Assembly (NCBI RefSeq): GCF_036237275.1
Contig: NZ_CP108352.1
Location: 868,001 to 932,000 of the forward strand
Direction of reading: 5' to 3'
Length of the DNA: 64,000 bases
Source of the DNA: Streptomyces sp. NBC_01353
GTDB lineage: Bacteria > Actinomycetota > Actinomycetes > Streptomycetales > Streptomycetaceae
Shown here: positions 1-64,000 of the stretch, in pieces
Layout of the letters: each line of letters starts with the position of its first letter
How positions within the stretch are numbered: position 1 is the first letter of the stretch
Program-made: the position numbers and the translations under genes
Notes under the pieces: model-generated
What the model was told of the DNA's origin: nothing
The model's database searches: none
The model's input: the letters and a program-made list of their open reading frames with translations, nothing else

Positions 1-1
1 C

Positions 2-172
2 GACGCGGGCCTGACCATGACGATGACCAAGCCCCAACTCCTCTCCCTGCTCGCCGGAAAGGGAACCGACGGCATCACCATGAGCGGCGACCGCACTCTC
101 ATGACCCGGCTGCTCGCGATCCTCGAAACCCCCGATCCGGAGTTCCCGATCGTGACTCCGAGAGACCGATGA
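2..172 (+). CDS. C-terminal end of an alkyl/aryl-sulfatase-like protein (partial)
   Basis: Only the last 56 codons are present; the 5' part lies left of the window. The frame reads DAGLTMTMTKPQLLSLL and later GTDGITMSGDRTLMTRLL, ending TPDPEFPIVTPRDR. This matches my memory of the SCP2-like C-terminal domain of metallo-beta-lactamase-fold alkyl sulfatases (SdsA1/BDS1 type), which hydrolyse alkyl sulfate esters: the KPQLL...G(x)GTDGI...GD pattern and the FxIVTP ending are typical. No catalytic residue is visible here, so activity cannot be judged. Any protein carrying an SCP2/alkyl-sulfatase C-terminal domain would look the same. Confidence 0.6.
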   Translation, partial: DAGLTMTMTKPQLLSLLAGKGTDGITMSGDRTLMTRLLAILETPDPEFPIVTPRDR

Positions 173-289
173 CGGCCGATGGCTGCCCATGACCGCCTAC
201 GACTGCCGCCCCGCCGGCGCGGGTCGGGGCCGTGAGGGCGCCCCACCGCGCCCCACCGCGCGCAGCGGCGGGACGCGGCCGCAGCCAAT

Positions 290-1378
290 TCAGGCTCCGC
301 TGGACGAGCGCACCCGCAGCCGCGGAAGGACGAACAGCCTGTGCCGGGGAGCGTCGGGCTGCTCGAGTCTGCGCACCAGCAACTCCACGGCGGACGCGCC
401 GACTTCATGCTTCGCCGGGGCGATGGCGCTCAGCGGGATGTCGGCGAGCCCCGCCACCTCGTCGTCGTACGCCACGATCGCGACGTCGCCGGGGACCTGG
501 ACCGACCGCGCGCGCAACCTCCTCAGCAGCGCGAGCGCCTCGTTGTCGGGATGGGCGATGACGGCGTCGACGCGGCCGGCCGCCGCGGCGTCGAGCAGCT
601 CCTCGACCGGGCCGTCGTACTCCGGACTCCCGGGCCCCGCATCGGCGGTGACCAGGACGGACGTCGAAAGGGGGGCTTCGAGCCCGGCCGCGCGGACGCC
701 GGCCTCGAAGCCCTCGATGATCCACTGTGCGGTCGGGCTCGTACCGCGTACGAGCAGCGCGAGGCGGGTGCGACCCGCCTCCGCGAGATGCCGTACGGCC
801 AGCCGCGCCCCATGGACATGATCGGACACGACATGGTCGATCCCGGCCATCTCGTCCGCCTCGGGCCGGCGCTCCACGATCACGACAGGGACGGGCAGTT
901 GCTCGTACCAGCCACGCGGCCCCGTCGGAACCACCAGCAGCCCGTCGATGCCGTCGCCGATCATCCTTTCGACCTGCGTGCGTTCCTCGTCCGCGTCGTA
1001 TCCAGAGATGTCCAGCACCAGCCGGGCGTTCCGGGCGGCGGCGGCCTCGCGCGCACCCTTGATCACCTCGGGGTAGTAGTAGTCGGCGGACGGCACGATC
1101 AGGCCGATGACGCGCTCCCGGCCGCGGGCCGGTGCGGCAGGATCCGCGTCGGCGGGCGCGGTCTCCGCCCAGGTCTCGGGGAGCATGGCCCCGCCGTGCA
1201 CCCGGGCGACCAGACCGCGGTCGGCGAGGACCTCCACGTCCCGGCGGATCGTGACCGGGGAGACGCCCAGCTCGGCGGCGAAGTCGCTGACCCGCAAGGA
1301 GCCCTCTTCCCGCAGCCTGCGCAGGATCGCCTGGTGCCTGTGTTCCGCGTGCACTTCCCCGCTCCCCTCGTAGGACAT
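290..1378 (-). CDS. DeoR/LacI hybrid transcriptional regulator
   Basis: A 362-residue regulator with two parts. Residues about 14-65 form a DeoR-type winged helix-turn-helix (HQAILRRLREEGSL, then SVTIRRDVEVLADRGLV-like text and HGGA). Residues about 85-360 form a LacI/periplasmic-binding-protein ligand domain (RVIGLIVPSADYYYPEVIKG; later HPDNEALALLRRLR and VAIVAYDDEVAGLADIPLS). It is divergent from the PL8 lyase gene, with 187 bp between them holding a perfect inverted repeat. The likely role is sugar-responsive repression of the lyase locus and of itself; the ligand is unknown, but an unsaturated oligosaccharide is plausible from context. Confidence 0.85.
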   Translation of the reverse strand: MSYEGSGEVHAEHRHQAILRRLREEGSLRVSDFAAELGVSPVTIRRDVEVLADRGLVARVHGGAMLPETWAETAPADADPAAPARGRERVIGLIVPSADYYYPEVIKGAREAAAARNARLVLDISGYDADEERTQVERMIGDGIDGLLVVPTGPRGWYEQLPVPVVIVERRPEADEMAGIDHVVSDHVHGARLAVRHLAEAGRTRLALLVRGTSPTAQWIIEGFEAGVRAAGLEAPLSTSVLVTADAGPGSPEYDGPVEELLDAAAAGRVDAVIAHPDNEALALLRRLRARSVQVPGDVAIVAYDDEVAGLADIPLSAIAPAKHEVGASAVELLVRRLEQPDAPRHRLFVLPRLRVRSSSGA

Positions 1379-1417
1379 CGCAGTTCAGAAGCAGTGTAGC
1401 CACCTCGCGATCGAAGC

Positions 1418-1441
1418 TGTCTGTTTCTTGTCGAACAGACA
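1418..1441. promoter_or_regulatory. Candidate operator in the regulator/lyase divergent promoter region
   Basis: Perfect 8-bp inverted repeat TGTCTGTT / AACAGACA separated by 8 nt. A further related half-site, ACTGTTTCTGTC, follows at about 1449-1460. It lies 40-63 bp upstream of the regulator start and about 125 bp upstream of the lyase start, suiting an operator for the DeoR/LacI-type regulator. Assignment to that regulator is inferred from position. Confidence 0.5.
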
Positions 1442-1565
1442 ACCAGTGACTGTTTCTGTCCAAACCGTTGCTCTCTTGGTTTTCTGCGTGTTAGAAACCC
1501 CCACGCTTACGAGCCAGCGACAGCGCCGAGGCAACGACGCGCTCCTCCCGTAAAGGTCGTCTCCC

Positions 1566-4025
1566 ATGCCATCTCCCTGGCGTCGCCGCACATTCCTCCA
1601 TGCCGCCGGTGGGGGCGCACTCGCCCTCGGACTCACAGGAACGCTCGCGCACCCGTCCAACGCCTCGGAAGTCCTGGGGTCCGGCGGCACGTTCGACGCG
1701 TCCGGAACGTTCGACACAGCGTCCGACGCGGAGTTCGACGCGCTGCGCGCCAAGTGGCGCGACCTCATCCTGGGTACGGGCTTCAGCCCGACCGCGGAGC
1801 CGTACCGGACCATCCTCAGCGGCCTCGGCACGACCGCGGCCGGCTACCGGGCGACCATGGCCCCGGCAAGCGGTTCGCTCTGGCCCGGCCGCACCTGGAC
1901 CGACCCGGAGCCCGACCTCGACGCCGAGTCCTACGCCTTCTCGGCGACCATGAACGACAGTTACAACCGGCTGCGCACCATGGCCGAGGCGTACTCCCAG
2001 CCCGGCACCGGGCTGACCGGGGACGCCGGGCTCCGCGACGCCGTCCTCACCGGCCTCGACCACCTCTACTCCGAGGTCTACAACGAGAACACGACGCGGT
2101 ACGGCAACTGGTACAACTGGCAGATCGGCGCCCCTCAGGCGCTGATGGACACCTGCGTGCTGATGTACGAGCACCTGTCGGCGACGCAGATCGCCAACTA
2201 CTGCCGGGCCGTGGACGCGTTCGTGCCGGATTCGGTCTTCGCGTCGTACACGGGCACCAGCACCGGCGCCAATCGGGTCGACCTGTGTCGCGGAGTCATC
2301 CTGCGCGGGATCGTCGGCAAGGACACGGGCAAGATCGCGCTGGCGTCCCAGGCGCTGGCCCCGGTGTTCCCCTATGTCACTTCAAGCGACGGTTTCTACG
2401 ACGACGGATCGTTCGTCCAGCACCGCAACGTCCCCTACATCGGCGGGTACGGCGCGGTACTGCACGACGGAGTGGGCCGGCTGCTCGCCCTGCTGCGCGG
2501 GTCGAGCTGGGAGGTGAAGGACGCCGGCACCCAGCTCTTCCTCGACACGATCGAGAAGGCGGTCGCACCGTTCATCTACAACGGTCTGATGATGGACAAC
2601 GTCAGCAGCCGGGGTATCAGCCGCATCGGCACCAACGAGCACCAGCGGGCCCACGGCCTCATGGCGACCATCCTGCTGGTCGGCCAGGGGGCGAGTCCCG
2701 AGGAGAACGCCCGCTGGCGCGCGATGGTCAAGGGCTGGCTGCAGCGCGACTACTACTACCCCGCGCTGAAGAACCCCGGCCTGAGCCTGATCAGGGCATC
2801 ACTCCTGCAGGCCCTGCAGGACGACACCTCCGTCACGGCCGCCCCCGAGCCCGTCGAGCACCGGCTGTTCCACAACATGGCACGAGCCACCCACCGCCGT
2901 CGCGACTGGGCGGCCTCCGTCTCCATGGCCTCGAACCGCATCGCCCACTACGAGTTCGGCAACGGCGAGCACGCCCGTGGCTACCACACCGGCGCCGGAT
3001 GGCTCTCCTGGTGGGGCAGCGACTTCGGTCTGGAGCAGTACTCGGACGCCTACTGGCCCACCGTCGACCCGTACCGCCTGCCCGGCATCACCGCATCGCG
3101 CAAGCCTCTCGCCGACGGCGAGGGCGGCAACTGGGGACAGCCCATGCCGGACGCCGCCTGGGTCGGCGGCACCACCGACGGCGAGTACGCCGCCATCGGC
3201 CAGCACCTCAAGGGCATCTCCAGCACCATGGCTGCCAAGAAGTCCTGGTTCTGCCTCGACGACTCCATCGTCTGCCTCGGCGCCGGCATCACCTCCACCG
3301 ACGGCCACGCCGTCGAGACGACCGTCGACAACCGCGCCCTGGGCGCCGCCGGCGCGCCGGTCCTCACCGTCGACGGCAGGGCGCAGCCCGTGACGCAGGG
3401 CTGGACGGCCACCTTCGACGGCGCCGAGTGGGCCCACATCGCCGGACAGGCGGGTTATGTCTTCCCCGGCGGCGCCAAGCTCAGTGCGGTACGCGAGGAA
3501 CGCACCGGCTCATGGAGGGACATCAACACCGGCGGCTCCCCGGACCCGATCACCCGCCGCTATCTGACCCTCTTCACCGACCACGGCATCGATCCGACCG
3601 ACGGCGACTACGCCTACGTCCTGCTGCCCGGAGCGAGCGCCAGGACCACCGCGCACCGCGCCTGCGACCGGGGGTGGTTGCGGATCCTCGCCAACTCCGG
3701 CGACCAGCAGGGCGTACGCGTCCAGAAGCTGGGCTTCACCGCGGTGAACTTCTGGAGCGCGGGCACCGTCGACGGGCTCCGGGCGAGCGCCCCCGCCTCC
3801 GTCCTCGTACGGGAGCACCGCAACGGCACGGCGACCGTCGTCGTCTCGGACCCTGCGCGGCAGGCCACCTCCCTGGACATCGTCTGGAACCGCAGGGTGA
3901 GCAAGGTGCTCTCGAAGCCCGCCACGGTCACCGGCGCCACGACCGGCTCCTCGCTGAAGCTCACCTTCCGCGACCTCACCGGCGAGGCCGGCGCACCCCA
4001 GAAGGTCACCGTCCGCCTCGGCTGA
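1566..4025 (+). CDS. Secreted polysaccharide lyase family 8 (hyaluronate/chondroitin/xanthan lyase type)
   Basis: An 819-residue secreted lyase that should cleave uronic-acid polysaccharides by beta-elimination. The N-terminus is a Tat signal (WRRRTFLHAAGGGALALG, cleaved around residue 34). The alpha/alpha toroid domain carries NWYNWQIG (residues 181-188). N236, H286 and Y295 have the same spacing as the catalytic Asn-His-Tyr of streptococcal hyaluronate lyase (N349, H399, Y408 from memory). Beta-sandwich domains follow, including GNGEHARGYHTGAGWLSWW. The length is normal for PL8. The gene is divergent from the DeoR/LacI-type regulator and upstream of a second lyase-like gene. The exact substrate (hyaluronan, chondroitin or xanthan) cannot be read from sequence. 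Confidence 0.9.
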   Translation: MPSPWRRRTFLHAAGGGALALGLTGTLAHPSNASEVLGSGGTFDASGTFDTASDAEFDALRAKWRDLILGTGFSPTAEPYRTILSGLGTTAAGYRATMAPASGSLWPGRTWTDPEPDLDAESYAFSATMNDSYNRLRTMAEAYSQPGTGLTGDAGLRDAVLTGLDHLYSEVYNENTTRYGNWYNWQIGAPQALMDTCVLMYEHLSATQIANYCRAVDAFVPDSVFASYTGTSTGANRVDLCRGVILRGIVGKDTGKIALASQALAPVFPYVTSSDGFYDDGSFVQHRNVPYIGGYGAVLHDGVGRLLALLRGSSWEVKDAGTQLFLDTIEKAVAPFIYNGLMMDNVSSRGISRIGTNEHQRAHGLMATILLVGQGASPEENARWRAMVKGWLQRDYYYPALKNPGLSLIRASLLQALQDDTSVTAAPEPVEHRLFHNMARATHRRRDWAASVSMASNRIAHYEFGNGEHARGYHTGAGWLSWWGSDFGLEQYSDAYWPTVDPYRLPGITASRKPLADGEGGNWGQPMPDAAWVGGTTDGEYAAIGQHLKGISSTMAAKKSWFCLDDSIVCLGAGITSTDGHAVETTVDNRALGAAGAPVLTVDGRAQPVTQGWTATFDGAEWAHIAGQAGYVFPGGAKLSAVREERTGSWRDINTGGSPDPITRRYLTLFTDHGIDPTDGDYAYVLLPGASARTTAHRACDRGWLRILANSGDQQGVRVQKLGFTAVNFWSAGTVDGLRASAPASVLVREHRNGTATVVVSDPARQATSLDIVWNRRVSKVLSKPATVTGATTGSSLKLTFRDLTGEAGAPQKVTVRLG

Positions 4026-4075
4026 CACCCAGGCCGGAGGTGCCTGCCCCCGCTCTCCCCCCACCGGAGGAATCC

Positions 4076-4861
4076 ATGCATCACAGCAAGGCCCGAAACG
4101 TCCCCCGCATCTCCCTCTCGGGCCCACACCGGACCCCCGACGATCGGCAGGCGCCGCCCCGCCGACGCGGACGGCTACTGGCCCCCACCGCGCTGGCCGC
4201 GGCGCTCTCGCTCGTACTGGCGACGCCCGCGCATGCCACGGTCGAGTGGGACGGCGACGCGGACAACGGAGGCACCGCCGTGTTCGACTCGGTCCTGTGC
4301 GACTCCCCGTCGTACGTGTACCAGCCGGACTGGGGCGACGGTCGCGGGAAGATCTTCGGCTTCACCAAGGCAGCGGGCTCCGAGCGGTGCGAGGGGCACG
4401 GCATCGCCGGCCGCACCCTCACGTCCGGCAGGACGTACTGGTTCGGCTGGGAGTCCATGACGAAGACCGGCAACGCCCAGACCGTCTTCCAGTGGAAGTC
4501 ATGGGGAACCGGTGACGAACACGACCAGAACTACCCAGTGATCATGAAGGTCGAGGACAGCCGTCTGAAGATCTGGTACGTCGCCCCGGGCGAGCAGTGG
4601 ATCTCCGGAGGCAGCGTCGCCTGGACCCCGGGCACCTGGAACAAGATCGAGTTGGGTATCGACGCCCGGACATCCACGAGCGGTTCCTTCGCCCTGTACG
4701 TCAACGGCCAACTGGTCGTCGACCGCCAGAACGCGCGGACGTGGGACCTCAAGGGCAACGTCCCCCGCTGGGGCTCGTACGGCTCCACCATCGTCGACGT
4801 CGAGTCGGTCCACTGGGTCGACGGCCTGAAGATGGGCACGACCCGGGCCGACGTCGACTGA
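4076..4861 (+). CDS. Secreted jelly-roll polysaccharide lyase (heparin-lyase-I / PL20-like)
   Basis: A 261-residue secreted protein. The ATG at 4076 follows ACCGGAGG with good spacing, 50 bp after the PL8 gene, so both are probably one transcript. An Arg-rich stretch precedes a hydrophobic signal ending ATPAHA (about residue 54). The mature part looks like a concanavalin-A-type beta-jelly roll: WGDGRGKIFGFTKAAGS, YWFGWESM, FQWKSWG, PGTWNKIELGI and SFALYVNGQLVVDR. These suggest the heparin-lyase-I-like polysaccharide lyase family or PL20 glucuronan lyase. The exact family is uncertain, but with the PL8 enzyme it points to degradation of an acidic polysaccharide. Confidence 0.7.
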   Translation: MHHSKARNVPRISLSGPHRTPDDRQAPPRRRGRLLAPTALAAALSLVLATPAHATVEWDGDADNGGTAVFDSVLCDSPSYVYQPDWGDGRGKIFGFTKAAGSERCEGHGIAGRTLTSGRTYWFGWESMTKTGNAQTVFQWKSWGTGDEHDQNYPVIMKVEDSRLKIWYVAPGEQWISGGSVAWTPGTWNKIELGIDARTSTSGSFALYVNGQLVVDRQNARTWDLKGNVPRWGSYGSTIVDVESVHWVDGLKMGTTRADVD

Positions 4862-4912
4862 AGCACCACGAGCGGGAAGGTGACGGGGGGTGAGGGTGGC
4901 GCGGTGGTCGGG

Positions 4913-4944
4913 GCCGAGCTCCGCGCCCGCGGCGGGAGCTCGGC
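4913..4944. terminator. Bidirectional hairpin between convergent lyase and nuclease genes
   Basis: Perfect 10-bp stem GCCGAGCTCC / GGAGCTCGGC with a 12-nt GC-rich loop, located between the stop codons of two convergent genes. No T-tract follows, as is common in Streptomyces. Confidence 0.6.
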
Positions 4945-4960
4945 GTACGTCAGGGTCCGT

Positions 4961-5764
4961 CTACCAGATCGCCTCGACCCACTCGGGGTGGTCGACGAAC
5001 GGGTTGCGGTTGCCCTGGTAGGTGCCGTAGATGACGTCGTTGCGGCGTTCCTCGAAGGCGCTCGGCGGGTCCTGCTCGTTCCACTGCTTCAGGACCGAGA
5101 GGCGGCCGTGGAAGCGGACGCTGCCGTTGGTGGTCGACTCGTTGGGCTCCAGGTCGGCCCAGGCGTCGTCGCCCTCGTAGCGCACGGCCATGTAGAGGAT
5201 CATGCGGGCCACGTCGCCCTTGTCCGCGTCGCGCGGCTCGAAGGAGTTGGAGTCCGTGTAGCTGCCGGGCGCGCCGCTCACCGCGCTGCCGCCGTTGTCG
5301 AAGTCCTTGTTGCCACGGATGCTGTTGACCTGTACGTCCGCGGGGCGCAGGTGGTGCAGGTCCGTGCCGGGGCCGGCCGAGGTACCGAAGCTGCCGTGGG
5401 ACTGGGCCCACACGTGCTCGCGGTTCCAGTCGCCCACGTCGCCGCCGTTCAGTGCCTTGCTGCGCGAGGTGCCGCTGTACAGCAGGATCACGTTGCTGCT
5501 GTTGTTCGGGTCCTGGTCGGTGACCTTCAGCGCGTTCCAGACCGCGTCGTACGAGATCTTGTTCTGGCTGCTGATGATCGTGTGCAGCGAGGACTTCAGG
5601 CTCGTTCCGGTCTTGCCGATCGCGTTCTTGTAGTACGTGCTGTCGTACGCGGTGGTCGTGGCGCTCGCGGGAGTCGCGGCGACTGTCGGAAGGGTGAGGC
5701 CGAGGATGACGGCGCCTACGGCGGACGCCAGGGCCTTCCATCTGCCTATCTGTGCAACGGACAT
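4961..5764 (-). CDS. Secreted endonuclease I family nuclease
   Basis: A 267-residue extracellular nuclease of the EndA/NucM (endonuclease I) family, which degrades DNA nonspecifically. A Sec signal peptide (GRWKALASAVGAVILGLTL...ATPASA) covers residues 1-36. The beta-beta-alpha-Me core is visible: WNREHVWAQSHGSFG carries the catalytic His, followed by DLHHLRPADVQVNSIRGN, with the conserved Asn supplying the metal site. The ending FVDHPEWVEAIW is typical of the family. It is convergent with the lyase genes and separately transcribed; it probably scavenges nucleotides or degrades extracellular DNA. Confidence 0.92.
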   Translation of the reverse strand: MSVAQIGRWKALASAVGAVILGLTLPTVAATPASATTTAYDSTYYKNAIGKTGTSLKSSLHTIISSQNKISYDAVWNALKVTDQDPNNSSNVILLYSGTSRSKALNGGDVGDWNREHVWAQSHGSFGTSAGPGTDLHHLRPADVQVNSIRGNKDFDNGGSAVSGAPGSYTDSNSFEPRDADKGDVARMILYMAVRYEGDDAWADLEPNESTTNGSVRFHGRLSVLKQWNEQDPPSAFEERRNDVIYGTYQGNRNPFVDHPEWVEAIW

Positions 5765-5907
5765 GGGGGGCTGCCCTTTCCTGGGAACGGCCGCGCAGAA
5801 CGTGCGGTGCGGCTCAACGGCACTGCGATCTACGCGTGTTGACTTCTGGCAACCGGGAGCGTGGCATGGCGGAGGGGTCGGCCGTGTAACTGGGAGAAGG
5901 CTTTTCC

Positions 5908-6210
5908 GTGACGTTCTCGCATACGGCGCAACCGCTGCCCGTTCCCGGATCAGGGGCTGTGTCGACCACCTCGCCGTACGAGTCGGCGGCGCCTCCGCAA
6001 AGGGACGTGGATTCCCTCGGCGGGGAAGAAACTTCGGTGGGAGGTGAATCCTTTCCGGACCTCCCCGCCTCCTATCTGCGAACCGGCCGAACGCGCCGGC
6101 AGAACCGGGAGGAAATACGCATGATGGTCACTGGCCTCGTCGTGATCGGAGCCCTGCTCGTGGGCGCGTGCAGCTGGCACCTGATGCGGCGCTACAGGAG
6201 CCGAAGTTGA
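5908..6210 (+). CDS. Small predicted membrane protein of unknown function
   Basis: A 100-residue ORF with a GTG start preceded by GGGAGAAGG at 7-nt spacing. The first ~70 residues are polar and Pro/Ser-rich. Residues about 73-90 (MVTGLVVIGALLVGAC) form one transmembrane helix, followed by a basic tail (RRYRSRS), so the C-terminus is probably cytoplasmic. I do not recognise a family. It ends 40 bp before the ECF sigma gene and could be co-transcribed with it. A shorter product from ATG 6121 or 6124 is possible. Confidence 0.5.
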   Translation: MTFSHTAQPLPVPGSGAVSTTSPYESAAPPQRDVDSLGGEETSVGGESFPDLPASYLRTGRTRRQNREEIRMMVTGLVVIGALLVGACSWHLMRRYRSRS

Positions 6211-6250
6211 CCAGGCTCGCGAGCGGGGCGCCCTCCGGTATGAGTAGCTC

Positions 6251-6850
6251 ATGAACCAACGCTTCCGCTGGCCGGACGAGCGGCTGATCAAGGCCGCTCA
6301 GAACGGCGACGTCACGTCGCTCACCACGGTCGTCATGGAATCGCAGCCTCATGTGCGCAAGTTCGCCAGATCGCTGTGCGCCTCGCCGCAGGACGCGGAG
6401 GACGCGGCGCAGGAGGCGCTGATCATCCTCTATCGGAAGATCGGCACCTTGCGGGCCACTGGCGCGCTTGCCTCATGGATGTTCCGGATCGTGCGCAACG
6501 AATGCCTCCGGCAGGTACGGCTCCTCGTCTCGCGGAACGACGAGGCGTCGGCCGAACCGGAGGCGTCCGCTGGGCCGTCCGCCGAGGACGCGGTGCTGCG
6601 CAGGCTGGAGGCGGAGCGGATCGCGGCCGTGGTCGGTGCGCTTCCCCCTGACCAGCGGCAGGTCCTGATCATGCGGGACGTTCAGGGCCTGCCGGGCAGA
6701 ACCGTCGCCCATGCGCTCGGTCTGAGCAACGCCGCGATGAAATCGCGGCTGCACAGAGCACGCGCAGCCCTGCGTCACGCACTGGCTGCGACAGACCGAG
6801 CACCCGATCGAGCCATCGACCGACCAACCGGAGGAGACTCACCACCGTGA
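6251..6850 (+). CDS. ECF-type RNA polymerase sigma factor
   Basis: A 199-residue extracytoplasmic-function sigma factor. Region 2 spans about residues 12-85 (LCASPQDAEDAAQEALIILYRKI, then ASWMFRIVRNECLRQVR), and region 4 about 120-175 (LPPDQRQVLIMRDVQGLPGRTVAHALGLSNAAMKSRLHRARAALR, with the HTH). No anti-sigma factor of the ZAS type is adjacent. Instead, the stop codon overlaps the GTG of a small membrane-protein gene, so the two are translationally coupled. The target promoters are unknown. Confidence 0.9.
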   Translation: MNQRFRWPDERLIKAAQNGDVTSLTTVVMESQPHVRKFARSLCASPQDAEDAAQEALIILYRKIGTLRATGALASWMFRIVRNECLRQVRLLVSRNDEASAEPEASAGPSAEDAVLRRLEAERIAAVVGALPPDQRQVLIMRDVQGLPGRTVAHALGLSNAAMKSRLHRARAALRHALAATDRAPDRAIDRPTGGDSPP

Positions 6851-7209
6851 ACATCGTGAAGTCCACGCAGGGAGTGAAGGTGCGGGCCACCGCACCGTCC
6901 GAGGCGCCCGAGACGAACTTCGCCAGCAAGTCCGTCCCGCGCCACCTGGCGCGCGGCGCCATCGGCTTCGGGCTGATCATCGGCTCGATCGCGCTGGTGC
7001 CCGTCGTCGGCCCGGCCGCCCTGCTGGCGGCCCCGTTGGCCCTGATCGCCTTCCGCGGCTGCCCCACCTGCTGGATGGTCGGCCTGGCACAGACCATCTC
7101 CCGCGGCCGTCTGGAGCGCCGGTGTGTGGACGGCGTCTGCACCCTCACCAAGGCGAATGCCATGGACGAGCCGACACACCACAACAACCTCCCGACCGCT
7201 TCCGGGTGA
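6847..7209 (+). CDS. Small membrane protein coupled to the ECF sigma factor
   Basis: A 120-residue protein whose GTG start overlaps the sigma-factor stop by 4 bp (GTGA). Residues about 37-68 are one long hydrophobic segment or a hairpin (GFGLIIGSIALVPVVGPAALLAAPLALIAF). It is followed by the Cys motif RGCPTCWMVGL and RRCVDGVC, giving four Cys in the C-terminal half. The layout recalls DUF2892/YgaP-type membrane tails, in which a Cys pair follows the second helix. Coupling suggests it senses or modulates the signal for the sigma factor, perhaps in place of an anti-sigma; this is inference. Confidence 0.75.
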   Translation: MNIVKSTQGVKVRATAPSEAPETNFASKSVPRHLARGAIGFGLIIGSIALVPVVGPAALLAAPLALIAFRGCPTCWMVGLAQTISRGRLERRCVDGVCTLTKANAMDEPTHHNNLPTASG

Positions 7210-7611
7210 CCCTGCCCACGGCCTGTGGGCCGCTGTGTCCCGTCGCGCGAACGCACCGGGCACGGGGCCGTGGTGGGCCAACCCGCCTGCTCCCCGAGGC
7301 CGTCCAGAAAGGTGACGACGCGGCAGCGCGGCAAGGCCGCCGACGGCGGCAACCGCCTCGGCGAGCCGGCCGCGCCGGTCGGCGCGCGGGGGCGATTCCC
7401 GACCCCCGCCGGTCGGCGCGCGGGGCCTCGTCCCGACCCCGCGCCGCCGCCCCCATTACCGCCCCTTACCGGCCACGCGCAAGGCGTAGTCCGGGAAATC
7501 CTTGCCGACGCATTAGACTGGCGGGCTGTTTGGCGCCGGAACGGAACAACCTGGGCAGACCCGGGCTCCCCCGGCGACCCGGACGTTGCCGGGAACGAGA
7601 CGCGAGGTCCG
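7210..7611. other. 402-bp intergenic region: hairpin and 34-bp tandem repeat
   Basis: A small hairpin GCCCAC-GGCCT-GTGGGC at 7214-7230 lies just after the upstream stop and may end the sigma-factor transcript. Two tandem copies of a 34-bp unit lie at 7374-7407 and 7408-7441, each starting GCCGGTCGGCGCGCGGGG and ending in TCCCGACCCC-like sequence. A TAGACT at 7514-7519 could be a -10 box, without a clear -35. The open frame that continues upstream from the synthetase through this region has no family sequence and is treated as non-coding. Confidence 0.5.
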
Positions 7612-10600
7612 ATGCCAGCCACACCTGGGCGCGGTGAGATCACTCTGCTCGACGACGGGGACGCGTGGGAGGAGTCCGGCAAGTCCGCCCGGTTCTCCGC
7701 CGGTCCCGCGGCCCCGGTGCGCACCCTCGTCGACGTCTTCGAGGCATCCGTACGGGCCCACCCCGACGAACTCGCCCTGGACGACGGCGCCACCCGGCTG
7801 ACGTACCGGGCGCTGGCCGCGGAGGTCGAGCGCCGGCGGCGCGCTCTGGCGGCCACCGGAGTGGGGCTCGGCGACCGGGTCGGCGTCCGCGTGCCCTCCG
7901 GGACCAACGAGTTGTACGTTTCCATCCTCGCCGTACTCGCCGCGGGCGCCGCCTATGTGCCGGTCGACGCCGAGGATCCGGACGAGCGGGCCGAGCTGGT
8001 CTTCGGCGAGGCCGGCGTGCGCGCCGTCCTCGGCGCCGCGCAGCGGGTGGACGTCACCGGGCGCACGGGGGACCGCGCCCCCGCCACCCGGCCCGGCCCC
8101 GAGCACGACGCGTGGATCATCTTCACCTCCGGCTCCACGGGCAAGCCCAAGGGCGTCGCCGTCAGCCACCGCAGCGCCGCCGCGTTCGTGGACGCCGAGG
8201 CCGCGCTGTTCCTCGCCGAGGAGCCGATCGGACCCGGCGACCGGGTCATGGCAGGACTCTCCGTCGCGTTCGACGCCTCCTGCGAAGAGATGTGGCTGGC
8301 CTGGCGCTACGGCGCCTGCCTCGTGCCCGTCCCCCGGTCCCAGGTGCGCAGCGGCGCCGACCTCGGCCCCTGGCTGGTGGAGCAGGAGATCACCGTGGTC
8401 TCCACCGTGCCGACGCTCGCCGCGCTCTGGGAGCCGGAGGCCCTCGACGAGGTCCGGCTGCTGATCTTCGGCGGCGAGGCCTGCCCGCCCGAGCTGACCC
8501 AGCGTCTGGTCACGGAGGGCCGCGAGGTCTGGAACACGTACGGTCCCACCGAAGCCACCGTCGTCGCCTGCGCCTCCCTCCTGACCGGTGAGGAGCCCAT
8601 CCGGATCGGTCTCCCGCTGAACGGCTGGGAACTGGCCGTGGTCGACGAGTCCGGCGAGCCGGTGCCGATGGGCGGCAGCGGCCAGTTGGTGATCGGCGGC
8701 GTCGGACTCGCCCGCTACCTCGATCCCGAGAAGGACGCCGAGAAGTACGCCCCGCTGGAATCCCTCGGCTGGGAACGCGCCTACCGCAGCGGCGACCTCG
8801 TCCGCGCCGAGCCGGAGGGTCTGGTCTTCCTCGGCCGCGGCGACGAGCAGATCAAGCTCGGGGGCCGTCGCATCGAGCTGGGCGAGGTGGACGCCGCGCT
8901 GCAGGCCCTGCCCGGCGTCGCCGGTGCGGCCGCCGCGGTCCGCACCGCGCGCAGCGGCAACCAGCTGCTCGTGGGCTACCTCGTCACCCAGGACGGCTGG
9001 GACCACGCGGCGGCGGTCGAGCGGCTGCGCGCCGAACTCCCCGCTGCCCTCGTGCCGCTCCTCGCACCCGTCGCCGAGCTGCCCACCCGCACCTCGGGCA
9101 AGGTGGACCGCGACGCGCTGCCCTGGCCTCTGCCCGAACTGGAGACCACCGGTCCCGCCGAGCAGCTGTACGGCACCGAGGCATGGCTCGCCGAGCAGTG
9201 GAGCGAGACCCTCGGAGTGACCGTCACCAGCGCCGCCGACGACTTCTTCGCGATCGGCGGCAGCAGCCTCGCCGCCGCCCAGCTCACCACCCGGCTGCGC
9301 ACGCGCTATCCGAGCGCTGCCGTCGTCGACATCTATCAGCAGCCGACCCTGCGCAAGCTGGCCCGGCACCTGGAGAAGTCCGTCCAGGACGACAGCGCCG
9401 TCCGGACCGTGGCACCGGTTCCGTTCCGGTCCGGGCTCGCACAGACCGTTCTGCTGCTCCCGCTCTTCACCGTGGTCGGGCTGCGCTGGACGGTGGCGCT
9501 CCTCGCCCTGGGCAACGTGCTGCACTGGTTCGGGGCCTACCCGTGGGCGCCGACCGCCTCGTGGTGGCTCGTCGCCGCCGGCGCGGCGCTGCTCTTCAGC
9601 CCGCCCGGCCGGCTCGCGATCGCGGCGGGCGGCGCACGCCTGCTGCTGCGCGGGGTGAAGGCGGGGCGACACCCGCGCGGCGGTGGCGTCCACCTACGGC
9701 TGTGGACGGCCGAGCGTCTTGCCGAGTGCGTCGGCGCGACCTCGCTCACCGGATCCTGGCTGGAGCGCTATGCACGGGCTCTCGGCGCCAAGGTCGGCCC
9801 CGACGTGGACCTTCATTCGCTGCCGCCGGTGACAGGCATGCTCAAGCTCGGCCGCGGCTGCGCCGTGGAGTCCGAGGTGGACCTCTCCGGTTACTGGCTG
9901 GACGGTGACCGGCTGGAGATCGGCCCGGTCAAGGTCGGCGCGGGCGCGGTGGTCGGCACCCGCAGCCTGCTGTTCCCCGGAGCGCGGGTCGGCAAGCGGG
10001 CCGAGGTGGCTCCCGGCTCCGCCGTGGCCGGACAGATCCCGACCGGACAGCGCTGGGCAGGCGCGCCCGCGGGCAAGCTCGGCAAGGCCAAGCGGAACTG
10101 GCCCAAGGAGCGGCCGGCGCGCGCGGTCCGCTGGCGCGCCATATACGGCGCGACCGGCTTCTTCCTCACGGCTCTGCCCGTGCTCGCCGCCCTGCCCGCC
10201 CTGCTGGTCGTGAGCCGCTTCGTGCCCGCCGGCGCCGGGCTCGCCGAGGCCTTGCCGGGAGCGCTGCTCGCCGTGGTGCCCGGGGCGCTCGCCTACGGGT
10301 TCGCGTACGCGTCGCTGGTGCTGGCCTCCGTACGGCTGCTCAGCCTCGGGCTGCGCACCGGAAGCCATCCGACGCACAGCCGGGTCGCCTGGCAGGCGTG
10401 GACCGTCACACAACTGATGGACCTGGCGCGGGGGACGCTCTTCCCCCTCTACGCCGGGCTGATCACTCCGATCTGGCTGCGGCTGCTCGGGATGAAGATC
10501 GGCCGGGGCGCGGAGGTGTCGACGGTGCTCGCGCTGCCGAGCCTCACCACCGTCGGCGAGGGCGCGTTCCTCGCCGACGACACCCTGACCGCGCCCTACG

Positions 10601-11517
10601 AACTGGGCGGTGGCTGGGTGCGGATCGGGCACTCGGAGATCGGTCGCCGGGCGTTCCTCGGCAACTCCGGCATGACCGCGCCGGGCCGCACGGTGCCGGA
10701 CGACGGCCTGGTCGGTGTGTTGTCCGCGACGCCGAAGAAGGCCAAGAAGGGCAGTTCGTACCTGGGCCTGCCCCCGGTCAAGCTGCCGCGGTCCGCCGCC
10801 GATTCCGACCGGAGCAGGACGTACGACCCGCCGGCGCACCTGCTGTGGGCGCGCGGTCTGGTGGAGCTGTGCCGGCTCGTTCCGGTGTTCTCCTCGGCCG
10901 CCCTGGCGGTCCTGACCGTGGCGGCGCTCTGCGCCCTGGCCGCGACGAACGGTCTGGGGATCTGGGGCACCGCGCTGCTGTCCGGGGCGGTCCTCCTCGC
11001 CGCCGGTGCGGCCGCGTGCCTGGTCTCGGTGGCCGCCAAGTGGCTGCTGGTGGGCCGGCACCGGACGGGCGAGCACCCGCTCTGGTCCGGCTTCGTGTGG
11101 CGCAACGAACTGGCCGACACCTTCGTCGAGGTGCTCGCCGTGCCGTGGCTGATCGGATCTGTGCCGGGGACGCCGCTCCTCGCCCTGTGGCTGCGCGGGC
11201 TCGGGGCACGGATCGGCCGGGGCGTGTGGTGCGAGAGCTACTGGCTGCCCGAGACGGACCTGGTCGTGCTGGGCGACGCGGTCAGCGTGAACCGCGGCTG
11301 TGTGTTGCAGACACACCTCTTCCACGACCGGATCTTGAGGACGGATACTGTGGTCCTCCGCGAGGGCGCCACCCTGGGCCCGGGCGGAATCGTCCTGCCC
11401 GGCAGTACGGTCGGGGCCCGCAGCACGCTGGGTCCGGCCTCTCTCGTGATGGCCGGGGAATCCGTCCCCGACGACACTCGCTGGCTGGGCAATCCGATCG
11501 AGGCGTGGCGGGCCTGA
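7612..11517 (+). CDS. Pls/PosA-family non-ribosomal peptide synthetase (poly-lysine-synthetase-like)
   Basis: A 1301-residue membrane-bound synthetase. The adenylation domain spans about residues 40-520 (IFTSGSTGKPKGVAVSH, NTYGPTEATV, YRSGDLV, RGDEQIKLGGRRIELGEV, TRTSGKVDRDALP). The carrier domain has FFAIGGSSLAAAQ with pantetheine Ser552. There is no ordinary condensation or thioesterase domain. The C-terminal half has six predicted transmembrane helices and left-handed-helix acyltransferase-like repeats, the architecture of epsilon-poly-L-lysine synthetase (Pls). The specificity code, aligned by hand to GrsA, reads D-A-E-S-I-G-T-V-V-K, very near the lysine code. The ATG at 7612 was chosen because the 129 upstream codons look non-coding. 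An M1 peptidase gene follows. Confidence 0.88.
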   Translation: MPATPGRGEITLLDDGDAWEESGKSARFSAGPAAPVRTLVDVFEASVRAHPDELALDDGATRLTYRALAAEVERRRRALAATGVGLGDRVGVRVPSGTNELYVSILAVLAAGAAYVPVDAEDPDERAELVFGEAGVRAVLGAAQRVDVTGRTGDRAPATRPGPEHDAWIIFTSGSTGKPKGVAVSHRSAAAFVDAEAALFLAEEPIGPGDRVMAGLSVAFDASCEEMWLAWRYGACLVPVPRSQVRSGADLGPWLVEQEITVVSTVPTLAALWEPEALDEVRLLIFGGEACPPELTQRLVTEGREVWNTYGPTEATVVACASLLTGEEPIRIGLPLNGWELAVVDESGEPVPMGGSGQLVIGGVGLARYLDPEKDAEKYAPLESLGWERAYRSGDLVRAEPEGLVFLGRGDEQIKLGGRRIELGEVDAALQALPGVAGAAAAVRTARSGNQLLVGYLVTQDGWDHAAAVERLRAELPAALVPLLAPVAELPTRTSGKVDRDALPWPLPELETTGPAEQLYGTEAWLAEQWSETLGVTVTSAADDFFAIGGSSLAAAQLTTRLRTRYPSAAVVDIYQQPTLRKLARHLEKSVQDDSAVRTVAPVPFRSGLAQTVLLLPLFTVVGLRWTVALLALGNVLHWFGAYPWAPTASWWLVAAGAALLFSPPGRLAIAAGGARLLLRGVKAGRHPRGGGVHLRLWTAERLAECVGATSLTGSWLERYARALGAKVGPDVDLHSLPPVTGMLKLGRGCAVESEVDLSGYWLDGDRLEIGPVKVGAGAVVGTRSLLFPGARVGKRAEVAPGSAVAGQIPTGQRWAGAPAGKLGKAKRNWPKERPARAVRWRAIYGATGFFLTALPVLAALPALLVVSRFVPAGAGLAEALPGALLAVVPGALAYGFAYASLVLASVRLLSLGLRTGSHPTHSRVAWQAWTVTQLMDLARGTLFPLYAGLITPIWLRLLGMKIGRGAEVSTVLALPSLTTVGEGAFLADDTLTAPYELGGGWVRIGHSEIGRRAFLGNSGMTAPGRTVPDDGLVGVLSATPKKAKKGSSYLGLPPVKLPRSAADSDRSRTYDPPAHLLWARGLVELCRLVPVFSSAALAVLTVAALCALAATNGLGIWGTALLSGAVLLAAGAAACLVSVAAKWLLVGRHRTGEHPLWSGFVWRNELADTFVEVLAVPWLIGSVPGTPLLALWLRGLGARIGRGVWCESYWLPETDLVVLGDAVSVNRGCVLQTHLFHDRILRTDTVVLREGATLGPGGIVLPGSTVGARSTLGPASLVMAGESVPDDTRWLGNPIEAWRA

Positions 11518-11556
11518 ACGGGCGGCACGAGCACAGGGCAGGGAGCGGGAGCGGCA

Positions 11557-12957
11557 GTGAGCGGCGAGCGGACAACGGCATCGGACCCGTACTTTCCGGA
11601 CCACGGCGACTCCCGGTACCGCGTGCATCGGTACGAACTCGCTCTGGAGTACCGTCCCGGCCCCAACCGGCTGGCCGGGACGGCGCGGCTCAGCGCGATC
11701 GCCGGGCGGGCACCGCTCACCGAGTTCCACCTCAACCTCGCCGAGTTCAAGGTCGGCCGGATCCTCGTGGACGGCCGGGCGCCGCACTACGCCCACCGCG
11801 GCGGCAAGCTCCGCGTCAGGCCGGCCAAGCCGCTGCCCGCGGGTGCCGCCTTCACCGTGGAGGTGCACTACGCGGGCAACCCCAAGCCGGTCCGCAGCCC
11901 CTGGGGCGGGCTCGGCTGGGAAGAGCTGACGGACGGCGCGCTGGTGGCCAGCCAGCCCGTCGGCGCTCCTTCCTGGTACCCCTGCAACGACCGGCCCGCC
12001 GACAAGGCCTCGTACCAGATCTCGGTCAACACCCCCTCCGCGTACACCGTGGTGGCGGGCGGCCGGCTGCTCACCCGTACCACCAGGGCCAGCACGACCA
12101 CGTGGGTGTACGAGCAGTCCGCGCCCACCTCCAGCTACCTCGTCGGACTCTCCATCGGCATGCACCAGACGGTGCTGCTCGGGGACCCCGGGCTCGGTGG
12201 TGTGCCGCAGAGCGCCCATGTGCCGGCGCATCTCCTCCCCCGCTTCTCCCGCGACTTCGCCCGGCAGCCCGCCATGATGCAGCTGTTCGAGGAACTCTTC
12301 GGGCCCTATCCGTTCGGCGAGTACGCGGTGGTCGTCGCCGACGAGGAACTGGACGTCCCGGTGGAGGCCCAGGGTCTCTCCCTCTTCGGCGCCAATCATG
12401 TCGACGGCGCGCGCGGTTCGGAGCGCCTCGTCGCCCACGAGCTCGCGCACCAGTGGTTCGGCAACAGCGTGACCATCGCCGACTGGCGGCACATCTGGCT
12501 GAACGAGGGCTTGGCCAAGTACGCCGAGTGGCTCTGGTCGGAGCGCTCCGGCGGCCGTACCGCGCAGGAGTCGGCGGCCGCCGCGTACCGGATGCTGGCC
12601 GGGCAGCCGCAGGACCTGAAGCTCGCCGATCCCGGTCGCAAGCTGATGTTCGACGACCGCCTGTACGAGCGCGGTGGCCTCACCGTGCACGCGGTCCGCT
12701 GCGCCCTGGGCGACGGCGCCTTCTTCCGTATGCTGCGCGATTGGGCCACCGTGCATCGCCACGGCGTGGTGACCACCGCGGGCTTCACCGCCCATGTGAC
12801 CCGCTACGCGGACGAGCCGGTGGACGAGTTGCTCACGGCCTGGCTGTACCAGCCGTCCCTCCCGCCCCTGCCCTCGCCCCACGGCTCCGCGTCGATACCG
12901 CAGCGACCCGCGTACCCGCCCACGAACGGCGGGTCCGCGGGCAAGGCCTCCGCGTAG
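11557..12957 (+). CDS. M1 family zinc metallopeptidase
   Basis: A 466-residue aminopeptidase-like enzyme of the gluzincin M1 family. The zinc site is complete: HELAHQWFG supplies two His and the catalytic Glu, and NEGLAKYAEW supplies the third ligand Glu. The N-terminal beta domain starts near residue 15 (YRVHRYELALEYRP), and the substrate-binding text GLSLFGANHV stands in place of the usual GAMEN. There is no signal peptide. The GTG at 11557 follows a purine-rich GGGAGCGGGAG. It lies 39 bp behind the Pls-like synthetase, so it is probably co-transcribed; degradation of the synthetase product, or self-protection from it, is a reasonable inference. Confidence 0.9.
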   Translation: MSGERTTASDPYFPDHGDSRYRVHRYELALEYRPGPNRLAGTARLSAIAGRAPLTEFHLNLAEFKVGRILVDGRAPHYAHRGGKLRVRPAKPLPAGAAFTVEVHYAGNPKPVRSPWGGLGWEELTDGALVASQPVGAPSWYPCNDRPADKASYQISVNTPSAYTVVAGGRLLTRTTRASTTTWVYEQSAPTSSYLVGLSIGMHQTVLLGDPGLGGVPQSAHVPAHLLPRFSRDFARQPAMMQLFEELFGPYPFGEYAVVVADEELDVPVEAQGLSLFGANHVDGARGSERLVAHELAHQWFGNSVTIADWRHIWLNEGLAKYAEWLWSERSGGRTAQESAAAAYRMLAGQPQDLKLADPGRKLMFDDRLYERGGLTVHAVRCALGDGAFFRMLRDWATVHRHGVVTTAGFTAHVTRYADEPVDELLTAWLYQPSLPPLPSPHGSASIPQRPAYPPTNGGSAGKASA

Positions 12958-12969
12958 CGGCGTGGACGG

Positions 12970-12993
12970 ACCGGAACGGACGTGTCCGCCGGT
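12970..12993. terminator. Weak hairpin between convergent genes
   Basis: ACCGG-(AA bulge)-CGGA-CGTG-TCCG-CCGGT forms a 9-bp stem with a 2-nt bulge, 13 bp after the M1 peptidase stop and before the convergent lipoprotein gene. The stem is short, so support is modest. Confidence 0.35.
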
Positions 12994-13065
12994 TCGCCCC
13001 GCCGCTTCAGGAGGGAGTGACGACGATCTCCCGCTTGAGGAGCAGGACACTGGCCACGACGGCCG

Positions 13066-13536
13066 TCACCGAATGCGAAAGGTGATCCGTAGCGGCCGCA
13101 AGCCCGCCTCTTCGGTGGTGTGCAGCACCGCCTCGCCCGCTTCGGCGGCGCGGATGTCCCAGGCGCGGAAGCCCGGATCGGACTCGTGGTCGACCGGTAC
13201 GAGGACGATCGCCGTGCCCTCGACGGTCGGGGTGGTCTCCCGCCAACGGCCGGAGAGTCGCAGCTGGGTCGTCTCGCCGAGGGCGAGCGTGATGGTGCGG
13301 CCGGTGTCGTCCTGGGTGAGGACCGCGGGGGCGGGCGGCGGCACAGGTGGGGTGGTTGTCTCCGTGGGTGTGGGTGTGGGTGTGCCGGTTGTCGCCGTGG
13401 AGGTGGGTGCGGGGCTGGCGGTGCCGGCGGGCGGCGTCGGACGGTTCGGCGGCGGGGAGTCGTCGGTGCAGGCGGCCGCCGCCACCCCGAGGATCAGGGC
13501 GGCGGCGGCGCGCGGCAGGAGTTTCATCCTTGTCAT
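13066..13536 (-). CDS. Putative lipoprotein coupled to the M36 protease gene
   Basis: A 156-residue protein whose ATG overlaps the stop of the protease gene (ATGA). The N-terminus MTRMKLLPRAAAALILGVAAAAC is a lipoprotein signal with the lipidated Cys near residue 23. A Pro/Thr linker of about 50 residues (PTPTPTETTTPPVPPP) follows, then a compact domain of about 80 residues (TITLALGETTQLRLSGRW, WDIRAAEAGEAVLHTTE, LRPLRITFRIR). That domain resembles proteinase-inhibitor/chagasin-like folds with a GETTQLRL beta start. Coupling to a secreted protease makes an inhibitor or chaperone role attractive but unproven. Confidence 0.8.
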   Translation of the reverse strand: MTRMKLLPRAAAALILGVAAAACTDDSPPPNRPTPPAGTASPAPTSTATTGTPTPTPTETTTPPVPPPAPAVLTQDDTGRTITLALGETTQLRLSGRWRETTPTVEGTAIVLVPVDHESDPGFRAWDIRAAEAGEAVLHTTEEAGLRPLRITFRIR

Positions 13537-16500
13537 ACGAGCGGGATGTTGATGCAGGTGAGGATCGCCGCCTGGGCGGAGAGCTGCTGCCTGGTGGCGT
13601 TGGGGTCGAGGCGTACCTTCTCGGCGTTCTGGAGGGCCTCCAGGAAGGGGGTGTCCGCCTTCAGGTCGCTGTCGGTGTCGACGAGTCCGTACGGCTCGAA
13701 GGCTCCGTTGGCGAAGTTGAGCCAGGCGGCGAGCAGTTGGCGGTCGAGGGAACGCTTCGGGTCGAGGAGCAGGTTGAGGAAGAGGACGTCCGCGGCCTTG
13801 CCCTGGGTGGACACGTCGACCTTCTCGGAGAACACCGCGCTCGCGTGCTGGACGATCTTCAGATAGCAGTCCAGTGTCTGCTTGCCGAGCCCGGTGAGGT
13901 CGCCGGTCAGGTACTTGACGTACCAGACGTCGGCGAGCAGCGACAGCGGGGCGTTGCCCTGGACGATGACCGGCATCCCGTCGGTCCCCGTGCCGCCGTC
14001 GTCGTCGCGTGCCGTGAAGGACAGGTCGTACAGGCAGGGCTTGGTGTAGGTGTGGGCCTGGGCGTCCGTCAGGTCGCGCGGCTGGACGCTGGGGCTGCGG
14101 GCGGGATCGGGGTCCGGCGGGTTGACGAGCGAGGTGGTCGTGGCGGCCGGTGTCCCGTCGCCCCACGCCCAGCTCATGGTCTCGTCATCGCTGCCGGGGT
14201 CGGTGAGCCGGGCGGTGTACCGCTTCTCCTCGCCCGCGTGGACGACGAGTGTCCGGCCGCCCGCGAGCGGCACGGCATCGGTCTTGTCGATGGCGACGGT
14301 CGGGTCGACGTTGGCGACAGTGATCGCGGCATCCCGGCAGGTGGTGGTGTCGTCGTCGCTGCCGCAGACCTTCACGGTGAAGGTGCCGTTGTCGCCGAAG
14401 ACGAGCTCGCGGCTGAAGGTGAGGGTGGCGTCGGGACGGTTGTTCTCCAGCTGTCCGGGCAGGGAGACGGGCTTGCCGTCGCCGGGGTCGATGGTGGCGG
14501 TGAGCGGGTCGAGCCAGCCCGGGTCGGTGACCGTGCCGGAGACGGTGAGCTTGCCGCCCTCCTCGCGCGGGCCCTGGACGGTGAAGGTCACCGTGGGCGC
14601 CACGTTGGTGACGGTCACGGTCGCCGTGTCGGTGTCGGCCCCTGCGGCGTTGCCGACGCGCAGGCCGACGGTGTACGTGCCGTCCTGGCCGACCCGGTCG
14701 AAGAGCGGGCTGGCGCCGGTCGCGTCGTCGTAGGCGCCGTCGCCGTCGAAGTCCCAGCTGTAGCTGCCGCCGCCACCGGGGACGGTGGAGCCGCTCGCGT
14801 CGAGCCGTACGTCGGTGCCCTCCTTGGTGGTGTACGGCCCGCCCGCGTCGGCGGTGGGCCGGCAGCTCGCGGGGTAGTCGGTCGCCGGATTGGCCTGGTC
14901 CTGGCTCGGTGAAGTGGCGCTCGCGCCCATGCCTCGGCGGGCGAACACGCCCCACAGCAGGCACTGGTTGGCGCCGCCGTGATTGGCGCGGTCGGCGGCG
15001 AGGATGCCGTCGCGGGCGTCCAGGAAGTCGGGCGACGACGGTGTCAGCTTCATGCCGTCGACCATCAGCTGCTCGTGCCGCTGCTTTCCGGTGGCGTAGC
15101 CGTACGCGCCGACGAGCGCGGTGCGCATGTCCCACATGGCGGTGGCCCAGATCTCGCCGTCGGCATGCACGCTGCAGCTGCCGTCGTCGCAGAGGTCGGC
15201 GTAGGTGAGGTGGCTGTTGTTGTACGCGACGCGGCGGATGCCGGTGGCGCGGCCGTTGTTGTACTCGCCGTACACCGGGTCGTTCCACAGCGAGGTGGCC
15301 ACCGCGTCGCTCCAGCCCTCGCCGAGGGCGCCGGTCTGCTCACCGTCGCCCATGTCGCCGCCGCCGACGAGCCGGTGGGACAGGCCGTGGCTGTACTCGT
15401 GGGCGATGGTGTCGCCGTTCATGGCCCGGTGCACGTTGTGGTTGTCGCAGGAGGCGCGTCCGACGAAGAGCCGCATCGTCGGGTTCTGGCCGTCGTCGGG
15501 GGTGCCGAAGTTGGCGTTGCAGGCGGAGTCCCCGTTGGCGTCGTAGTCGACGTAGACCTGCACGCGGTCGCTACCGGCGCCGCCGTTGCCGAGGTTGTCC
15601 TCCTGGAAGTTGCCCGACGCCTCGTCGAAGCCGAGTCCGTAGAGGTGGTCGTGCATGCGGTTGGTGTAGTAGAAGGCCTGGGTGACGACCGCGTCCCTGT
15701 CGGTGGTGAGGTCGGTGCCGCCGCTGGTGCGGAAGGCGTCCGTGAAGGTGTAGTCGAAGTGCTGGTACGCCGGGTCTCCGGCGGCCGGGGTCTGGGGCTG
15801 GTGGCCGAGCGTCTCCTCGCCGTCGGGGTCCTGGGAGACCTCGGCGTTGTTGCCGGTGGTGACCCGGCCGGTGACCCAGGAACGGCCGAGGCCGCTGAAG
15901 GGGACGATCGTCGCGCTGCCGAGGGTGGGGTTCTGGTTGGTGAAGACCCGGCCCTCGGGGCCCTCATTGCTGGTGAGGTCGGTGCGCAGGAGGACGGTGC
16001 CGTTCGCGGCGTCGACGACGGTGTCGTACAGGTGGTCGTTGTCGGCGGTGAGTGTGGTCCGCCAGGCCGGGCGGGCGGTGCCGTCGGCGAGCGGGAAGGT
16101 GATCCGCGTGGCGGTGGGGGTGCCGGACGGGGTGTCGGTGCCGACGGACGCTGCGGCCCGGTCCAGCGCGGCGCCCTTGTCGAGGGTGACCGTCCCGGTG
16201 GCGCGGGCCTCCGGGACGAGGCTGCCGGTGACGGTGAGGATGCGGCCGGCCGCGTCGACGGCGACGGAGAGGCGGGCGCCGTGGACGGGGACGCCCCGGT
16301 CTCTCTGGCCGATGAAGACATGCCGTACGCCGTTGTGCTCGGTGCGGTACGACTTGACGACGGCGAGGGCGTCCAGCTCGGCGGCGGAGAGGCCGAAGAG
16401 GTCCGCGTGGTCGCGTATGTGGTTCAGCGCGAGGGTGCGCGGGTCGGTGGTGCTGGTGGCGGTGAGGGCGTTGCGGCCCTGCGGGCTGAGCAGCCTCGGC

Positions 16501-16766
16501 GTACCGAACCGGCTCCAGCGGATCGCCGTGCCGTCGAGTTCCTGCGCGGCGCGCAGCTGCCCGGCCGTGGGCGGGACGCGCTTGTCACCGCGCACGTCGA
16601 TGTTCGGGTAGGGCTGATCCGGCTGTTCCTGGGCCGCTCTCTCCCGCGTCCCGGGATGGTCGCGGGCGGTGGCGGCCGACGGTGTGACCGTGACCGCCGG
16701 CAGTGCGAGCAGGACCGCGCCGATGAGCAGTGATCGTGCGCGCCTCGATAAGCGTGTGGGTGGCAT
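13533..16766 (-). CDS. Secreted M36 family (fungalysin) metallopeptidase with PKD-like domains
   Basis: A 1077-residue extracellular zinc protease. The order is: signal peptide (residues 1-38, ending SAATA), fungalysin/thermolysin propeptide (about 80-200), and the M36 catalytic domain (about 240-610) with HEYSHGLSHRL supplying HExxH. A PKD domain follows (about 625-715; ADAGGPYTTKEGTDV, YSWDFDGDGAYDD), then two further Ig/PKD-like repeats and a 100-residue C-terminal region of unknown role. The start at 16766 was chosen for its GGGGGAG ribosome-binding site; an in-frame upstream ATG at 16820 lacks one. It is followed by the coupled lipoprotein gene. It probably digests extracellular protein. 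Confidence 0.9.
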   Translation of the reverse strand: MPPTRLSRRARSLLIGAVLLALPAVTVTPSAATARDHPGTRERAAQEQPDQPYPNIDVRGDKRVPPTAGQLRAAQELDGTAIRWSRFGTPRLLSPQGRNALTATSTTDPRTLALNHIRDHADLFGLSAAELDALAVVKSYRTEHNGVRHVFIGQRDRGVPVHGARLSVAVDAAGRILTVTGSLVPEARATGTVTLDKGAALDRAAASVGTDTPSGTPTATRITFPLADGTARPAWRTTLTADNDHLYDTVVDAANGTVLLRTDLTSNEGPEGRVFTNQNPTLGSATIVPFSGLGRSWVTGRVTTGNNAEVSQDPDGEETLGHQPQTPAAGDPAYQHFDYTFTDAFRTSGGTDLTTDRDAVVTQAFYYTNRMHDHLYGLGFDEASGNFQEDNLGNGGAGSDRVQVYVDYDANGDSACNANFGTPDDGQNPTMRLFVGRASCDNHNVHRAMNGDTIAHEYSHGLSHRLVGGGDMGDGEQTGALGEGWSDAVATSLWNDPVYGEYNNGRATGIRRVAYNNSHLTYADLCDDGSCSVHADGEIWATAMWDMRTALVGAYGYATGKQRHEQLMVDGMKLTPSSPDFLDARDGILAADRANHGGANQCLLWGVFARRGMGASATSPSQDQANPATDYPASCRPTADAGGPYTTKEGTDVRLDASGSTVPGGGGSYSWDFDGDGAYDDATGASPLFDRVGQDGTYTVGLRVGNAAGADTDTATVTVTNVAPTVTFTVQGPREEGGKLTVSGTVTDPGWLDPLTATIDPGDGKPVSLPGQLENNRPDATLTFSRELVFGDNGTFTVKVCGSDDDTTTCRDAAITVANVDPTVAIDKTDAVPLAGGRTLVVHAGEEKRYTARLTDPGSDDETMSWAWGDGTPAATTTSLVNPPDPDPARSPSVQPRDLTDAQAHTYTKPCLYDLSFTARDDDGGTGTDGMPVIVQGNAPLSLLADVWYVKYLTGDLTGLGKQTLDCYLKIVQHASAVFSEKVDVSTQGKAADVLFLNLLLDPKRSLDRQLLAAWLNFANGAFEPYGLVDTDSDLKADTPFLEALQNAEKVRLDPNATRQQLSAQAAILTCINIPLV

Positions 16767-17049
16767 CGCTCTCCCCCGTTGGCTTCCTGGATGCGGACCG
16801 GGGACACGGTACGTGCGCATGACAAGTCAGCGGAAGGGTGCGTACCGTCGGTTCCGGTCGCGGCTGCGGCCGTCACCTCCAGGCGTGGCCGGGTGGGCCG
16901 TGGACGCTTCAGCGGGAACCGTGAGCTCTTCGGGGGCATCCGTCGCGGGCTGCCGCGCGGCGCCGGAGCGCGCCCCGCCGGATCGGGATATCAGTGGTCG
17001 CAGACGGCGGTCGGCGGTGACCGCCACGGTTCGGAAAGGCCGGAGCCCG

Positions 17050-17535
17050 ATGACCGTCCAACCCATTCCCGAGGGATATCCGCGGGTCACGCCATACCTC
17101 TGTACCGACGGAGCCGCGGCCGCGATCGACTTCTACGTGTCCGTGCTCGGCGCGGTCGAGAAGATGAGAATGCCTGCGCCCGGCGGCAAGATCGGCCACG
17201 CCGAACTGGAGTTGGGCAGCTCGGTCATCATGCTCGCCGACGAGTACCCGGACATCGGGTTCCGTTCGCCGAAGGCGGTGGGCGGCACACCCGTGACCCT
17301 GCACGTGTACGTCGAGGACGTCGACGCCGTCTTCGCCAAGGCCCTCTCCCGCGGCGCCACGGAAGTCTCGCCGGTCAAGAACGAGTTCTACGGCGACCGC
17401 ACCGGGCAGTTCGAGGACCCCTTCGGCCACCGCTGGAACGTCGCGACACACGTGGAGGACGTCCCCGCGGACGAGATGGAGAAGCGTGCCAAGGAGGCCC
17501 TGCAGGCCATGGAACCCCCGGCGGACGGCAGCTGA
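17050..17535 (+). CDS. VOC superfamily (PhnB/glyoxalase-like) protein
   Basis: A 161-residue cytoplasmic protein of the vicinal-oxygen-chelate fold, of the PhnB-like 'glyoxalase/bleomycin resistance' subtype. It begins YPRVTPYLCTDGAAAAIDFYVSVLGA, continues with GHAELELGSSVIMLADEYPD, VTLHVYVEDVDAVFAKALSRG and ends with FYGDRTGQFEDPFGHRWNVATHVEDV. Paired beta-alpha-beta-beta-beta modules are evident. The specific substrate is unknown; related proteins include metalloenzymes and resistance proteins. The ATG at 17050 follows GGAAAGGCCGGAG. It is transcribed alone and convergent with the laccase gene. Confidence 0.88.
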   Translation: MTVQPIPEGYPRVTPYLCTDGAAAAIDFYVSVLGAVEKMRMPAPGGKIGHAELELGSSVIMLADEYPDIGFRSPKAVGGTPVTLHVYVEDVDAVFAKALSRGATEVSPVKNEFYGDRTGQFEDPFGHRWNVATHVEDVPADEMEKRAKEALQAMEPPADGS

Positions 17536-17555
17536 ACCGACCACCCCAGAGGGAA

Positions 17556-17591
17556 GCGGCGCGCCCGAGCATGTGGACTCCGGCGCGCCGC
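17556..17591. terminator. Bidirectional hairpin between VOC and laccase genes
   Basis: Perfect 10-bp stem GCGGCGCGCC / GGCGCGCCGC with a 16-nt loop, between two convergent stop codons. Confidence 0.6.
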
Positions 17592-17649
17592 CCCCTTCTG
17601 TCGGAGCGTCACCCACCCCACGAGCCCTCAAGGGCTCCCTCAGCGGACC

Positions 17650-18675
17650 TCAGTGATGGTGGGTACCACCGGCGGTCTGCGCGGCCGGTTCCCCCTTCGT
17701 GGCCCCCGTGTCGTGGGTTCCGTGGCCTCCGTGGCCCGGTACGGTGCCGTCCGGCTTGGCCACCAGGAAGAGGCCGGCCATGCCCATGTCGGAGTGGCTC
17801 TGGACGTGGCAGTGGTACATCCAGGCCCCGGCTCCGACGTGCTCGCCCGCGATGATCTGGAAACCGAACGAGTCCGCCGGGCCGGTGATCTTGTTGTCGA
17901 TGACCCGGCTCACGTCCTCCGGGCCGGCCAGGAGCCCCGTGCGGTTGTCGGCCCAGCGGTGACCGTGCATATGGAACGTGTGGTAGTACTCGCCATGCGT
18001 GATCATGACGATCTCCACCCGATCGCCCACCGTGGCCAGGAAGTTGGGCGGATCGGCCGCCGGCCGGTTGTTGATCGTCATGTCGTTGAAGACGATCGTG
18101 AACTGCTTGTCCGGGAGGATGTCGCCCTTGCGGCGCACCACCAAGGCGCCGTACAGGCCCTTGCGGATGCCTCCGGTGCCGTGGTCCGTACCCACGACGT
18201 GGTCGTGGTAGTGCCAGTACCCTGCGCTGCCCGGGCGCCAGGTGCCGTCGGAGCGACGGCCGGGCGCATGGGTGCGCCAGGTGTACGTGCGGGTGGCGCC
18301 CGGTTCGACGTGACTTCCGCTCATCCTCGTACCGTCGTTGTCGATGTCGTAGTCCACACCGTGCGGGTGGAGGCTCACGGGGACGTCCATCAGGTTCTCG
18401 AACTCGATATGAAGCGTGTCGCCCTCGTTGAGCTCGATCGGCGGGCCGGGCACGGTGGCCTTGCCCTTCTCCAGGCCGTACCCCATCCGCCCGTCGGCCA
18501 ACTTCTCGGCGTACAGCTTGAGATGGCGTATCTGTCCGCCGGCCGGGGCAGTCCTCGGTGTGGCTGCCGTGCCGGGTGTGGCGCTGGAGGCGGAGGTGAG
18601 AGACAACGATGTCACGCCGGTCGCGGCGACGGCCCCGCCTGCGAGCAGGCGACGGTTGAAGCTGCGTCTGTCCAT
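17650..18675 (-). CDS. Two-domain multicopper oxidase (small laccase)
   Basis: A 341-residue secreted laccase of the Streptomyces SLAC/EpoA type, oxidising phenols and similar donors while reducing O2 to water; the active form is a homotrimer in known members. A Tat signal ([20 protein letters not shown]) opens the protein. The copper motifs are all present: [25 protein letters not shown] and the type-1/type-2 block [13 protein letters not shown]. The His-rich end is typical, and the length equals the family norm. The start at 18675 was chosen for its GGAGAG site and Tat motif. It is divergent from the ThuA/sugar-dehydrogenase gene. Confidence 0.95.
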
Positions 18676-18803
18676 GCCGAACTCTCCGCTTCTCGGTGGA
18701 GATTGACGGGGTGAAGGGCCCCTGGGGACGGCCCACACGGTATCGGGGCAACTCCAGTTTCTCCACGTCCAGGACAAAGTTCGTCCCGTTGTGGTCATAG
18801 GTA

Positions 18804-18832
18804 TTGGCGAACCACGCAAAGGGGTCTAGCTT
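18804..18832 (+). promoter_or_regulatory. Sigma-70-like promoter for the ThuA/sugar-dehydrogenase operon
   Basis: TTGGCG (-35) and TAGCTT (-10) with a 17-nt spacer, ending 39 bp upstream of the ATG at 18872. This fits the Streptomyces housekeeping promoter consensus. Transcription would begin near 18839. Confidence 0.5.
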
Positions 18833-18871
18833 CAACGGCTGTTGTTGTGACCTCAGAGGGATGGGTGACCC

Positions 18872-21364
18872 ATGAAGCGCACACCACATCACCAAGCGAG
18901 ATCAAGAACAGGCTTTGCCGTGGCGGCACTTGGGGCAGGAGCCCTGACCGCTTCGCTGCTCGGCGGAGACCCCGCCTCAGCCAGACCGTATCCGGATCCG
19001 CCGTCGACCATGGCTTCGACAACGTTGTCCCTTCCGTCTCCACCAGGCGGCGCGAACGTACGGGTTCTCGTCTTCCACGGGTCGGCGACCGAGGAGTCGC
19101 CTACGGTCGACGCGGGCATCGCGGCCGTCGAGAGCATCGGGCAGACCGGTCCGACCGCCGGACGCTACCGAACGGAGGCCACCGACGACCCGGCTGTCTT
19201 CACCGACGCCAAGCGGCTCGGCAGGTACAACGCGGTGGTGTTCCTGACCGGGGGCGGAGATGTGCTCGACCCGGAACAGGAGGCCGGCCTCGAGACCTAC
19301 ATGGAGGCGGGCGGCGGATTCGTCGGCGTCCACGAGGCGGCGCGCACCGAGCCGTACTCCACCTGGTTCACCGGCCTGGTCGGCGCACGGCCCACCGGCG
19401 CCCCGAGCAGTGCGCAGCGTGCGGTGGTGGAGGTCGGCGACCGACAGCACCCGGCCACCACGTCCCTTCCGCTGGAGTGGAAGCGGCCCGACAAGTGGTT
19501 CAACTGGGACCGCAACCCGTCCGGCACCGTCCACACCGTGGCGCGGGTCAGGGAAGCCTCGTACCAGCCCGTTGCCAAGCCGAACGGCTGGGACCACCCG
19601 GTGTCCTGGTGCCGTGACTACGACGGCGGCCGGTCCTTCTACACCGCCATGGGCGGCACCGTCGACAGCTACGCCGAGGCGGACTTCCGCGACCATCTGC
19701 GCGGCGCGATCGCCTGGACCGCCCGCATCTCCCAGGCAGACTGCAAGGCGACCATCGACGCCAACTACACCGCCGAGCGCGTCACCAAGCCCAACCAGCC
19801 CGGCCAGAACGACCAGATAGGCGAGCCCCACGGCCTGGTCGCCGCTCCCGACGGGCGCATCGTGTACATCGGCCGCGGCGGCGCCGACTCCAGCGTGCCG
19901 GTGGTCACCGACTGGAACAACCCGGACATCGGCAAGGGCAACGGCGAGGTCCACGTCTACGACCCGAAGACCAAGCAGGTCACCAAGGCCGGCGCGCTCA
20001 CCGTCTTCGGTAACAAGGGCGGCGGCGACGAGCTGGTCAAGAACGAGGAGGGGCTGCTCGGCATCGAGCTCGACCCCGACTTCATGGCCAACGGCTGGGT
20101 CTATCTGCACTACACGCCGCACTCCCGGATCGACCGGGACGCACACATGGGCGAGCGCAGGGTCTCCCGCTTCACGCTCGACCTCGCGACGAACCGGCTC
20201 GACCTGGCGAGCGAGAAGGTGCTGCTGAGCTGGCCGGTCCAGATCCACAGCTGCTGCCACGCGGGTGGCGGGATGGCCTGGGACTCCAAGGGCAACCTCT
20301 ACATCGCCACCGGGGACACCAACTCATCGGGGTCCAGCGGTGGTTACTCGGGCAACAACCCCGCCCCGAACTTCAAGGGCGTCTCAATCGCGGACGCCCG
20401 CCGCACCGCCGGCAACACCAACAACCTCAACGGCAAGATCCTTCGGATCCACCCCGAGGACGACGGCACGTACACGCTCCCCGCGGGCAATCTGTTCACG
20501 GGCGAGGAGACCGACGAGGGCGGCGGGAAGACCCGCGGAGAGATCTACGTGATGGGCGTGCGCAACCCCGCGCGCATCTCCGTCGACAGGAAGACCGACA
20601 TCCTCTACGCCGGCTGGGTCGGCCCCGACGCGGGTGCGCCGTCGACGACCTGGGGCCCGGCCAAGTACGACACGTTCGCCGCGATCACCAGGGCGGGCAA
20701 CCACGGCTGGCCGTACTGCATGGGCAACAAGCAGCCGTACCGGGACCGCGGCCTGACCGATCCGAGCAAGCCGCTCGGCTGGTACGACTGCAACGCGCCG
20801 AAGAACGAGTCGCCGAACAACGACGGCCTCGTGAATCTGCCGCCGGTGACGGCGAACACGATCTGGTACTCGCCCCAGGGCGGCGGCGTGGACTACCCGC
20901 GGGACGCGAACGGCATCCCGAGCTACAAGCAGGAGGAGCAGAAGCTGCTGCTCCCGTGGCTCAAGGGCGGCGGGCAGGCGACCATGAACGGCCCGCTCTA
21001 CCGCTACGACGCCGCGAGCGACTCGACCGTGAAGTGGCCGTCGTACTGGGACGGCAAGTGGTTCGTCGGTGACTTCTACGACGGGGACCAGCCGCGGCAC
21101 GCCGTGCTGACCGATCCGAAGACCGTCGGCAAGGGCGGCCTGCCGGTGCACGCCGAGTCGTTGAAGAAGATCATCCCGGTCGGGCAGGGCGGGATCCGCA
21201 ACCTGATGGACTGGAAGTTCGCCCCCGACGGCTCGCTGTACGTCCTCGACTACGGGCGCGGCTTCTTCACCTCCCACCCCGACTCCGCGCTGTGGCGCGT
21301 GACCTACAAGGGCGGCGGGCCCACCCCGGCCGCGGACCAGCTGGCAAGGAAGGCGGCGCGGTGA
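18872..21364 (+). CDS. Secreted ThuA-domain / PQQ-type sugar dehydrogenase fusion
   Basis: An 830-residue exported protein. The signal peptide covers residues 1-38. A ThuA (trehalose-utilisation, class I amidotransferase-like) domain spans about 55-290 (VRVLVFHGSATEESPTV, GGGFVGVHEA, WCRDYDGGRSFYTAMGG). A glucose/sorbosone-dehydrogenase-type beta-propeller spans about 315-820 (GEPHGLVAAPDGRIVYIG, EEGLLGIELDPDF, HSCCHAGGGMAWD, YVMGVRNPARISVD, LDYGRGFF). The propeller family usually binds PQQ and Ca2+. The stop overlaps the start of the next gene, giving translational coupling to the cupredoxin/DUF1080 protein. Oxidation or processing of 3-keto-sugars outside the cell is likely; the substrate is unknown. 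Confidence 0.9.
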   Translation: MKRTPHHQARSRTGFAVAALGAGALTASLLGGDPASARPYPDPPSTMASTTLSLPSPPGGANVRVLVFHGSATEESPTVDAGIAAVESIGQTGPTAGRYRTEATDDPAVFTDAKRLGRYNAVVFLTGGGDVLDPEQEAGLETYMEAGGGFVGVHEAARTEPYSTWFTGLVGARPTGAPSSAQRAVVEVGDRQHPATTSLPLEWKRPDKWFNWDRNPSGTVHTVARVREASYQPVAKPNGWDHPVSWCRDYDGGRSFYTAMGGTVDSYAEADFRDHLRGAIAWTARISQADCKATIDANYTAERVTKPNQPGQNDQIGEPHGLVAAPDGRIVYIGRGGADSSVPVVTDWNNPDIGKGNGEVHVYDPKTKQVTKAGALTVFGNKGGGDELVKNEEGLLGIELDPDFMANGWVYLHYTPHSRIDRDAHMGERRVSRFTLDLATNRLDLASEKVLLSWPVQIHSCCHAGGGMAWDSKGNLYIATGDTNSSGSSGGYSGNNPAPNFKGVSIADARRTAGNTNNLNGKILRIHPEDDGTYTLPAGNLFTGEETDEGGGKTRGEIYVMGVRNPARISVDRKTDILYAGWVGPDAGAPSTTWGPAKYDTFAAITRAGNHGWPYCMGNKQPYRDRGLTDPSKPLGWYDCNAPKNESPNNDGLVNLPPVTANTIWYSPQGGGVDYPRDANGIPSYKQEEQKLLLPWLKGGGQATMNGPLYRYDAASDSTVKWPSYWDGKWFVGDFYDGDQPRHAVLTDPKTVGKGGLPVHAESLKKIIPVGQGGIRNLMDWKFAPDGSLYVLDYGRGFFTSHPDSALWRVTYKGGGPTPAADQLARKAAR

Positions 21365-23568
21365 CCATGAGACACAGAGGCCCGAGGCTGTGGGCGGCCC
21401 TGCTGGCCGCCGTCGCGATGATCGTGGGACTGACCTCGGCATCCGCCTACGGCAGGTCCGACGACGGACGGCAGAACGCCGCGGCCCAGGTGCTGACCTG
21501 GAAGGCCGGCGATCCGATCGACCGCTATCTGGAGTTCCCCACCACGGCGGTGGCCGGCCCGACGACCATCGTCTTCGAGAACAGCACGGCCACCGGCAAC
21601 ACGACCGGCATGCCGCACACCCTGACGTTCGACGTCTCCGACCCCGAGTACAACAACGACGTCCCGCTCAACATCCTGGCCAATCCGAGTGACGCGAACG
21701 GCGGCCGGCACACGGCCGAGGTGACGCTGACCCCGGGCCGGTACCTCTTCAAGTGCACGATCCCCGGCCACGGCCAGATGCAGGGCATCCTCACCGTCAC
21801 CGAGGGCGGCGGCGAGGACACCACCGCGCCGGAGACCACCGCGAAGGTCGAGGGTGACCGCAACGCCGACGGCGCCTATGTCGGCCAGGCGACGGTCACG
21901 CTCGGCGCGACGGACGCCGGTTCGGGCGTCGACAAGGTCGAGTACGCGGTCGGCGCCGACGGCCCGTGGCAGCCGTACACCGTCCCGGTCGTCGTCGACC
22001 AGGTCGGCGCGCACTCGATCCGCTACCGGGCGAGCGACAAGGCGGGCAACACGGCCGGGGAGAAGACCGCCGCGTTCACCGTCGTCGCCCCGCCCACCGA
22101 CGACACGACGGCGCCGGAGACCTCGGCGACCGTGACCGGCGAACAGGACGACCAGGGCCGCTATCTCGACATGGCCACGGTGACGGTGACCGCGTCCGAC
22201 ACCGGATCGGGCGTCAACACCATCGAGTACGCGATCGGCGACGGCGCCTGGCAGCCGTACACCGCCCCCGTGATGGTGCACGAGGCGGGCACCCACACCG
22301 TCCGCTACAAGGCGAGCGACAAGGCGGGCAACGCGGCGGCCGAGAAGTCCGTCGGCTTCACGGTCGTGACGCAGCCCGACCCCGACACCACCGCCCCCGA
22401 GGCCTCCGCCTCCGTCGCCGGCGTGCGCAACTCCGACGGGGCGTACATCACCAGCGCCACGGTCACGCTTGCGGCGACCGACGCGGATTCGGGCGTCGAC
22501 CGGATCGAGTACTCGCTCGACGGCGGCCCGTATCTCGCCTACACCACCCCGGTGATCGTCGACCGCGTCGGCCACCACACGGTGCTGTACCGGGCGACGG
22601 ACAAGGCGGGCAACAACTCCACGGCGAAAAGCACGGCGTTCACCGTCGCCGAGGGCGGCGGGGTGCCCGCACCCAACTGCCCCGAGTTCGACGAGCGGTC
22701 GACCGTCATCGTCGGAACCGTCGACACCGGCGTCCCGAACCGGATGACGAACAGCCGCTGCACCGTCAACGAACTCATCGAGGACGAGAAGGACTGGTCC
22801 TCGCACGCGCTGTTCCTCAAGCACGTCGACACCGTGGTCGACCGGCTGCTCGCCGACGGCGTCATCGACACCCGCGAGCACAAGAAGATCTACCGTGCGG
22901 CCAAGCAGTCGGGCATCGGCAAGCCGGGCCAGACAGAGGGTTACCGCGATCTGTTCGACGGCACCGCGGCGAGCTTCTCGAAATGGCAGCACGTCGGTGG
23001 CGGGAAGTTCGCGCTGAGCGCGGACGGTGCCATGACCAGCAGCACCACGGTGCCGGGCATGGGCATGCTGTGGTTCCCGCAGAGGCAGTACGGAGACTTC
23101 TCGCTCAAGCTCCAGTGGCGCGACGACGCCCCCGGGGCAGGCAACGCCAACGGCGGTGTCTTCGTGCGCTTCCCGTACGTCCACGGCAACCCCGAGGAGA
23201 CCCGTCCGGAGTGGGTCGCCATCAAGTACGGCCATGAGATCCAGGTCCTCGACCGGCCCGACGGCGACATGTACAAGACGGGCTCGGTCTACGGCTTCGA
23301 CCGCGTGGGCCTCGCCGGCGCCGGGGTGACGCCCAAGGGCACCTGGAACGACTACGAGATCCGCGTGGAGGGCCAGCACTACTCGGTCTTCCGCAACGGA
23401 AAGCTGATCAACGAGTTCGACAACACCGGCGGTCAGGTCTTCCAGCCCCCGCGTGGCGACGACCCGGGCACGGACGGCCGACGCTACGCCTCCGGCTACA
23501 TCGGCCTCCAGGTCCACGGCACGACGGACGTCATCTCCTACCGGAACATCCGGGTGAAGGAGTTGTAG
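21361..23568 (+). CDS. Secreted cupredoxin – Ig-like repeat – DUF1080 (3-keto-disaccharide hydrolase-like) protein
   Basis: A 735-residue exported protein starting with GTG at 21361, overlapping the previous stop (GTGA). The signal peptide covers residues 1-30. A plastocyanin-like domain spans about 40-145 with all copper ligands visible (GMPHTLTF His; LFKCTIPGHGQM Cys, His and Met). Three OmpL47-type Ig-like repeats of about 95 residues follow (each DTTAPE...ATVT...GSGVD...IEYAxGDG...Y..PV), then a DUF1080/concanavalin-like domain at about 540-735 (FDGTAASFSKWQHVGGGKFAL, YGDFSLKLQWRDD, GTWNDYEIRVEG). It is probably cell-surface or extracellular, acting with the ThuA/dehydrogenase partner. 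Confidence 0.88.
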   Translation: MTMRHRGPRLWAALLAAVAMIVGLTSASAYGRSDDGRQNAAAQVLTWKAGDPIDRYLEFPTTAVAGPTTIVFENSTATGNTTGMPHTLTFDVSDPEYNNDVPLNILANPSDANGGRHTAEVTLTPGRYLFKCTIPGHGQMQGILTVTEGGGEDTTAPETTAKVEGDRNADGAYVGQATVTLGATDAGSGVDKVEYAVGADGPWQPYTVPVVVDQVGAHSIRYRASDKAGNTAGEKTAAFTVVAPPTDDTTAPETSATVTGEQDDQGRYLDMATVTVTASDTGSGVNTIEYAIGDGAWQPYTAPVMVHEAGTHTVRYKASDKAGNAAAEKSVGFTVVTQPDPDTTAPEASASVAGVRNSDGAYITSATVTLAATDADSGVDRIEYSLDGGPYLAYTTPVIVDRVGHHTVLYRATDKAGNNSTAKSTAFTVAEGGGVPAPNCPEFDERSTVIVGTVDTGVPNRMTNSRCTVNELIEDEKDWSSHALFLKHVDTVVDRLLADGVIDTREHKKIYRAAKQSGIGKPGQTEGYRDLFDGTAASFSKWQHVGGGKFALSADGAMTSSTTVPGMGMLWFPQRQYGDFSLKLQWRDDAPGAGNANGGVFVRFPYVHGNPEETRPEWVAIKYGHEIQVLDRPDGDMYKTGSVYGFDRVGLAGAGVTPKGTWNDYEIRVEGQHYSVFRNGKLINEFDNTGGQVFQPPRGDDPGTDGRRYASGYIGLQVHGTTDVISYRNIRVKEL

Positions 23569-23590
23569 ACCGCGAGAGGCCGCCCGTCGG

Positions 23591-23627
23591 CCCCGGCCCC
23601 TCTCCCGTGCCGGGAGGGGGGCCGGGG
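23591..23627. terminator. Strong bidirectional terminator hairpin
   Basis: A 16-bp stem with a single T-G wobble (CCCCGGCCCCTCTCCC against GGGAGGGGGGCCGGGG) and a 5-nt loop. It lies exactly between the convergent cupredoxin/DUF1080 and phosphatase genes. Confidence 0.8.
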
Positions 23628-23641
23628 AGGTTCGGGACCCC

Positions 23642-25489
23642 CTAGGGCAGGTTCTGTTCGGCCCAGACCACCTTGCCGGTCACGGTGCGGCAGGAGCCCC
23701 ATCTGCGGCAGAGCATGTTGATGAGCTGGAGGCCCCGGCCGCCCTCGTCGCTGAGGTCCGCGTGCTGGATCTGGGGCAGGTCCGGACCCGTGTCCGAGAC
23801 CTCCACGACGAGGCGCTCACCGCGCAGGAGCCGGAGTCGGCCGGGGCCGTTGCCGTAGCGCAGGGCGTTGCCCACGAGTTCGGAGACGACGAGTTCGAAG
23901 ACATCGGCGAGCTCCGTCAGGTCCCACGCGGCGAGCTGGTCCGTGACCAGGCCCCGGGCGACGGACGCGGCGCGCCCTTCCCGCGGCAGCTGCCACTCGC
24001 GGAGCTCGCCCGGGGTGCCCGAGGCGGTCGTGGCGACGAGGAGCACGGCCTCGTCGAACCGGGCGGCGTCGGCGGGGGCACACCCGATCAGGCCACCGCC
24101 TTCGACAGCCTCGGGTGACAGTCCACGAGCCGCCGACCGGAAGCGCTCCAGTTGGTGGTCCATGTCCGCGTTCCGGGACTTGACGAGGCCGTCCGAGTAC
24201 ATGGCCAGATGGCCCCCCGCCGGGACCTTCAGACGGATCGGGTCGTACGGGATCACTCCCGCGCCGAGCGGCGCGCCGATCGGTACGTCCACGAACTCGG
24301 CCGAGCCCTGTCCGTCGAGGAGCAGCGGGGGCACGTGCCCGGCGCTGGCCAGCGTGTAGGTGGAGTCGGCCGGGTCGAAGACCGCACAGAGGAAGGTGGC
24401 GACCTGTTCGTCCTCCAGGTCGCGCGTGGCGAGGTCGAGCCGGGCCAGCACGCGCTCCGGAGCCATGTCCAGGGTCATCAGGGTGCGGGCGACCGCCCGC
24501 AGGCGCCCCATGGTGGCGGCGGCGGGAAGCCCATGCCCCATCACGTCGCCCACCATGAGGGCCGTACGACCGCCGGGCAGGGCCATGACGTCGTACCAGT
24601 CCCCGCCCACCCCGTGATGGGCCGTCGAGGGCGCGTACTCGGCCTGCACACGCAGCCCGGGCGTCACCGGGGTCGCACGCGGCAGCAGACTGCGCTGCAA
24701 CGAGACGACGTGCTCGCGCTCGCGCCCGTACAGCCGGGCGTTGTCGATGTAGACGGCGGCCTGGGAGGCGAGTTGCTCGGCCAGTGCGAGGTCCGTGGAG
24801 GAGAACGGCCGCGTGCCGGGGCCGCGTACGAAGTCCGCACTGCCGAGCAGCAGCCCGCGGGCGATCAGCGGCACCGCGAGGTAGCTGTGCACTCCGGCGG
24901 CGCGCATCTGCGCCGCGGCGCTCTCCGTCGGCGCGACCTTGATGAAGTCCTCGTCCCGCATACGGCTCACCAGCACCGGCCTGCCCTGGCGCAGGCAGTA
25001 CCGGTGGAGCAGCGTCTCGTGGGCCTCCTCCGACCGGACGAAGGTCTCTCCGATCGGGGTGGGCTCCAGGGAGGACAGCTCCTCGACGGACGACAGCGCG
25101 ATGGCCCGCATGATCGGGACGCCCGTACCCGTCCACCGGGAACCCTCGTCGCCCCGCAGGACACTCTCCAGGATGTCGACGGCGGCCCCGTCGGCGAAGC
25201 GGGGCACGGTGAACTCGGCCAGCTCCTGGGCGGTGCGCTCCAGGTCAAGGGTGGTACCGATCCTGGAGCCTGCGGAGTTCAGCCAGGCGAGCCGGCCGCG
25301 TGTGGTGAGCCGGTCGAGGGGTACCTCGCCGCCGCTCCTGCCGAGCCGTCTGCGGGCACCGGCCGAGCGGTGAACCGCTACGCCCTTCGCGGCCGAGGCG
25401 CGGCTGGTGAGGCGCCGTCTCCCGTTGCCACCGTTCACTCGTTCGGCCTCCAGACAGGAACTCGACCGCTGTTGGTGCACATCATGCAC
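23642..25489 (-). CDS. SpoIIE-type PP2C phosphatase with GAF and histidine-kinase-like ATPase domains
   Basis: A 615-residue regulator. A basic N-terminus is followed by a GAF domain (about 80-235), a SpoIIE/PP2C phosphatase domain (about 255-450; GVGGDWYDVMALPGGRTALMVGDVMGHGLPAAATMG with the Mg-binding Asp residues), and a C-terminal HATPase_c anti-sigma-kinase-like domain (about 485-615; ELVGNALRYGNGPGRLRL, DEGGRGLQLINML). In Streptomyces such proteins act in partner-switching on anti-sigma antagonists. There is no membrane segment. The start is uncertain: a product beginning nearer the GAF domain is possible. It lies 29 bp downstream of a related phosphatase gene, probably in the same transcript. 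Confidence 0.9.
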   Translation of the reverse strand: MHDVHQQRSSSCLEAERVNGGNGRRRLTSRASAAKGVAVHRSAGARRRLGRSGGEVPLDRLTTRGRLAWLNSAGSRIGTTLDLERTAQELAEFTVPRFADGAAVDILESVLRGDEGSRWTGTGVPIMRAIALSSVEELSSLEPTPIGETFVRSEEAHETLLHRYCLRQGRPVLVSRMRDEDFIKVAPTESAAAQMRAAGVHSYLAVPLIARGLLLGSADFVRGPGTRPFSSTDLALAEQLASQAAVYIDNARLYGREREHVVSLQRSLLPRATPVTPGLRVQAEYAPSTAHHGVGGDWYDVMALPGGRTALMVGDVMGHGLPAAATMGRLRAVARTLMTLDMAPERVLARLDLATRDLEDEQVATFLCAVFDPADSTYTLASAGHVPPLLLDGQGSAEFVDVPIGAPLGAGVIPYDPIRLKVPAGGHLAMYSDGLVKSRNADMDHQLERFRSAARGLSPEAVEGGGLIGCAPADAARFDEAVLLVATTASGTPGELREWQLPREGRAASVARGLVTDQLAAWDLTELADVFELVVSELVGNALRYGNGPGRLRLLRGERLVVEVSDTGPDLPQIQHADLSDEGGRGLQLINMLCRRWGSCRTVTGKVVWAEQNLP

Positions 25490-25518
25490 CGACCTCCTGC
25501 GGCTCGACGGGCCGGATG

Positions 25519-27600
25519 CTAAGGGGACTTGGGCGGTGGGGGTGCGATGCGGGCGGCGAGCAGGGTGATGTCGTCGTCGGCGGAGCCGGGGACCAGGCGG
25601 GTGATCAGGGAATCGCAGACATGGTCCAGTGAGGTCTGGGGTTCGGTGAGCAGGCGGACCAGATCGGCGAAGCGTTCGTCGAGGTCGGTGCCGCGGCCTT
25701 CGATGAGGCCGTCGGTGTAGAGGACGAGGAGGCTGCCGGCGGGGAGCGCTGCTTCGGTCGTCGTGAAGTCGACTCCGCCGACACCCAACGGGACGCCGGA
25801 CGCGGTCGGAAGGATGTAGGCCCTGCCGTCGGGCTCCAGGACGGCGGGGGGCGGATGGCCGGCGCGGGTGATGCTGCAGTGGCCGGTGGCGGGGTCGCAG
25901 ACCACGTAGAGGAATGTGGCGAGCATCGGCTCGGCGAGGTCGGCGAGGGTGGCTTCGAGCTGGTACATCAGGTCGACCGGGGGCATGTCGAGGCGTGACA
26001 GGGCCCTCACGGTCGCCGAGAGCCGGCCCATGACCGCGGCGGCGGCGATTCCGTGTCCCATCACGTCCCCGATGGCCAGAGCCGCCTTGCCGCCGGGGAG
26101 GGGCAGTACGTCGTACCAGTCGCCTCCGACCTCGTTGATGTCGCTCGCAGGCAGATAGCGGTGGGCGATCTCGATGCCCGGCGGCGGCGTGATGTGTTGC
26201 GGCAGCATGCTGCGCTGGAGGATGACGGCGGTCTCGTGCTCGTGCTGGTACAGCCGCGCGTTGTCGATGCTGACGGCGGCGCGGGTGGTGAGTTCGCCGG
26301 CGAGGGTGACGTCCTCGGATCCGTACGGTGCCCCGGGCCGGGTGCGGCAGAAGGTGGCCACGCCGAGGACGAGGTCGCGGGCGATCAACGGCACCATCAT
26401 GAACGAGTGCACGCCCTTGCCGACCAATTGGCCGGGCACGGTGGAGTACCGGTTCACATGGGCGACGGAGTGCTCGTCGAGGTGGGCGATCAGATACGGC
26501 TGGCGAGCCCTGATGGCCTGCGTGTAGGGGGCACCCGCCGGGAACGTGAGCGTACGGCCGAGCGGGGCGAGGAGACGCGTGATCGCGGTACCGACCAGAG
26601 GTGCCTTTCCCAGACGCCGTACGGCGACACCACCGGCGAGCCCCGGGCCCGGTTCGTCGCCGCGGGCGAGGCTGTCCAGGATGTCGACGGTGACGGCGTC
26701 GGCCAGCTGCGGCACGGCGAGATCGGCCAGTTCCTGTGCCGTGCGTTCCATGTCGAGACTGGCTCCCATACGGGAGCTGGCCTCGCTGAGCAGGGCGAGC
26801 CTGCGCCGCCCGGCCTCCGCCTCGACGTGGTCACGGTGCTGGGCGGTGACGTCGACGAGGGTGGCGACCACACCGATCGGCCGGCCGCCGGGGTCTTCCA
26901 TTCTCACGTACGAGCACGACCAGACGTGCTCGTGATCGGGGTCGGCCGGGGTACGACCGGTGCGGTGCCGGTCCAGTACCGGCTCTCCATAGGCCAGGGC
27001 CTCGCGCATCGCGTCCTCGATCTCGCCCGCGTTGACGTCGGGCAGCAGCTCGCTGAGGCGTCGCCCGACGTGAGCGGATTCCGTCAGGCCGTTCATCCCC
27101 TCGAGCGCCGGGTTGACCCTCAGGAAACGGAGTTCGGTGTCGAGGAGTCCGATGCCGACCGGTGAGCGGGCGAACAGGCCGTCCCACACCGCCGAGGTTC
27201 CGCGGATCCGGCGGGTCGTGTGAGCCTCGGCGGCGAAGATCAGTACCGCTGTGGCACCACGGCGCCGGTCGGGAACCGGGCAGGCCCAGATCTCCAGCTC
27301 CAGCGGGTAGTCGTCGTGGTGCCAGGCGGTGACCGTCCCCATCACGCCGCGTCCCGTGGACGCCGTCTCCCACAGCGAACGACCGAGACTACGGTCGGCA
27401 CCCGGATGAAGGAGGTCGGAGATGTGCCGCCCCACCACCTGCGGCGGAGCGTAACCGAGGAGCTCCTGGGCGCCGTGGTTCCAGCGGACCACCGTCCCGT
27501 CCGCCGCGGTGGCCACCTGCGCCACCGCCAGGGAGCCCAGCCAGCCGCCGGCCTGCTGCGCGGCCACGCTGATCAGCTCGTCGATCGGTTGCTCACTCAT
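25519..27600 (-). CDS. SpoIIE-type PP2C phosphatase with two PAS and one GAF domain
   Basis: A 693-residue cytoplasmic sensor phosphatase. The first PAS domain spans about 10-125 (TAADGTVVRWNHGAQELLGY), the second about 140-265 (GIGLLDTELRFLRVNPALEGMNGL), the GAF domain about 280-440, and PP2C about 465-690 (VGGDWYDVLPLPGGKAALAIGDVMGHGIAAAAVMG, LLVLYTDGLIEGRG, PGSADDDITLLAAR). Unlike its neighbour it lacks a C-terminal ATPase domain. The start at 27600 was chosen for its AAGGGAGGG site. The pair probably feeds light, redox or ligand signals into sigma-factor partner-switching; targets are unknown. Confidence 0.92.
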   Translation of the reverse strand: MSEQPIDELISVAAQQAGGWLGSLAVAQVATAADGTVVRWNHGAQELLGYAPPQVVGRHISDLLHPGADRSLGRSLWETASTGRGVMGTVTAWHHDDYPLELEIWACPVPDRRRGATAVLIFAAEAHTTRRIRGTSAVWDGLFARSPVGIGLLDTELRFLRVNPALEGMNGLTESAHVGRRLSELLPDVNAGEIEDAMREALAYGEPVLDRHRTGRTPADPDHEHVWSCSYVRMEDPGGRPIGVVATLVDVTAQHRDHVEAEAGRRRLALLSEASSRMGASLDMERTAQELADLAVPQLADAVTVDILDSLARGDEPGPGLAGGVAVRRLGKAPLVGTAITRLLAPLGRTLTFPAGAPYTQAIRARQPYLIAHLDEHSVAHVNRYSTVPGQLVGKGVHSFMMVPLIARDLVLGVATFCRTRPGAPYGSEDVTLAGELTTRAAVSIDNARLYQHEHETAVILQRSMLPQHITPPPGIEIAHRYLPASDINEVGGDWYDVLPLPGGKAALAIGDVMGHGIAAAAVMGRLSATVRALSRLDMPPVDLMYQLEATLADLAEPMLATFLYVVCDPATGHCSITRAGHPPPAVLEPDGRAYILPTASGVPLGVGGVDFTTTEAALPAGSLLVLYTDGLIEGRGTDLDERFADLVRLLTEPQTSLDHVCDSLITRLVPGSADDDITLLAARIAPPPPKSP

Positions 27601-27905
27601 CCGGTGCCCTCCCTTCACGCTCAGGGACCGGCCGACGAGCGGCCACGTGCGTCGTGCTGGGCCGGCCGCGAGCCTCTTCCGGGGGCCGAGGGACCTGCGG
27701 TCGTACGTCCCACACCCCCATCGTCGCGCCGGTAGCCCGGCGGCGCCCCCGTACGGACCGGCCCGGCAGCGAGACGCCGCCGCCGAGCGTGTCCGGTTTT
27801 ACATGAGATGCGCCACAGTCGCCGGAAGTGCTTCCCCCTTCCGCACCCGGTGCCCCCTCTGGTAGACGTGGCGAATCCTGTTCGATTTCGCTGAAAGCAC
27901 ACTCC
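27601..27905. other. 305-bp divergent intergenic region
   Basis: Separates the phosphatase gene (minus strand) from the small 27906 gene (plus strand), so it must hold at least two promoters. It is C-rich, with a relatively AT-rich patch at about 27790-27810 and another at 27868-27905. I see no convincing -35/-10 pair, repeat or hairpin. Confidence 0.4.
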
Positions 27906-28157
27906 ATGAACCAGGGCCCTGATCCCGACCACGTCACCTTCACCATCGACCTCACCGCCGAGGAGGCCCGCCGCCGCGCCGAGGTCGTGGCGGCGCTGGG
28001 ACCCGACTGGGACCCGGTGGCCGTCCTGCGGGAGGAGGAGGCCGCGCACGCCCTGCTCTACTCGGGGCTGGACGCCGAGCAGCAGCGGATCCACGACATG
28101 CTGGTGGCGGCGGGTGTGCTGCCGGGACAGGAGCCGGGCCGTGCGGCTTCCCATTGA
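27906..28157 (+). CDS. Small hypothetical protein (DUF6400-like)
   Basis: An 83-residue acidic protein: HVTFTIDLTAEEARRRAEVV, then ALGPDWDPVAVLREEEAAHA and YSGLDAEQQRIHDMLVAAGVL. From memory this matches small Streptomyces proteins catalogued as DUF6400; no biochemical role is known. Helical throughout, with no signal peptide. The ATG at 27906 was chosen because family members begin just before the DHV(T/P)F motif. Its last codons overlap the start of the next small gene by 17 bp, so they are probably co-translated. Confidence 0.75.
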   Translation: MNQGPDPDHVTFTIDLTAEEARRRAEVVAALGPDWDPVAVLREEEAAHALLYSGLDAEQQRIHDMLVAAGVLPGQEPGRAASH

Positions 28158-28368
28158 TCCCCATGCCGACCGGGCCCGCCGGGCCTGGGTCGCGTGCCCG
28201 GGGTGCGACGACGCGCGCGGCTGCGAGCCCTGCGCGCAGCGCCGCAACTGTTCGGAACACTGGCGGTACCTGATCGCCAACAAGGGACCCAAGGTCCATC
28301 TGCAGTGCCCGAACTGCACCCACACCTGGACCCTCGACACCTCGCGCCACCGCCGCACCCGGGGCTGA
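28141..28368 (+). CDS. Small Cys-rich zinc-ribbon-like protein
   Basis: A 75-residue protein with a GTG start at 28141 preceded by ACAGGAG. The Cys pattern CPGCDDARGCEPCAQRRNCSEHWRY, then LQCPNCTHTW, gives two CxxC pairs plus extra Cys, suggesting zinc binding. There are no catalytic residues. It may be a nucleic-acid-binding or adaptor protein. The product ends 3 bp before the convergent hypE stop. The function is not known to me. Confidence 0.75.
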   Translation: MRLPIDPHADRARRAWVACPGCDDARGCEPCAQRRNCSEHWRYLIANKGPKVHLQCPNCTHTWTLDTSRHRRTRG

Positions 28369-28371
28369 CGC

Positions 28372-29457
28372 TCAGCAGATCCGTGGCAGCTGCTCACCGA
28401 GCGGCATGTCCACCACCCGCGTGCCACCGAGGCCGGTACGGGCGACCACCATGCCGGGGTGCGCCTCGACGGCCTCTCCGATCACGGCCGCCCCGGCGCC
28501 CAGCGGGTGCGCGCGCATCGCGGCGAGCACCGCGTCCGCCTGCTCACGGGGGACGAAGGCCACCAGCTTTCCCTCGTTCGCCACGTACATCGGGTCGAGG
28601 CCGAGCACCGCACAGGCGTTGGCCACAGGGGCGGGGACGGGGACGGCCCGCTCCTGGATGACGATGCCGGTGCCCGACGCGGCCGCGATCTCGTTGAGCG
28701 AGGCGGCGAGCCCCCCGCGCGTGGGGTCACGCAGCACGTGCAGGTCCGGCGTGACCGCGAGCATCGACTCGACAAGACCGCCGAGCGGCGCGCAGTCGCT
28801 CTCGATCTCGACGCCGAACTCCAGGCCCTCGCGCACGCTCATGATCGCCACGCCGTGGACGCCGACGGGGCCGCTGACGATCACCACGTCGCCGGGTACG
28901 ACACGCTGCGGCCGGAGGTCGACCCCGGGCGGGATCAGACCGATACCGGAGGTGTTGATGTAGACACCGTCGCCGTGGCCGGCCTCCACCACCTTGGTGT
29001 CGCCCGTGGCCACCTGCACGCCCGCCGCTCGTGCCGCGGCCCCGAGAGCGTTCGCCACCCGGGTCACGACATCGGTCTCCACGCCCTCCTCCAGGATGAA
29101 GCCGCAGGACAGATAGGCCGCGCGGGCCCCGCTCATCGCGAGGTCGTTCACCGTGCCGTTGACGGCCAGGTCGCCGATGCTGCCCCCGGGGAAGAACAGG
29201 GGGCGCACCACGAAGGAGTCGGTGGAGAAGGCCAGCCGGGCGCCGCCGAGTTCGACGGTCGCGGCGTCGGTGGTGACCGAGAGCGCGGGTCCGCCGAAGG
29301 CGGGCGCGAAGATGTGCTCGACCAGTTCGGCGGAGAGGGTACCGCCCCCGCCGTGGCCCATCACCACACGCGGCTGGTCCCGCAGGGGTGCCGGGCACGT
29401 CCAGGCGAGCATGTCGGGTGCCTGCTCCGCAGGGGTGACGCGGGTGAGCTCAGACAA
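28372..29457 (-). CDS. hypE: Hydrogenase maturation protein HypE
   Basis: A 361-residue carbamoyl-phosphate-derived cyanide-ligand factor. HypE dehydrates its own C-terminal thiocarboxamide to thiocyanate, donating CN- to the Fe of the [NiFe] site. The PurM-like fold is evident ([73 protein letters not shown]), and the protein ends PRIC with the obligatory C-terminal Cys. The probable start is TTG at 29457, overlapping hypD by 8 bp with a GGAGG site upstream; an internal ATG at 29412 would cut the N-terminus. It is the last gene of the hydrogenase operon. Confidence 0.96.
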
Positions 29458-30604
29458 CGGAACTGCCCTCCAGAGCGGTGGACTTCACCGACGGGGACTT
29501 CGGTGACGGGGTGCCGAGGTCGAGCCGCCGGTAGAGGTAGTAGGCGGCGCACGCCCCCTCGCTGGAGACCATCGTGGCGCCCAGCGGGGAGCGGGGAGTG
29601 CACGTCGTCCCGAAGGCCTCGCACTCGTGGGGCTTCAGCAGCCCCTGCAGGACCTCGCCACTGCGGCACTCGGCCGGCTCCCGGGTGTCGATCCCCTCGA
29701 CGGAGAACCGCTGCTCGGCGTCGTACTCGCGGTAGCGCTCCGACAGCCGCCAGCCGCTGTCCGGGATGACGCCGATCCCGCGCCACGCGCGGTCGGTGAC
29801 CTCGAACACGTCGTCCAGCATCGCCCGGGCCGCCGGGTTGCCCTCGGGCAGCACCGCCCGCGGATAGGCGTTCTCGACGGTGTGCTCCCCGCGCTCCAGC
29901 TGCAGCACGGTCCGCCGTACGCCTTCGAGGATGTCCAGCGGCTCGAACCCAGTGACGACGATCGGCACCCGATGGCGTTCGGCGAGTTCGGGGTACTCCT
30001 CCGTGCCCATCACACTGCACACATGGCCCGCGGCGAGGAATCCCTGGACGCGGCAGTCCGGGGAGTTCATGATCGCCTCGATCGCCGGGGGCACCCGGAC
30101 GTGGGAGACGAGCAGGCTGAAGTTGCGGATGCCGAGCTTGCGCGCCTGATACACCGTCATCGCGTTGGGCGGCGCGGTGGTCTCGAACCCGATGCCGAAG
30201 AAGACCACCTCGCGGTCCGGGTTCTGCTCGGCGATCCGCAGCGCGTCGAGCGGCGAGTAGACGACTCTGACGTCACCGCCCTGCCCGCGGACCTGGAAGA
30301 GGTCACGGCCGGTACCGGGCACCCGCAGCATGTCTCCGAAGGAGCAGAAGATCACGCCGGGGCGGGAGGCGATCTCCAGCGCCTTGTCGATCACTTCCAG
30401 CGGCGTCACGCACACGGGGCAGCCAGGTCCGTGGATCAACTCCACTTCGGGCGGGAGCAGTTGGTCGATCCCGTGGCGGATGATGGTGTGGGTCTGGCCC
30501 CCGCAGACCTCCATCAGCGCCCAGGGCCGGGTCACCGTCGCGCGGATCTCGTCCAGCAGGCGCCGGGCCAGCTCGGGGTCCTGGAACTCGTCGATGTACT
30601 TCAC
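29450..30604 (-). CDS. hypD: Hydrogenase maturation protein HypD
   Basis: A 384-residue Fe-S protein that with HypC forms the scaffold on which the Fe(CN)2CO unit is assembled. Conserved signatures are present: [47 protein letters not shown] and the C-terminal [4Fe-4S] region with Cys in [30 protein letters not shown]. The GTG start at 30604 overlaps the hypC stop by 4 bp. The length is normal. Confidence 0.96.
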
Positions 30605-30918
30605 CGCGTCACCTCTCCGGCGAGGCCGTCCTGCGCCGGCCGCTCGTTGCCCGTCGCTTCGGCGGCCTCCCACGGGTCGCCGAACTCCTCCTGGAGCATG
30701 CCGAGGGTCTCGAACAGCTCCAGCGTCCTCCTGGCCGACTCCTCGTCCAGACGCTGCAGGGCGAACCCGACATGGACGATGGCGTACTCACCGGGCTTCA
30801 GGTCCGGCAGGTACTCCAGGCACACCTCCTTGACCACGCCGCCGAAGTCGACGGTGGCCATCCGGGTGCCGTCCCGGTCCTCCACGTCCAGCACCTTTCC
30901 CGGTACCGCCAGGCACAT
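30601..30918 (-). CDS. hypC: Hydrogenase maturation chaperone HypC
   Basis: A 105-residue HypC/HupF chaperone that begins [11 protein letters not shown] with the essential Cys2 and has the usual beta-barrel text ([32 protein letters not shown]). It passes the Fe(CN)2CO unit to the large subunit. It is slightly longer than the typical ~80-95 residues because of a polar tail. The ATG at 30918 follows TGAGGAGACACCC, in which the ribosome-binding site overlaps the hypF stop. Confidence 0.96.
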
Positions 30919-30928
30919 GGGTGTCTCC

Positions 30929-33460
30929 TCACTGTCGCTCTCGTCGTGACGTGCCGGAGGCCGCCCGGTCGGTGACACGCGCGGCCACGACGAGCTGGCC
31001 GAGAGCCAGACCGCCGTCGTTCGGCGGGATCCGGCGATGGCGCAGCACGGTGAAGCCGTCCTCCCGCAGTCCGTGGGCGCAGGCCGAGGAGAGCACCGTG
31101 TTCGCGAACACTCCCCCGGTCAAGGCCACCGTCTCCACACCGGTCTCGCTCCGGGCGGCGGCGCAGACCGTACGCACCAAGCGCGCCACGGCACGGTGGA
31201 ACCGCGCCGCGACGACGGCCGTGGGGATCCCGTCGAGCACGTCGGCGGCCACCGCCGTCAGCAGGGGTGCGGGGTCGGCGGTGAGCGGGGCTCGGGCCCG
31301 CCGCGAGCCGAGCCGGAAGGCGTAGCGTCCGTCCTCCGCCACGTCCGGTGCGCGCAGGGCCGCGGCCTCCAGCTCGATCGCGGCCTGCGCCTCGTACCCG
31401 GCGTGATGACAGATCCCCGCGAGGGAGGAGACGGCGTCGAAGAGGCGCCCCATGCTGGACGTGGGCACGCAGTTCAGCTCGCGCGCCAACTGCCGCTCCA
31501 GTACGGTAAGTTCTCCGGGCACACAGGCTCGCGTGCAGGGCAGTCCAGGGTCGGCGGCGAGCCCCGCGGCCCGCAGGTGGGCCAGGGCCATGCGGTAGGG
31601 CCGCCGTACGGCCGCGTCACCGCCGGGCAGGGGTACGTAGGCCAGGTGCGCGAACCTCGAGAACCCGGCGTAGTCCGCGACAAGGAACTCGCCGCCCCAC
31701 ACCGCGCCGTCGGGACCGTAGCCGGTGCCGTCGAAGGCCACGCCGATCACGGGCCGCGTGCCGTCGAGGCCGTTCTCGGCCATCGCCGCCGCGACGTGTG
31801 CGTGATGGTGCTGCACGGGGACGACAGGCCGCCCGGCGGCATGCCGCCGGGCCCAGCGGGTGGACCGGTAGGCGGGGTGACGGTCCACGGCGAGCAGTCC
31901 GGGCCGTACGCCCGTGACGGACTCCAACTGCCGCTCGGCGGAGGCGAGGGCGAGCTGCGTGGCGAGGTCGTCCATGTCGCCGATGTGGGCGGAGAGCCAG
32001 GCCTGGCGTCCCTCACCGAGGCAGAAGGTGTTCTTCAGGTCCCCGCCCACGGCGAGGGCGGGGGCGACGTCGACGGGCAGCGTGACCGGCAGCGGGGCGT
32101 ACCCCCGGGAGCGGCGCAGCGTCAGCTGTTCGCCGTCGCAGACACGGACGACGGAGTCGTCGCAGGGCACATGGATGGGGCGGTCGTGCAGCAGCCAGGC
32201 GTCCGCCAGACCGGCGAGCCTGGTCAGCGCCTCCGCGTCGTCCGTGACGATGGGTTCGCCCGAGAGATTGCCACTGGTCATGACCAGCAGCCGGGGACCG
32301 GCGGCCCGGTCCGGTGCGCCGAGTCCGAGGAGGAGGTGGTGCACAGGCGTGTACGGGAGCATGAAGCCGAGGTCCGGGCTGCCGGGCGCCACCGCGAGCG
32401 CCGGGGCGGCCCCGGGGCGCGGTCGGGCGTCGTCACGGCGCCGCAGGAGCACCACGGGCCGCACGCTGCCGGCGAGGAGCTCACGTTCGAGCGGGCCGAG
32501 GTGCACGAGGGGCTCGATGTCGGCGAGGTCCGCCGCCATCAGCGCGAACGGCTTGTCACCGCGCGCTTTGCGACGGCGCAGTTCGGTCACGGCGTCCGGG
32601 TTCGTCGCGTCGCAGGCCAGGTGGTAGCCCCCCAGACCCTTGACGGCGAGGATCGCACCGGCCGCGAGCATCCGACGCGCGGCGGCGACGGGGTCGGGGT
32701 CAGTACCGGGGTCGGTGCCGGGGTCAGGACGCATACCGAGCTCCGCCCCGGAGCCGGAGCCAGTACCGGGGTCGGTGCCGGTGCCGGGGTCGGTGCCGGT
32801 GCCGGTGCCGGTGCCGGGGTCGGTGCCGGAAGGTTCAGGGCCGCCCGATGCCGTGACCAGCCGCAGCACCGGTCCGCAGTGGGGGCAGGCGACGGGCTGG
32901 GCGTGGAAGCGTCGGTCCGCCGGGTCCGCGTACTCCCGGGCGCAGTCCGGACACATGGGGAAGCCGGCCATGGTGGTGTGGACCCGGTCGTAGGGCAGAC
33001 CGGTGACGATGGTGAACCGCGGGCCGCAGTGGGTGCACGTGATGAAGGGGTGCAGATGCCGCCGATCGGCCGGGTCCGCGAGCTCCGCGAGGCAGTCGTC
33101 GCAGGTGGCCGTGTCGGGCGGGACGAGCGTGCGGACGGCGCCGCCCTGCCGGGAGGGCACGATCGTGAATCCGCCGGCGCCGCTCGCGGCCACGTCGGCA
33201 CTCTCGACGGAATCCACCCGGGCCAGGGGTGGCGCGTCGGGTCCGACGCGTGCGCAGAAGGCCTCCACGTCGGCCGGGTCGCCCTCGACCTCCGCGACGA
33301 CGCCGTCCGCCGTGTTCGTGACGTGCCCGGACAGGCGCAACCCGGTGGCGAGGGCGTAGACGTAGGGCCGGAACCCCACGCCCTGCACGACACCGCGCAC
33401 GACGACCCGGCAGCGCCGCGTGGTTGTGACGGGTGCGGGTCGGGGCCTCGCCGTGGTCAC
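30929..33460 (-). CDS. hypF: Carbamoyltransferase HypF
   Basis: An 843-residue enzyme that makes the carbamoyl-AMP used to carbamoylate HypE. Domains in order: acylphosphatase (about 10-105; VRGVVQGVGFRPYVYALA), two zinc fingers (about 125-205; CDDCLAELADP, CTHCGPRFTI, CPDCAREYADP, CPHCGPVLRL), YrdC-like (about 255-430), then Kae1/TobZ-like carbamoyltransferase (about 450-830; VQHHHAHVAAAMAENGL, GVAFDGTGYGPDG). Between zinc fingers and YrdC there is an unusual Gly-Thr-Asp-Pro repeat linker, residues about 211-257. The GTG start overlaps the hypB stop. Confidence 0.95.
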   Translation of the reverse strand: MTTARPRPAPVTTTRRCRVVVRGVVQGVGFRPYVYALATGLRLSGHVTNTADGVVAEVEGDPADVEAFCARVGPDAPPLARVDSVESADVAASGAGGFTIVPSRQGGAVRTLVPPDTATCDDCLAELADPADRRHLHPFITCTHCGPRFTIVTGLPYDRVHTTMAGFPMCPDCAREYADPADRRFHAQPVACPHCGPVLRLVTASGGPEPSGTDPGTGTGTGTDPGTGTDPGTGSGSGAELGMRPDPGTDPGTDPDPVAAARRMLAAGAILAVKGLGGYHLACDATNPDAVTELRRRKARGDKPFALMAADLADIEPLVHLGPLERELLAGSVRPVVLLRRRDDARPRPGAAPALAVAPGSPDLGFMLPYTPVHHLLLGLGAPDRAAGPRLLVMTSGNLSGEPIVTDDAEALTRLAGLADAWLLHDRPIHVPCDDSVVRVCDGEQLTLRRSRGYAPLPVTLPVDVAPALAVGGDLKNTFCLGEGRQAWLSAHIGDMDDLATQLALASAERQLESVTGVRPGLLAVDRHPAYRSTRWARRHAAGRPVVPVQHHHAHVAAAMAENGLDGTRPVIGVAFDGTGYGPDGAVWGGEFLVADYAGFSRFAHLAYVPLPGGDAAVRRPYRMALAHLRAAGLAADPGLPCTRACVPGELTVLERQLARELNCVPTSSMGRLFDAVSSLAGICHHAGYEAQAAIELEAAALRAPDVAEDGRYAFRLGSRRARAPLTADPAPLLTAVAADVLDGIPTAVVAARFHRAVARLVRTVCAAARSETGVETVALTGGVFANTVLSSACAHGLREDGFTVLRHRRIPPNDGGLALGQLVVAARVTDRAASGTSRRERQ
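32691..32830. repeat. GC-rich short tandem repeats inside hypF
   Basis: An array of degenerate GTGCCG / GGGTCGGTGCCG units. A 20-base block beginning CAGTACCGGGGTCGGTGCC recurs exactly 60 bp apart (32701 and 32761). It encodes a low-complexity D-P-G-T linker in HypF and keeps the frame. Confidence 0.85.
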
Positions 33461-34152
33461 GCGCCGGCCTGGGCCATCACCGGGGTGTGGACGCGGTTCC
33501 CCTCGGCCGCGGCCAGGGCCCGGTCCAGCAGGGCGCCGGTGCCCCGGCCGTCGCGCACCGAGGTGAGGACGACCTCGACACCGGGGTTGACCTGCTGCAC
33601 GTTGTGGAGGAAGGCCGCCTCGTCGAACTCCGCGGCCTCGGCCATGTCGGTCTTCGTGACGATCACCAGCTGGGCGAGGCCGAACGCGGTGGGGTACTTC
33701 AGGGGCTTGTCCTCCCCTTCGGTCACCGAGGCGAGCACGACCCGGAGGGACTCGCCCAGGTCGTAGCCCGCGGGGCAGACGAGGTTGCCGACGTTCTCGA
33801 CGAACAGCAGCCGGGTGGATTCGGGCAGCCAGTCGTGCAGGTGCCGGGCGACCATGTCGGCCTCCAGATGGCACAGACCGTCGGTGAGCACCTGCTTGAC
33901 GGGGACTCCCGAGCGGGCCAGGCGCTGGGCGTCGTTCTCCGTGGCCAGGTCGGCGGTGAGCGCGGCGGCGCTGACGCCCCGTTCCACCGCCAGCCGCAGT
34001 TCGCGTTCCAGCAGGGCGGTCTTCCCGCTCCCGGGGCTGGAGAGCAGGTTGACCACCGTGGTGCCGCGGGCGGTCAGTTCGGTGCGCAGGATCTGTGCCG
34101 CGGCCTCGTTCTTGGCGAGGACGGCACGCTGGAGATCGACTGCTCGGCACAT
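33457..34152 (-). CDS. hypB: Hydrogenase nickel-incorporation GTPase HypB
   Basis: A 231-residue SIMIBI-class GTPase that works with HypA to insert Ni. The P-loop is LLSSPGSGKTALLERE (near residue 40). The metal-site Cys-His is in TDGLCHLEADMV, and nucleotide specificity is in IVTKTDMAE. It lacks the N-terminal CxxCGC and His-rich extension of some HypB proteins. The ATG at 34152 follows GAGGAGAGCTGAGC, two bp after the hypA stop. The longer upstream frame is not coding. Confidence 0.96.
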   Translation of the reverse strand: MCRAVDLQRAVLAKNEAAAQILRTELTARGTTVVNLLSSPGSGKTALLERELRLAVERGVSAAALTADLATENDAQRLARSGVPVKQVLTDGLCHLEADMVARHLHDWLPESTRLLFVENVGNLVCPAGYDLGESLRVVLASVTEGEDKPLKYPTAFGLAQLVIVTKTDMAEAAEFDEAAFLHNVQQVNPGVEVVLTSVRDGRGTGALLDRALAAAEGNRVHTPVMAQAGA

Positions 34153-34154
34153 GC

Positions 34155-34553
34155 TCAGCTCTCCTCGGTGATCGGTTGGCGATGTCGCGCGACGGCGGCG
34201 GGGTCGGGGTCGGCCCACCGGACTTCCCGGATCTGCAGTTCGCGCCCCGACAGGAGCTCGCCGGCCGCGGCGCCGCATCCGGGACAGAGCAGCTTCGGCG
34301 GCATGCCGACCGCCCAGGTCTCGGCGCACGGTTCGCAGCGCGCCGTGCCCGGGACGGTACGGGTGATCAGCTCGGCGCCCTCGACGACGGTTCCGGCGCA
34401 GGCGAGTTCGAAGCAGAAGGCGAGGGCGTCGGCGACGACGCCGGCCAGCTCGCCCACGTCCAGCCGGATGCTTTCGACACCGACGGCCCCGCGGGACCTC
34501 GCCGCCGCTTCGACCTGGTCGACGACGGCCACCGCGACGGACATCTCGTGCAT
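34155..34553 (-). CDS. hypA: Hydrogenase nickel metallochaperone HypA
   Basis: A 132-residue metallochaperone. It begins MHEMSVA with the Ni-binding His2 and has a zinc site of two CxxC pairs (ARCEPCAETW and LLCPGCGAAAGE). Helical N-terminal text (VDQVEAAARSRGAVGVESIRLDVGELAGV) is standard. It is slightly longer than the usual ~115 residues owing to a basic tail. It is the first of the hyp block; a 168-bp gap with GC-rich palindromes precedes it. Confidence 0.95.
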   Translation of the reverse strand: MHEMSVAVAVVDQVEAAARSRGAVGVESIRLDVGELAGVVADALAFCFELACAGTVVEGAELITRTVPGTARCEPCAETWAVGMPPKLLCPGCGAAAGELLSGRELQIREVRWADPDPAAVARHRQPITEES

Positions 34554-34608
34554 CGGTCTCCGTCCTGGGCGCGGGGGTGGTCTCGGGCGCCATTAGAGGA
34601 TGGGCGGC

Positions 34609-34634
34609 GGCGGGCGCCCGCCCGGCGCGCCGGG
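34609..34634. other. Overlapping GC-rich palindromes upstream of hypA
   Basis: GGCGGGCGCCCGCC (34609-34622) and CCCGGCGCGCCGGG (34621-34634) are both perfectly self-complementary and overlap by 2 bp. They sit in the only sizeable gap (168 bp) of the downstream hydrogenase operon. They could form a partial terminator or an mRNA-stability element that lowers hyp expression relative to the structural genes. Confidence 0.4.
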
Positions 34635-34721
34635 ACCGCCCGGCGGTGTCGTCCGTTCGGTGCAGCCGCTCCCGCCCCGGGCCGAGGTGCGTCACGACCC
34701 GGGCCGCGTCACCGCGGAGCG

Positions 34722-34862
34722 TCACATCCTGCTGATGCGCAGATAGCGCCGGAGGTCGGGGAGGACTCCCACGACGACGGCCACGACGGCCAGGGCGGCG
34801 GTGACGGCGGCAGTGGCGCCGAGGACGCTCTTGTGCATGGTGCTCTCCGTTTCGGTCTTCAT
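34722..34862 (-). CDS. Tiny membrane protein (DUF6893-like)
   Basis: A 46-residue protein whose ATG overlaps the maturation-protease stop (ATGA). One hydrophobic helix (VLGATAAVTAALAVVAVVVGVL) is followed by LPDLRRYLRISRM. That C-terminal pattern matches, from memory, small actinobacterial proteins listed as DUF6893. An alternative start at Met9 (MHKSVLGA) would leave just the helix and tail. Its position inside the hydrogenase operon suggests a membrane-linked accessory role, not demonstrated. Confidence 0.75.
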   Translation of the reverse strand: MKTETESTMHKSVLGATAAVTAALAVVAVVVGVLPDLRRYLRISRM

Positions 34863-35428
34863 ACGGCGGCTTCCTGGCGGACCAGTTCGGTCACCATGCG
34901 CACCGCCTCGGGCACCGCGGCGGCGACCTGGGGGCTGAGCCCGATGCCTTCGTCGAGGCAGGTCGGTTCGCAGCCGACGACGAGGATGCGCCGTGGCGGT
35001 GCGGCCCCGGTTCCCGCGCACAGGGTGTCGAGCAGGGCGAGGACGGTGTCGGGCGTCATCCGGTGGCCGTCGAGCGGTGCCGGCTCCGTGCCGGAGGTCC
35101 GCTCGCCGGCCGTCGAGGCATCGATCAGGTACAGCGTTCCCGGTTCGCCGCCGCGGGCGGTGACGTCGACGAGGACAAGGGTGTCCCAGCCGTCGAGAAG
35201 CTGGTAGGCGAGGTGGACGCCGCGGACTCCGACGTCGGCCAACTCGACGAACGGTGGGAGTTCCTCACGGGTGAGCCGTCGCACGGTCTCGACGCCGAAG
35301 CCGTCGTCGCCGAGGAAGATGTTGCCGACGCCGGCCACGAGGGTGCGGCCCGTGCCGGGCGGGGCGGTACCGGCTTCGGGGCTGCCAGGCGTACCGGGCG
35401 CCGAGGCGTCGGGGGCGGAGCCGTTCAC
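34859..35428 (-). CDS. Hydrogenase maturation endopeptidase (HyaD/HupD family)
   Basis: A 189-residue protease that removes the C-terminal peptide of the large subunit after Ni insertion. The family signature LVAGVGNIFLGDDGFGVETVRRL holds the first Ni-binding acidic residue, and LVLVDVTARGGEPGTLYLID the second. VVGCEPTCLDEGIGLSP is the C-terminal motif, with the family His replaced or displaced. The first ~25 residues are a flexible Ala/Gly/Pro extension. The GTG start overlaps the preceding stop by 4 bp. Confidence 0.93.
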   Translation of the reverse strand: MNGSAPDASAPGTPGSPEAGTAPPGTGRTLVAGVGNIFLGDDGFGVETVRRLTREELPPFVELADVGVRGVHLAYQLLDGWDTLVLVDVTARGGEPGTLYLIDASTAGERTSGTEPAPLDGHRMTPDTVLALLDTLCAGTGAAPPRRILVVGCEPTCLDEGIGLSPQVAAAVPEAVRMVTELVRQEAAV

Positions 35429-36822
35429 ACGTCCTCCAGGGCTTCGACCTCGTCGGGCTGGAAGTAGAGGAACCGGCCCTGCTCGCGGCGGATGTCGGCG
35501 CCCGGGTCGTCCTCCACGGTCACCGCGATGTGGACCCCGCCGTCGACGTCGTTCAGGACCGCCTCGACCAGGGCGGCGCGGCCGTCGAGGAACAGGTCCT
35601 GGGCGTCGGTGTGGCGCAGCCGTGGGCGCAGGAGGACCCTGCTGCCCGCGCGGACCGCGCGTCCGTCGACGAGGACGTGGTCGCGCCCCGGATCGACGCT
35701 CGTGTCGCCGCCCGGGTCCCACCAGGGGGTGTCCGGTTCGAGGACGCTGCCGGCCGGTTCCTTCGGCCCGGTGACGCTCCGGAGGCTGCGTACCGCTCCG
35801 TGCAGACGCTCGAGGACCTCGGGCGGCATGGAGTCCGCCAGTTCGATCACGGCCGCGGCGCGGGCGTCGGTGCCCCTGGCTTCGCGCTTCTCCTCGTCGG
35901 TGAGGGCGGCGGTGCGCAGGGCGAGGATCTCGTCGATCTCGGTGGCGTCGTAGAGGGCGCCGGGGCTCTCGGGTGCGATGGCCGGGTGGTCCTCGAGGAT
36001 GATCGGTGAGGAGAGCATCAGGTCGTCGCGGCCGGGTTCGCCGGCCAGGACGGGCCACGTGTGCAGGTTGCGGCAGGTGGCGACGGCGCCTTTGGCCCAT
36101 TCCGGCGGGTCGGTCATCGACAGGAACGACCCGCCGTCGAGGCGGAGCAGCGTATGCGTGGCGACGAGGGAGTACGGCAGCGCCGCGTGGCGGTCCGTGT
36201 CCCGCTCGGCGGTCCAGGAACTGGTGTTCTCCACCGTGACCGAGAGGCGCTCGACGCGGTACGGGCCGTCGAGTTCGGCCGCCGAGATCCGCAGGGTGCC
36301 GCTGATCTCCTCGCGCCGGCGTACCAGCCGGCCGAGGACGCGTCCGTCGGCGTCGGTGACCTCCTCCACCTCCTCGGCGGCGGGGCGGGTGAAGGGCAGG
36401 GCGGTACCCTCGCCCCTCAGTTCGCCGACGGGGACGACGAGGGTGACGCGCTCCTCGACGCCTTCGTCCCAGGCCACCAGGACCCGGTCGGCCAGGCGCA
36501 GTTCGCCGGTCGGAGCGTAGGTGCCGTCCTCACGGAGTTCCTCGACGGTACGCCGCTGGGCGCGCAGGAAGCGGACCTCCACGGCGAGTTCGGCGCCGGT
36601 CCTGGGCTCCATCAGGCATTCGGTGTACTGGAAGTCGTGCTCCTCGGCGGCGGCGCTCCAGGACGGCGGCACCAGGACCCCGAACTGCCAGCGGAGCCGG
36701 TTCTTCGCGGCGGACGCCCGGTACGGGTAGAGCACGTACCCCTCGAAGAGGACGGCGTCGGCGACGTGCCGGGCGACGGCGAACCGCGCCTCGGTGCCGG
36801 GGGTGAAGGCGACGGTGGTCAT
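35425..36822 (-). CDS. Hydrogenase-cluster protein of unknown function, 465 aa
   Basis: A 465-residue acidic soluble protein. The ATG at 36822 overlaps the preceding stop (ATGA), and its own stop overlaps the protease start (GTGA). Visible text includes VLFEGYVLYPYRASAAKNRLRWQFGV, QYTECLMEP, YSLVATHTLLRLDGGSFLSMTDPPEWA, and a C-terminal block VLVDGRAVRAGSRVLLRPRL with DIRREQGRFLYFQPDEVEALEDV. No transmembrane segment and no Cys clusters, so probably not a cofactor protein. I know it only as a gene recurring in actinobacterial group 1h/5 hydrogenase loci; an assembly or stability role is inferred. Confidence 0.9.
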   Translation of the reverse strand: MTTVAFTPGTEARFAVARHVADAVLFEGYVLYPYRASAAKNRLRWQFGVLVPPSWSAAAEEHDFQYTECLMEPRTGAELAVEVRFLRAQRRTVEELREDGTYAPTGELRLADRVLVAWDEGVEERVTLVVPVGELRGEGTALPFTRPAAEEVEEVTDADGRVLGRLVRRREEISGTLRISAAELDGPYRVERLSVTVENTSSWTAERDTDRHAALPYSLVATHTLLRLDGGSFLSMTDPPEWAKGAVATCRNLHTWPVLAGEPGRDDLMLSSPIILEDHPAIAPESPGALYDATEIDEILALRTAALTDEEKREARGTDARAAAVIELADSMPPEVLERLHGAVRSLRSVTGPKEPAGSVLEPDTPWWDPGGDTSVDPGRDHVLVDGRAVRAGSRVLLRPRLRHTDAQDLFLDGRAALVEAVLNDVDGGVHIAVTVEDDPGADIRREQGRFLYFQPDEVEALEDV

Positions 36823-37457
36823 CGTGTCCTCTCCCCCGCCGCTTCGAGCAGGGACTCGACGGTGGCCTGCCAGGACGGGAGGGCCCGGCGCGAGCGGTAG
36901 GCGAGCAGGGCGTCCATCGCGTCGCCCGGGAGCCGGATCCATCCGCACCCGGGGAAGTGCTGGTCGATCATCTCCCGCCAGACCTTCACGGGCATCCGGT
37001 ACGCGACCTCCCTGTCCCAGGGCACGGGCTCGACGTGGAAGCCGCCGGCGCCGGTGAAGGCGGTGCCGGAGAAGAGCAGGAGCAGCGGTACCTCGCCGTC
37101 GGAGAGCGCCCGGAAGTAGCGGGACGCGGCGATGTCGGTGTCGTAGGTGCACGGCACGACGAGGTCGGTCTCGATCTCGCCGGTGAAGCCGGGCACCATG
37201 ACGGAGGCCTGGGCGAACTGGACCGGGTTGAGGCTGCTGCCCCACCGGGAGCGTTCGCCGAACAGATCGCCCAGGGCCTCGGCCTCGACGTCGTCGTAGC
37301 CGCGCCGGGCGGGCTCGATGCGGATCTGGCACCGCAGTGCCATGGCATGGACCCGTGTGCCGCCGGATGCGGTGATCCGCAGCCGGAACACCAGCGTGGG
37401 TCCCGCCGCGTAGGCGTCGGCGCGGACGTCGGTGCAGCTGAAGGAGAACTCGGTCAC
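36819..37457 (-). CDS. Hydrogenase-cluster protein (DUF6084-like), 212 aa
   Basis: A 212-residue soluble protein, GTG start at 37457 overlapping the preceding stop. The text begins FSFSCTDVRADAYAAGPTL, then FRLRITASGGTRVHAMALRCQIRIEPARRGY, with PCTYDTDIAASRYFRAL and VPLLLLFSGTAF in the middle. Beta-rich in appearance. From memory this corresponds to DUF6084, a family restricted to hydrogenase loci of actinobacteria and relatives. There are no catalytic signatures. It is tightly coupled between two other uncharacterised operon genes, suggesting they act as a set. Confidence 0.9.
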   Translation of the reverse strand: MTEFSFSCTDVRADAYAAGPTLVFRLRITASGGTRVHAMALRCQIRIEPARRGYDDVEAEALGDLFGERSRWGSSLNPVQFAQASVMVPGFTGEIETDLVVPCTYDTDIAASRYFRALSDGEVPLLLLFSGTAFTGAGGFHVEPVPWDREVAYRMPVKVWREMIDQHFPGCGWIRLPGDAMDALLAYRSRRALPSWQATVESLLEAAGERTR

Positions 37458-38110
37458 GACCGGCTCCCCTGCGGCTCGCGCGCCAGGCCGCGTACGTGGG
37501 TGAAGAGGGCATCGAGGTCGGCCCGGGCCTCCGCGCCTCCGTCGAAGCCCTGCCAGTGCAGTCGCATGCGGCCCACCAGTTCGTAGCAGAGGTCGATGGG
37601 CACGAGGAAGCACTCCGTGCGGCCCTCGTGGCGGCGCAGCAGCAGGGCCTCCACGTCGGGTTCGAGGTGGGCGGCGAGCCGAGTGGCGTCGAGGACGGAC
37701 CGCCAGGCCTCTTCCTCCAGTTCGCTCTCGGTGGCACCGGCGGGGCTCGGGTAGAGCGCCACCGGCCGGTCGAGGGCGGAGTTGCGGAAGAAGAACGCGA
37801 CCGAGACCGGGATCCGCAGCGTCTCCCATGCCTGGTCGTCGATCCGGTGGCCGGCGTCGCTCAGGAAGCGGCCGGGGACCGCCCGGAAGCGACCCGGGGA
37901 GGCGCCGGAGCGGTCCATGAGCTGGGAGCACGGACCGCAGGCGCAGACCAGGGCCCGCTTGTCGATGTCCACCAGATGCCGGTGACGCTCACCGGCCAGC
38001 TGGACCCCGCACAGTTCGCATTGCTCCTCGCGGGGCGGACGCGGGGTGGTGAACCGGCGCAGGCCCATGGGCCGCGTGGGCCGCACGGCGCCGTTCGCGG
38101 GCCCGTTCAC
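37454..38110 (-). CDS. Hydrogenase-cluster Cys-rich protein (DUF5947-like), 218 aa
   Basis: A 218-residue soluble protein, GTG start at 38110 overlapping the NifU-like stop. The N-terminal quarter carries two metal-binding motifs: CELCGVQLAGERHRHL (CxxC) and ALVCACGPCSQLMDRSG (CxCxxC). This recalls a rubredoxin- or zinc-finger-like site. The rest (IPVSVAFFFRNSALDRPVALYPSPAGATES, VEALLLRRHEGRTECFLVPID, ELVGRMRLHWQGFDGG) is of unknown function; from memory this is DUF5947. It is a candidate electron-transfer or Fe-S assembly partner of the hydrogenase. Confidence 0.9.
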   Translation of the reverse strand: MNGPANGAVRPTRPMGLRRFTTPRPPREEQCELCGVQLAGERHRHLVDIDKRALVCACGPCSQLMDRSGASPGRFRAVPGRFLSDAGHRIDDQAWETLRIPVSVAFFFRNSALDRPVALYPSPAGATESELEEEAWRSVLDATRLAAHLEPDVEALLLRRHEGRTECFLVPIDLCYELVGRMRLHWQGFDGGAEARADLDALFTHVRGLAREPQGSRS

Positions 38111-38664
38111 AAGGCGGCCGACGAGCGGCCGTCTGCGCCGGCGAGCGACGGACGGGTGCCGATCTGGAGCAGCGCCGGCTCGCGCGGGGCGCCGGTCTCC
38201 AGCTCCACGCCGGTCACCTCGGGGGCGAAGCACGCGAGGGCGTCCACGGCCGCCTGCCGGACGGACTCCTGGGTGCTGGGGCAACCGCAGCCGGACGAGG
38301 CGGTGACCCGCAGCCTCAACACCCCCGTCGCCGCGTCGAATCCGGCGTTCTCCACGGGCTGCGGCAGCGCGGACAGGGCGCGGTCGATGCGGGTCGGCGC
38401 GTCCTCGGGATGCAGTCCGTGCAGATTGAGCAGGCTCGCGACGAGTTCGTCCGCGAGCAGCGGACTCAACGGGTCGGCCGGCGGACGGGCGGCGGGGCGC
38501 CCGAGGAGGTCGACGACACGGGCGATGCCGCTGCCGTAGAACTCCATGAGGACGCGTACAACTTCCTCGGCCGCCGAGCAGGCCTCGGCGTCCCCGTTCT
38601 CCGCCAGCCGGTCCAGGACCTCCTCGACCCGTCGGCCCGCCTGTTCGGCGGTGGTCGCGCTCAT
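38107..38664 (-). CDS. NifU-like C-terminal-domain protein in the hydrogenase operon
   Basis: A 185-residue protein. The ATG at 38664 overlaps the large-subunit stop (ATGA). A helical N-terminal half (EEVVRVLMEFYGSGIARVVDLLG) is followed by a NifU/NFU-type C-terminal domain: VENAGFDAATGVLRLRVTASSGCGCPSTQESVRQAAVDAL. Its Cys pair is CxC, where classical NFU has CxxC. It probably carries or delivers Fe-S clusters to the small subunit. Confidence 0.88.
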   Translation of the reverse strand: MSATTAEQAGRRVEEVLDRLAENGDAEACSAAEEVVRVLMEFYGSGIARVVDLLGRPAARPPADPLSPLLADELVASLLNLHGLHPEDAPTRIDRALSALPQPVENAGFDAATGVLRLRVTASSGCGCPSTQESVRQAAVDALACFAPEVTGVELETGAPREPALLQIGTRPSLAGADGRSSAAL

Positions 38665-40445
38665 CCGGCCAGACCGCTCAGGCCGGTGGGCACGTGCATC
38701 TGCTTCACGGTCCTGCCGTTGCCCGTGTACATGTGGACGCCGCACGGCAGGCAGGGGTCGAAGCTGCGCACGGCGCGCATGATGTCGATGCCCTTGAAGT
38801 TCTCGGGCGTGTTCTCCTCGAAGATCGGGGTGTTCTGCACGGCGTCCTCGTACGGACCGGGGGTGCCGAACGTGTCCCGGGTGGAGGCGTTCCACGGAGT
38901 GGGCGGATAGGGGTGGTAGTTGGCGATCTTGCCGTCCCGGATGACCATGTGGTGCGAGAGGACACCCCGGACGGCCTCGGTGAAGCCGACACCGATGGAC
39001 TCGTCGGGCACCTCGAACTTCTCCCAGGTCTGGGTGCGTCCGGCGCGGACCTCCTCCAGTCCCTTCTCGGCGCAGTGCAGGGCGACGGCGGCCGCGTACG
39101 CCTGGAAGTAGGTCCGGGCGCGGTTGCGCTCCAGGGCGTTGCTCCACTTCGGGATCTTCCACTCGAAGGTGGTCTCCGGCTTGGTCATCGTGCGGGGCAG
39201 GTTGATGACGACGCTGTGCCCGGTGGCCTTGATGTAGCCGATGTCGACGAGGCCGGAGAGGGCGGTGGACCACAGGCGGGCGATCGGGCCGCCGCCGGTG
39301 TCCAGCGCGAGGTGGTCCTTGCCGTCGAACCAGCGCGGGGACATGACCCAGCTGTACTTGTCGTCGAAGTTCCGCTTCTGCGGGGCCGGGATGGTGTGCT
39401 GGTTCCACGGGTGGCGCGGATCGACCGGGTTGCCCAGCGGGTCGTGGGTGACGAACTGTTCCTGCCCCTGCCAGTCCTCGTAGTACGAGCTGCCGAGCAG
39501 GATGCGGATGCCGAGGTTGATCTCGGTGAGGTCGTTGGTCACCAGCTTGCCGTCGACGACGACGCCCGGGGTGACGAACATCTTCCGTCCCCAGTCGGTC
39601 ATGTTGGCGTAGGTGAAGTCGCAGTGCTCGGGGTCGTTGAGCGCGCCCCAGCAGCCGAGCAGCACGCGGCGACGGCCGACCTCCTCGTAGCCGGGCAGCG
39701 CTTCGTAGAAGAAGTCGAAGAGGTCGTCGTGGAGCGGGACGACACGCTTCATGAACTCCACGTACCGCATGAGACGGCTCATGTAGTCGGTGAACAGCTG
39801 CACGGACGCGACCGTGCCGACACCGCCGGGGTAGAGCGTGGAGGGGTGGACGTGGCGCCCCTCCATCAGACAGAACATCTCGCGTGTGTAGCGGCTGACC
39901 TGGAGCGCCTCGCGGTAGAACTCGCCCTCGAGGGGGTTGAGGGAGCGCATGATGTCGGCGATCGTGCGGTAGCCGTGGTCGGCGGCGTGCGGGGCCTCGG
40001 TGCGCTCGGCGAGCTCCAGGACCCCGGGGTTGGTCTCGCGGACCATCTTCTCGCAGTAGTCGACCCCGACCAGGTTCTCCTGGAAGATGTTGTGGTCGAA
40101 CATGTACTCCGCGGACTCGCCGAGGTTGATGATCCACTCACCGAGGTGCGGCGGCTTCACTCCGTACGCCATGTTCTGCGCGTACACGGAGCAGGTGGCG
40201 TGGTTGTCGCCGCAGATGCCGCAGATGCGGCTGGTGATGAAGTGCGCGTCGCGGGGGTCCTTGCCCCGCATGAAGACGCTGTAGCCGCGGAAGACGGAGG
40301 ACGTGCTGTAGCACTCCGCGACGCGCTTCTGCTTGAAATCGATCTTGGTGTGGATGCCGAGACTGCCCACGATCCGGGTGATGGGATCCCAGGCCATCTC
40401 CACCAGTCCGGAGCCGTCACCCGTCGTCTTCGCCCGAGGTGCCAT
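38661..40445 (-). CDS. hhyL: [NiFe] hydrogenase large subunit (group 1h/5)
   Basis: A 594-residue catalytic subunit of a high-affinity uptake hydrogenase. The Ni ligands are present in the N-terminal motif SRICGICGDNHATCS and the C-terminal motif FDPCLPCGVHMYTG. The 23 residues after the His of DPCxxCxxH would be removed by the maturation protease. Length and motifs fit the group 1h (formerly group 5) enzymes that oxidise atmospheric H2 in Streptomyces, Mycobacterium and Ralstonia. It follows the small-subunit gene by 91 bp and overlaps the NifU-like gene. Confidence 0.96.
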   Translation of the reverse strand: MAPRAKTTGDGSGLVEMAWDPITRIVGSLGIHTKIDFKQKRVAECYSTSSVFRGYSVFMRGKDPRDAHFITSRICGICGDNHATCSVYAQNMAYGVKPPHLGEWIINLGESAEYMFDHNIFQENLVGVDYCEKMVRETNPGVLELAERTEAPHAADHGYRTIADIMRSLNPLEGEFYREALQVSRYTREMFCLMEGRHVHPSTLYPGGVGTVASVQLFTDYMSRLMRYVEFMKRVVPLHDDLFDFFYEALPGYEEVGRRRVLLGCWGALNDPEHCDFTYANMTDWGRKMFVTPGVVVDGKLVTNDLTEINLGIRILLGSSYYEDWQGQEQFVTHDPLGNPVDPRHPWNQHTIPAPQKRNFDDKYSWVMSPRWFDGKDHLALDTGGGPIARLWSTALSGLVDIGYIKATGHSVVINLPRTMTKPETTFEWKIPKWSNALERNRARTYFQAYAAAVALHCAEKGLEEVRAGRTQTWEKFEVPDESIGVGFTEAVRGVLSHHMVIRDGKIANYHPYPPTPWNASTRDTFGTPGPYEDAVQNTPIFEENTPENFKGIDIMRAVRSFDPCLPCGVHMYTGNGRTVKQMHVPTGLSGLAG

Positions 40446-40536
40446 GGTCTTTGCGATGCCCTTCGTCAGCTCTTCGACTTCTCGAACAGTGGAGTGGATG
40501 GGGGGTCGTGCGGGGACGGCGACGGGCCGGTGACGG

Positions 40537-41619
40537 TCACCAGGGCGGCCGGTAGCCGGTGGTGATGCGCTCGCCGGTGTGCCGCCACTTCGGCTCCTTG
40601 TCCACGGTCTTCGCCGTGATGGTCCGCAGACGGCGGATGACGGAGCCGTACACGCCGCTGGCGGTGCTGGAGACCTTGCCGCCGGGAGGCTCGTCCATGA
40701 ACGGCATGAACTTGTCCGGGAAGCCGGGCATCGTGCAGGCGATACAGATGCCGCCGACGTTCGGGCAGCCGCCGATGCCGTTCATCCAGCCGCGCTTGGG
40801 GACGTTGCACTTGACGACCGGTCCCCAGCAGCCCAGCTTGACCAGGCACTTGGGCGAGTCGTACGTCGAGGCGAACTGGCCCTGCTCGTAGTAGCCGGCC
40901 CGGTCGCAGCCCTCGTGCACGGTCGCGCCGAACAGCCAGGTCGGGCGGAGCTTGTCGTCCAGCGGGATCATGGGAGCGGACCCGGCGGCCTGGTAGAGCA
41001 GGTACGTCAGGGTCTCCGCGAAGTTGTCCGGCTGGATGGGGCAGCCGGGCACGCACACGATCGGGATGCCGGCATGGGACTTCCAGTCCCAGCCCAGGTA
41101 GTCCGGCACACCCATCGCGCCGGTCGGGTTCCCCGCCATGGCGTGGATGCCGCCGTACGTGGCGCAGGTGCCGATCGCGACGACCGCGAGCGCCTTGGGC
41201 GCCAGCCGGTCGATCCACTCGCTGGTGGTGATGGGCTGGCCGGTCTCCGGGTTGTCGCCGAAGCCGCACCAGTAGCCCTCCTGCTTGATGGCCTCGTTCG
41301 GGATCGAGCCCTCGACGACCAGCACGAACGGGTCGATCTCGCCGCGCTCTCCCTTGAAGAACCACTCGATGAACGTGTCGGCGCCGCCCACCGGGCCGCA
41401 CTCGAAGTCGATCAGTGGCCAGTGGACCGCGATCCGGGGCAGTCCCGGCAGCCCGGCGAGGGCGATCTCCTCGATGCTGGGCTGCATGGCAGCGGTCAGG
41501 GCCACGGAGTCGCCGTCGCAGCTCAGACCCGCGTTGATCCAGAGAATGTGGATCGGCTTCTCTTCGCTGCCGGGGGCGGCGCCCTGATCCTCGACCGGGG
41601 CCGGCGTTACTGCACTCAT
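40537..41619 (-). CDS. hhyS: [NiFe] hydrogenase small subunit (group 1h/5)
   Basis: A 360-residue Fe-S subunit that relays electrons from the active site. The first cluster motif reads LSCDGDS: the usual second Cys of CxxC is Asp, the hallmark of group 1h/5 enzymes, in which the proximal cluster is bound by three Cys and one Asp. Other ligands appear in GTCATYGG, CVPGCPIQPDN, HEGCDRAGYYEQG, KLGCWGPVVKCNVPKRG and GCPNVGGICIACTMPGFPD. No Tat signal or membrane anchor is present, so it is cytoplasmic-side, perhaps membrane-associated via partners. AGGAGG precedes the ATG. Confidence 0.96.
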   Translation of the reverse strand: MSAVTPAPVEDQGAAPGSEEKPIHILWINAGLSCDGDSVALTAAMQPSIEEIALAGLPGLPRIAVHWPLIDFECGPVGGADTFIEWFFKGERGEIDPFVLVVEGSIPNEAIKQEGYWCGFGDNPETGQPITTSEWIDRLAPKALAVVAIGTCATYGGIHAMAGNPTGAMGVPDYLGWDWKSHAGIPIVCVPGCPIQPDNFAETLTYLLYQAAGSAPMIPLDDKLRPTWLFGATVHEGCDRAGYYEQGQFASTYDSPKCLVKLGCWGPVVKCNVPKRGWMNGIGGCPNVGGICIACTMPGFPDKFMPFMDEPPGGKVSSTASGVYGSVIRRLRTITAKTVDKEPKWRHTGERITTGYRPPW

Positions 41620-41676
41620 GAGTCGCCTCCTGAGGAGGGATGGGGCGAAGGGCCGTCTTTCGGGCCCACCTCTTGC

Positions 41677-43377
41677 TTAACAGTCGGCCGATCCCGCCGC
41701 GCCCGCACCTGGGCCGTCCGGGGATTGCGCGCGGGGGGCCTCTTTTCGGGCGAAGGCCCGACGCAGTGCGTGATAGGGCGCGGCGGGATCGTCGAAGATC
41801 CTCCGCATCCGGGCGAGCTCCTGCTCGCGGTGGGCGGCAAGGGGGGTGGCGGACTCCCTGCGCTCGTACTCGGTCTTCTTCTCCGCGACACGCAGCGGGA
41901 GACCGGGACGGGATGCCAGGTGGGCGGCCAACCGGGTGATTTCGCCGGCGAACTCGCCGGGCCCGCAGTGGACGACCCGGTCGACGAGACCCATGTCGAG
42001 CGAGGCCGCCGCGGACACGGGCCGGGCCTCATCGGTGAGCCGTGCGGCCAGGGCCGCTCCCACCTTGCGGGGCAGGGTGCAGGTCCAGTACTCCGACCCG
42101 TACAGGCCCATGCGCCGGTAGTGCGGATTGAGCACCGAACCCGAACGGCACCAGACCTCGTCGGCGGCGAGGGCGAGCATCACCCCGCCGGCGGCGGCGT
42201 TGCCGCCGATCGCGCTGACGACCAGCCGGTCGGTGGTCGCGAGGACGGCCTCGACCAGGTCGTTCATCGCGTTGATGTTGGCCCAGGACTCGGCGGCCGG
42301 GTCGGCCGCGGCCTCGATGACGTTCAGGTGGATACCGTTGGAGAAGAAGTCGCGCTGCCCGCCGAGCACGAGCACGGAGGTGGGACGCGTGAGGGCCGCC
42401 TTGTAGGCATCCAGCAGACGGCGGCACTGTTCGGTGCTCATCGCTCCGCCGGGGAACACGAAGGACAGGACCCCGACAGGTCCCTCCTCCCGGTACCGGA
42501 TGTCGGACCAGCTCCGCCCATCCCGTACCGGCTGGGCGGGCGCCGGGAGTTCGGGGAGCTCCGGCAACCGCCCCGCGAGGGCAAGGGTCGCGGGGAGCTT
42601 GCAGGCGCGCGGCCGACCCGCACCGGTACGGGCGCGGAGCTCGGGGATCCACACGGCCCCGTCCACCGTGGCGCGGCAGACCGCGCCCGCCCGGGTGGCG
42701 AGCAGCTCGCCGGGCCTGCCGCGCAGGCCGTCCTCGGCGTGGCCGCCGTGCAGGAACCACTCGGCGCCGAGCAGGTGGTCACGGACCCCGGGCTGTGAGT
42801 CGGCGGCCCGCAGGATGCGCAGCACGGTCTCGGTGGTGTCGTCGGCCCAGGAGATCGCGCGCTGCTCCTGGCGGAGAGCGGGAAGGGCGCGGATCGCGCC
42901 GGTCTGCGGGTGCGGCGTGTCCCCGGCCGCGACCCGCTCGACGGCGAGGAGCACGGCGGCCACGGCGGCGTCGGAGAGCTCGTTGCGGTACAGATCGCTC
43001 TTGCCGACTTCCGGTACGCGGAAGGCGACGGACGCCCAGACGTCGCCGGCGTCCATCTCCCCGTCGGCCTGAAGGACGGTGACGCCCCACTCGTCGACAC
43101 CCTCTTGGATCGCCCGGTCCAGTGACGACGGGCCGCGGTCACCCACCGGGCCCGGGTGCACGATCAAGCAGCGGTGCGCCGTCCACACGTCCCGGGGCAC
43201 GACGGCCTTCAGCATCGGGGCGACGATCAGGTCGGGCGCGTGGCGCGCGACGGCGGCCCGCACGGCGGCCCCGTCGGGCGTGACTTCCACGGGAACGGTG
43301 TGCCCGCGGTCCCGCAGCTCGACCAGGACGCGCTGCGTGAGGCTGTTGAAGCTGCTGGCGATGAGCAGAATGCGCAT
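41677..43377 (-). CDS. hypX: Hydrogenase maturation protein HypX
   Basis: A 566-residue two-domain protein at the head of the operon. Residues 1 to about 260 resemble formyltransferases (MRILLIASSFNSLTQRV, CLIVHPGPVGDRGPSSLDRAI, EWGVTVLQADGEMDAGD). Residues about 290-560 resemble enoyl-CoA hydratase/isomerase (GVLSFVFPGGAMSTEQCRRLL, VLGGQRDFFSNGIHLNVI, IGGNAAAGGVMLALAADEVWCR). Known HypX proteins convert a formyl group from formyl-tetrahydrofolate, via CoA, into the CO ligand of the active site under aerobic conditions. The start at 43377 was chosen because the preceding 43 in-frame codons show no family similarity. Confidence 0.93.
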   Translation of the reverse strand: MRILLIASSFNSLTQRVLVELRDRGHTVPVEVTPDGAAVRAAVARHAPDLIVAPMLKAVVPRDVWTAHRCLIVHPGPVGDRGPSSLDRAIQEGVDEWGVTVLQADGEMDAGDVWASVAFRVPEVGKSDLYRNELSDAAVAAVLLAVERVAAGDTPHPQTGAIRALPALRQEQRAISWADDTTETVLRILRAADSQPGVRDHLLGAEWFLHGGHAEDGLRGRPGELLATRAGAVCRATVDGAVWIPELRARTGAGRPRACKLPATLALAGRLPELPELPAPAQPVRDGRSWSDIRYREEGPVGVLSFVFPGGAMSTEQCRRLLDAYKAALTRPTSVLVLGGQRDFFSNGIHLNVIEAAADPAAESWANINAMNDLVEAVLATTDRLVVSAIGGNAAAGGVMLALAADEVWCRSGSVLNPHYRRMGLYGSEYWTCTLPRKVGAALAARLTDEARPVSAAASLDMGLVDRVVHCGPGEFAGEITRLAAHLASRPGLPLRVAEKKTEYERRESATPLAAHREQELARMRRIFDDPAAPYHALRRAFARKEAPRAQSPDGPGAGAAGSADC

Positions 43378-43556
43378 GGCGGCCCTTCCGGGTTGCTGTG
43401 GACGGTACGTCCCCGGGAGGACGGTCCACCGAACCGTCAGCGATCCTCTGGCACCGCGGGCCGTGGACGCGGGCGACGGAGCCCTCACCTCACCCGTTCG
43501 AGGCACGCGTCCGACCGATTGGCGGGGGCGGGCGGTACCCCGCGGTGCGGAAGGGC

Positions 43557-43589
43557 CGCGACGCCGTGCGCGGAGGCACTGGCGTCGCG
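43557..43589 (-). terminator. Hairpin after the serine hydrolase gene
   Basis: A 9-bp perfect stem CGCGACGCC / GGCGTCGCG with a 15-nt loop, beginning 15 nt after the serine-hydrolase stop. It would separate that gene from the hydrogenase operon on the same strand. The remaining 43378-43556 must contain the hydrogenase promoter; I see no clear -35/-10 there. Confidence 0.5.
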
Positions 43590-43603
43590 CGCCCCCGTCC
43601 GTC

Positions 43604-44854
<1,251 letters not shown>

Positions 44855-45346
44855 TTATTCGGCTTCTCTTCCTGGTCGTGGAGCCGGTGCGACGAAGGGG
44901 CCGGGGTATGAGGTACGGGCCCCGGAGGCTCGATCCATGCGCAGCTTCCGGCCCCAGGCATCAAAGTCTCAACGCGTCGACGAGGCTCCCGACACGGAGA
45001 GTTGAGCCTGTCGTGGGCCTGCTCGATGTCCGCCAAGACACGCCGACTGGCGGTTAGTGGCCGATCATGGCCGGCTTTGGGATCGAATTTGAGCCAATCC
45101 CGAACAGAAGGATCGTTTCATTCTGTACAAACTGGTCTGATCGAAGACCGAGGGCGGCAGAGCCGGGTTGCGGATCGGCCGGGATGGGAAGGTTTGTGGC
45201 GCTAAATGGCGGGAATCGCTCGACGTCCGTCCCCGGAGCAGTAGCGGATCGTCGACCTCCGGCACCGAGCCGGTCGGCCGACACGACCTTCGAATGTGCA
45301 GCGCGCTCACGTCCTCGCTTGTTGCCGACAGGGAGGTAGGGATCCC
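44855..45346. other. 492-bp divergent intergenic region
   Basis: Lies between the serine hydrolase (minus) and terpene synthase (plus) starts. A clearly AT-richer segment at about 45065-45160 is the best place for the terpene synthase promoter. I see no clean -35/-10 pair, no tandem repeat and no convincing coding sequence on either strand; the short frames here have poor codon bias. Confidence 0.45.
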
Positions 45347-46405
45347 ATGACAGTGCAGGACATCGAACTCCCGAAACTGCGGATGCCGTACCCGGTGCGG
45401 GTGAACCCGTACCTGCCGGCCCTGCGCCAGGAGGCCGAGACGTGGGCGCGTGAGATGGGCATGGTGGCAGGCGACGAAGCACCGGGCGCCCGCCGGGCGA
45501 TCTGGACCCGGTCCCAGTTCCACGCCATGGCCGTCGACCAGCTGACGGCCTGGACCCTTCCCGATGCCTCGCTCACCGCCCTCCGGCTCAATCACCGGTT
45601 CAACCTCTGGGCCCTGGCCTGGGACGACTACTTCGCCTCCGCCTTCAAGCAGACGGGCAACCTCGCGGGCGCCCAGGTCTTCACCGCCCGACTGCATGCC
45701 TTCCTGCCGCAGGAGGCGGGCGCCCGGCTGCCGGAGCCCGTCAATGCCGTCGAAAGGGGAATGGCCGATCTCCAGCAACGCCTGTTCCCCCCGAGGCTCG
45801 CGCACTGGCGGCAGGGGCTCAACCGGGCCCTGGCGCGGTACATCGACGCCGGAGTTCAGGAACTGGTCAACAGTCTCGCCGGGCGCGTCCCGGACCTCAT
45901 CGAGTACGCCCAGTTCCGCCGCGAGAGCTTCGCGGCGTACACCGCCCCGTACTCCGTCGAACTCTCCACCGGCGCACGGATCCCCGAGCGGATCCGGCGC
46001 AGCCGGACCGTCTGCGCCTTGCTCGACGCCTTCATGGACTACATGGGTCTGGCGAACGACATCGCCTCGTACCAGCGGGAAGTCCATGACGAGTACGACG
46101 TCAACAACCTCGTCGTCGTACTCGAGACATCCCTGGACATCACCGTCCAGGGAGCGATGCACGCCGCCGCCGATCTGGTGACCGCCCGACTGCGCCACTT
46201 CGAGCACCTCACACAGAGCGAACTGCCCTCGCTCGTCCAGCAAGCCAGGCTCGACCACGGCGAACGGATCGAGCTGGAGACGTGGCTCGGCGGAGCCCGC
46301 GGATTCCTGTCCGGCCTCCACGCCTGGTACTCCGGGGCCCCCCGCTACGCACCCGCAGGCAGTCCGATCCCCGAACAACGGGCTTCCGCCGTCGCCGTGC
46401 CCTGA
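45347..46405 (+). CDS. Class I terpene synthase
   Basis: A 352-residue terpene cyclase. The start at 45347 follows GGGAGG. The NSE/DTE metal motif is intact: N237-D-I-A-S241-Y-Q-R-E245, followed by VHDEYDVNN. The upstream Asp-rich motif is D93-D94-Y-F-A-S, lacking the usual third acidic residue. Later helices include a basic/aromatic end (WLGGARGFLSGLHAWYSGAPRYAP). There is no isoprenyl transferase nearby, so it would draw on farnesyl or geranylgeranyl diphosphate from elsewhere. It faces a conservon with a P450; a strong terminator separates them. The product cannot be predicted. Confidence 0.92.
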   Translation: MTVQDIELPKLRMPYPVRVNPYLPALRQEAETWAREMGMVAGDEAPGARRAIWTRSQFHAMAVDQLTAWTLPDASLTALRLNHRFNLWALAWDDYFASAFKQTGNLAGAQVFTARLHAFLPQEAGARLPEPVNAVERGMADLQQRLFPPRLAHWRQGLNRALARYIDAGVQELVNSLAGRVPDLIEYAQFRRESFAAYTAPYSVELSTGARIPERIRRSRTVCALLDAFMDYMGLANDIASYQREVHDEYDVNNLVVVLETSLDITVQGAMHAAADLVTARLRHFEHLTQSELPSLVQQARLDHGERIELETWLGGARGFLSGLHAWYSGAPRYAPAGSPIPEQRASAVAVP

Positions 46406-46439
46406 CCTACGCGCACGAGGTCGCTGCCGCCTCACAGGC

Positions 46440-46475
46440 GAGGGGCTGCCGAACCGTGCGGTTCGGCAGCCCCTC
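46440..46475. terminator. Strong bidirectional terminator between terpene synthase and P450
   Basis: A perfect 16-bp stem (GAGGGGCTGCCGAACC against its complement GGTTCGGCAGCCCCTC, written with the closing C-G pair) and a 4-nt GTGC loop, located 35 bp after one stop and 36 bp from the other. Confidence 0.85.
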
Positions 46476-46510
46476 GGCTGTGGGATCGGCTCCGATACGA
46501 CCGACGAGGC

Positions 46511-47932
46511 CTATCGCAGTCGCAGCAACCGCCTCAACCGCTGCCGCCACGAGACGCGGGGTTCGAGTACCGGCATGCGGGGTGCCATCTGCATGCCGAC
46601 GGTAGGCGCGGGCGGGGCCGGCAGTGCTGCCGGCTGATCGCGGGTTTCCCGAGCGCGGGAGGCGAACTTCACGGGCAGCGCCGTCAGATGCCGGGCCCAG
46701 GTGGAGGAACGCCAGCTGAGCTCGGACTCGGCGATGGCCAGGCTGATGTCCGGAAGCCGGGTGAGCAGGATGTCGATGCCGGTGTCGGCGATGACACGAC
46801 CGATGTCCTGGCCGGGGCACTCATGGGCGCCGGCGCTGAAGGACAGATGCGCGCGGTTGTGGTGCACCCGGGTCGAGGGATCCTGGCGGACGGCCTGATC
46901 GACGTTGCCGGCGGCCAGGCCGAGCAGGAGCATGTCTCCCGCCTTGATCTCCTGCCCTCCGAGCGAGGTGTCACCGGTGGCCCAGCGGCCCGGGCACACC
47001 ATCAACGGTGGCTCGTCCCACAGCACTTGCTCCACCGCTTCGGGCAAGGTCATCTGGCCGCCCGCCAACGACCCTCGGAACCGCGGGTCGGTGACCGTCA
47101 TCCGTAGCACGTTGGCCATGAGATTGGCGGTCGTCTCATAGCCCGCGAGCAGGATGAGGCGCAGGTGGTGCTGCACCTCCTCGTCGGTGAGTCCGGCCGG
47201 GTGGGCCATCAGCACGGATGCGATGTCCTGCCCGGGCAGGGCGCGCTTGGCGGCGACGAGCTGCTTGAGCGTCTCCAGCACATAGGCGTTGCTGGCGAGC
47301 GACGTCTCGGTGGCCTTGAAGAGGTCACGGGCGGCATGGACGAGCTTGGGACCGTCCTCGTCCGGCATTCCGAGCAGATGGGTGAGGACGAGCATCGGCA
47401 GGGGCTCGGTGAACTGGCCCACCAGCTCCGTCCTGCCGCTTTCACAGAAGTCGTCGATCAGCTGGTGCGCGAAGCGGGTGATGTGGCGGCGGATTCCGCG
47501 TTGGTCGAACTGGTTGAGGCTGGCCGTGACAGCTCCACGCAGACGCTGGTGCTCTTCGCCGTCCGCGCATACGCAGTCGGGACGCCAGCCGATCATCGGC
47601 ACGAGCGGCGAGGTCTCGGGGTCGATCTCACCACTCTTCCAGCCGTGCCAGGTACGGGGGTCACGGGAGAACTGGGTGGAGCGGGTGGCCACGTCACGGT
47701 TCTCCAGGTACCCCAGGACGAGCCAGGCGCGTACGTCCCCTTCGAGCAGGACAGGAGCCACCGGACCGTGGGTGGCACGCAACTTCTCGTACAGGCCCAT
47801 GGGGTCGGTTTCGGCAGCGGCGCCATGGAGTCGGGTCACTCCCTCGGCGCCCGTGGCGGCGTGGGCCGGGCAACCCGGGGGCGGCACGAGCCCCGATTCT
47901 GTCGTGGTGCGGTCGGCGGGCGGGAAAGTCAT
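46511..47932 (-). CDS. Cytochrome P450 of the conservon, CYP157-like (ExxR replaced)
   Basis: A 473-residue cytochrome P450. The heme loop FSAGAHECPGQDIGR places the thiolate ligand at C372, and the I-helix reads LLAGYETTANL. The K-helix, normally ExxR, reads E301-Q-V-L-W305, aligned to the AVEELLR form: both the Glu and Arg positions are changed (Q and W). This is the known peculiarity of the CYP157 family, whose members sit in Streptomyces conservons. The ATG at 47932 overlaps the cvnD stop (ATGA), so it is the fifth gene of the operon. Substrate and activity are unknown. Confidence 0.93.
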   Translation of the reverse strand: MTFPPADRTTTESGLVPPPGCPAHAATGAEGVTRLHGAAAETDPMGLYEKLRATHGPVAPVLLEGDVRAWLVLGYLENRDVATRSTQFSRDPRTWHGWKSGEIDPETSPLVPMIGWRPDCVCADGEEHQRLRGAVTASLNQFDQRGIRRHITRFAHQLIDDFCESGRTELVGQFTEPLPMLVLTHLLGMPDEDGPKLVHAARDLFKATETSLASNAYVLETLKQLVAAKRALPGQDIASVLMAHPAGLTDEEVQHHLRLILLAGYETTANLMANVLRMTVTDPRFRGSLAGGQMTLPEAVEQVLWDEPPLMVCPGRWATGDTSLGGQEIKAGDMLLLGLAAGNVDQAVRQDPSTRVHHNRAHLSFSAGAHECPGQDIGRVIADTGIDILLTRLPDISLAIAESELSWRSSTWARHLTALPVKFASRARETRDQPAALPAPPAPTVGMQMAPRMPVLEPRVSWRQRLRRLLRLR

Positions 47933-48552
47933 GCGGACTCCTGAGCGGCGGCGAGGGTGCACAGGTAGCCCATCAGCGAGAGCAGGGCGTCGCGGCAGGA
48001 CGACCGGTCGCGCGCGTCACAGGTGACGATGGGCACGGATTCGTTGAGGTCCAGAGCAGTCCGCAGAGCTGCCATCGGATGCTGTGGGGCCTCGGGGAAG
48101 GTGTTGACGGCCACGACGAAGGGGACGCGGCGGTCTTCCAGACGGGTGATGATCTCGAAGCAGACTTCGATCCTCCGAGTGTCGACGAGGACCACGGCGC
48201 CGAGCGCGCCTTCGAAGATGCCGTTCCACAGGAACCAGAAGCGCTCCTGCCCCGGCGTCCCGAAGAGATAGAGGATCAGCTCCTCGTTGATGCTGATGCG
48301 ACCGAAGTCCATGGCGACGGTGGTGGTTTTCTTGCCCTCCGCGCCGGGGTTGTGGTCGATCCCGACGCCGGCCTGCGTCATGGTTTCTTCGGTGGTCAGA
48401 GGCGAGATCTCGCTCACCGCCCCGACCATGGTCGTCTTGCCGACTCCGAAGCCGCCGACAATCACGACCTTGACTCCCCTGGCGCCGTGCGGCAGCAGCA
48501 CGTCGGTGCTGCTGGGGCCGGCGGCGGGTGCGTCAGAGATTACGTAGTCCAT
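47929..48552 (-). CDS. cvnD: Conservon GTPase CvnD
   Basis: A 207-residue small GTPase-like protein of the ATP/GTP-binding DUF family found in all Streptomyces conservons. P-loop: VVIVGGFGVGKTTMVGAV (near residue 32). Switch/G3-like: LYLFGTPGQERFWFLWNGI. G4-like: FVVAVNTFPEAP. It acts in a G-protein-like complex with CvnA-C. The ATG at 48552 overlaps the end of cvnC by 20 bp. Confidence 0.95.
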   Translation of the reverse strand: MDYVISDAPAAGPSSTDVLLPHGARGVKVVIVGGFGVGKTTMVGAVSEISPLTTEETMTQAGVGIDHNPGAEGKKTTTVAMDFGRISINEELILYLFGTPGQERFWFLWNGIFEGALGAVVLVDTRRIEVCFEIITRLEDRRVPFVVAVNTFPEAPQHPMAALRTALDLNESVPIVTCDARDRSSCRDALLSLMGYLCTLAAAQESA

Positions 48553-48889
48553 GGATCACCGCCTCCAGAAGGCCGAGTTCGGGGACCGCAGCGACGGGAA
48601 CAGGAGCAATGGCCTCGACTCGCCCGTCCTCGACGAGCTTGGAGAGCAGCGCCGTGAGGACGCTGAACGGCAGACTGAGATACGCGGATATCTCTGCCAC
48701 CGACAGCGGGTACTGGCACATGCTGAGGATCGCGGCCTGCTCGGGCTGCATCGCGGGTTCGGGTGCCGACCTCGATGTGATGAGGGTGACCAGGTTGAAG
48801 GCCTTTGCCGAGGAACCCGGGCCACCGGAGATGACGTACAGCGGTACGGGACTGCCTTCATCCCATGTGTCCTGGTGCTCTGACGTCAC
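48533..48889 (-). CDS. cvnC: Conservon protein CvnC (DUF742)
   Basis: A 118-residue DUF742 protein, the third member of a conservon. It begins with GTG overlapping the cvnB stop (GTGA). Text includes VPLYVISGGPGSSAKAFNLVTLI and a winged-helix-like core (EQAAILSMCQYPLSVAEISAYLSLPFSVLTALLSKLVEDG). Family members bind the CvnA/CvnB proteins and may bind DNA or serve as adaptors. Confidence 0.93.
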   Translation of the reverse strand: MTSEHQDTWDEGSPVPLYVISGGPGSSAKAFNLVTLITSRSAPEPAMQPEQAAILSMCQYPLSVAEISAYLSLPFSVLTALLSKLVEDGRVEAIAPVPVAAVPELGLLEAVIHGLRNL

Positions 48890-49293
48890 ATCGCCTGCCC
48901 GACGTCATCCCGAGGCGGACTGGTCATGTGCTGGCCGATCCGGACCACGAGCGTACGCATACGGTCGCCGAGCAACCCCGCGTCCACCTCCTCGTCGGCC
49001 AGCACCGCGAGATAGGCCCCGGGTCCGGCCGCCATCAGGGAGAAGTAGCCGCCGTCGACCTCGATGCCGACCATGCGCGTCGAGCCGTCTCCGTGCGGGA
49101 ACTTCTGCGCGATGGCCTTCGCCAGGCTCTGCATGCCCGAGCAGGCGGCGGCGATGGCGTCAGCGGTGTCGGTCTCCGTGTTCGCTTGACCGATGCACAA
49201 ACCGTCCGATGACAGCGCGACCACGTGTCGCACATACGGGACGCTGGCCGCGAGCTCCTTGAGCATCCAGTCCATGTTTGGCAGTGGCGTCAC
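48886..49293 (-). CDS. cvnB: Conservon protein CvnB (roadblock/LC7)
   Basis: A 135-residue roadblock/LC7-domain protein: LKELAASVPYVRHVVALSSDGLCI, then GYFSLMAAGPGAYLAVLADEEVDAGLLGDRM. This fold regulates small GTPases, here probably CvnD. GTG start at 49293, two bp after the cvnA stop. Confidence 0.95.
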   Translation of the reverse strand: MTPLPNMDWMLKELAASVPYVRHVVALSSDGLCIGQANTETDTADAIAAACSGMQSLAKAIAQKFPHGDGSTRMVGIEVDGGYFSLMAAGPGAYLAVLADEEVDAGLLGDRMRTLVVRIGQHMTSPPRDDVGQAM

Positions 49294-49295
49294 GG

Positions 49296-50792
49296 TTACT
49301 CATCCTCATCTGATGGCTCGCTGGTTTGGCTGGACTCGTCGGTACCCGGTCTCTTCTCGCCGCTGAACGCCTCCCACATCAGGCCCGGCTGCCGGGCAGC
49401 GCCGGCCGCTCCGGGCGACGCGGCCGGAGCAGTGGGGGGTTGGGGCGCCGTGCGGACGACCGGTGTCGGGACGGGCGACTCCCGTCGCCGCTGCGGCAGC
49501 CCGTTGACGGTCTGTCTGACCTCGACGGAATCTGCAGCGGCATCGCGCGTCATCGCCGGCCTCGGCACGATCGGTGCGCCCATGTGCTTCGGCGCGAACG
49601 GTTGGATCTTCTGGGCGGGTTGCTGAACCGTGGTGATCATGCTCCGCGGAACGAGCACCACAGCCCGCACTCCGCCATAGGCGGAGGTGCGCAGATCGAC
49701 ATCCAGGCCGTTCTCCCGGGCCAGCCTGCTGACAACGGGCAGGCCGAGCTGCGTCGCCTCGCCCAGGTCGGCCAGATCGAGGCCGGATGCCGCCCGCGCC
49801 ATGATGCGGTCGATGCGCTGCCGGACCTCTTCGGTGAGTCCGACCCCACGGTCCTCGATCTCGATCGCGATACCGGAAGGCACCTCGCTCGCGCTCACCT
49901 CGACCGGGGTGTGCGGCGGCGAGAAGGTCGTGGCGTTGTCGAGCAACTCGGCGAGCACGTGGATCAACGGCTCGGCGCCCTGACCGATCACGGCCACTTC
50001 CGTCACCGACTGCAGTTTCACGCGGGGATAGTCCACGATGCGTGACATGGCCCCTCGTACGACGTCGTAGAGAGGGATCGCCTTCGACCACTGGCGCCCG
50101 GGCCGGGCGTCACCCAGTACCGCGACACTGGCCGCAAGGCGCCCGATGAGGGCGTTGCGATGGTCGATGGCCTGCAGGCCGTGGGAGACCACGAGATCCG
50201 TGCCGTGGAGGATCTGCATGTCGCGGAGGTCCTTGGCGAGCTGATGCACGATCGCCTGCACCCTTCGCGCGATGGCCACCAGCGCCCGCTGGGAGGAGTC
50301 CCGCGTGTGCTCCTCGGCCTCCACCGCTTCCAGGAGCGTCCGCAGAGCCTGCCGGAGCGCATCGGCGAACTCGCTGTCGAGATGTTCCCCGAACGAGACG
50401 GACTGCAGGATCTCCGAAGCGGGGTCACCCTTCTGCATCCGGGCGACGGCCGCGGGGAGGAGCTCTTCCGCGAGCCATACCGTGGTGGCCCGCTGATCGG
50501 CCAGGCGCCCGAGCAGCGCGGCTTCGCGTTGCGCGTAGTACTGCTGTACCTCGGCACTCGCCCGCGCGTGGCGGGCCTCCTCCGCCGAGCGCGCCCGGCG
50601 CGCCGTCTCAGCCGAGATGATGGCCGTCAGGACGACGGCGACGAGGCCGCACCAGGCAACCGGCGTCCGTATCTGCGCGGGAACGAAGATCAGCGCTATG
50701 CCGCAGGCCCCGGCCAGAACACCGGGGGGGACTAGCCATGCCGGAGCCGCTGCGCGTCGCAGGCCTCCAGGCGTTGAACCTGAACGAACCAT
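49296..50792 (-). CDS. cvnA: Conservon sensor-kinase-like protein CvnA
   Basis: A 498-residue membrane protein. Two predicted transmembrane helices lie near residues 18-60 (WLVPPGVLAGACGIALIFV and WCGLVAVVLTAIIS). A cytoplasmic nitrate/nitrite-sensor-like helical region and a HATPase_c domain follow (about 265-385; LAELLDNATTFSPPHTPVEV, IEDRGVGLTEEVR, TSAYGGVRAVVLVP), then a Pro/Gln-rich tail. It lacks an obvious H-box, as usual for CvnA. The start at 50792 (MVRSGSTPGG) was preferred; an in-frame GTG at 50936 would add 48 polar residues but has its ribosome-binding site too close. Confidence 0.92.
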   Translation of the reverse strand: MVRSGSTPGGLRRAAAPAWLVPPGVLAGACGIALIFVPAQIRTPVAWCGLVAVVLTAIISAETARRARSAEEARHARASAEVQQYYAQREAALLGRLADQRATTVWLAEELLPAAVARMQKGDPASEILQSVSFGEHLDSEFADALRQALRTLLEAVEAEEHTRDSSQRALVAIARRVQAIVHQLAKDLRDMQILHGTDLVVSHGLQAIDHRNALIGRLAASVAVLGDARPGRQWSKAIPLYDVVRGAMSRIVDYPRVKLQSVTEVAVIGQGAEPLIHVLAELLDNATTFSPPHTPVEVSASEVPSGIAIEIEDRGVGLTEEVRQRIDRIMARAASGLDLADLGEATQLGLPVVSRLARENGLDVDLRTSAYGGVRAVVLVPRSMITTVQQPAQKIQPFAPKHMGAPIVPRPAMTRDAAADSVEVRQTVNGLPQRRRESPVPTPVVRTAPQPPTAPAASPGAAGAARQPGLMWEAFSGEKRPGTDESSQTSEPSDEDE

Positions 50793-51466
50793 CGAGGGGT
50801 CCCTAAACAGTCTGGAATGAGTGGACTGGGGGTGATGCGGCGCGCCGACAGGAGCGGTCGGGACGTCGCCGGGCCTCGCACGGGTGTTCTGATGGGTGCC
50901 CCCGACGGGTCGGTTCGAGATCGCATCGGTGGTCACGCCTCCCTGCGGCCAGGCTTCCGTCCACGCGCTGCACAGCGTTCGGTGACTCGCTGTGCGTGCA
51001 GCGCAACACGCAGGGGAGAATAGTCAGTTCGGGTACGCCATGTGACCTTGCTGGAACGAGAACCTCCGCACTGACCGACCTCGCCCCAAATTGATCGACC
51101 GCTGCCATGACGCGCACTGCAAACGCATGGAATCGACCACATCCAGCAGCAATGCCGTGACGGTCAACAGCCGCCCCTGTGACGCCCGTTCGGGCGACGA
51201 GGGCTCGCCCTCATTGACGCGCTGCGGGTCGGTCGGCACCGGCGCGCCGCAGGGCGGCGGCGTCCAGGCTGATCAGAGTGCGGCCGGGGCACCCCTGGAG
51301 GAAAATGGTGAGGGGTGGGAGCGCGCCGTGTGGCGCCCGCCGAGTGGTTCAACCCCGGGATGTGAGCAGGATGGTTGACAGTGCAACGAGCGGTCGGAGT
51401 GCGGCTCGGAAGCGAGCGGCACGCGACTCCCGTGGCACCCGCCGCCACGACAGGACCCGCCATCAG
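50793..51466. other. 674-bp intergenic region between cvn operon and RIPGF locus
   Basis: Contains divergent promoters for cvnA and the RIPGF/protease locus. The segment about 51020-51160 is less GC-rich. A GGAGG at 51297-51301 precedes an ATG (51305) and GTG (51308) in frame with the first RIPGF peptide, but codons between 51308 and 51466 have low third-position GC and look non-coding. No hairpins or repeats stand out. Confidence 0.5.
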
Positions 51467-51628
51467 GTACGCATTCCCGGCTTCGCGCGTGAGGGTACGG
51501 AGATCGGGCTGGGCGACGCCGTCGCCCGGGTGACCACGGCGGTGGGGATCCGGCCCTGCGGCGGCTGTGACCGCAGGGCCGAGGCACTGAACCGGTGGAT
51601 GACGATCGGCGGCGGGCGGGACTTCTGA
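51467..51628 (+). CDS. RIPGF-family short peptide 1 (start codon absent)
   Basis: A 53-residue frame beginning (V)RIPGFAREGTEIGLGD and ending GIRPCGGCDRRAEALNRW plus 9 residues. It shares RIPGF and a later GD with the peptides at 52720 and 52950. The codon at the position where the others have ATG is GTA, not a start; AGGA lies 11 nt upstream. Either a GTG was mutated or misread, or translation begins further upstream at GTG 51308 or ATG 51371 in the same frame. Third-position GC rises sharply at this point, supporting the short form. Function unknown; possibly a precursor or accessory peptide of the protease locus. Confidence 0.55.
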   Translation, partial: VRIPGFAREGTEIGLGDAVARVTTAVGIRPCGGCDRRAEALNRWMTIGGGRDF

Positions 51629-51723
51629 AGCACTGCGCAGAGCGCCTGCACGACAGGGCGCCAGGGGCGGCACCGGTCGCCCCCGGTCTGACGGCCCGAC
51701 AGAGTGTGCGTGAGGAGTGACTG

Positions 51724-52689
51724 ATGGACCCCGAGATCACTGAGACCGTCACCGCCACGAGCCCCGCGCCGGAAGCCGAGGTACGTCACGCTCCCTCCGC
51801 CCCCACGCTCGCCCCCGAAGAACTCCACGCCACTCTCGCCGCCGAGCCGACCGTCACCCAGGCCGGCTGCGGTTGCACAGCCGCCTCCCCCGACGGCGGC
51901 GGCAACGGCGACACCACCACCGGCTACGTCTACGTGCTGGGCCGCGTCCACGCCGTCTTCCCCGACGTCTCCGTCCAGCATGAGTTCTTCCACATGGCGG
52001 GCGCCGACGGCATAACCGACAGCACCGACGCCGACGCGATGTACCGCGTCCTCTCCGCACCGGAGAACCGCTACATCGCCCGGCAGATGTGCTTCGTCCT
52101 CTCCGTCCAGGGCGTCGACACCTACATCCTGGAGCCGACCGACCCGACCGATCTGGATGACCTCGTGGAGGCCCTGCGCCCGGTCACCGACAAGCGCGAC
52201 CTCGCCGTGGTGGTCGGCCATCTCGGCCCGATCGCTCCCCCGGGCGCCTGCCAAGGGCTCTCTGTCCCCGTCGTCGGCGTCGAGAAGATCTGGGCCTTCG
52301 ACAGCAAGGAGCTGATCCGGGCGATCGAGCGTCCCGACGGCACCCCCCGCAAGGAGTTCGAGAGAGGTGCCGGAGCTCTGCTCGACCGGTTGCTGCAGCT
52401 CAGCGACAACACGGGCACCGACCCGGCCGGCCGGGCCCTCAACTACCTGACGGTGAGGTCCCAGGCGATCTACAAGGGGTCCAACGAGAAGCGCGAAGAG
52501 GGCTACGTCCTCTCCGCGGTGGAAGCCTCGCCGTCCCGGCTCAGCACCGGGTCGCAGACCGTCGTCACGGTCGTCTTCTCGTACACCCACCGCCAGACCA
52601 ACGTCGTCGAGAAGAGCTTCGTCCGCGTCGGTCTCGCCGGGCTGTTCCCCTTCCTGGTCTCCCCGTTCCAGGACTACTACGACCGGTAA
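51724..52689 (+). CDS. Stand-alone homologue of the PatG protease C-terminal domain
   Basis: A 321-residue cytoplasmic protein. After a flexible N-terminal ~50 residues with QAGCGCTAA, it reads GYVYVLGRVHAVFPDVSVQHEF, then NRYIARQMCFVLSVQGVDTYILEP, LDDLVEALRP, VVVGHLGPIAPPGACQGLSVPVV, and near the end FSYTHRQTNVVEKSFVRVGL and PFLVSPFQDYYDR. By memory this matches the domain of unknown function that follows the subtilisin domain in the cyanobactin macrocyclase PatG. The protease part is missing here and is supplied by a separate gene at 53206. ATG preceded by GAGGAG. It sits between RIPGF peptides 1 and 2. Confidence 0.8.
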   Translation: MDPEITETVTATSPAPEAEVRHAPSAPTLAPEELHATLAAEPTVTQAGCGCTAASPDGGGNGDTTTGYVYVLGRVHAVFPDVSVQHEFFHMAGADGITDSTDADAMYRVLSAPENRYIARQMCFVLSVQGVDTYILEPTDPTDLDDLVEALRPVTDKRDLAVVVGHLGPIAPPGACQGLSVPVVGVEKIWAFDSKELIRAIERPDGTPRKEFERGAGALLDRLLQLSDNTGTDPAGRALNYLTVRSQAIYKGSNEKREEGYVLSAVEASPSRLSTGSQTVVTVVFSYTHRQTNVVEKSFVRVGLAGLFPFLVSPFQDYYDR

Positions 52690-52719
52690 CCGACGAAAGA
52701 GAGAAGGAGACGAACGGAC

Positions 52720-52908
52720 ATGCGTATCCCTGGATTCGCCGTCGAGCCGCCGGCACGCGGCGTGCCCACCGGTGACCTGCTCCACCCCCAGTTCTTCACC
52801 TGCGAGGAAGAGCTACGTCCGGTCTGCCGCCACAAGTGCAAGGGCGCACCCAACTACAGTCAGTGCGTGCAGCGTTGCGTGGACAAGATGTGCTCGGAAA
52901 CGTGGTGA
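52720..52908 (+). CDS. RIPGF-family Cys-rich peptide 2
   Basis: A 62-residue peptide: MRIPGFAVEPPARGVPTGD, then LLHPQFF and a six-Cys tail (C28, C36, C40, C49, C53, C58; spacing 7-3-8-3-4) ending KMCSETW. It starts 30 bp after the PatG-like gene with AAGGAG 10-11 nt upstream. No signal peptide. The even spacing of CxxxC pairs suggests two helices linked by disulfides or metal binding. The shared N-terminus followed by a variable Cys-rich tail resembles a leader-core precursor layout, but that is inference. Confidence 0.75.
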   Translation: MRIPGFAVEPPARGVPTGDLLHPQFFTCEEELRPVCRHKCKGAPNYSQCVQRCVDKMCSETW

Positions 52909-52949
52909 CCGCCTGACAGCCACTACCCAAGGAGAAGGGGTGACGTCCG

Positions 52950-53139
52950 ATGCGCATCCCCGGATTCGAGCGCGAGCTCGAGAGCGCGCGCGGTCTCGGG
53001 AACGCAGGGCGACCGGCTCGTCCCGCAGCTGGAGTCGTACTGCGCGATGGAGTGCCGTGCCGACTGCAACAACTACCACCCTTGGAGCTCGCCCGAGTGG
53101 TTCGAGTGTTTCGACCACTGCATGGAGATATGCCGTTGA
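52950..53139 (+). pseudogene. RIPGF-family Cys-rich peptide 3, frameshifted
   Basis: The gene begins ATG with MRIPGFERELESAR in one frame. The homologous tail is in the +1 frame: GTQGDRLVPQLESYC, AMECRADCNN, YHPWSSPEWFECF and DHCMEICR, then TGA at 53137. The tail aligns with peptide 2 (GDLLHPQFFTC against GDRLVPQLESYC) and has six Cys (spacing 3-3-13-3-3). That +1 frame has no start codon after the previous gene's stop, so the two parts must once have been joined. The shift lies within or just after the alternating GCGCGCGCGG run at 52984-52993. It may be a real indel, a sequencing error or programmed frameshifting. Confidence 0.7.
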
Positions 53140-53205
53140 CCGGGGCGAAGGGCCTCTGATCGCCCGCTCGCGCACCCCCGGTGGGCAGGGGAGAGAGGGG
53201 TGCCC

Positions 53206-54063
53206 ATGGACCCCTTGGACCTGGTCGGTCTCAAGCCGCTCATGGCGCGCACCTCCGGCCGGTCGTCGGTCGTGGTCGGCCTGATCGACGGCCGCGTCGC
53301 CCCGGACCACCCCGCCTTCGCCGGCCGCCCGGTCCGGGCCCTGCGTCCGACCGCCGGTGCGCGAGCCTGCCGCGGCGCCGACGTGTGCTGCGTACACGGC
53401 ACCGCCGTCGCCGGGATCATCGCCGGGAGCGACGGCGTCTGCCCCCGCTGCACCCTCCTCTCCCGGCCCCTCTTCGCGGATCATCCCACTGACGGAGGTC
53501 CCGCGACCTGCCTGTCGGGCGTACGGACGGGCGAGCTGGCCGAGGCGATCACGGAGACCGTCGACGCGGGGGCCCATGTCCTGAACCTCAGCATGGCTCA
53601 ACCCGCGCCCTCCGGTGTCCGCGACCACGCCCTGGAGACGGCCCTCGACCACGCGGCCGACCGGGGCGTGATCGTCGTGGTGGCCGCCGGGAACCAGGGC
53701 AGGGTGGGCTCCTCCGTACTCACCGACCATCCGTGGGTCATCCCGGTGACCGCGTACGACCGCGCCGGGCACCCCATGCCTCAGTCAAACCGAGGCATGT
53801 CCATCGGCCGCCACGGAGTCGGCGCCCCCGGCGACCGCATCCCGGGGCTGGGGCTCGACGGCCACGCCCTGGTCCTGAGCGGTACGAGCGCCGCCGCGCC
53901 CTTCGTCACGGGCACAGTCGCCCTCCTCCGCTCCGCGTTCCCGAAGGCCGGCCCGGCGGCCGTCCGGTACGCGGTCACCCACGGACCGGGCCGAAGGCGC
54001 TCGGTGACCCCGCCGCTACTGGACGCCTGGGCCGCGTGCACGGCCCTCCGGGACTTGTCGTGA
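53206..54063 (+). CDS. Cytoplasmic subtilisin-like (S8, PatA-type) serine protease
   Basis: A 285-residue S8 protease lacking signal peptide and propeptide. The catalytic set is complete: D28 (VVVGLIDGRVAPDHPAF), H64 (CVHGTAVAGIIAG), N163 (VVAAGNQGRVG) and S228 (LSGTSAAAPFVTG). Its compact form and LIDGxVxxxHPxF start are like the PatA/PatG proteases of cyanobactin pathways. ATG at 53206 follows AGAGGGG; a GTG two codons earlier is an alternative. It lies 66 bp after RIPGF peptide 3. It is a candidate processing protease for the RIPGF peptides; the PatG-like protein may be its partner domain. Confidence 0.9.
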   Translation: MDPLDLVGLKPLMARTSGRSSVVVGLIDGRVAPDHPAFAGRPVRALRPTAGARACRGADVCCVHGTAVAGIIAGSDGVCPRCTLLSRPLFADHPTDGGPATCLSGVRTGELAEAITETVDAGAHVLNLSMAQPAPSGVRDHALETALDHAADRGVIVVVAAGNQGRVGSSVLTDHPWVIPVTAYDRAGHPMPQSNRGMSIGRHGVGAPGDRIPGLGLDGHALVLSGTSAAAPFVTGTVALLRSAFPKAGPAAVRYAVTHGPGRRRSVTPPLLDAWAACTALRDLS

Positions 54064-54115
54064 CGGCGCCCGCCGCGGCGACGACCTCACCCTGACGGAG
54101 ACCCGCCGTCCCGCG

Positions 54116-54141
54116 GCCGGTGATCCTCGTGCGTCACCGGC
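54116..54141 (+). terminator. Hairpin after the S8 protease gene
   Basis: GCCGGTGA / TCACCGGC, an 8-bp perfect stem with a 10-nt loop, 53 bp after the protease stop. It suggests the locus ends here and the following ggt gene is separate. Confidence 0.5.
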
Positions 54142-54301
54142 GCAGCGGGTCCTGTGATGCCTCCGCGCCCGCGCATCCGAACTCCCTTGTTACCGAAGGG
54201 GAACCTCAGATCTTGCGCAAAGAACCTGGGGACGTGTTGCCCGTACCGGTTTCGATTGCGAGGGTTCTGTCATTCCCTCGTCCGAGGCCATCGGAGGCTT
54301 C

Positions 54302-56158
54302 ATGCCCATCCGCCGTTCCCTGCTCGCCGCCCCGGCCGCGGCCGTGCTCGCGCTCCCGCTGCTCGTGTCGACCGCCGCCGGCTCCTCCTTCGCCGGCGAC
54401 GGAGCGCCATCGGCCGAGTCCGGGCTCCGGCCGCCGGACAAGCAGTCCGTCGTCACCGGTAGCGGCGGCGCGGTCTCCAGCGTGAACCCGTACGCCTCAC
54501 AGGCGGGTATCGAGGTACTGCGGCAAGGTGGCAACGCCGTGGACGCGGCGGTCGCGACCGCCGCCGCGCTCGGCGTGGTCGAGCCCTACTCCGCGGGCAT
54601 CGGGGGCGGCGGCTACTTCGTCTCCTACGACGCCGCCACGAAGAGGGTCCGCACGATCGACGGCCGCGAGACCGCCCCGGCCCGGATGCGCGCGGACTCG
54701 TTCGTCGACCCCTCGACGGGCAAGCCGATCCCGTTCGACGAGGCGGTCAACTCCGGTCTCTCCGTGGGCGTTCCGGGCACCCCGGCCACCTGGGAGAAGG
54801 CGCTCGACGACTGGGGCACCCTGTCGCCGGCCAAGGCCCTGCGGCCGGCCACGCGGCTCGCGGCCGACGGCTTCGTCGTCAACGAGGAGTTCCGTGCGCA
54901 GACCCGGCTGAACGAGGAACGCTTCCGGGACTTCACCTCCACGGCGGAACTCTTCCTGCCGAACGGTGAACTCCCCGTCGTGGGCACGCGCTTCCGCAAT
55001 CCGGGCCTCGCCCGCACCTACCGTGAGCTCGCCCGTGACGGTGCCGACGCGATGTACCGCGGTGACATCGGACGCGATGTGGTGAAGACCGTGAAGAACC
55101 CGCCGGTGGCCCCGGAGGCGGACCGTGTCGTCAGGTCCGGACTCATGGAGCGGGCCGACCTCGCCGACTACCGCACCGTGGAGCGGGCGCCCACCCGGAC
55201 CACGTACCGGGGTCTCGACGTCTACTCGATGGCCCCGTCCTCCTCGGGCGGAACGACCGTCGGCGAGGCGCTGAACATCCTTGAGAACTACCGCCTTTCG
55301 CCCACCGACCGGGTGCAGTCGCTGCACACCTACCTCGAGGCCAGCCGGATCGCCTTCGCGGACCGGAACCGCTGGGTCGGCGACCCGCGCTTCTCGGACG
55401 TGCCCACGGCCGGTCTGCTTTCGAAGGACTTCGCCAAGGGGCGGTCCTGCCTGATCCGTTCCGACGCGACGCTGACCAGCCCGCTCGCTCCGGCGGATCC
55501 CCGCCGCCCGGATGCGGGCTGCACGCCGGGAATCGGCTCCTCGGAGCCGTACGAGGGTCCCTCCACCACGCATCTTGTGACCGCCGACCGGTGGGGCAAC
55601 GTGGTCTCGTACACGCTGACGATCGAGCAGACCGGCGGCTCGGCGATCACCGTGCCGGGGCGGGGCTTCCTGCTCAACAACGAGCTCACTGACTTCGATT
55701 TCACCCCGCTGACGGAGGGTGTGCCCGACCCGAACCTGCCGGGTCCCGGCAAGCGCCCCCGCAGCAGCATGTCGCCCACGATCGTGCTCCAGAACGGCAA
55801 GCCGCTCATCGCGGTCGGCTCCCCGGGTGGCTCCACGATCATCACCACGGTCCTCCAGACGCTCGTGAACCGGGTCGACCTGGGGATGTCACTGCCCGAG
55901 GCGGTCGCCGCGCCGCGCATCTCCCAGCGGAACCGGACGACGACCGACGCCGAGCCGGCGTTCCTCGACTCGACCGAGCGCAGCGCGCTGGAGGCCATCG
56001 GCCAGCGGTTCGTCCTCGCTCCGTCGACGTTCACCCCCGCGCCGGAGATCGGAGCGGTGGCGGCTCTGGAGTTCACAGGGAAGGGGCAGGTCACGGCGGT
56101 GGCCGAACCCCGACGCCGGGGCGGCGGCTCCGCGATGGTGGTGCGTCCGCGCGGGTGA
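54302..56158 (+). CDS. ggt: Gamma-glutamyltransferase
   Basis: A 618-residue secreted N-terminal-nucleophile enzyme that transfers or hydrolyses gamma-glutamyl groups from glutathione. Signal peptide residues 1-33 (RRSLLAAPAAAVLALPLLVSTAAG). Large-subunit text: YASQAGIEVLRQGGNAVDAAVATAAALGVVEPYSAGIGGGGYFV, and RETAPARM with the glutamate-binding Arg. Autocleavage should occur before T422 in PSTTHLVTAD, giving a small subunit with GSPGGSTIITTVLQTL. Length is normal. GGAGG precedes the ATG by 4 nt. Strong hairpins follow the gene. Confidence 0.95.
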   Translation: MPIRRSLLAAPAAAVLALPLLVSTAAGSSFAGDGAPSAESGLRPPDKQSVVTGSGGAVSSVNPYASQAGIEVLRQGGNAVDAAVATAAALGVVEPYSAGIGGGGYFVSYDAATKRVRTIDGRETAPARMRADSFVDPSTGKPIPFDEAVNSGLSVGVPGTPATWEKALDDWGTLSPAKALRPATRLAADGFVVNEEFRAQTRLNEERFRDFTSTAELFLPNGELPVVGTRFRNPGLARTYRELARDGADAMYRGDIGRDVVKTVKNPPVAPEADRVVRSGLMERADLADYRTVERAPTRTTYRGLDVYSMAPSSSGGTTVGEALNILENYRLSPTDRVQSLHTYLEASRIAFADRNRWVGDPRFSDVPTAGLLSKDFAKGRSCLIRSDATLTSPLAPADPRRPDAGCTPGIGSSEPYEGPSTTHLVTADRWGNVVSYTLTIEQTGGSAITVPGRGFLLNNELTDFDFTPLTEGVPDPNLPGPGKRPRSSMSPTIVLQNGKPLIAVGSPGGSTIITTVLQTLVNRVDLGMSLPEAVAAPRISQRNRTTTDAEPAFLDSTERSALEAIGQRFVLAPSTFTPAPEIGAVAALEFTGKGQVTAVAEPRRRGGGSAMVVRPRG

Positions 56159-56186
56159 GTCACAGAGCCGGCGCCATGGCGCCACT

Positions 56187-56217
56187 GGGTCGCCGGGTCG
56201 CCGGGTCGCCGGGTCGC
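56187..56217. repeat. 8-bp tandem repeat, about 3.8 copies
   Basis: GGGTCGCC repeated at 56187, 56195 and 56203, with a partial fourth copy ending 56217. It lies in non-coding sequence downstream of ggt, and could vary in copy number between strains. Confidence 0.8.
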
Positions 56218-56351
56218 TGCCAGAACGCCGGCGCCGCGGGCCGGTGACACTGCGCCAGTGCTGCTGATCCATTGAGCCATCGAGCGGTCCCGCTCCCCTC
56301 ACGGGGCCGCTCCCCCGGCCGCCTCCTCCTCCCCGGCGGCCGGGCCCGAGT

Positions 56352-56387
56352 CCAGGACCGCGGGGCGCTGCCGCCCCGCGGTCCTGG
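56352..56387. terminator. Strong terminator hairpin downstream of ggt
   Basis: A perfect 16-bp stem beginning CCAGGACCGCGGGGCG, with loop CTGC, about 190 bp after the ggt stop. A second weaker hairpin (56314-56344) lies just upstream. Confidence 0.7.
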
Positions 56388-56559
56388 CGCATCCGGGGCT
56401 GCGGCAGGCCGAGCGGTCATGACGGTGAGTGTCGGACGAAACGCCCGCGAGTCCCGGGCGGTGAGCGGCTCGCCGCGCCGTTGTGGCCTAATGGCAGGAC
56501 CCGGGCCGCATCGGGCGTACGGGGTCGCGGCCCGACCGACCAGGAGCGATGAACGATCG

Positions 56560-56955
56560 ATGACGCTGAATGAGGGCCGCCGGGTGCGGCTGGCGGCCGA
56601 GCTGAGGCTGACCGGCACGGTGACCCTGGCCGAGGGCTCGCCCGCGGGCGGGGACGACATCGCCGGTTCCCTGTCCCTCGGGGCGGGGATCGAGGGCACC
56701 GTCGAACGGGTCGACTCCCACGTGAAGGAGCAGGGGCACGAGGTCCGCGAGTACCTCAGACTCACGTCGCTCCTCGACGACTTCGGCCACCAGATGCCTC
56801 CCGGGAGCAGAGGCCAACTCGAGGAGCAGATCGCCTCGTTGGTACCGGTGTGGCAGGCCTACGAGCAGGAGAAGGACCGTGTGACGGTCCGCGTCCGCCT
56901 CGACAACGGTTTCGTCCTCGACGACGTGCCCGAGGACCTCTTCACCACCGCCTGA
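56560..56955 (+). CDS. Hypothetical protein, 131 aa
   Basis: A 131-residue acidic soluble protein starting MTLNEGRRVRLAAELRLTG, with GDDIAGSLSLGAGIEGTVERV, HEVREYLRLTSLLDDFGHQMP and RLDNGFVLDDVPEDLFTTA. The glycine-rich first part looks like beta strands (SH3-like barrel), the middle is helical, and the end is acidic. ATG at 56560 was chosen; an ATG at 56549 is out of frame and stops after four codons, an upstream minicistron of no clear meaning. No signal peptide or known family. Codon bias is normal. Confidence 0.75.
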   Translation: MTLNEGRRVRLAAELRLTGTVTLAEGSPAGGDDIAGSLSLGAGIEGTVERVDSHVKEQGHEVREYLRLTSLLDDFGHQMPPGSRGQLEEQIASLVPVWQAYEQEKDRVTVRVRLDNGFVLDDVPEDLFTTA

Positions 56956-57060
56956 CCACCGCTCGCCGCGCTCGCGCTGCATGTCGGGCTCGTGGATCGG
57001 CATCAGTCCTTCGTACGGGACCGGCTCCTCTGGCGGATGCTCTGGTCCCGGGGACGGGAA

Positions 57061-57103
57061 CGCCCCGGACCGGGCACCCGCGCAAGCGGGCAGGTCCGGG
57101 GCG
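57061..57103. terminator. Two-part hairpin between convergent genes
   Basis: An outer 10-bp stem CGCCCCGGAC / GTCCGGGGCG encloses an inner CCCGC-GCAA-GCGGG hairpin with a GNRA-type loop. It sits just before the stop of the HAD phosphatase and after the 131-aa gene, so it serves both strands. Confidence 0.7.
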
Positions 57104-57114
57104 CACCGGCAGGG

Positions 57115-57786
57115 TCAGGAGAGCTTGCCGTCGTAGTCCGGCAGCTTGAACGTCCGCTCGGCGTGACCGCCGACGAAGTCGGTGGAGCGGTTGCCGATGT
57201 TCGCGATGATCGTGTAGCCGCGGGCCTCGATCTCGGCCCGCTTGGCCGTCTTGTACGTGCTGACCTCTTCGAAGAGGTCAGGCAGGTTGCGTACGTAGAG
57301 CCCGGAGACGGGATAGCCCACAGCCTTCAGGTTGTACTCGGTGAGGGCGTGGATGATGCCGGGGCGTGCGGTGACGAAGAAGACGGCCACGCCGCGGGAG
57401 TGGGCGTAGCGGGCGAGGTCGCGGACGTCCTGCACGGCCGGGGTCGGCAGGTGCAGGAAGAAGTGGAAGTCCGTCTCCAGAGAGGTGTTGTCGATGTCGA
57501 GGACGATCGCCTGCTTCTCGCCGTCGGCGTTCGCGGTGCGCTGCTCGATGTACGGCCGGGCGGAGTCGACGACCGCCCTGACGTCGCGACGCCACGTGCC
57601 GTAGTCGACACCGGCGAGGTCGGCGACCCCGCCTGCGGATGCCGCGGTCCGCGCCGTGCCGGGGGCGGCCACGGTGACCGGGGCCGCCGCCGGCGCGGCC
57701 ATGGCGGTGGCCGGGGACGCGACCAGGATGCCGACTGCCGCGGCGGCGGACAGGGCCGTTCTGACGCCGAGAGTGTGGCGATGCAT
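57115..57786 (-). CDS. Secreted HAD-family acid phosphatase
   Basis: A 223-residue exported phosphatase of the plant-acid-phosphatase/HAD subfamily IIIB. Signal peptide residues 1-32 (RTALSAAAAVGILVASPATAMA). Motif I is VLDIDNTSLETD with both catalytic Asp, motif II is VFFVTARPG, and the C-terminal region IIANIGNRSTDFVGGHAERTFKLP gives motif III/IV acidic residues. The start at 57786 follows CAGGAGATCC. It likely releases phosphate from extracellular organic phosphates. Confidence 0.92.
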   Translation of the reverse strand: MHRHTLGVRTALSAAAAVGILVASPATAMAAPAAAPVTVAAPGTARTAASAGGVADLAGVDYGTWRRDVRAVVDSARPYIEQRTANADGEKQAIVLDIDNTSLETDFHFFLHLPTPAVQDVRDLARYAHSRGVAVFFVTARPGIIHALTEYNLKAVGYPVSGLYVRNLPDLFEEVSTYKTAKRAEIEARGYTIIANIGNRSTDFVGGHAERTFKLPDYDGKLS

Positions 57787-57982
57787 GTGGGGGATCTCCT
57801 GTGGACGAAGGCATGCCCGGTGGGACGTGCCTGGACGAACACGACGGTTTGGCATGTTCGCGACTAGATTCGGGCCTGCGCGACGCCATGTCTACCGGTC
57901 GGTAGGAAATTCCTCGTTCACGCGGGGTTAACGCCCGACGCCCATTCTTGACGGCTCGTCAGGTACGCGTGACAGTACGTCC

Positions 57983-59860
57983 ATGGCCACCCATGGGTTA
58001 CGTCGGTCGCACCGGAACGGACGAGGGGCGTGGGGCGCCGCGTTCATGGCCCTCGTGTCCTGCGCGCTGTACGCGGGAGCTCCGGCGCGCGCCGCCGAAG
58101 CCGTGCCGTACGACGCGCGGGCGGCCGAAGTGACCGTCAGCGGGACCCGCTTCGTCGACGGGTACGGACGCGAGGTCGTCCTGCGCGGCTTCAACGTGTC
58201 CGGCGAGACCAAGCTGGCCGAGAACGGCGGGCTGCCCTTCTCCGGTGTCGAGGACGCGCGCAGAGCCGCGCGTGCCGTACGCGAGCTGGGCGGGGCCAAC
58301 TCGGTGCGGTTCCTGCTGTCATGGGCGGCGGCGGAACCCACGCGCGACACGGTCGACGAGGAGTACCTGAGCCGGGCGACGGCGCAGATGCGGGAGTTCC
58401 TCGCCGTCGGGTTGCGTGTGTACCCCGACTTCCACCAGGACCTCTTCTCGCGGTACGTCTTCGACAAAAACAGCTGGTACTCGGGCGACGGCGCACCCCG
58501 CTGGGTCGTCGAGGCGGGCGGCTACCCGCGCGAGTTCTGCGGCATCTGCGCCCACTGGGGACAGAACATCACCCAGAACCGGACGGTCAAGGACGCCATG
58601 CGCGACTTCTGGACCAACCGCAACGGCATCCAGGACGCCTTTCTCGACACCGCCCAGGCGACCATGACGTACCTCGCGACGCATCTGGAGCCCGCGGAGT
58701 TCGCGGGCGTCGCCGGTTTCGACCCGTACAACGAGCCCTATGCGGGGCAGTACTCGGACGGGCAGGACGGCAGCAGCTGGGAGAAGGGCCTGCTGTGGCC
58801 GTTCTACGAGAAGTTCCGGGCGCGCATGGACATGGCGGGCTGGCGGAACAAGCCCGCGCTCGTCGAGCCGAACATGTTCTGGAACTCCAATCTCTCCTTC
58901 ATGAAGCAGCCCGGCGGACTGGCCGGCGCGGGCTCGCTGGGGCCGCGCTACGTCTTCAACACGCACTTCTACGACCAGGCGCGGATGTCGGGCTTCTTCA
59001 ACCTGACCAAGGCCAAGGACGGCGAGTACTCGGCGGACTTCCAAGCCGTACGCGGCCGCTCCACGGCCCTCGGCACCCCCGCCGTCGTCAGCGAGTTCGG
59101 CCATCCGCTGACCGGTACCTCGTCGGACAAGGCGCCGTCGGTCCTCAAGGGGCTGTACCAGGCGCTCGACAGCGGACTGGACGGCCGCGCCTGGTGGCGG
59201 AACCCGGCCGCCGCAGGGCCCGTCCTGTCCGCGCACCAGTGGCAGTGGGACATCTACAGCGGACGCCATCACGAGGCGATGAACGACAACCCGCAGAAGA
59301 TCCGCACCGAGGGCGACGCGTGGAACGACGAGGATCTGTCCGCCGTACGCCTCGACGACAGCGGCGCCCCGGTGCTCCGCCAGGACGCACGGCTCGTCGA
59401 CCGGCTGTACCCCAGCGCGGTCGCCGGGCGCACGCTCGCGTTCCTCTACGAGGACCGCTCACACGACGCGGGCAGAGTGATGACGTGGAGTCAGATTCCG
59501 TCCGTCATGCCGGAGTCTGCGCGACTCGTGGGTACGGATCGGCCGTACGGCGTCCTGGTCTGGCGGAGCAACGGGTCGGACGCCGCCCCGACGGAGCTGC
59601 ACCTCCCCGCCGGCTTCGATCCCGCCACCACCACGGTCGTCTCGGACCTCGGCACGGTCACCGGGCCCGGGACCACGGGCGCGATCGCCCTCACCCCCGA
59701 GCCCGGAGGCACGAACGCCCGCCGGATTCTCCTGTCCGCCGCCCCGGAGGGCGCGCACTTCGCCCTCGTGAGCGCCGCTCCGGCCACCGCGGAGCAGCGG
59801 GCGGCCGTGCAGCGGGAGCTCGTCGACTGGCTTGCGGCGACAGGGATCGGGCGGCAGTGA
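57983..59860 (+). CDS. Secreted glycoside hydrolase family 5 (endoglycosylceramidase-like)
   Basis: A 625-residue secreted (beta/alpha)8 hydrolase. N-terminal hydrophobic signal (WGAAFMALVSCALYAGAPARA) ends near residue 36. GH5 signatures: GREVVLRGFNVSGETKL, the acid/base in GFDPYNEPYAG, and the nucleophile in AVVSEFGHPL. Text WHQWQWD-like (SAHQWQWDIYSGRHHEAM) and a C-terminal beta-sandwich (about 490-600; YGVLVWRSNG, LHLPAGFDPATTTVVSDLG) are as in endoglycoceramidases. It may act on glycolipids or glycans. The ribosome-binding site at ATG 57983 is weak; an alternative start is not obvious. It is convergent with the membrane-protein gene at 59870. Confidence 0.88.
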   Translation: MATHGLRRSHRNGRGAWGAAFMALVSCALYAGAPARAAEAVPYDARAAEVTVSGTRFVDGYGREVVLRGFNVSGETKLAENGGLPFSGVEDARRAARAVRELGGANSVRFLLSWAAAEPTRDTVDEEYLSRATAQMREFLAVGLRVYPDFHQDLFSRYVFDKNSWYSGDGAPRWVVEAGGYPREFCGICAHWGQNITQNRTVKDAMRDFWTNRNGIQDAFLDTAQATMTYLATHLEPAEFAGVAGFDPYNEPYAGQYSDGQDGSSWEKGLLWPFYEKFRARMDMAGWRNKPALVEPNMFWNSNLSFMKQPGGLAGAGSLGPRYVFNTHFYDQARMSGFFNLTKAKDGEYSADFQAVRGRSTALGTPAVVSEFGHPLTGTSSDKAPSVLKGLYQALDSGLDGRAWWRNPAAAGPVLSAHQWQWDIYSGRHHEAMNDNPQKIRTEGDAWNDEDLSAVRLDDSGAPVLRQDARLVDRLYPSAVAGRTLAFLYEDRSHDAGRVMTWSQIPSVMPESARLVGTDRPYGVLVWRSNGSDAAPTELHLPAGFDPATTTVVSDLGTVTGPGTTGAIALTPEPGGTNARRILLSAAPEGAHFALVSAAPATAEQRAAVQRELVDWLAATGIGRQ

Positions 59861-59869
59861 CGCCCGAGG

Positions 59870-60388
59870 TCAGGAGGGTTCGCCGTCCGGTTGCGTATCG
59901 GGTGCCGTGCCCGGCCGGAGGGTGGTGATGAGTGGCCAGATCACCGAGTAGACAAGGATCTTGGTCAGCGGGTTCAGCCAGACGAGCAGCGGCGCACCCT
60001 CCTGCACGCCCCCGACCAGGGCGATCAGACCGACCGTCAGACCGACACTGATCCCGTACGCCAGCAGGAAGCGCAGCCAGGAGAGCCAGGCCGCGACGAT
60101 CGCCTGGCGGCCGTACAGCGTCGGTGTGGTGGGTTTGGGCGCGTTGCCGTATCGCTGTGCGAACTTCTGGTCCGCCCAGCGCAGCGTGCTGTGGCCGTAG
60201 ACCACGGTGATCCCGAGGTAGGCGGCCGACAGACCGTGCCAGATGCTCGGCTCCGCGCCGTTGCGCACACTGATGACGGTCGCTGCCAGCAGCACGACGT
60301 CCAGCAGCGGCACGCACAGCAGAAGCGCCCCGCCCACTCTGCGCCAGCCGGCGATGTAGCGCGCCGCCAATCCGCTCAACAACAGCAC
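59870..60388 (-). CDS. Integral membrane protein, probable N-terminally unresolved
   Basis: A 172-residue protein with four predicted transmembrane helices (e.g. GALLLCVPLLDVVLLAATVI, SWLRFLLAYGISVGLTVGLIAL, PLTKILVYSVIWPLITTL). The first start codon in frame is GTG at 60388, but the 14 codons upstream (AIFYLIVACDVLFW) continue a good membrane helix back to an in-frame TAG at 60430-60432, without an ATG, GTG or TTG. So either translation starts inside the first helix, or a non-standard start is used. Family unknown to me; a basic/polar loop KFAQRYGNAPKPTTPT separates helix pairs. Confidence 0.75.
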   Translation of the reverse strand: MLLLSGLAARYIAGWRRVGGALLLCVPLLDVVLLAATVISVRNGAEPSIWHGLSAAYLGITVVYGHSTLRWADQKFAQRYGNAPKPTTPTLYGRQAIVAAWLSWLRFLLAYGISVGLTVGLIALVGGVQEGAPLLVWLNPLTKILVYSVIWPLITTLRPGTAPDTQPDGEPS

Positions 60389-60502
60389 CCAGAACAGGAC
60401 GTCACAGGCGACGATCAGGTAAAAGATGGCCTACCCCCGGTATCTCCGTGGTGGTACCCGCGATGGCCTGGTCAGGGCCGCGAGCATGGACACGCGTGCC
60501 AA

Positions 60503-61432
60503 TTATGACCGGTCCCGGTCGAGTTCGCCGTTGCGAAGGGCGTGCAGGGGGTCGCCGTAGTCGTAGGTGCCGACGACCCCGCCCTTGATGTCGGTCGAGT
60601 CGTGGACGGCGTACCCCAGCAGTCCCAGCAGTTCGTCGGACATCCGCGCGGCCTTCTCGGGTGCGAGCCCCAGTTGGCAGTTGTCGACCGGACGGAGCCA
60701 ACCGGCGCAGTAGCTCAGTGTCAGCCCCCTGCGTGCCTCGTCGGTGGCCCGGTTGGCGCCGCCTCCGTGCAGCACATCACCGCGGAACAGCAGAATGTCG
60801 CCCGGCTCCATGACCGCCTGCGCTATCTGCGCGCCCCTGGGGCGCCGGTCGAGCGGCCATCGGCAGCTGCCCGGCACGACCCGGGTGGCGCCGTTCTCCT
60901 CGGTGAACGGAGTCAGGGCCACCATCGCGCTGACGTTCCACGGGTGTTCGGTCCGGGGCAGCTCAGGCCACCAGGATCCGGTGTCCCGGTGGAAGAGCTG
61001 CGACGACTCCCCGGGGCCGATCTGGATCACTTCCGCGGCGCTGAGGAGCGTGCGGTTCGACCAGCCGGAGAGCAGCCGGTCGACACTCGGGAGGATCAGG
61101 TGATGGGTGATCAGTTCGTGCGAGGCCGGGATCTTCGCGGGCAGGCCGTGCAAGCGTAGCGTGCGGCGGCCGAGGAACCGGTCGTACATCACCGAACCCG
61201 TGGCCGGCCCCGGCCACTCCGACTCGTCGCGCACCCATGCGTCGATCTCCCGGTTGAGTGCGGCGATCAGTTCGGGGGCGACGACGGAGCGCACCACGGC
61301 CGCTCCCTCGGTACGCACGGTCTCCTCGATCGCCGGCCAGACATGGGGCGGACCGAAGTCGGGGATGCGGGCCGCCGGGGTGCCGCGGCCGTCGTTGCGT
61401 CGCGGTGTGGGCTGTGCGGAGGGCAGTTCCAT
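60503..61432 (-). CDS. Phytanoyl-CoA dioxygenase family Fe(II)/2-oxoglutarate oxygenase
   Basis: A 309-residue oxygenase. Fe ligands: LFHRDTGSWWP (HxD) and the distal H in GDVLHGGGANR, with a 2-oxoglutarate-binding Arg in RRGLTLSYCAGWLRP. Text GSVMYDRFLGRRTLRLHGL and VMEPGDILLFRGD matches the PhyH fold. Such enzymes hydroxylate small metabolites in secondary metabolism. The ATG at 61432 is 7 bp downstream of the MaoC-like stop, so they are one transcript. Confidence 0.9.
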   Translation of the reverse strand: MELPSAQPTPRRNDGRGTPAARIPDFGPPHVWPAIEETVRTEGAAVVRSVVAPELIAALNREIDAWVRDESEWPGPATGSVMYDRFLGRRTLRLHGLPAKIPASHELITHHLILPSVDRLLSGWSNRTLLSAAEVIQIGPGESSQLFHRDTGSWWPELPRTEHPWNVSAMVALTPFTEENGATRVVPGSCRWPLDRRPRGAQIAQAVMEPGDILLFRGDVLHGGGANRATDEARRGLTLSYCAGWLRPVDNCQLGLAPEKAARMSDELLGLLGYAVHDSTDIKGGVVGTYDYGDPLHALRNGELDRDRS

Positions 61433-61439
61433 GAGTGAC

Positions 61440-61877
61440 TCACTGTCCGTAAATCGTCGTCAGTACGGTGCCGACGGGCTGCTTCAGGGCGTCCTGGATT
61501 CGGCTGCGCAGGATGACGCGCTCCCGTCCGGCGAAGATGTCCGCCTCCTCCAGGACCAGTTCCGTGGAGAGTTCGTCGCCCGCGTGGATGGGACGCTCGT
61601 GGCGGAAGCGCTGGGCGGCATGCAGGGAGCGCGAGTAGTCGAATCCGAAGCCGGGATCCTCCAGCAGCTGCAACGCCACCCGTCCCGACACGAGCCCCGC
61701 GAAGGTGGGCGGAGCGATCAGATCCGGATGGCCGGCCGCTCGTGCCGCTGCCACCTCGTGGTAGACGGGGTTCGGGTCACAGATTCCGTAGGCGAACATC
61801 CGGATCACATCGCGCGTGACCAGATGGGGTTCGGGGTTGGTGAAGCACCTGCCGATGTAGGAGGTGTTCAGAGGCAT
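61440..61877 (-). CDS. MaoC-like (FAS1-type) half dehydratase
   Basis: A 145-residue hot-dog-fold protein resembling the N-terminal half of MaoC dehydratases. It begins MPLNTSYIGRCFTNPEPHLVTRDVIRMFAYGICDPNPVYHE, the conserved substrate-tunnel region, and ends LRSRIQDALKQPVGTVLTTIYGQ. The FxxGICDxNPVYH segment is typical of the (3R)-hydroxyacyl dehydratase FAS1-like domain, but the catalytic hydratase-2 motif usually lies in a partner half, which is not in the window. TGAGGAG overlaps the permease stop just upstream. Confidence 0.82.
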   Translation of the reverse strand: MPLNTSYIGRCFTNPEPHLVTRDVIRMFAYGICDPNPVYHEVAAARAAGHPDLIAPPTFAGLVSGRVALQLLEDPGFGFDYSRSLHAAQRFRHERPIHAGDELSTELVLEEADIFAGRERVILRSRIQDALKQPVGTVLTTIYGQ

Positions 61878-61891
61878 CGCTTCGTCGCTCC

Positions 61892-62707
61892 TCAGACGCG
61901 TCGGCGGTAGGTCCGCAGGGCCAGGGGCAGGAGTACGACCACCATCCCGGCGCACCACGCCGCCACGACCGCCACGGGCCGTCCGGCCGGTTCGCCGGCG
62001 AGCAGTGCCCGTACGGCGTCCGTGACCCAGGTCACCGGGTTGATCTCGGCCCAGACACGGATCCAGTCCGGCATACGGTCGGTGGCCACCAGCGTCGAAC
62101 TGCCGAAGGCCAGCGGGAACATGAGCACCGTGCCCAGGGTCTGGACCCCCATGGGTGTCCGGGCGCGCAGCCCGACCAGGACCCAGACCCAGCAGAGCGA
62201 GAAGGAGAAAACGAGCGCGACCGCACCCGCGGACAGCACACCGATCGCCCCGCCGCCCGGCCGGAACCCGATGAGGAGGCCGACCACCATCATCACGGCG
62301 AGCGACAGGGCGTAGCGCACCAGGTCGCCCAGCACGGTGCCCAGCAGCGGGGCGGAGCGTGAGATGGGCAGGGTGCGGAAGCGGTCGAAGATCCCCTTCT
62401 GCAGGTCCGTGGAGAGGGTCAGCCCGGTGCCCAACGTGGTGAAGACGACCGACTGCACGGCGATGCCCGGCAGGGCGAAGTCGCGGTAGGTCCGCCAGTC
62501 CCCGTCCACGGCCTGGCCCAGCACGAACACGAAGAGGACCACGAAGATCACCGGTTGCAGAGTGAACCCCGCGATCTCCTCCGGGCTGCTGCGCAGCCGG
62601 AGAACGCTGCGCCACGCCACCGCCCTCGACTGCCGCACCGCCGCGGACAGCCCGCCCTGCCGTGCCCGCCCCGCCGTCTCGGCCCGGCTCCGTTCAACCG
62701 TTCGCAC
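61892..62707 (-). CDS. ABC-2 type transporter permease (DrrB-like)
   Basis: A 271-residue permease with six predicted transmembrane helices (FTLQPVIFVVLFVFVLGQ, VQSVVFTTLGTGLTL, YALSLAVMMVVGLLIGF and others). The ABC-2 signature ATDRMPDWIRVWAEINPVTWVTDAVRALLAG is present. The GTG start at 62707, with AAGGAGG 7 nt upstream, overlaps the ATPase gene by 14 bp. It partners with the adjacent ATPase as a DrrAB-type exporter, commonly used for antibiotic efflux. Confidence 0.9.
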   Translation of the reverse strand: MRTVERSRAETAGRARQGGLSAAVRQSRAVAWRSVLRLRSSPEEIAGFTLQPVIFVVLFVFVLGQAVDGDWRTYRDFALPGIAVQSVVFTTLGTGLTLSTDLQKGIFDRFRTLPISRSAPLLGTVLGDLVRYALSLAVMMVVGLLIGFRPGGGAIGVLSAGAVALVFSFSLCWVWVLVGLRARTPMGVQTLGTVLMFPLAFGSSTLVATDRMPDWIRVWAEINPVTWVTDAVRALLAGEPAGRPVAVVAAWCAGMVVVLLPLALRTYRRRV

Positions 62708-63656
62708 GATCGGCCTCCTTCGGGGGTTGCTCGGCGCCTCCGGTGAGCGCGAGGAAGACCTCGTCGAGACTCGGGTGTCCCAGGGAGATCTGGTCACGGG
62801 CCAGCCCGGATTCCAGAAGCCGCTGGGCCACCTCCGGGAACGACTGCGGATCGTCCAGGGGCAGACGTACCGTCCCTTGGCCGGACTCCGCAGGGGTGCC
62901 CAGCAGGCGGGTGGTCGCGTCCGCGGCCTCCCGTACGGTCATCCGCTGCGGGGGCCGGAACTCGACCCGGTGCCCGCCGACTCGGCGCTTGAGCTCCATG
63001 GGCCGGCCCGTGGCGATCAGACGACCCTCGGCGAGCACCGCGACCGTGTCCGCGAGCCGGTCCGCCTCCTCCAGGTACTGCGTGGTGAGGAGCACCGTCG
63101 TGCCGTCCGCGACCAACTCCTCGACCAGGCTCCACAGTTCGCCCCGGCTGTGCGGATCGAGACCGGTCGTCGGCTCGTCCAGGAACAGCACCCGCGGCCG
63201 GTGCAGAAGGCTGGCGGCGAGGTCCAGCCGACGGCGCATCCCTCCGCTGTACGTCTTGACCGGCTTGCTCGCGGCCCGCGTCAGCCCCAGGCGTTCGAGC
63301 ATCTCGGCCGCCCTGGCGCGTGCCGCCGGCCAGGACAGTCCGGTCAGGCGCCCGAAGAGCGCGAGATTGCCGGTGCCCGTCAGTAGATCGTCCACGGCCG
63401 CGTACTGTCCGGTGACTCCGATCAGCTCACGCACCCGAGCCGCCTCGGCGACGACGTCCAGACCGGCGATCCGGGCGCTGCCGACGTCGGGTGGGAGGAG
63501 CGTGGCCAGGACCCGTACGACCGTCGTCTTCCCCGCGCCGTTGGGGCCGAGCAGACACAGCACGCTGCCCCGTTCCGCCCGGAGATCCACACCGTCCAGG
63601 ATCGTCTCGGTCCCGAACCGCTTGCCCAGGGACCGCACTTCGATGTCCGGCGTCAC
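62694..63656 (-). CDS. ABC transporter ATP-binding protein (DrrA-like)
   Basis: A 320-residue ATPase of the daunorubicin-exporter type. Walker A LLGPNGAGKTTVVRV, signature TYSGGMRRRLDLAASLL, Walker B RVLFLDEPTTGLDP, and a C-terminal DrrA extension ending HPSLDEVFLALTGGAE. The GTG start at 63656 follows GGGGAG. The stop overlaps the permease start. It energises the exporter. Confidence 0.93.
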   Translation of the reverse strand: MTPDIEVRSLGKRFGTETILDGVDLRAERGSVLCLLGPNGAGKTTVVRVLATLLPPDVGSARIAGLDVVAEAARVRELIGVTGQYAAVDDLLTGTGNLALFGRLTGLSWPAARARAAEMLERLGLTRAASKPVKTYSGGMRRRLDLAASLLHRPRVLFLDEPTTGLDPHSRGELWSLVEELVADGTTVLLTTQYLEEADRLADTVAVLAEGRLIATGRPMELKRRVGGHRVEFRPPQRMTVREAADATTRLLGTPAESGQGTVRLPLDDPQSFPEVAQRLLESGLARDQISLGHPSLDEVFLALTGGAEQPPKEADRANG

Positions 63657-63717
63657 GGCGCGACGCTCCCCACACTCGTTCTCCGCCTGCTCACGGGAGT
63701 ACCGTCCGCTCCTCGGC

Positions 63718-64000
63718 TCAAGCGCCCACGGCGTGGAAACCGCCGTCGACATGCACGATCTCCCCGGTCGTCGCGGGCAGCCAGTCCGACAGCAGCGCGA
63801 CACAGGCCCGCGCGGTCGGGTCCATGTCGTCGCCCTGCCACCCCAGCGGGGCGGTCCTGTCCCACTCCTGGGTGTCGAAGCCGGGCACGCTGCGCGCCGC
63901 CGTCGTCCGCAGCGGACCCGCGGCCACCAGATTGACCCGGACGCCCCGGGGGCCGAGATCCCGTGCCAAGTACCGGGCGCACGACTCGAGTCCGGCCTTG
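63718..64000 (-). CDS. fabI: Enoyl-[acyl-carrier-protein] reductase FabI-like, C-terminal part (partial)
   Basis: The gene begins right of the window. The visible 93 residues read KAGLESCARYLARDLGPRGVRVNLVAAGPLRTTAARSV, then ALLSDWLPATTGEIVHVDGGFHAVGA. These are the C-terminal signatures of FabI, an SDR that reduces enoyl-ACP with NADH. It may be the housekeeping enzyme or a resistant copy dedicated to the flanking cluster; the catalytic Tyr-Lys lie outside the window or at its edge. Confidence 0.82.
   Translation of the reverse strand, partial: KAGLESCARYLARDLGPRGVRVNLVAAGPLRTTAARSVPGFDTQEWDRTAPLGWQGDDMDPTARACVALLSDWLPATTGEIVHVDGGFHAVGA

Follow-up and report, generated by a model that had tools for sequence, protein, structure and literature searches.

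A stand-alone PatG-DUF protein, an S8 protease and leader-bearing Cys-rich peptides point to an undescribed peptide-maturation system in diverse bacteria

In a 64,000-nucleotide stretch of the genome of Streptomyces sp. NBC_01353 (the window), a subtilisin-family (S8) protease gene, a gene for a PatG-like domain and several very small genes lie side by side (Table 1), which raises the question whether they form a maturation system, and for what kind of product. The gene set was found in many bacteria and points to a peptide-maturation system that is undescribed. Promoters and terminators were also sought at the locus, and nothing exceeding chance level was found.

Table 1. Features of the gene set in the window
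Feature	Position	Strand	Basis
GLGD partner protein (85 aa; earlier "peptide 1")	51371..51628	+	in-frame ATG and S. scabiei orthologue
Stand-alone PatG-DUF protein (321 aa)	51724..52689	+	Pfam PatG_D and PatG_C, Foldseek
Peptide 2, precursor-like (62 aa): MRIPGFAVE leader, LHPQ, six-Cys tail	52720..52908	+	intact ORF, alignment A9
LHPQ of peptide 2, a [VIL]xPQ motif	52780..52791	+	putative processing or second recognition site
Peptide 3, ATG frame (69 aa): RIPGF start, no Cys-rich tail in frame	52950..53159	+	reading frames
Peptide 3, +1 frame: GDRLVPQ, then six-Cys tail	53008..53139	+	reading frames
S8 (subtilisin-family) protease, 287 aa from GTG (alternative: ATG 53206)	53200..54063	+	PF00082

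Stand-alone DUF protein and S8 protease

The DUF protein belongs to PatG-DUF, since both of its domains passed the curated Pfam cut-offs (PatG_D, PF18047, 8.4e-24, 84.6 bits against 27; PatG_C, PF18065, 1.8e-27, 96 bits against 25.9) and the fold was the same. No protease domain was detected in it by Pfam, which bears out the preliminary description of a PatG C-terminal-like domain without its protease. The predicted model (pLDDT 86) matched PatG-DUF (4uvq) in Foldseek with 1.2e-14 and TM 0.62/0.75, a profile match to the 4uvq sequence gave 4.1e-9, and the structure of PatG was the sole solved one that shared the fold at E < 0.001. A disordered N-terminal tail with CGC precedes the two domains. 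Such tails carried an xPQ-Cys motif in 16 of 47 DUF proteins (at most 3 in 1000 shuffles), and CxxC, CxC or CC in 34 of the 47, a count made without control.

The S8 protease was identified by PF00082 (7.3e-24), and by reading neither signal peptide, propeptide nor C-terminal anchor was visible in it. Among 77 related S8 genes, catalytic Asp, His and Ser and the oxyanion Asn were kept in 76, 77, 77 and 75 cases, respectively. The leaderless protease with all catalytic residues that had been proposed at this locus was confirmed. It resembled the PatA/PatG protease model TIGR03895 over model positions 1-185 at a sub-threshold level (3.1e-29, 102 bits, cut-off 421). The DUF protein of the window had no match to this model at E<=1, and the one of locus L077 matched model positions 287-556 weakly (23.4 bits). 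As judged from these matches, the protease and DUF halves of TIGR03895 sit here on two separate chains. The best NCBIfam likeness of the S8 protease was to the mycosin model TIGR03921, with 127.8 bits below a cut-off of 278.75; the QhpE-type model NF049966 gave 28.7 bits for the window and 59.3 bits for L077, its cut-off of 165 not being reached.

GLGD partner and the peptides of the window

Three RIPGF peptides with Cys tails had been reported at this locus; peptide 2 stands as an intact gene, while peptide 1 proved to be a separate partner protein and peptide 3 reads as frame-broken. The codon at 51467, where peptide 1 was thought to begin, is GTA and not a start codon. With ATG 51371 as the probable start, in agreement with the S. 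scabiei orthologue, RIPGF falls at residues 34-38 of the 85-aa protein. RIPGF is followed by GLGD...PCGGC..R...LN.W, and P36, F38, G46, G48, C63, C66 and R69 are invariant in the 67 rows of the alignment (A8). As a member of this conserved GLGD/CGGC family, peptide 1 was rejected as a third precursor; PGF is common to the GLGD proteins and the leader peptides. The phage family profile phrog_32048 matched with 1.4e-6, the likeness being limited to the GLGD...CGGC part (37 of 119 profile positions). The predicted GLGD structure was confident in its core only (pLDDT 88-92, residues 51-80), and the model had no match in the PDB. Two unrelated Pfam matches of peptide 1 were both under cut-off.

For peptides 2 and 3 no match was obtained in Pfam or NCBIfam at E<=1. 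The relatives of peptide 2 in alignment A9 were from S. scabiei (L063) and from loci L045 and L064, the latter two with a longer leader of canonical type, and its LHPQ lies 17 residues past the leader proline, against the usual distance of about 30. In the genome that contains the window, the general leader model had no match at E<=1; by their position and through the bridging peptides of L045 and L064, the window peptides would form a divergent branch of the family. In peptide 3 the GD...Cys part is out of frame with the ATG. Its +1-frame tail resembles that of peptide 2, with C-x3-C-x3-C...C-x3-C-x3-C, and probably represents the rest of a frame-broken precursor. The S. scabiei locus holds four consecutive peptides, each in a single frame. 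A close relative of the peptide 3 stretch was sought and none was found, and a programmed frameshift there was considered and neither favoured nor disfavoured.

Leaders and tails across relatives

The leader consensus is M-x-IPGFTAEASLY, of which the window has a shorter variant, RIPGFAVE. The first motif round, which gave a different set (116 peptides, from 55 of the 80 loci), used a motif that fixes P, F/Y, S/T/N and E/D/Q, so evidence of conservation comes only from the other leader positions. The 116 representative peptides considered below (score at least 10, at most 200 aa, at least one Cys) were thinned from 142 that held some duplicate records, and 108 of them were from named loci. A [VI]xPQ-type motif ([VIL]xP[QA]) about 30 residues further on was present in 72 of the 116, against a mean of 5 and a maximum of 12 in 200 shuffles, and 44 peptides were without xP[QA] at the expected place. 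Up to this motif only 12 of 2611 residues were Cys, compared with 482 of 3919 after it. The Cys count was even in 98 peptides and odd in 18, six was the commonest number (41/116), and by reading the spacing varied from peptide to peptide.

The preliminary description had called for an alignment of the peptides, and this gave the expected pattern: among 106 within-locus pairs the leader identity was 0.47, a figure raised by the selection motif that the leader segment contains, and the tail identity was 0.296, close to the 0.283 of shuffled tails. Up to six scored peptides occurred per locus, and 131 short Cys-rich leader peptides came from 59 loci out of the named 80, these being the best of 99 matches. 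One Nitrosospira genome has six unlinked leader peptides, which better suit substrates than fixed subunits. The leader also stands on granulin-like proteins of 200-300 aa and on one pentapeptide-repeat protein, so the tails are not invariably Cys-rich.

Recurrence of the gene set

A profile built from 14 stand-alone DUF proteins gave 99 matches, the best 80 of which make up the named loci, a sample thus chosen for likeness; they include near-duplicates (e.g. three from Nitrosospira multiformis), and some are also recorded as unnamed loci. Near the DUF gene, S8 was found at 77/80, GLGD at 62/80 and at least one leader-peptide match at 73/80 of these best-matching loci, leaving 3, 18 and 7 without a match, respectively. 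Of the 68 loci having 2.5 kb to either side, 51 had all components, and the order S8-GLGD-DUF was counted by hand in 51 of the 62 with GLGD. The relatives span about ten phyla, assigned by hand from the names of database records. The leader model behind these counts was trained on 110 peptides of the same loci (motif search over whole loci), so its near/far contrast is in part circular. Of the 150 near matches at least one, at L107 7782, is the GLGD protein's own LPGFTADS.

Non-circular evidence was provided by a second clade, where the DUF occurred in 14 of 81 genomes: a leader model free of this clade matched 14/14 DUF-positive and 1/67 DUF-negative genomes (Fisher 8e-15), the single exception (G606) having a leader peptide without detectable DUF. 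In the window's genus the general leader model (A4) matched 10 genomes at E<0.0065, nine of which contributed rows to it; the GLGD search in the genus falls under the same caution. The non-circular part is that 0 of 267 DUF-negative genomes matched A4 at E<0.0065 (best 0.0078). In a phylum-wide draw of 296 genomes the DUF turned up in no more than 3, each belonging to the genus of the window, so that the draw was of no use as a co-occurrence test. The co-occurrence search suggested earlier was positive: recurrence across phyla and the clade-free leader model tracking the DUF make the set more than a chance one. That unrelated small ORFs merely came together by chance, for which the shortness of the motifs and the GC-rich genome might speak, is refuted by the second clade, and the recurrence over the 80 loci and the motif and Cys statistics also contradict it, which leaves it a negligible probability.

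Among 93 loci, apart from S8, DUF and leader proteins and from overlapping ORFs that are antisense or out of frame, no family of at least 90 aa occurred in at least 7, and this holds for modification enzymes, exporters and candidate radical SAM proteins; GLGD proteins mostly fall below this size limit. S8-PatG_C fusions of eight genomes of the genus (L053-L055, L057-L061; open frames of 622-997 aa) were rejected as the same system, their neighbourhoods being without leader and, at E<=0.001, without GLGD.

Comparison with known systems

A close likeness is to the cyanobactin proteins PatA and PatG (TIGR03895; 4uvq), with which the present set shares an S8 protease, a PatG-DUF and, as described for cyanobactins, leader-bearing precursors with hypervariable cores (PMC4603692). 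S8 and DUF together give the domains of PatA, here divided between two proteins. The present set also differs in its extra GLGD protein, its other leader, its many-Cys cores without a common C-terminal end and its spread over about ten phyla. A cyanobactin cluster was rejected because YcaO was absent or unlinked in all 23 genomes tested, in line with the earlier remark that none was adjacent, and cyanobactin cleavage sites were lacking. YcaO was present in 8 of the 23, at 2.0 Mb from the DUF in the window's genome, at least 0.38 Mb in S. scabiei, and, in six drafts, on contigs that differ in length from the DUF contig and so give no distance. Cyanobactin cores are described as preceded by G(L/V)E(A/P)S and followed by an AYDG-type site (PMC10885120); any of G[LV]E[AP]S, AYDG and SYDG occurred in 0/131 short leader peptides from named loci and, by reading, not in peptide 2. 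Cyanobactin precursor families were not matched by 10 leader proteins in Pfam or 8 in NCBIfam.

NisP, ElxP and AmyP are described in the same source as RiPP leader peptidases, NisP and AmyP being of the S8 family (PMC10885120). The window protease resembles the latter two in family and, presumably, in leader removal; unlike in those systems, no modification-enzyme family recurs beside it at the 93 loci, and one tag stands on unrelated tails, some on proteins above 200 aa. It is unlike the mycosins of type VII secretion, being below their cut-off and without visible signal peptide or C-terminal anchor. QhpE-type subtilisins are the S8 proteases of a small Cys-crosslinked subunit in the maturation of quinohemoprotein amine dehydrogenase; here their cut-off was not reached and no candidate radical SAM family recurred in the 93 loci. 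For the Clo7bot Cys-rich peptides (TIGR04333), one of eight leader proteins scanned in NCBIfam, from L079, gave a weak match (15.9 bits over 21 residues; cut-off 31), and the other seven gave none. The general RiPP pattern of a conserved-leader, variable-core precursor clustered with a processing protein was found, where the shared N-terminus would act as leader, and a dedicated modification enzyme was not found among families of at least 90 aa that recur in at least 7 of the 93 loci.

Proposed maturation and alternatives

With a probability of about three in four, a split PatA-like S8/DUF system removes a shared leader from mini-proteins that are diverse and probably rich in disulfides, by leader-directed maturation. 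The idea of the preliminary description, a shared leader and variable Cys tail served by a dedicated PatA/PatG-like protease, is strongly supported by comparative genomics. The precursors would consist of a conserved N-terminal leader and a hypervariable tail whose Cys are paired, in many cases with [VI]xPQ as a further motif between the two, and three conserved partners would act on them, the S8 protease, the stand-alone DUF and the GLGD/CxxC protein. DUF and/or GLGD may recognise the leader and present the precursor to S8, possibly as a complex; S8 would cut at or near [VI]xPQ and release the Cys-rich, most likely disulfide-bonded mini-protein. The disordered tail of the DUF, a third of which carry xPQ-Cys, may be cut by S8 as well. 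The CGGC of GLGD may have a redox or metal role, and the product may be exported for some biological role. When the structure of the PatG/PatA DUF was solved in 2014, its role was not settled; the protease domains were active without it, and neither the unmodified nor the heterocyclised form of PatE was bound by PatG-DUF (PMC4259220), which counts against a simple leader-binding role of the DUF.

It is unlikely that the Cys tails instead bind metal or an Fe-S cluster, in a gene set for metal handling or metalloprotein maturation that ends with the removal of the leader: even Cys numbers, the CxxC of GLGD, the Cys pairs of the DUF tails and Zn in PatG-DUF crystals agree with this, but six Cys are commonest, at spacings that vary between peptides, and the Zn ligands are reported to be poorly conserved in most PatG-DUF homologues and in every PatA-DUF (PMC4259220). 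A role of the peptides in regulating S8, as inhibitors, activators or propeptide-like factors instead of substrates, is quite improbable. The genes do adjoin, and the separate small GLGD protein has PGF in common with them, yet same-locus tails about as divergent as shuffled sequences and unlinked copies are not expected for binders of one protease, and leaders on granulin-like and pentapeptide-repeat proteins also speak against it. Very doubtful is a PatG-type macrocyclase that gives head-to-tail cyclic Cys-rich peptides, as might be read from the sub-threshold likeness of S8 to TIGR03895 and the PatG fold of the DUF. Mycosins outscore TIGR03895 for S8, AYDG is absent from 131/131 peptides, and in the 116 representatives no 4-mer of the last 15 residues recurs in more than 3 and no 3-residue ending in more than 2.

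Beyond leader removal by the split system, a wider reading is offered tentatively, at somewhat less than even odds: an undescribed leader-guided maturation class spanning phyla, where a freed PatG domain and a CxxC micro-protein handle substrates and possibly form disulfides, and where Cys-rich folds with nothing else in common (six-Cys helical, granulin-like, even pentapeptide-repeat) pass through one protease by means of a single generic tag, IPGFTAE...VxPQ. As the DUF stands alone here, with leader peptides at 73/80 and a new conserved partner at 62/80 of the best-matching loci, its function becomes directly testable gene by gene. The system exposes many Cys-rich peptides in soil and water bacteria, including ammonia oxidisers and rhizobial plasmids; in two plasmids checked the peptides were without annotation (the PLSDB gene table is incomplete). 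The literature yielded no more than an automatically assigned 'cyanobactin' label for one strain, under which such genes had apparently been filed.

Gene content and proposed function

The gene set would probably (about three chances in four, judged from sequence) serve the leader-guided cutting of Cys-rich precursors, carried out by a PatA-like complex that is split over separate genes and includes a new CxxC partner. The preliminary description of the genes stood for the DUF protein (the stand-alone homologue of the PatG domain of unknown function), the S8 protease and peptide 2; of the other two supposed precursors, peptide 1 is a partner protein and peptide 3 is frame-broken. No Pfam match above cut-off was obtained for the window peptides. 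In peptide 3 the frame switches between the RIPGF start and the GDRLVPQ-six-Cys tail (52950-53139), which may be a real break, an assembly error or recoding. The set is more widely spread than the window alone could show.

Features of the window and of related loci (L, loci from relatives)
Feature	Position	Strand	Remark
GLGD-type small protein (peptide 1)	51371-51628	+	in-frame ATG, S. scabiei orthologue
PatG-DUF protein, 321 aa	51724-52689	+	Pfam PatG_D 8.4e-24, PatG_C 1.8e-27
Peptide 2	52720-52908	+	ORF
Peptide 3, frame-broken	from 52950; Cys tail 53008-53139 in +1 frame	+	
S8 protease	53200-54063	+	Pfam Peptidase_S8 7.3e-24
Large granulin-like leader proteins	L111 8785; L122 8803 and 10002; L090, L100, L115, L118, L080, L092, L101, L133		
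Pentapeptide-repeat protein, 423 aa	L089 10329-11597		leader plus FIPQ motif
Leader peptide of genome G606	L181 6143-6454	-	canonical leader
S8-PatG_C fusions, 622-997-aa open frames	L053-L055, L057-L061		second form in genus

Several adjoining genes on the reverse strand (46511-50936), putatively for a sensor kinase, a small Roadblock-like protein, a DUF742-like protein, a GTPase and a P450, look like a Streptomyces conservon and are transcribed divergently from the set.

Leader peptide family

Leader peptides were collected by a motif search and then by a profile over the loci, trained on peptides from these loci. Among the best 80 of 99 loci (the named loci), matches lay near the DUF gene in 73, and 150 matches were found within 4.5 kb of it (0.207/kb) against 2 farther off (0.0046/kb), a partly circular comparison; one of these two, at 13040 of L129, is a good family member. 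Of the seven loci without a match, L063 of S. scabiei showed four such peptides on reading, and L121 and L123 have a Cys-rich peptide starting PLLTAE.

At motif-free positions of the first 116 peptides, G reached 72%, A 96%, S at +7 70%, L at +8 68%, Y at +9 48% and Y at +15 72%. The motif [VIL]xP[QA], which played no part in selection, stood about 30 residues past the leader proline in 72 of 116 representatives (200 shuffles gave 5 on average and 12 at most), and in those 72 peptides Cys accounted for 12 of 2611 residues before it and 482 of 3919 after it. The Cys number was even in 98 of the 116 (binomial 8e-15, relatedness being thinned with some kinship left). The described pattern of a conserved RIPGF-type leader and a variable tail was borne out in 106 same-locus pairs from 38 loci, with identity of 47% for leaders (selection motif included) and 29.6% for tails (28.3% when shuffled), and the leader was the more similar part in 99 pairs.

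The leader was also present on granulin-like proteins of 200-300 aa; those in the table measure 231-304 aa and have 32-54 Cys, many of these, by eye, in CCPPG-type repeats, and the only one tested, from L092, had no Pfam match. Since the pentapeptide-repeat protein of L089 bears the same leader, its use extends beyond Cys-rich tails. Two DUF loci, L082 (with a 528-aa leader protein of 122 Cys) and L140, lie on contigs catalogued under Archaea (Nitrososphaerales, Nitrososphaeraceae), possibly by misbinning.

Judged by alignment, the window peptides are divergent and tied to the general family through peptides of L045 and L064, in which leaders of canonical or near-canonical type (RIPGFTAESAVY and RIPGFTAASAVY) are followed by RIVPQ and by six-Cys tails aligning along their whole length with that of peptide 2. 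At E<=1 the general leader model matched nothing in the genome of the window, and it scored L063, the closest among the named relatives, as leader-free; in peptide 2, LHPQ stands just 17 residues past the leader proline. In another divergent Streptomyces branch (L047, L048), peptides begin PRLTAE or PQLTAE and S8 and DUF are spaced wider; neither genome (G024, G011) gave a GLGD match.

Protease, DUF protein and GLGD partner

Catalytic Asp, His and Ser and the oxyanion Asn were conserved in 76, 77, 77 and 75 of the S8 genes of 77 loci. The predicted model of the DUF protein (mean pLDDT 86) had a sole PDB match below 0.001, 4uvq (PatG-DUF, 1.2e-14). The first third of the NCBIfam PatA/PatG model covers, below its cut-off, the window S8 protein and its later part covers, weakly, the L077 DUF protein, so we interpret the two genes as a PatA in two pieces; the window DUF protein itself gave no match to this model at E<=1. 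One report describes PatG-DUF as a novel fold, assigns it no function and saw no binding of PatE (PMC4259220).

Peptide 1 had been taken as a third precursor, but the codon at 51467 is GTA, no start, and reading from the ATG at 51371 gives MVDSATSGR..., the counterpart in L063 being MVDGTTSGR.... It is instead a separate conserved partner with the consensus RLPGFxxDEEIGLGDVIKRxTxxxGIxPCGGCExRAAxLNRW, in which P, F, G, G, C, C and R are invariant (67 rows). Among the best 80 of 99 DUF-profile matches, GLGD was present in 62 loci, and by counting order lines it was placed between S8 and DUF in 51, directly 5' of DUF without S8 upstream in 7 and 3' of DUF in 4. Strong matches (E<1e-25) occurred in 14 of 295 same-genus genomes, every one DUF-positive, with two more partial. 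The predicted model places the CxxC at a helix start, as in thiol oxidoreductases; with no fold match found in the PDB, any redox role is conjectural.

The disordered N-terminal DUF tail carried [VIL]xPQ and then Cys within 10 residues in 16 of 47 rows (mean 0.4, maximum 3 in 1000 shuffles), the same signature as in the precursors; in the DUF protein of the window, VTQAGCGC takes its place. Because DUF tails bear this signature and GLGD bears the PGF of the leaders, we infer that partners and precursors may share docking or cutting motifs.

Co-occurrence across genomes

The expected co-occurrence of leader peptides with PatG-C-like genes was confirmed in the 81-genome family of one Nitrosospira genome, where a leader model built from rows outside that family matched all 14 PF18065-bearing genomes and 1 of 67 others, G606 (Fisher 8e-15). 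In G606 no DUF was detected genome-wide, nor S8, DUF or clear GLGD in 13 kb around its single leader peptide, which may reflect a remnant, incomplete assembly or other processing. Six leader peptides of one Nitrosospira genome, each containing between 5 and 24 Cys, lie remote from its DUF locus.

PatG_C was found in 28 of the 295 genomes of the window's genus, Streptomyces. The leader model at E<0.0065 matched 10, all DUF-positive, which is partly circular as the model holds rows from 9 of them. By our own count, 20 of the 28 had an open frame below 460 aa; GLGD was present in 14 of these, and no clear S8 adjoined DUF in four (G038, G045, G102, G191). G224 had an additional 708-aa PatG_C frame without S8 match. 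In the remaining eight, PatG_C occurred solely in longer frames that were fused to S8; these genomes gave no GLGD match at E<=0.001 and no leader match below E 0.18. L054 and L055 each have the fusion as a tandem pair, and in G210 two equal-scoring copies lie near both chromosome ends.

Comparison with cyanobactin systems

A linked YcaO and G[LV]E[AP]S/AYDG sites, which characterize cyanobactin systems, were missing in the window-type set. YcaO existed in 8 of 23 set-bearing genomes, 2.0 Mb from DUF in one, at least 0.38 Mb in another and on other contigs in the remaining six (drafts); the remark that no YcaO is adjacent thus held in 23 of 23. None of 131 short leader peptides had either site, and the peptides had no common C-terminal end. 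On these grounds the set is not a cyanobactin system. No further family of at least 90 aa recurred in at least 7 of 93 loci besides S8, DUF, leader proteins and overlapping antisense or out-of-frame ORFs.

No published description of the set was found in a search that took in few subscription papers and no bioRxiv. Two rhizobial plasmids carry it labelled only 'S8 family serine peptidase' and 'hypothetical protein', with the leader peptides unannotated on both (the PLSDB gene table is incomplete). The nearest item found in print concerns Saccharopolyspora sp. NFXS83, the strain of L100, two of whose genes are labelled 'cyanobactin' (PMC10145562); from strain and label, we infer that these are the S8 and DUF genes of L100.
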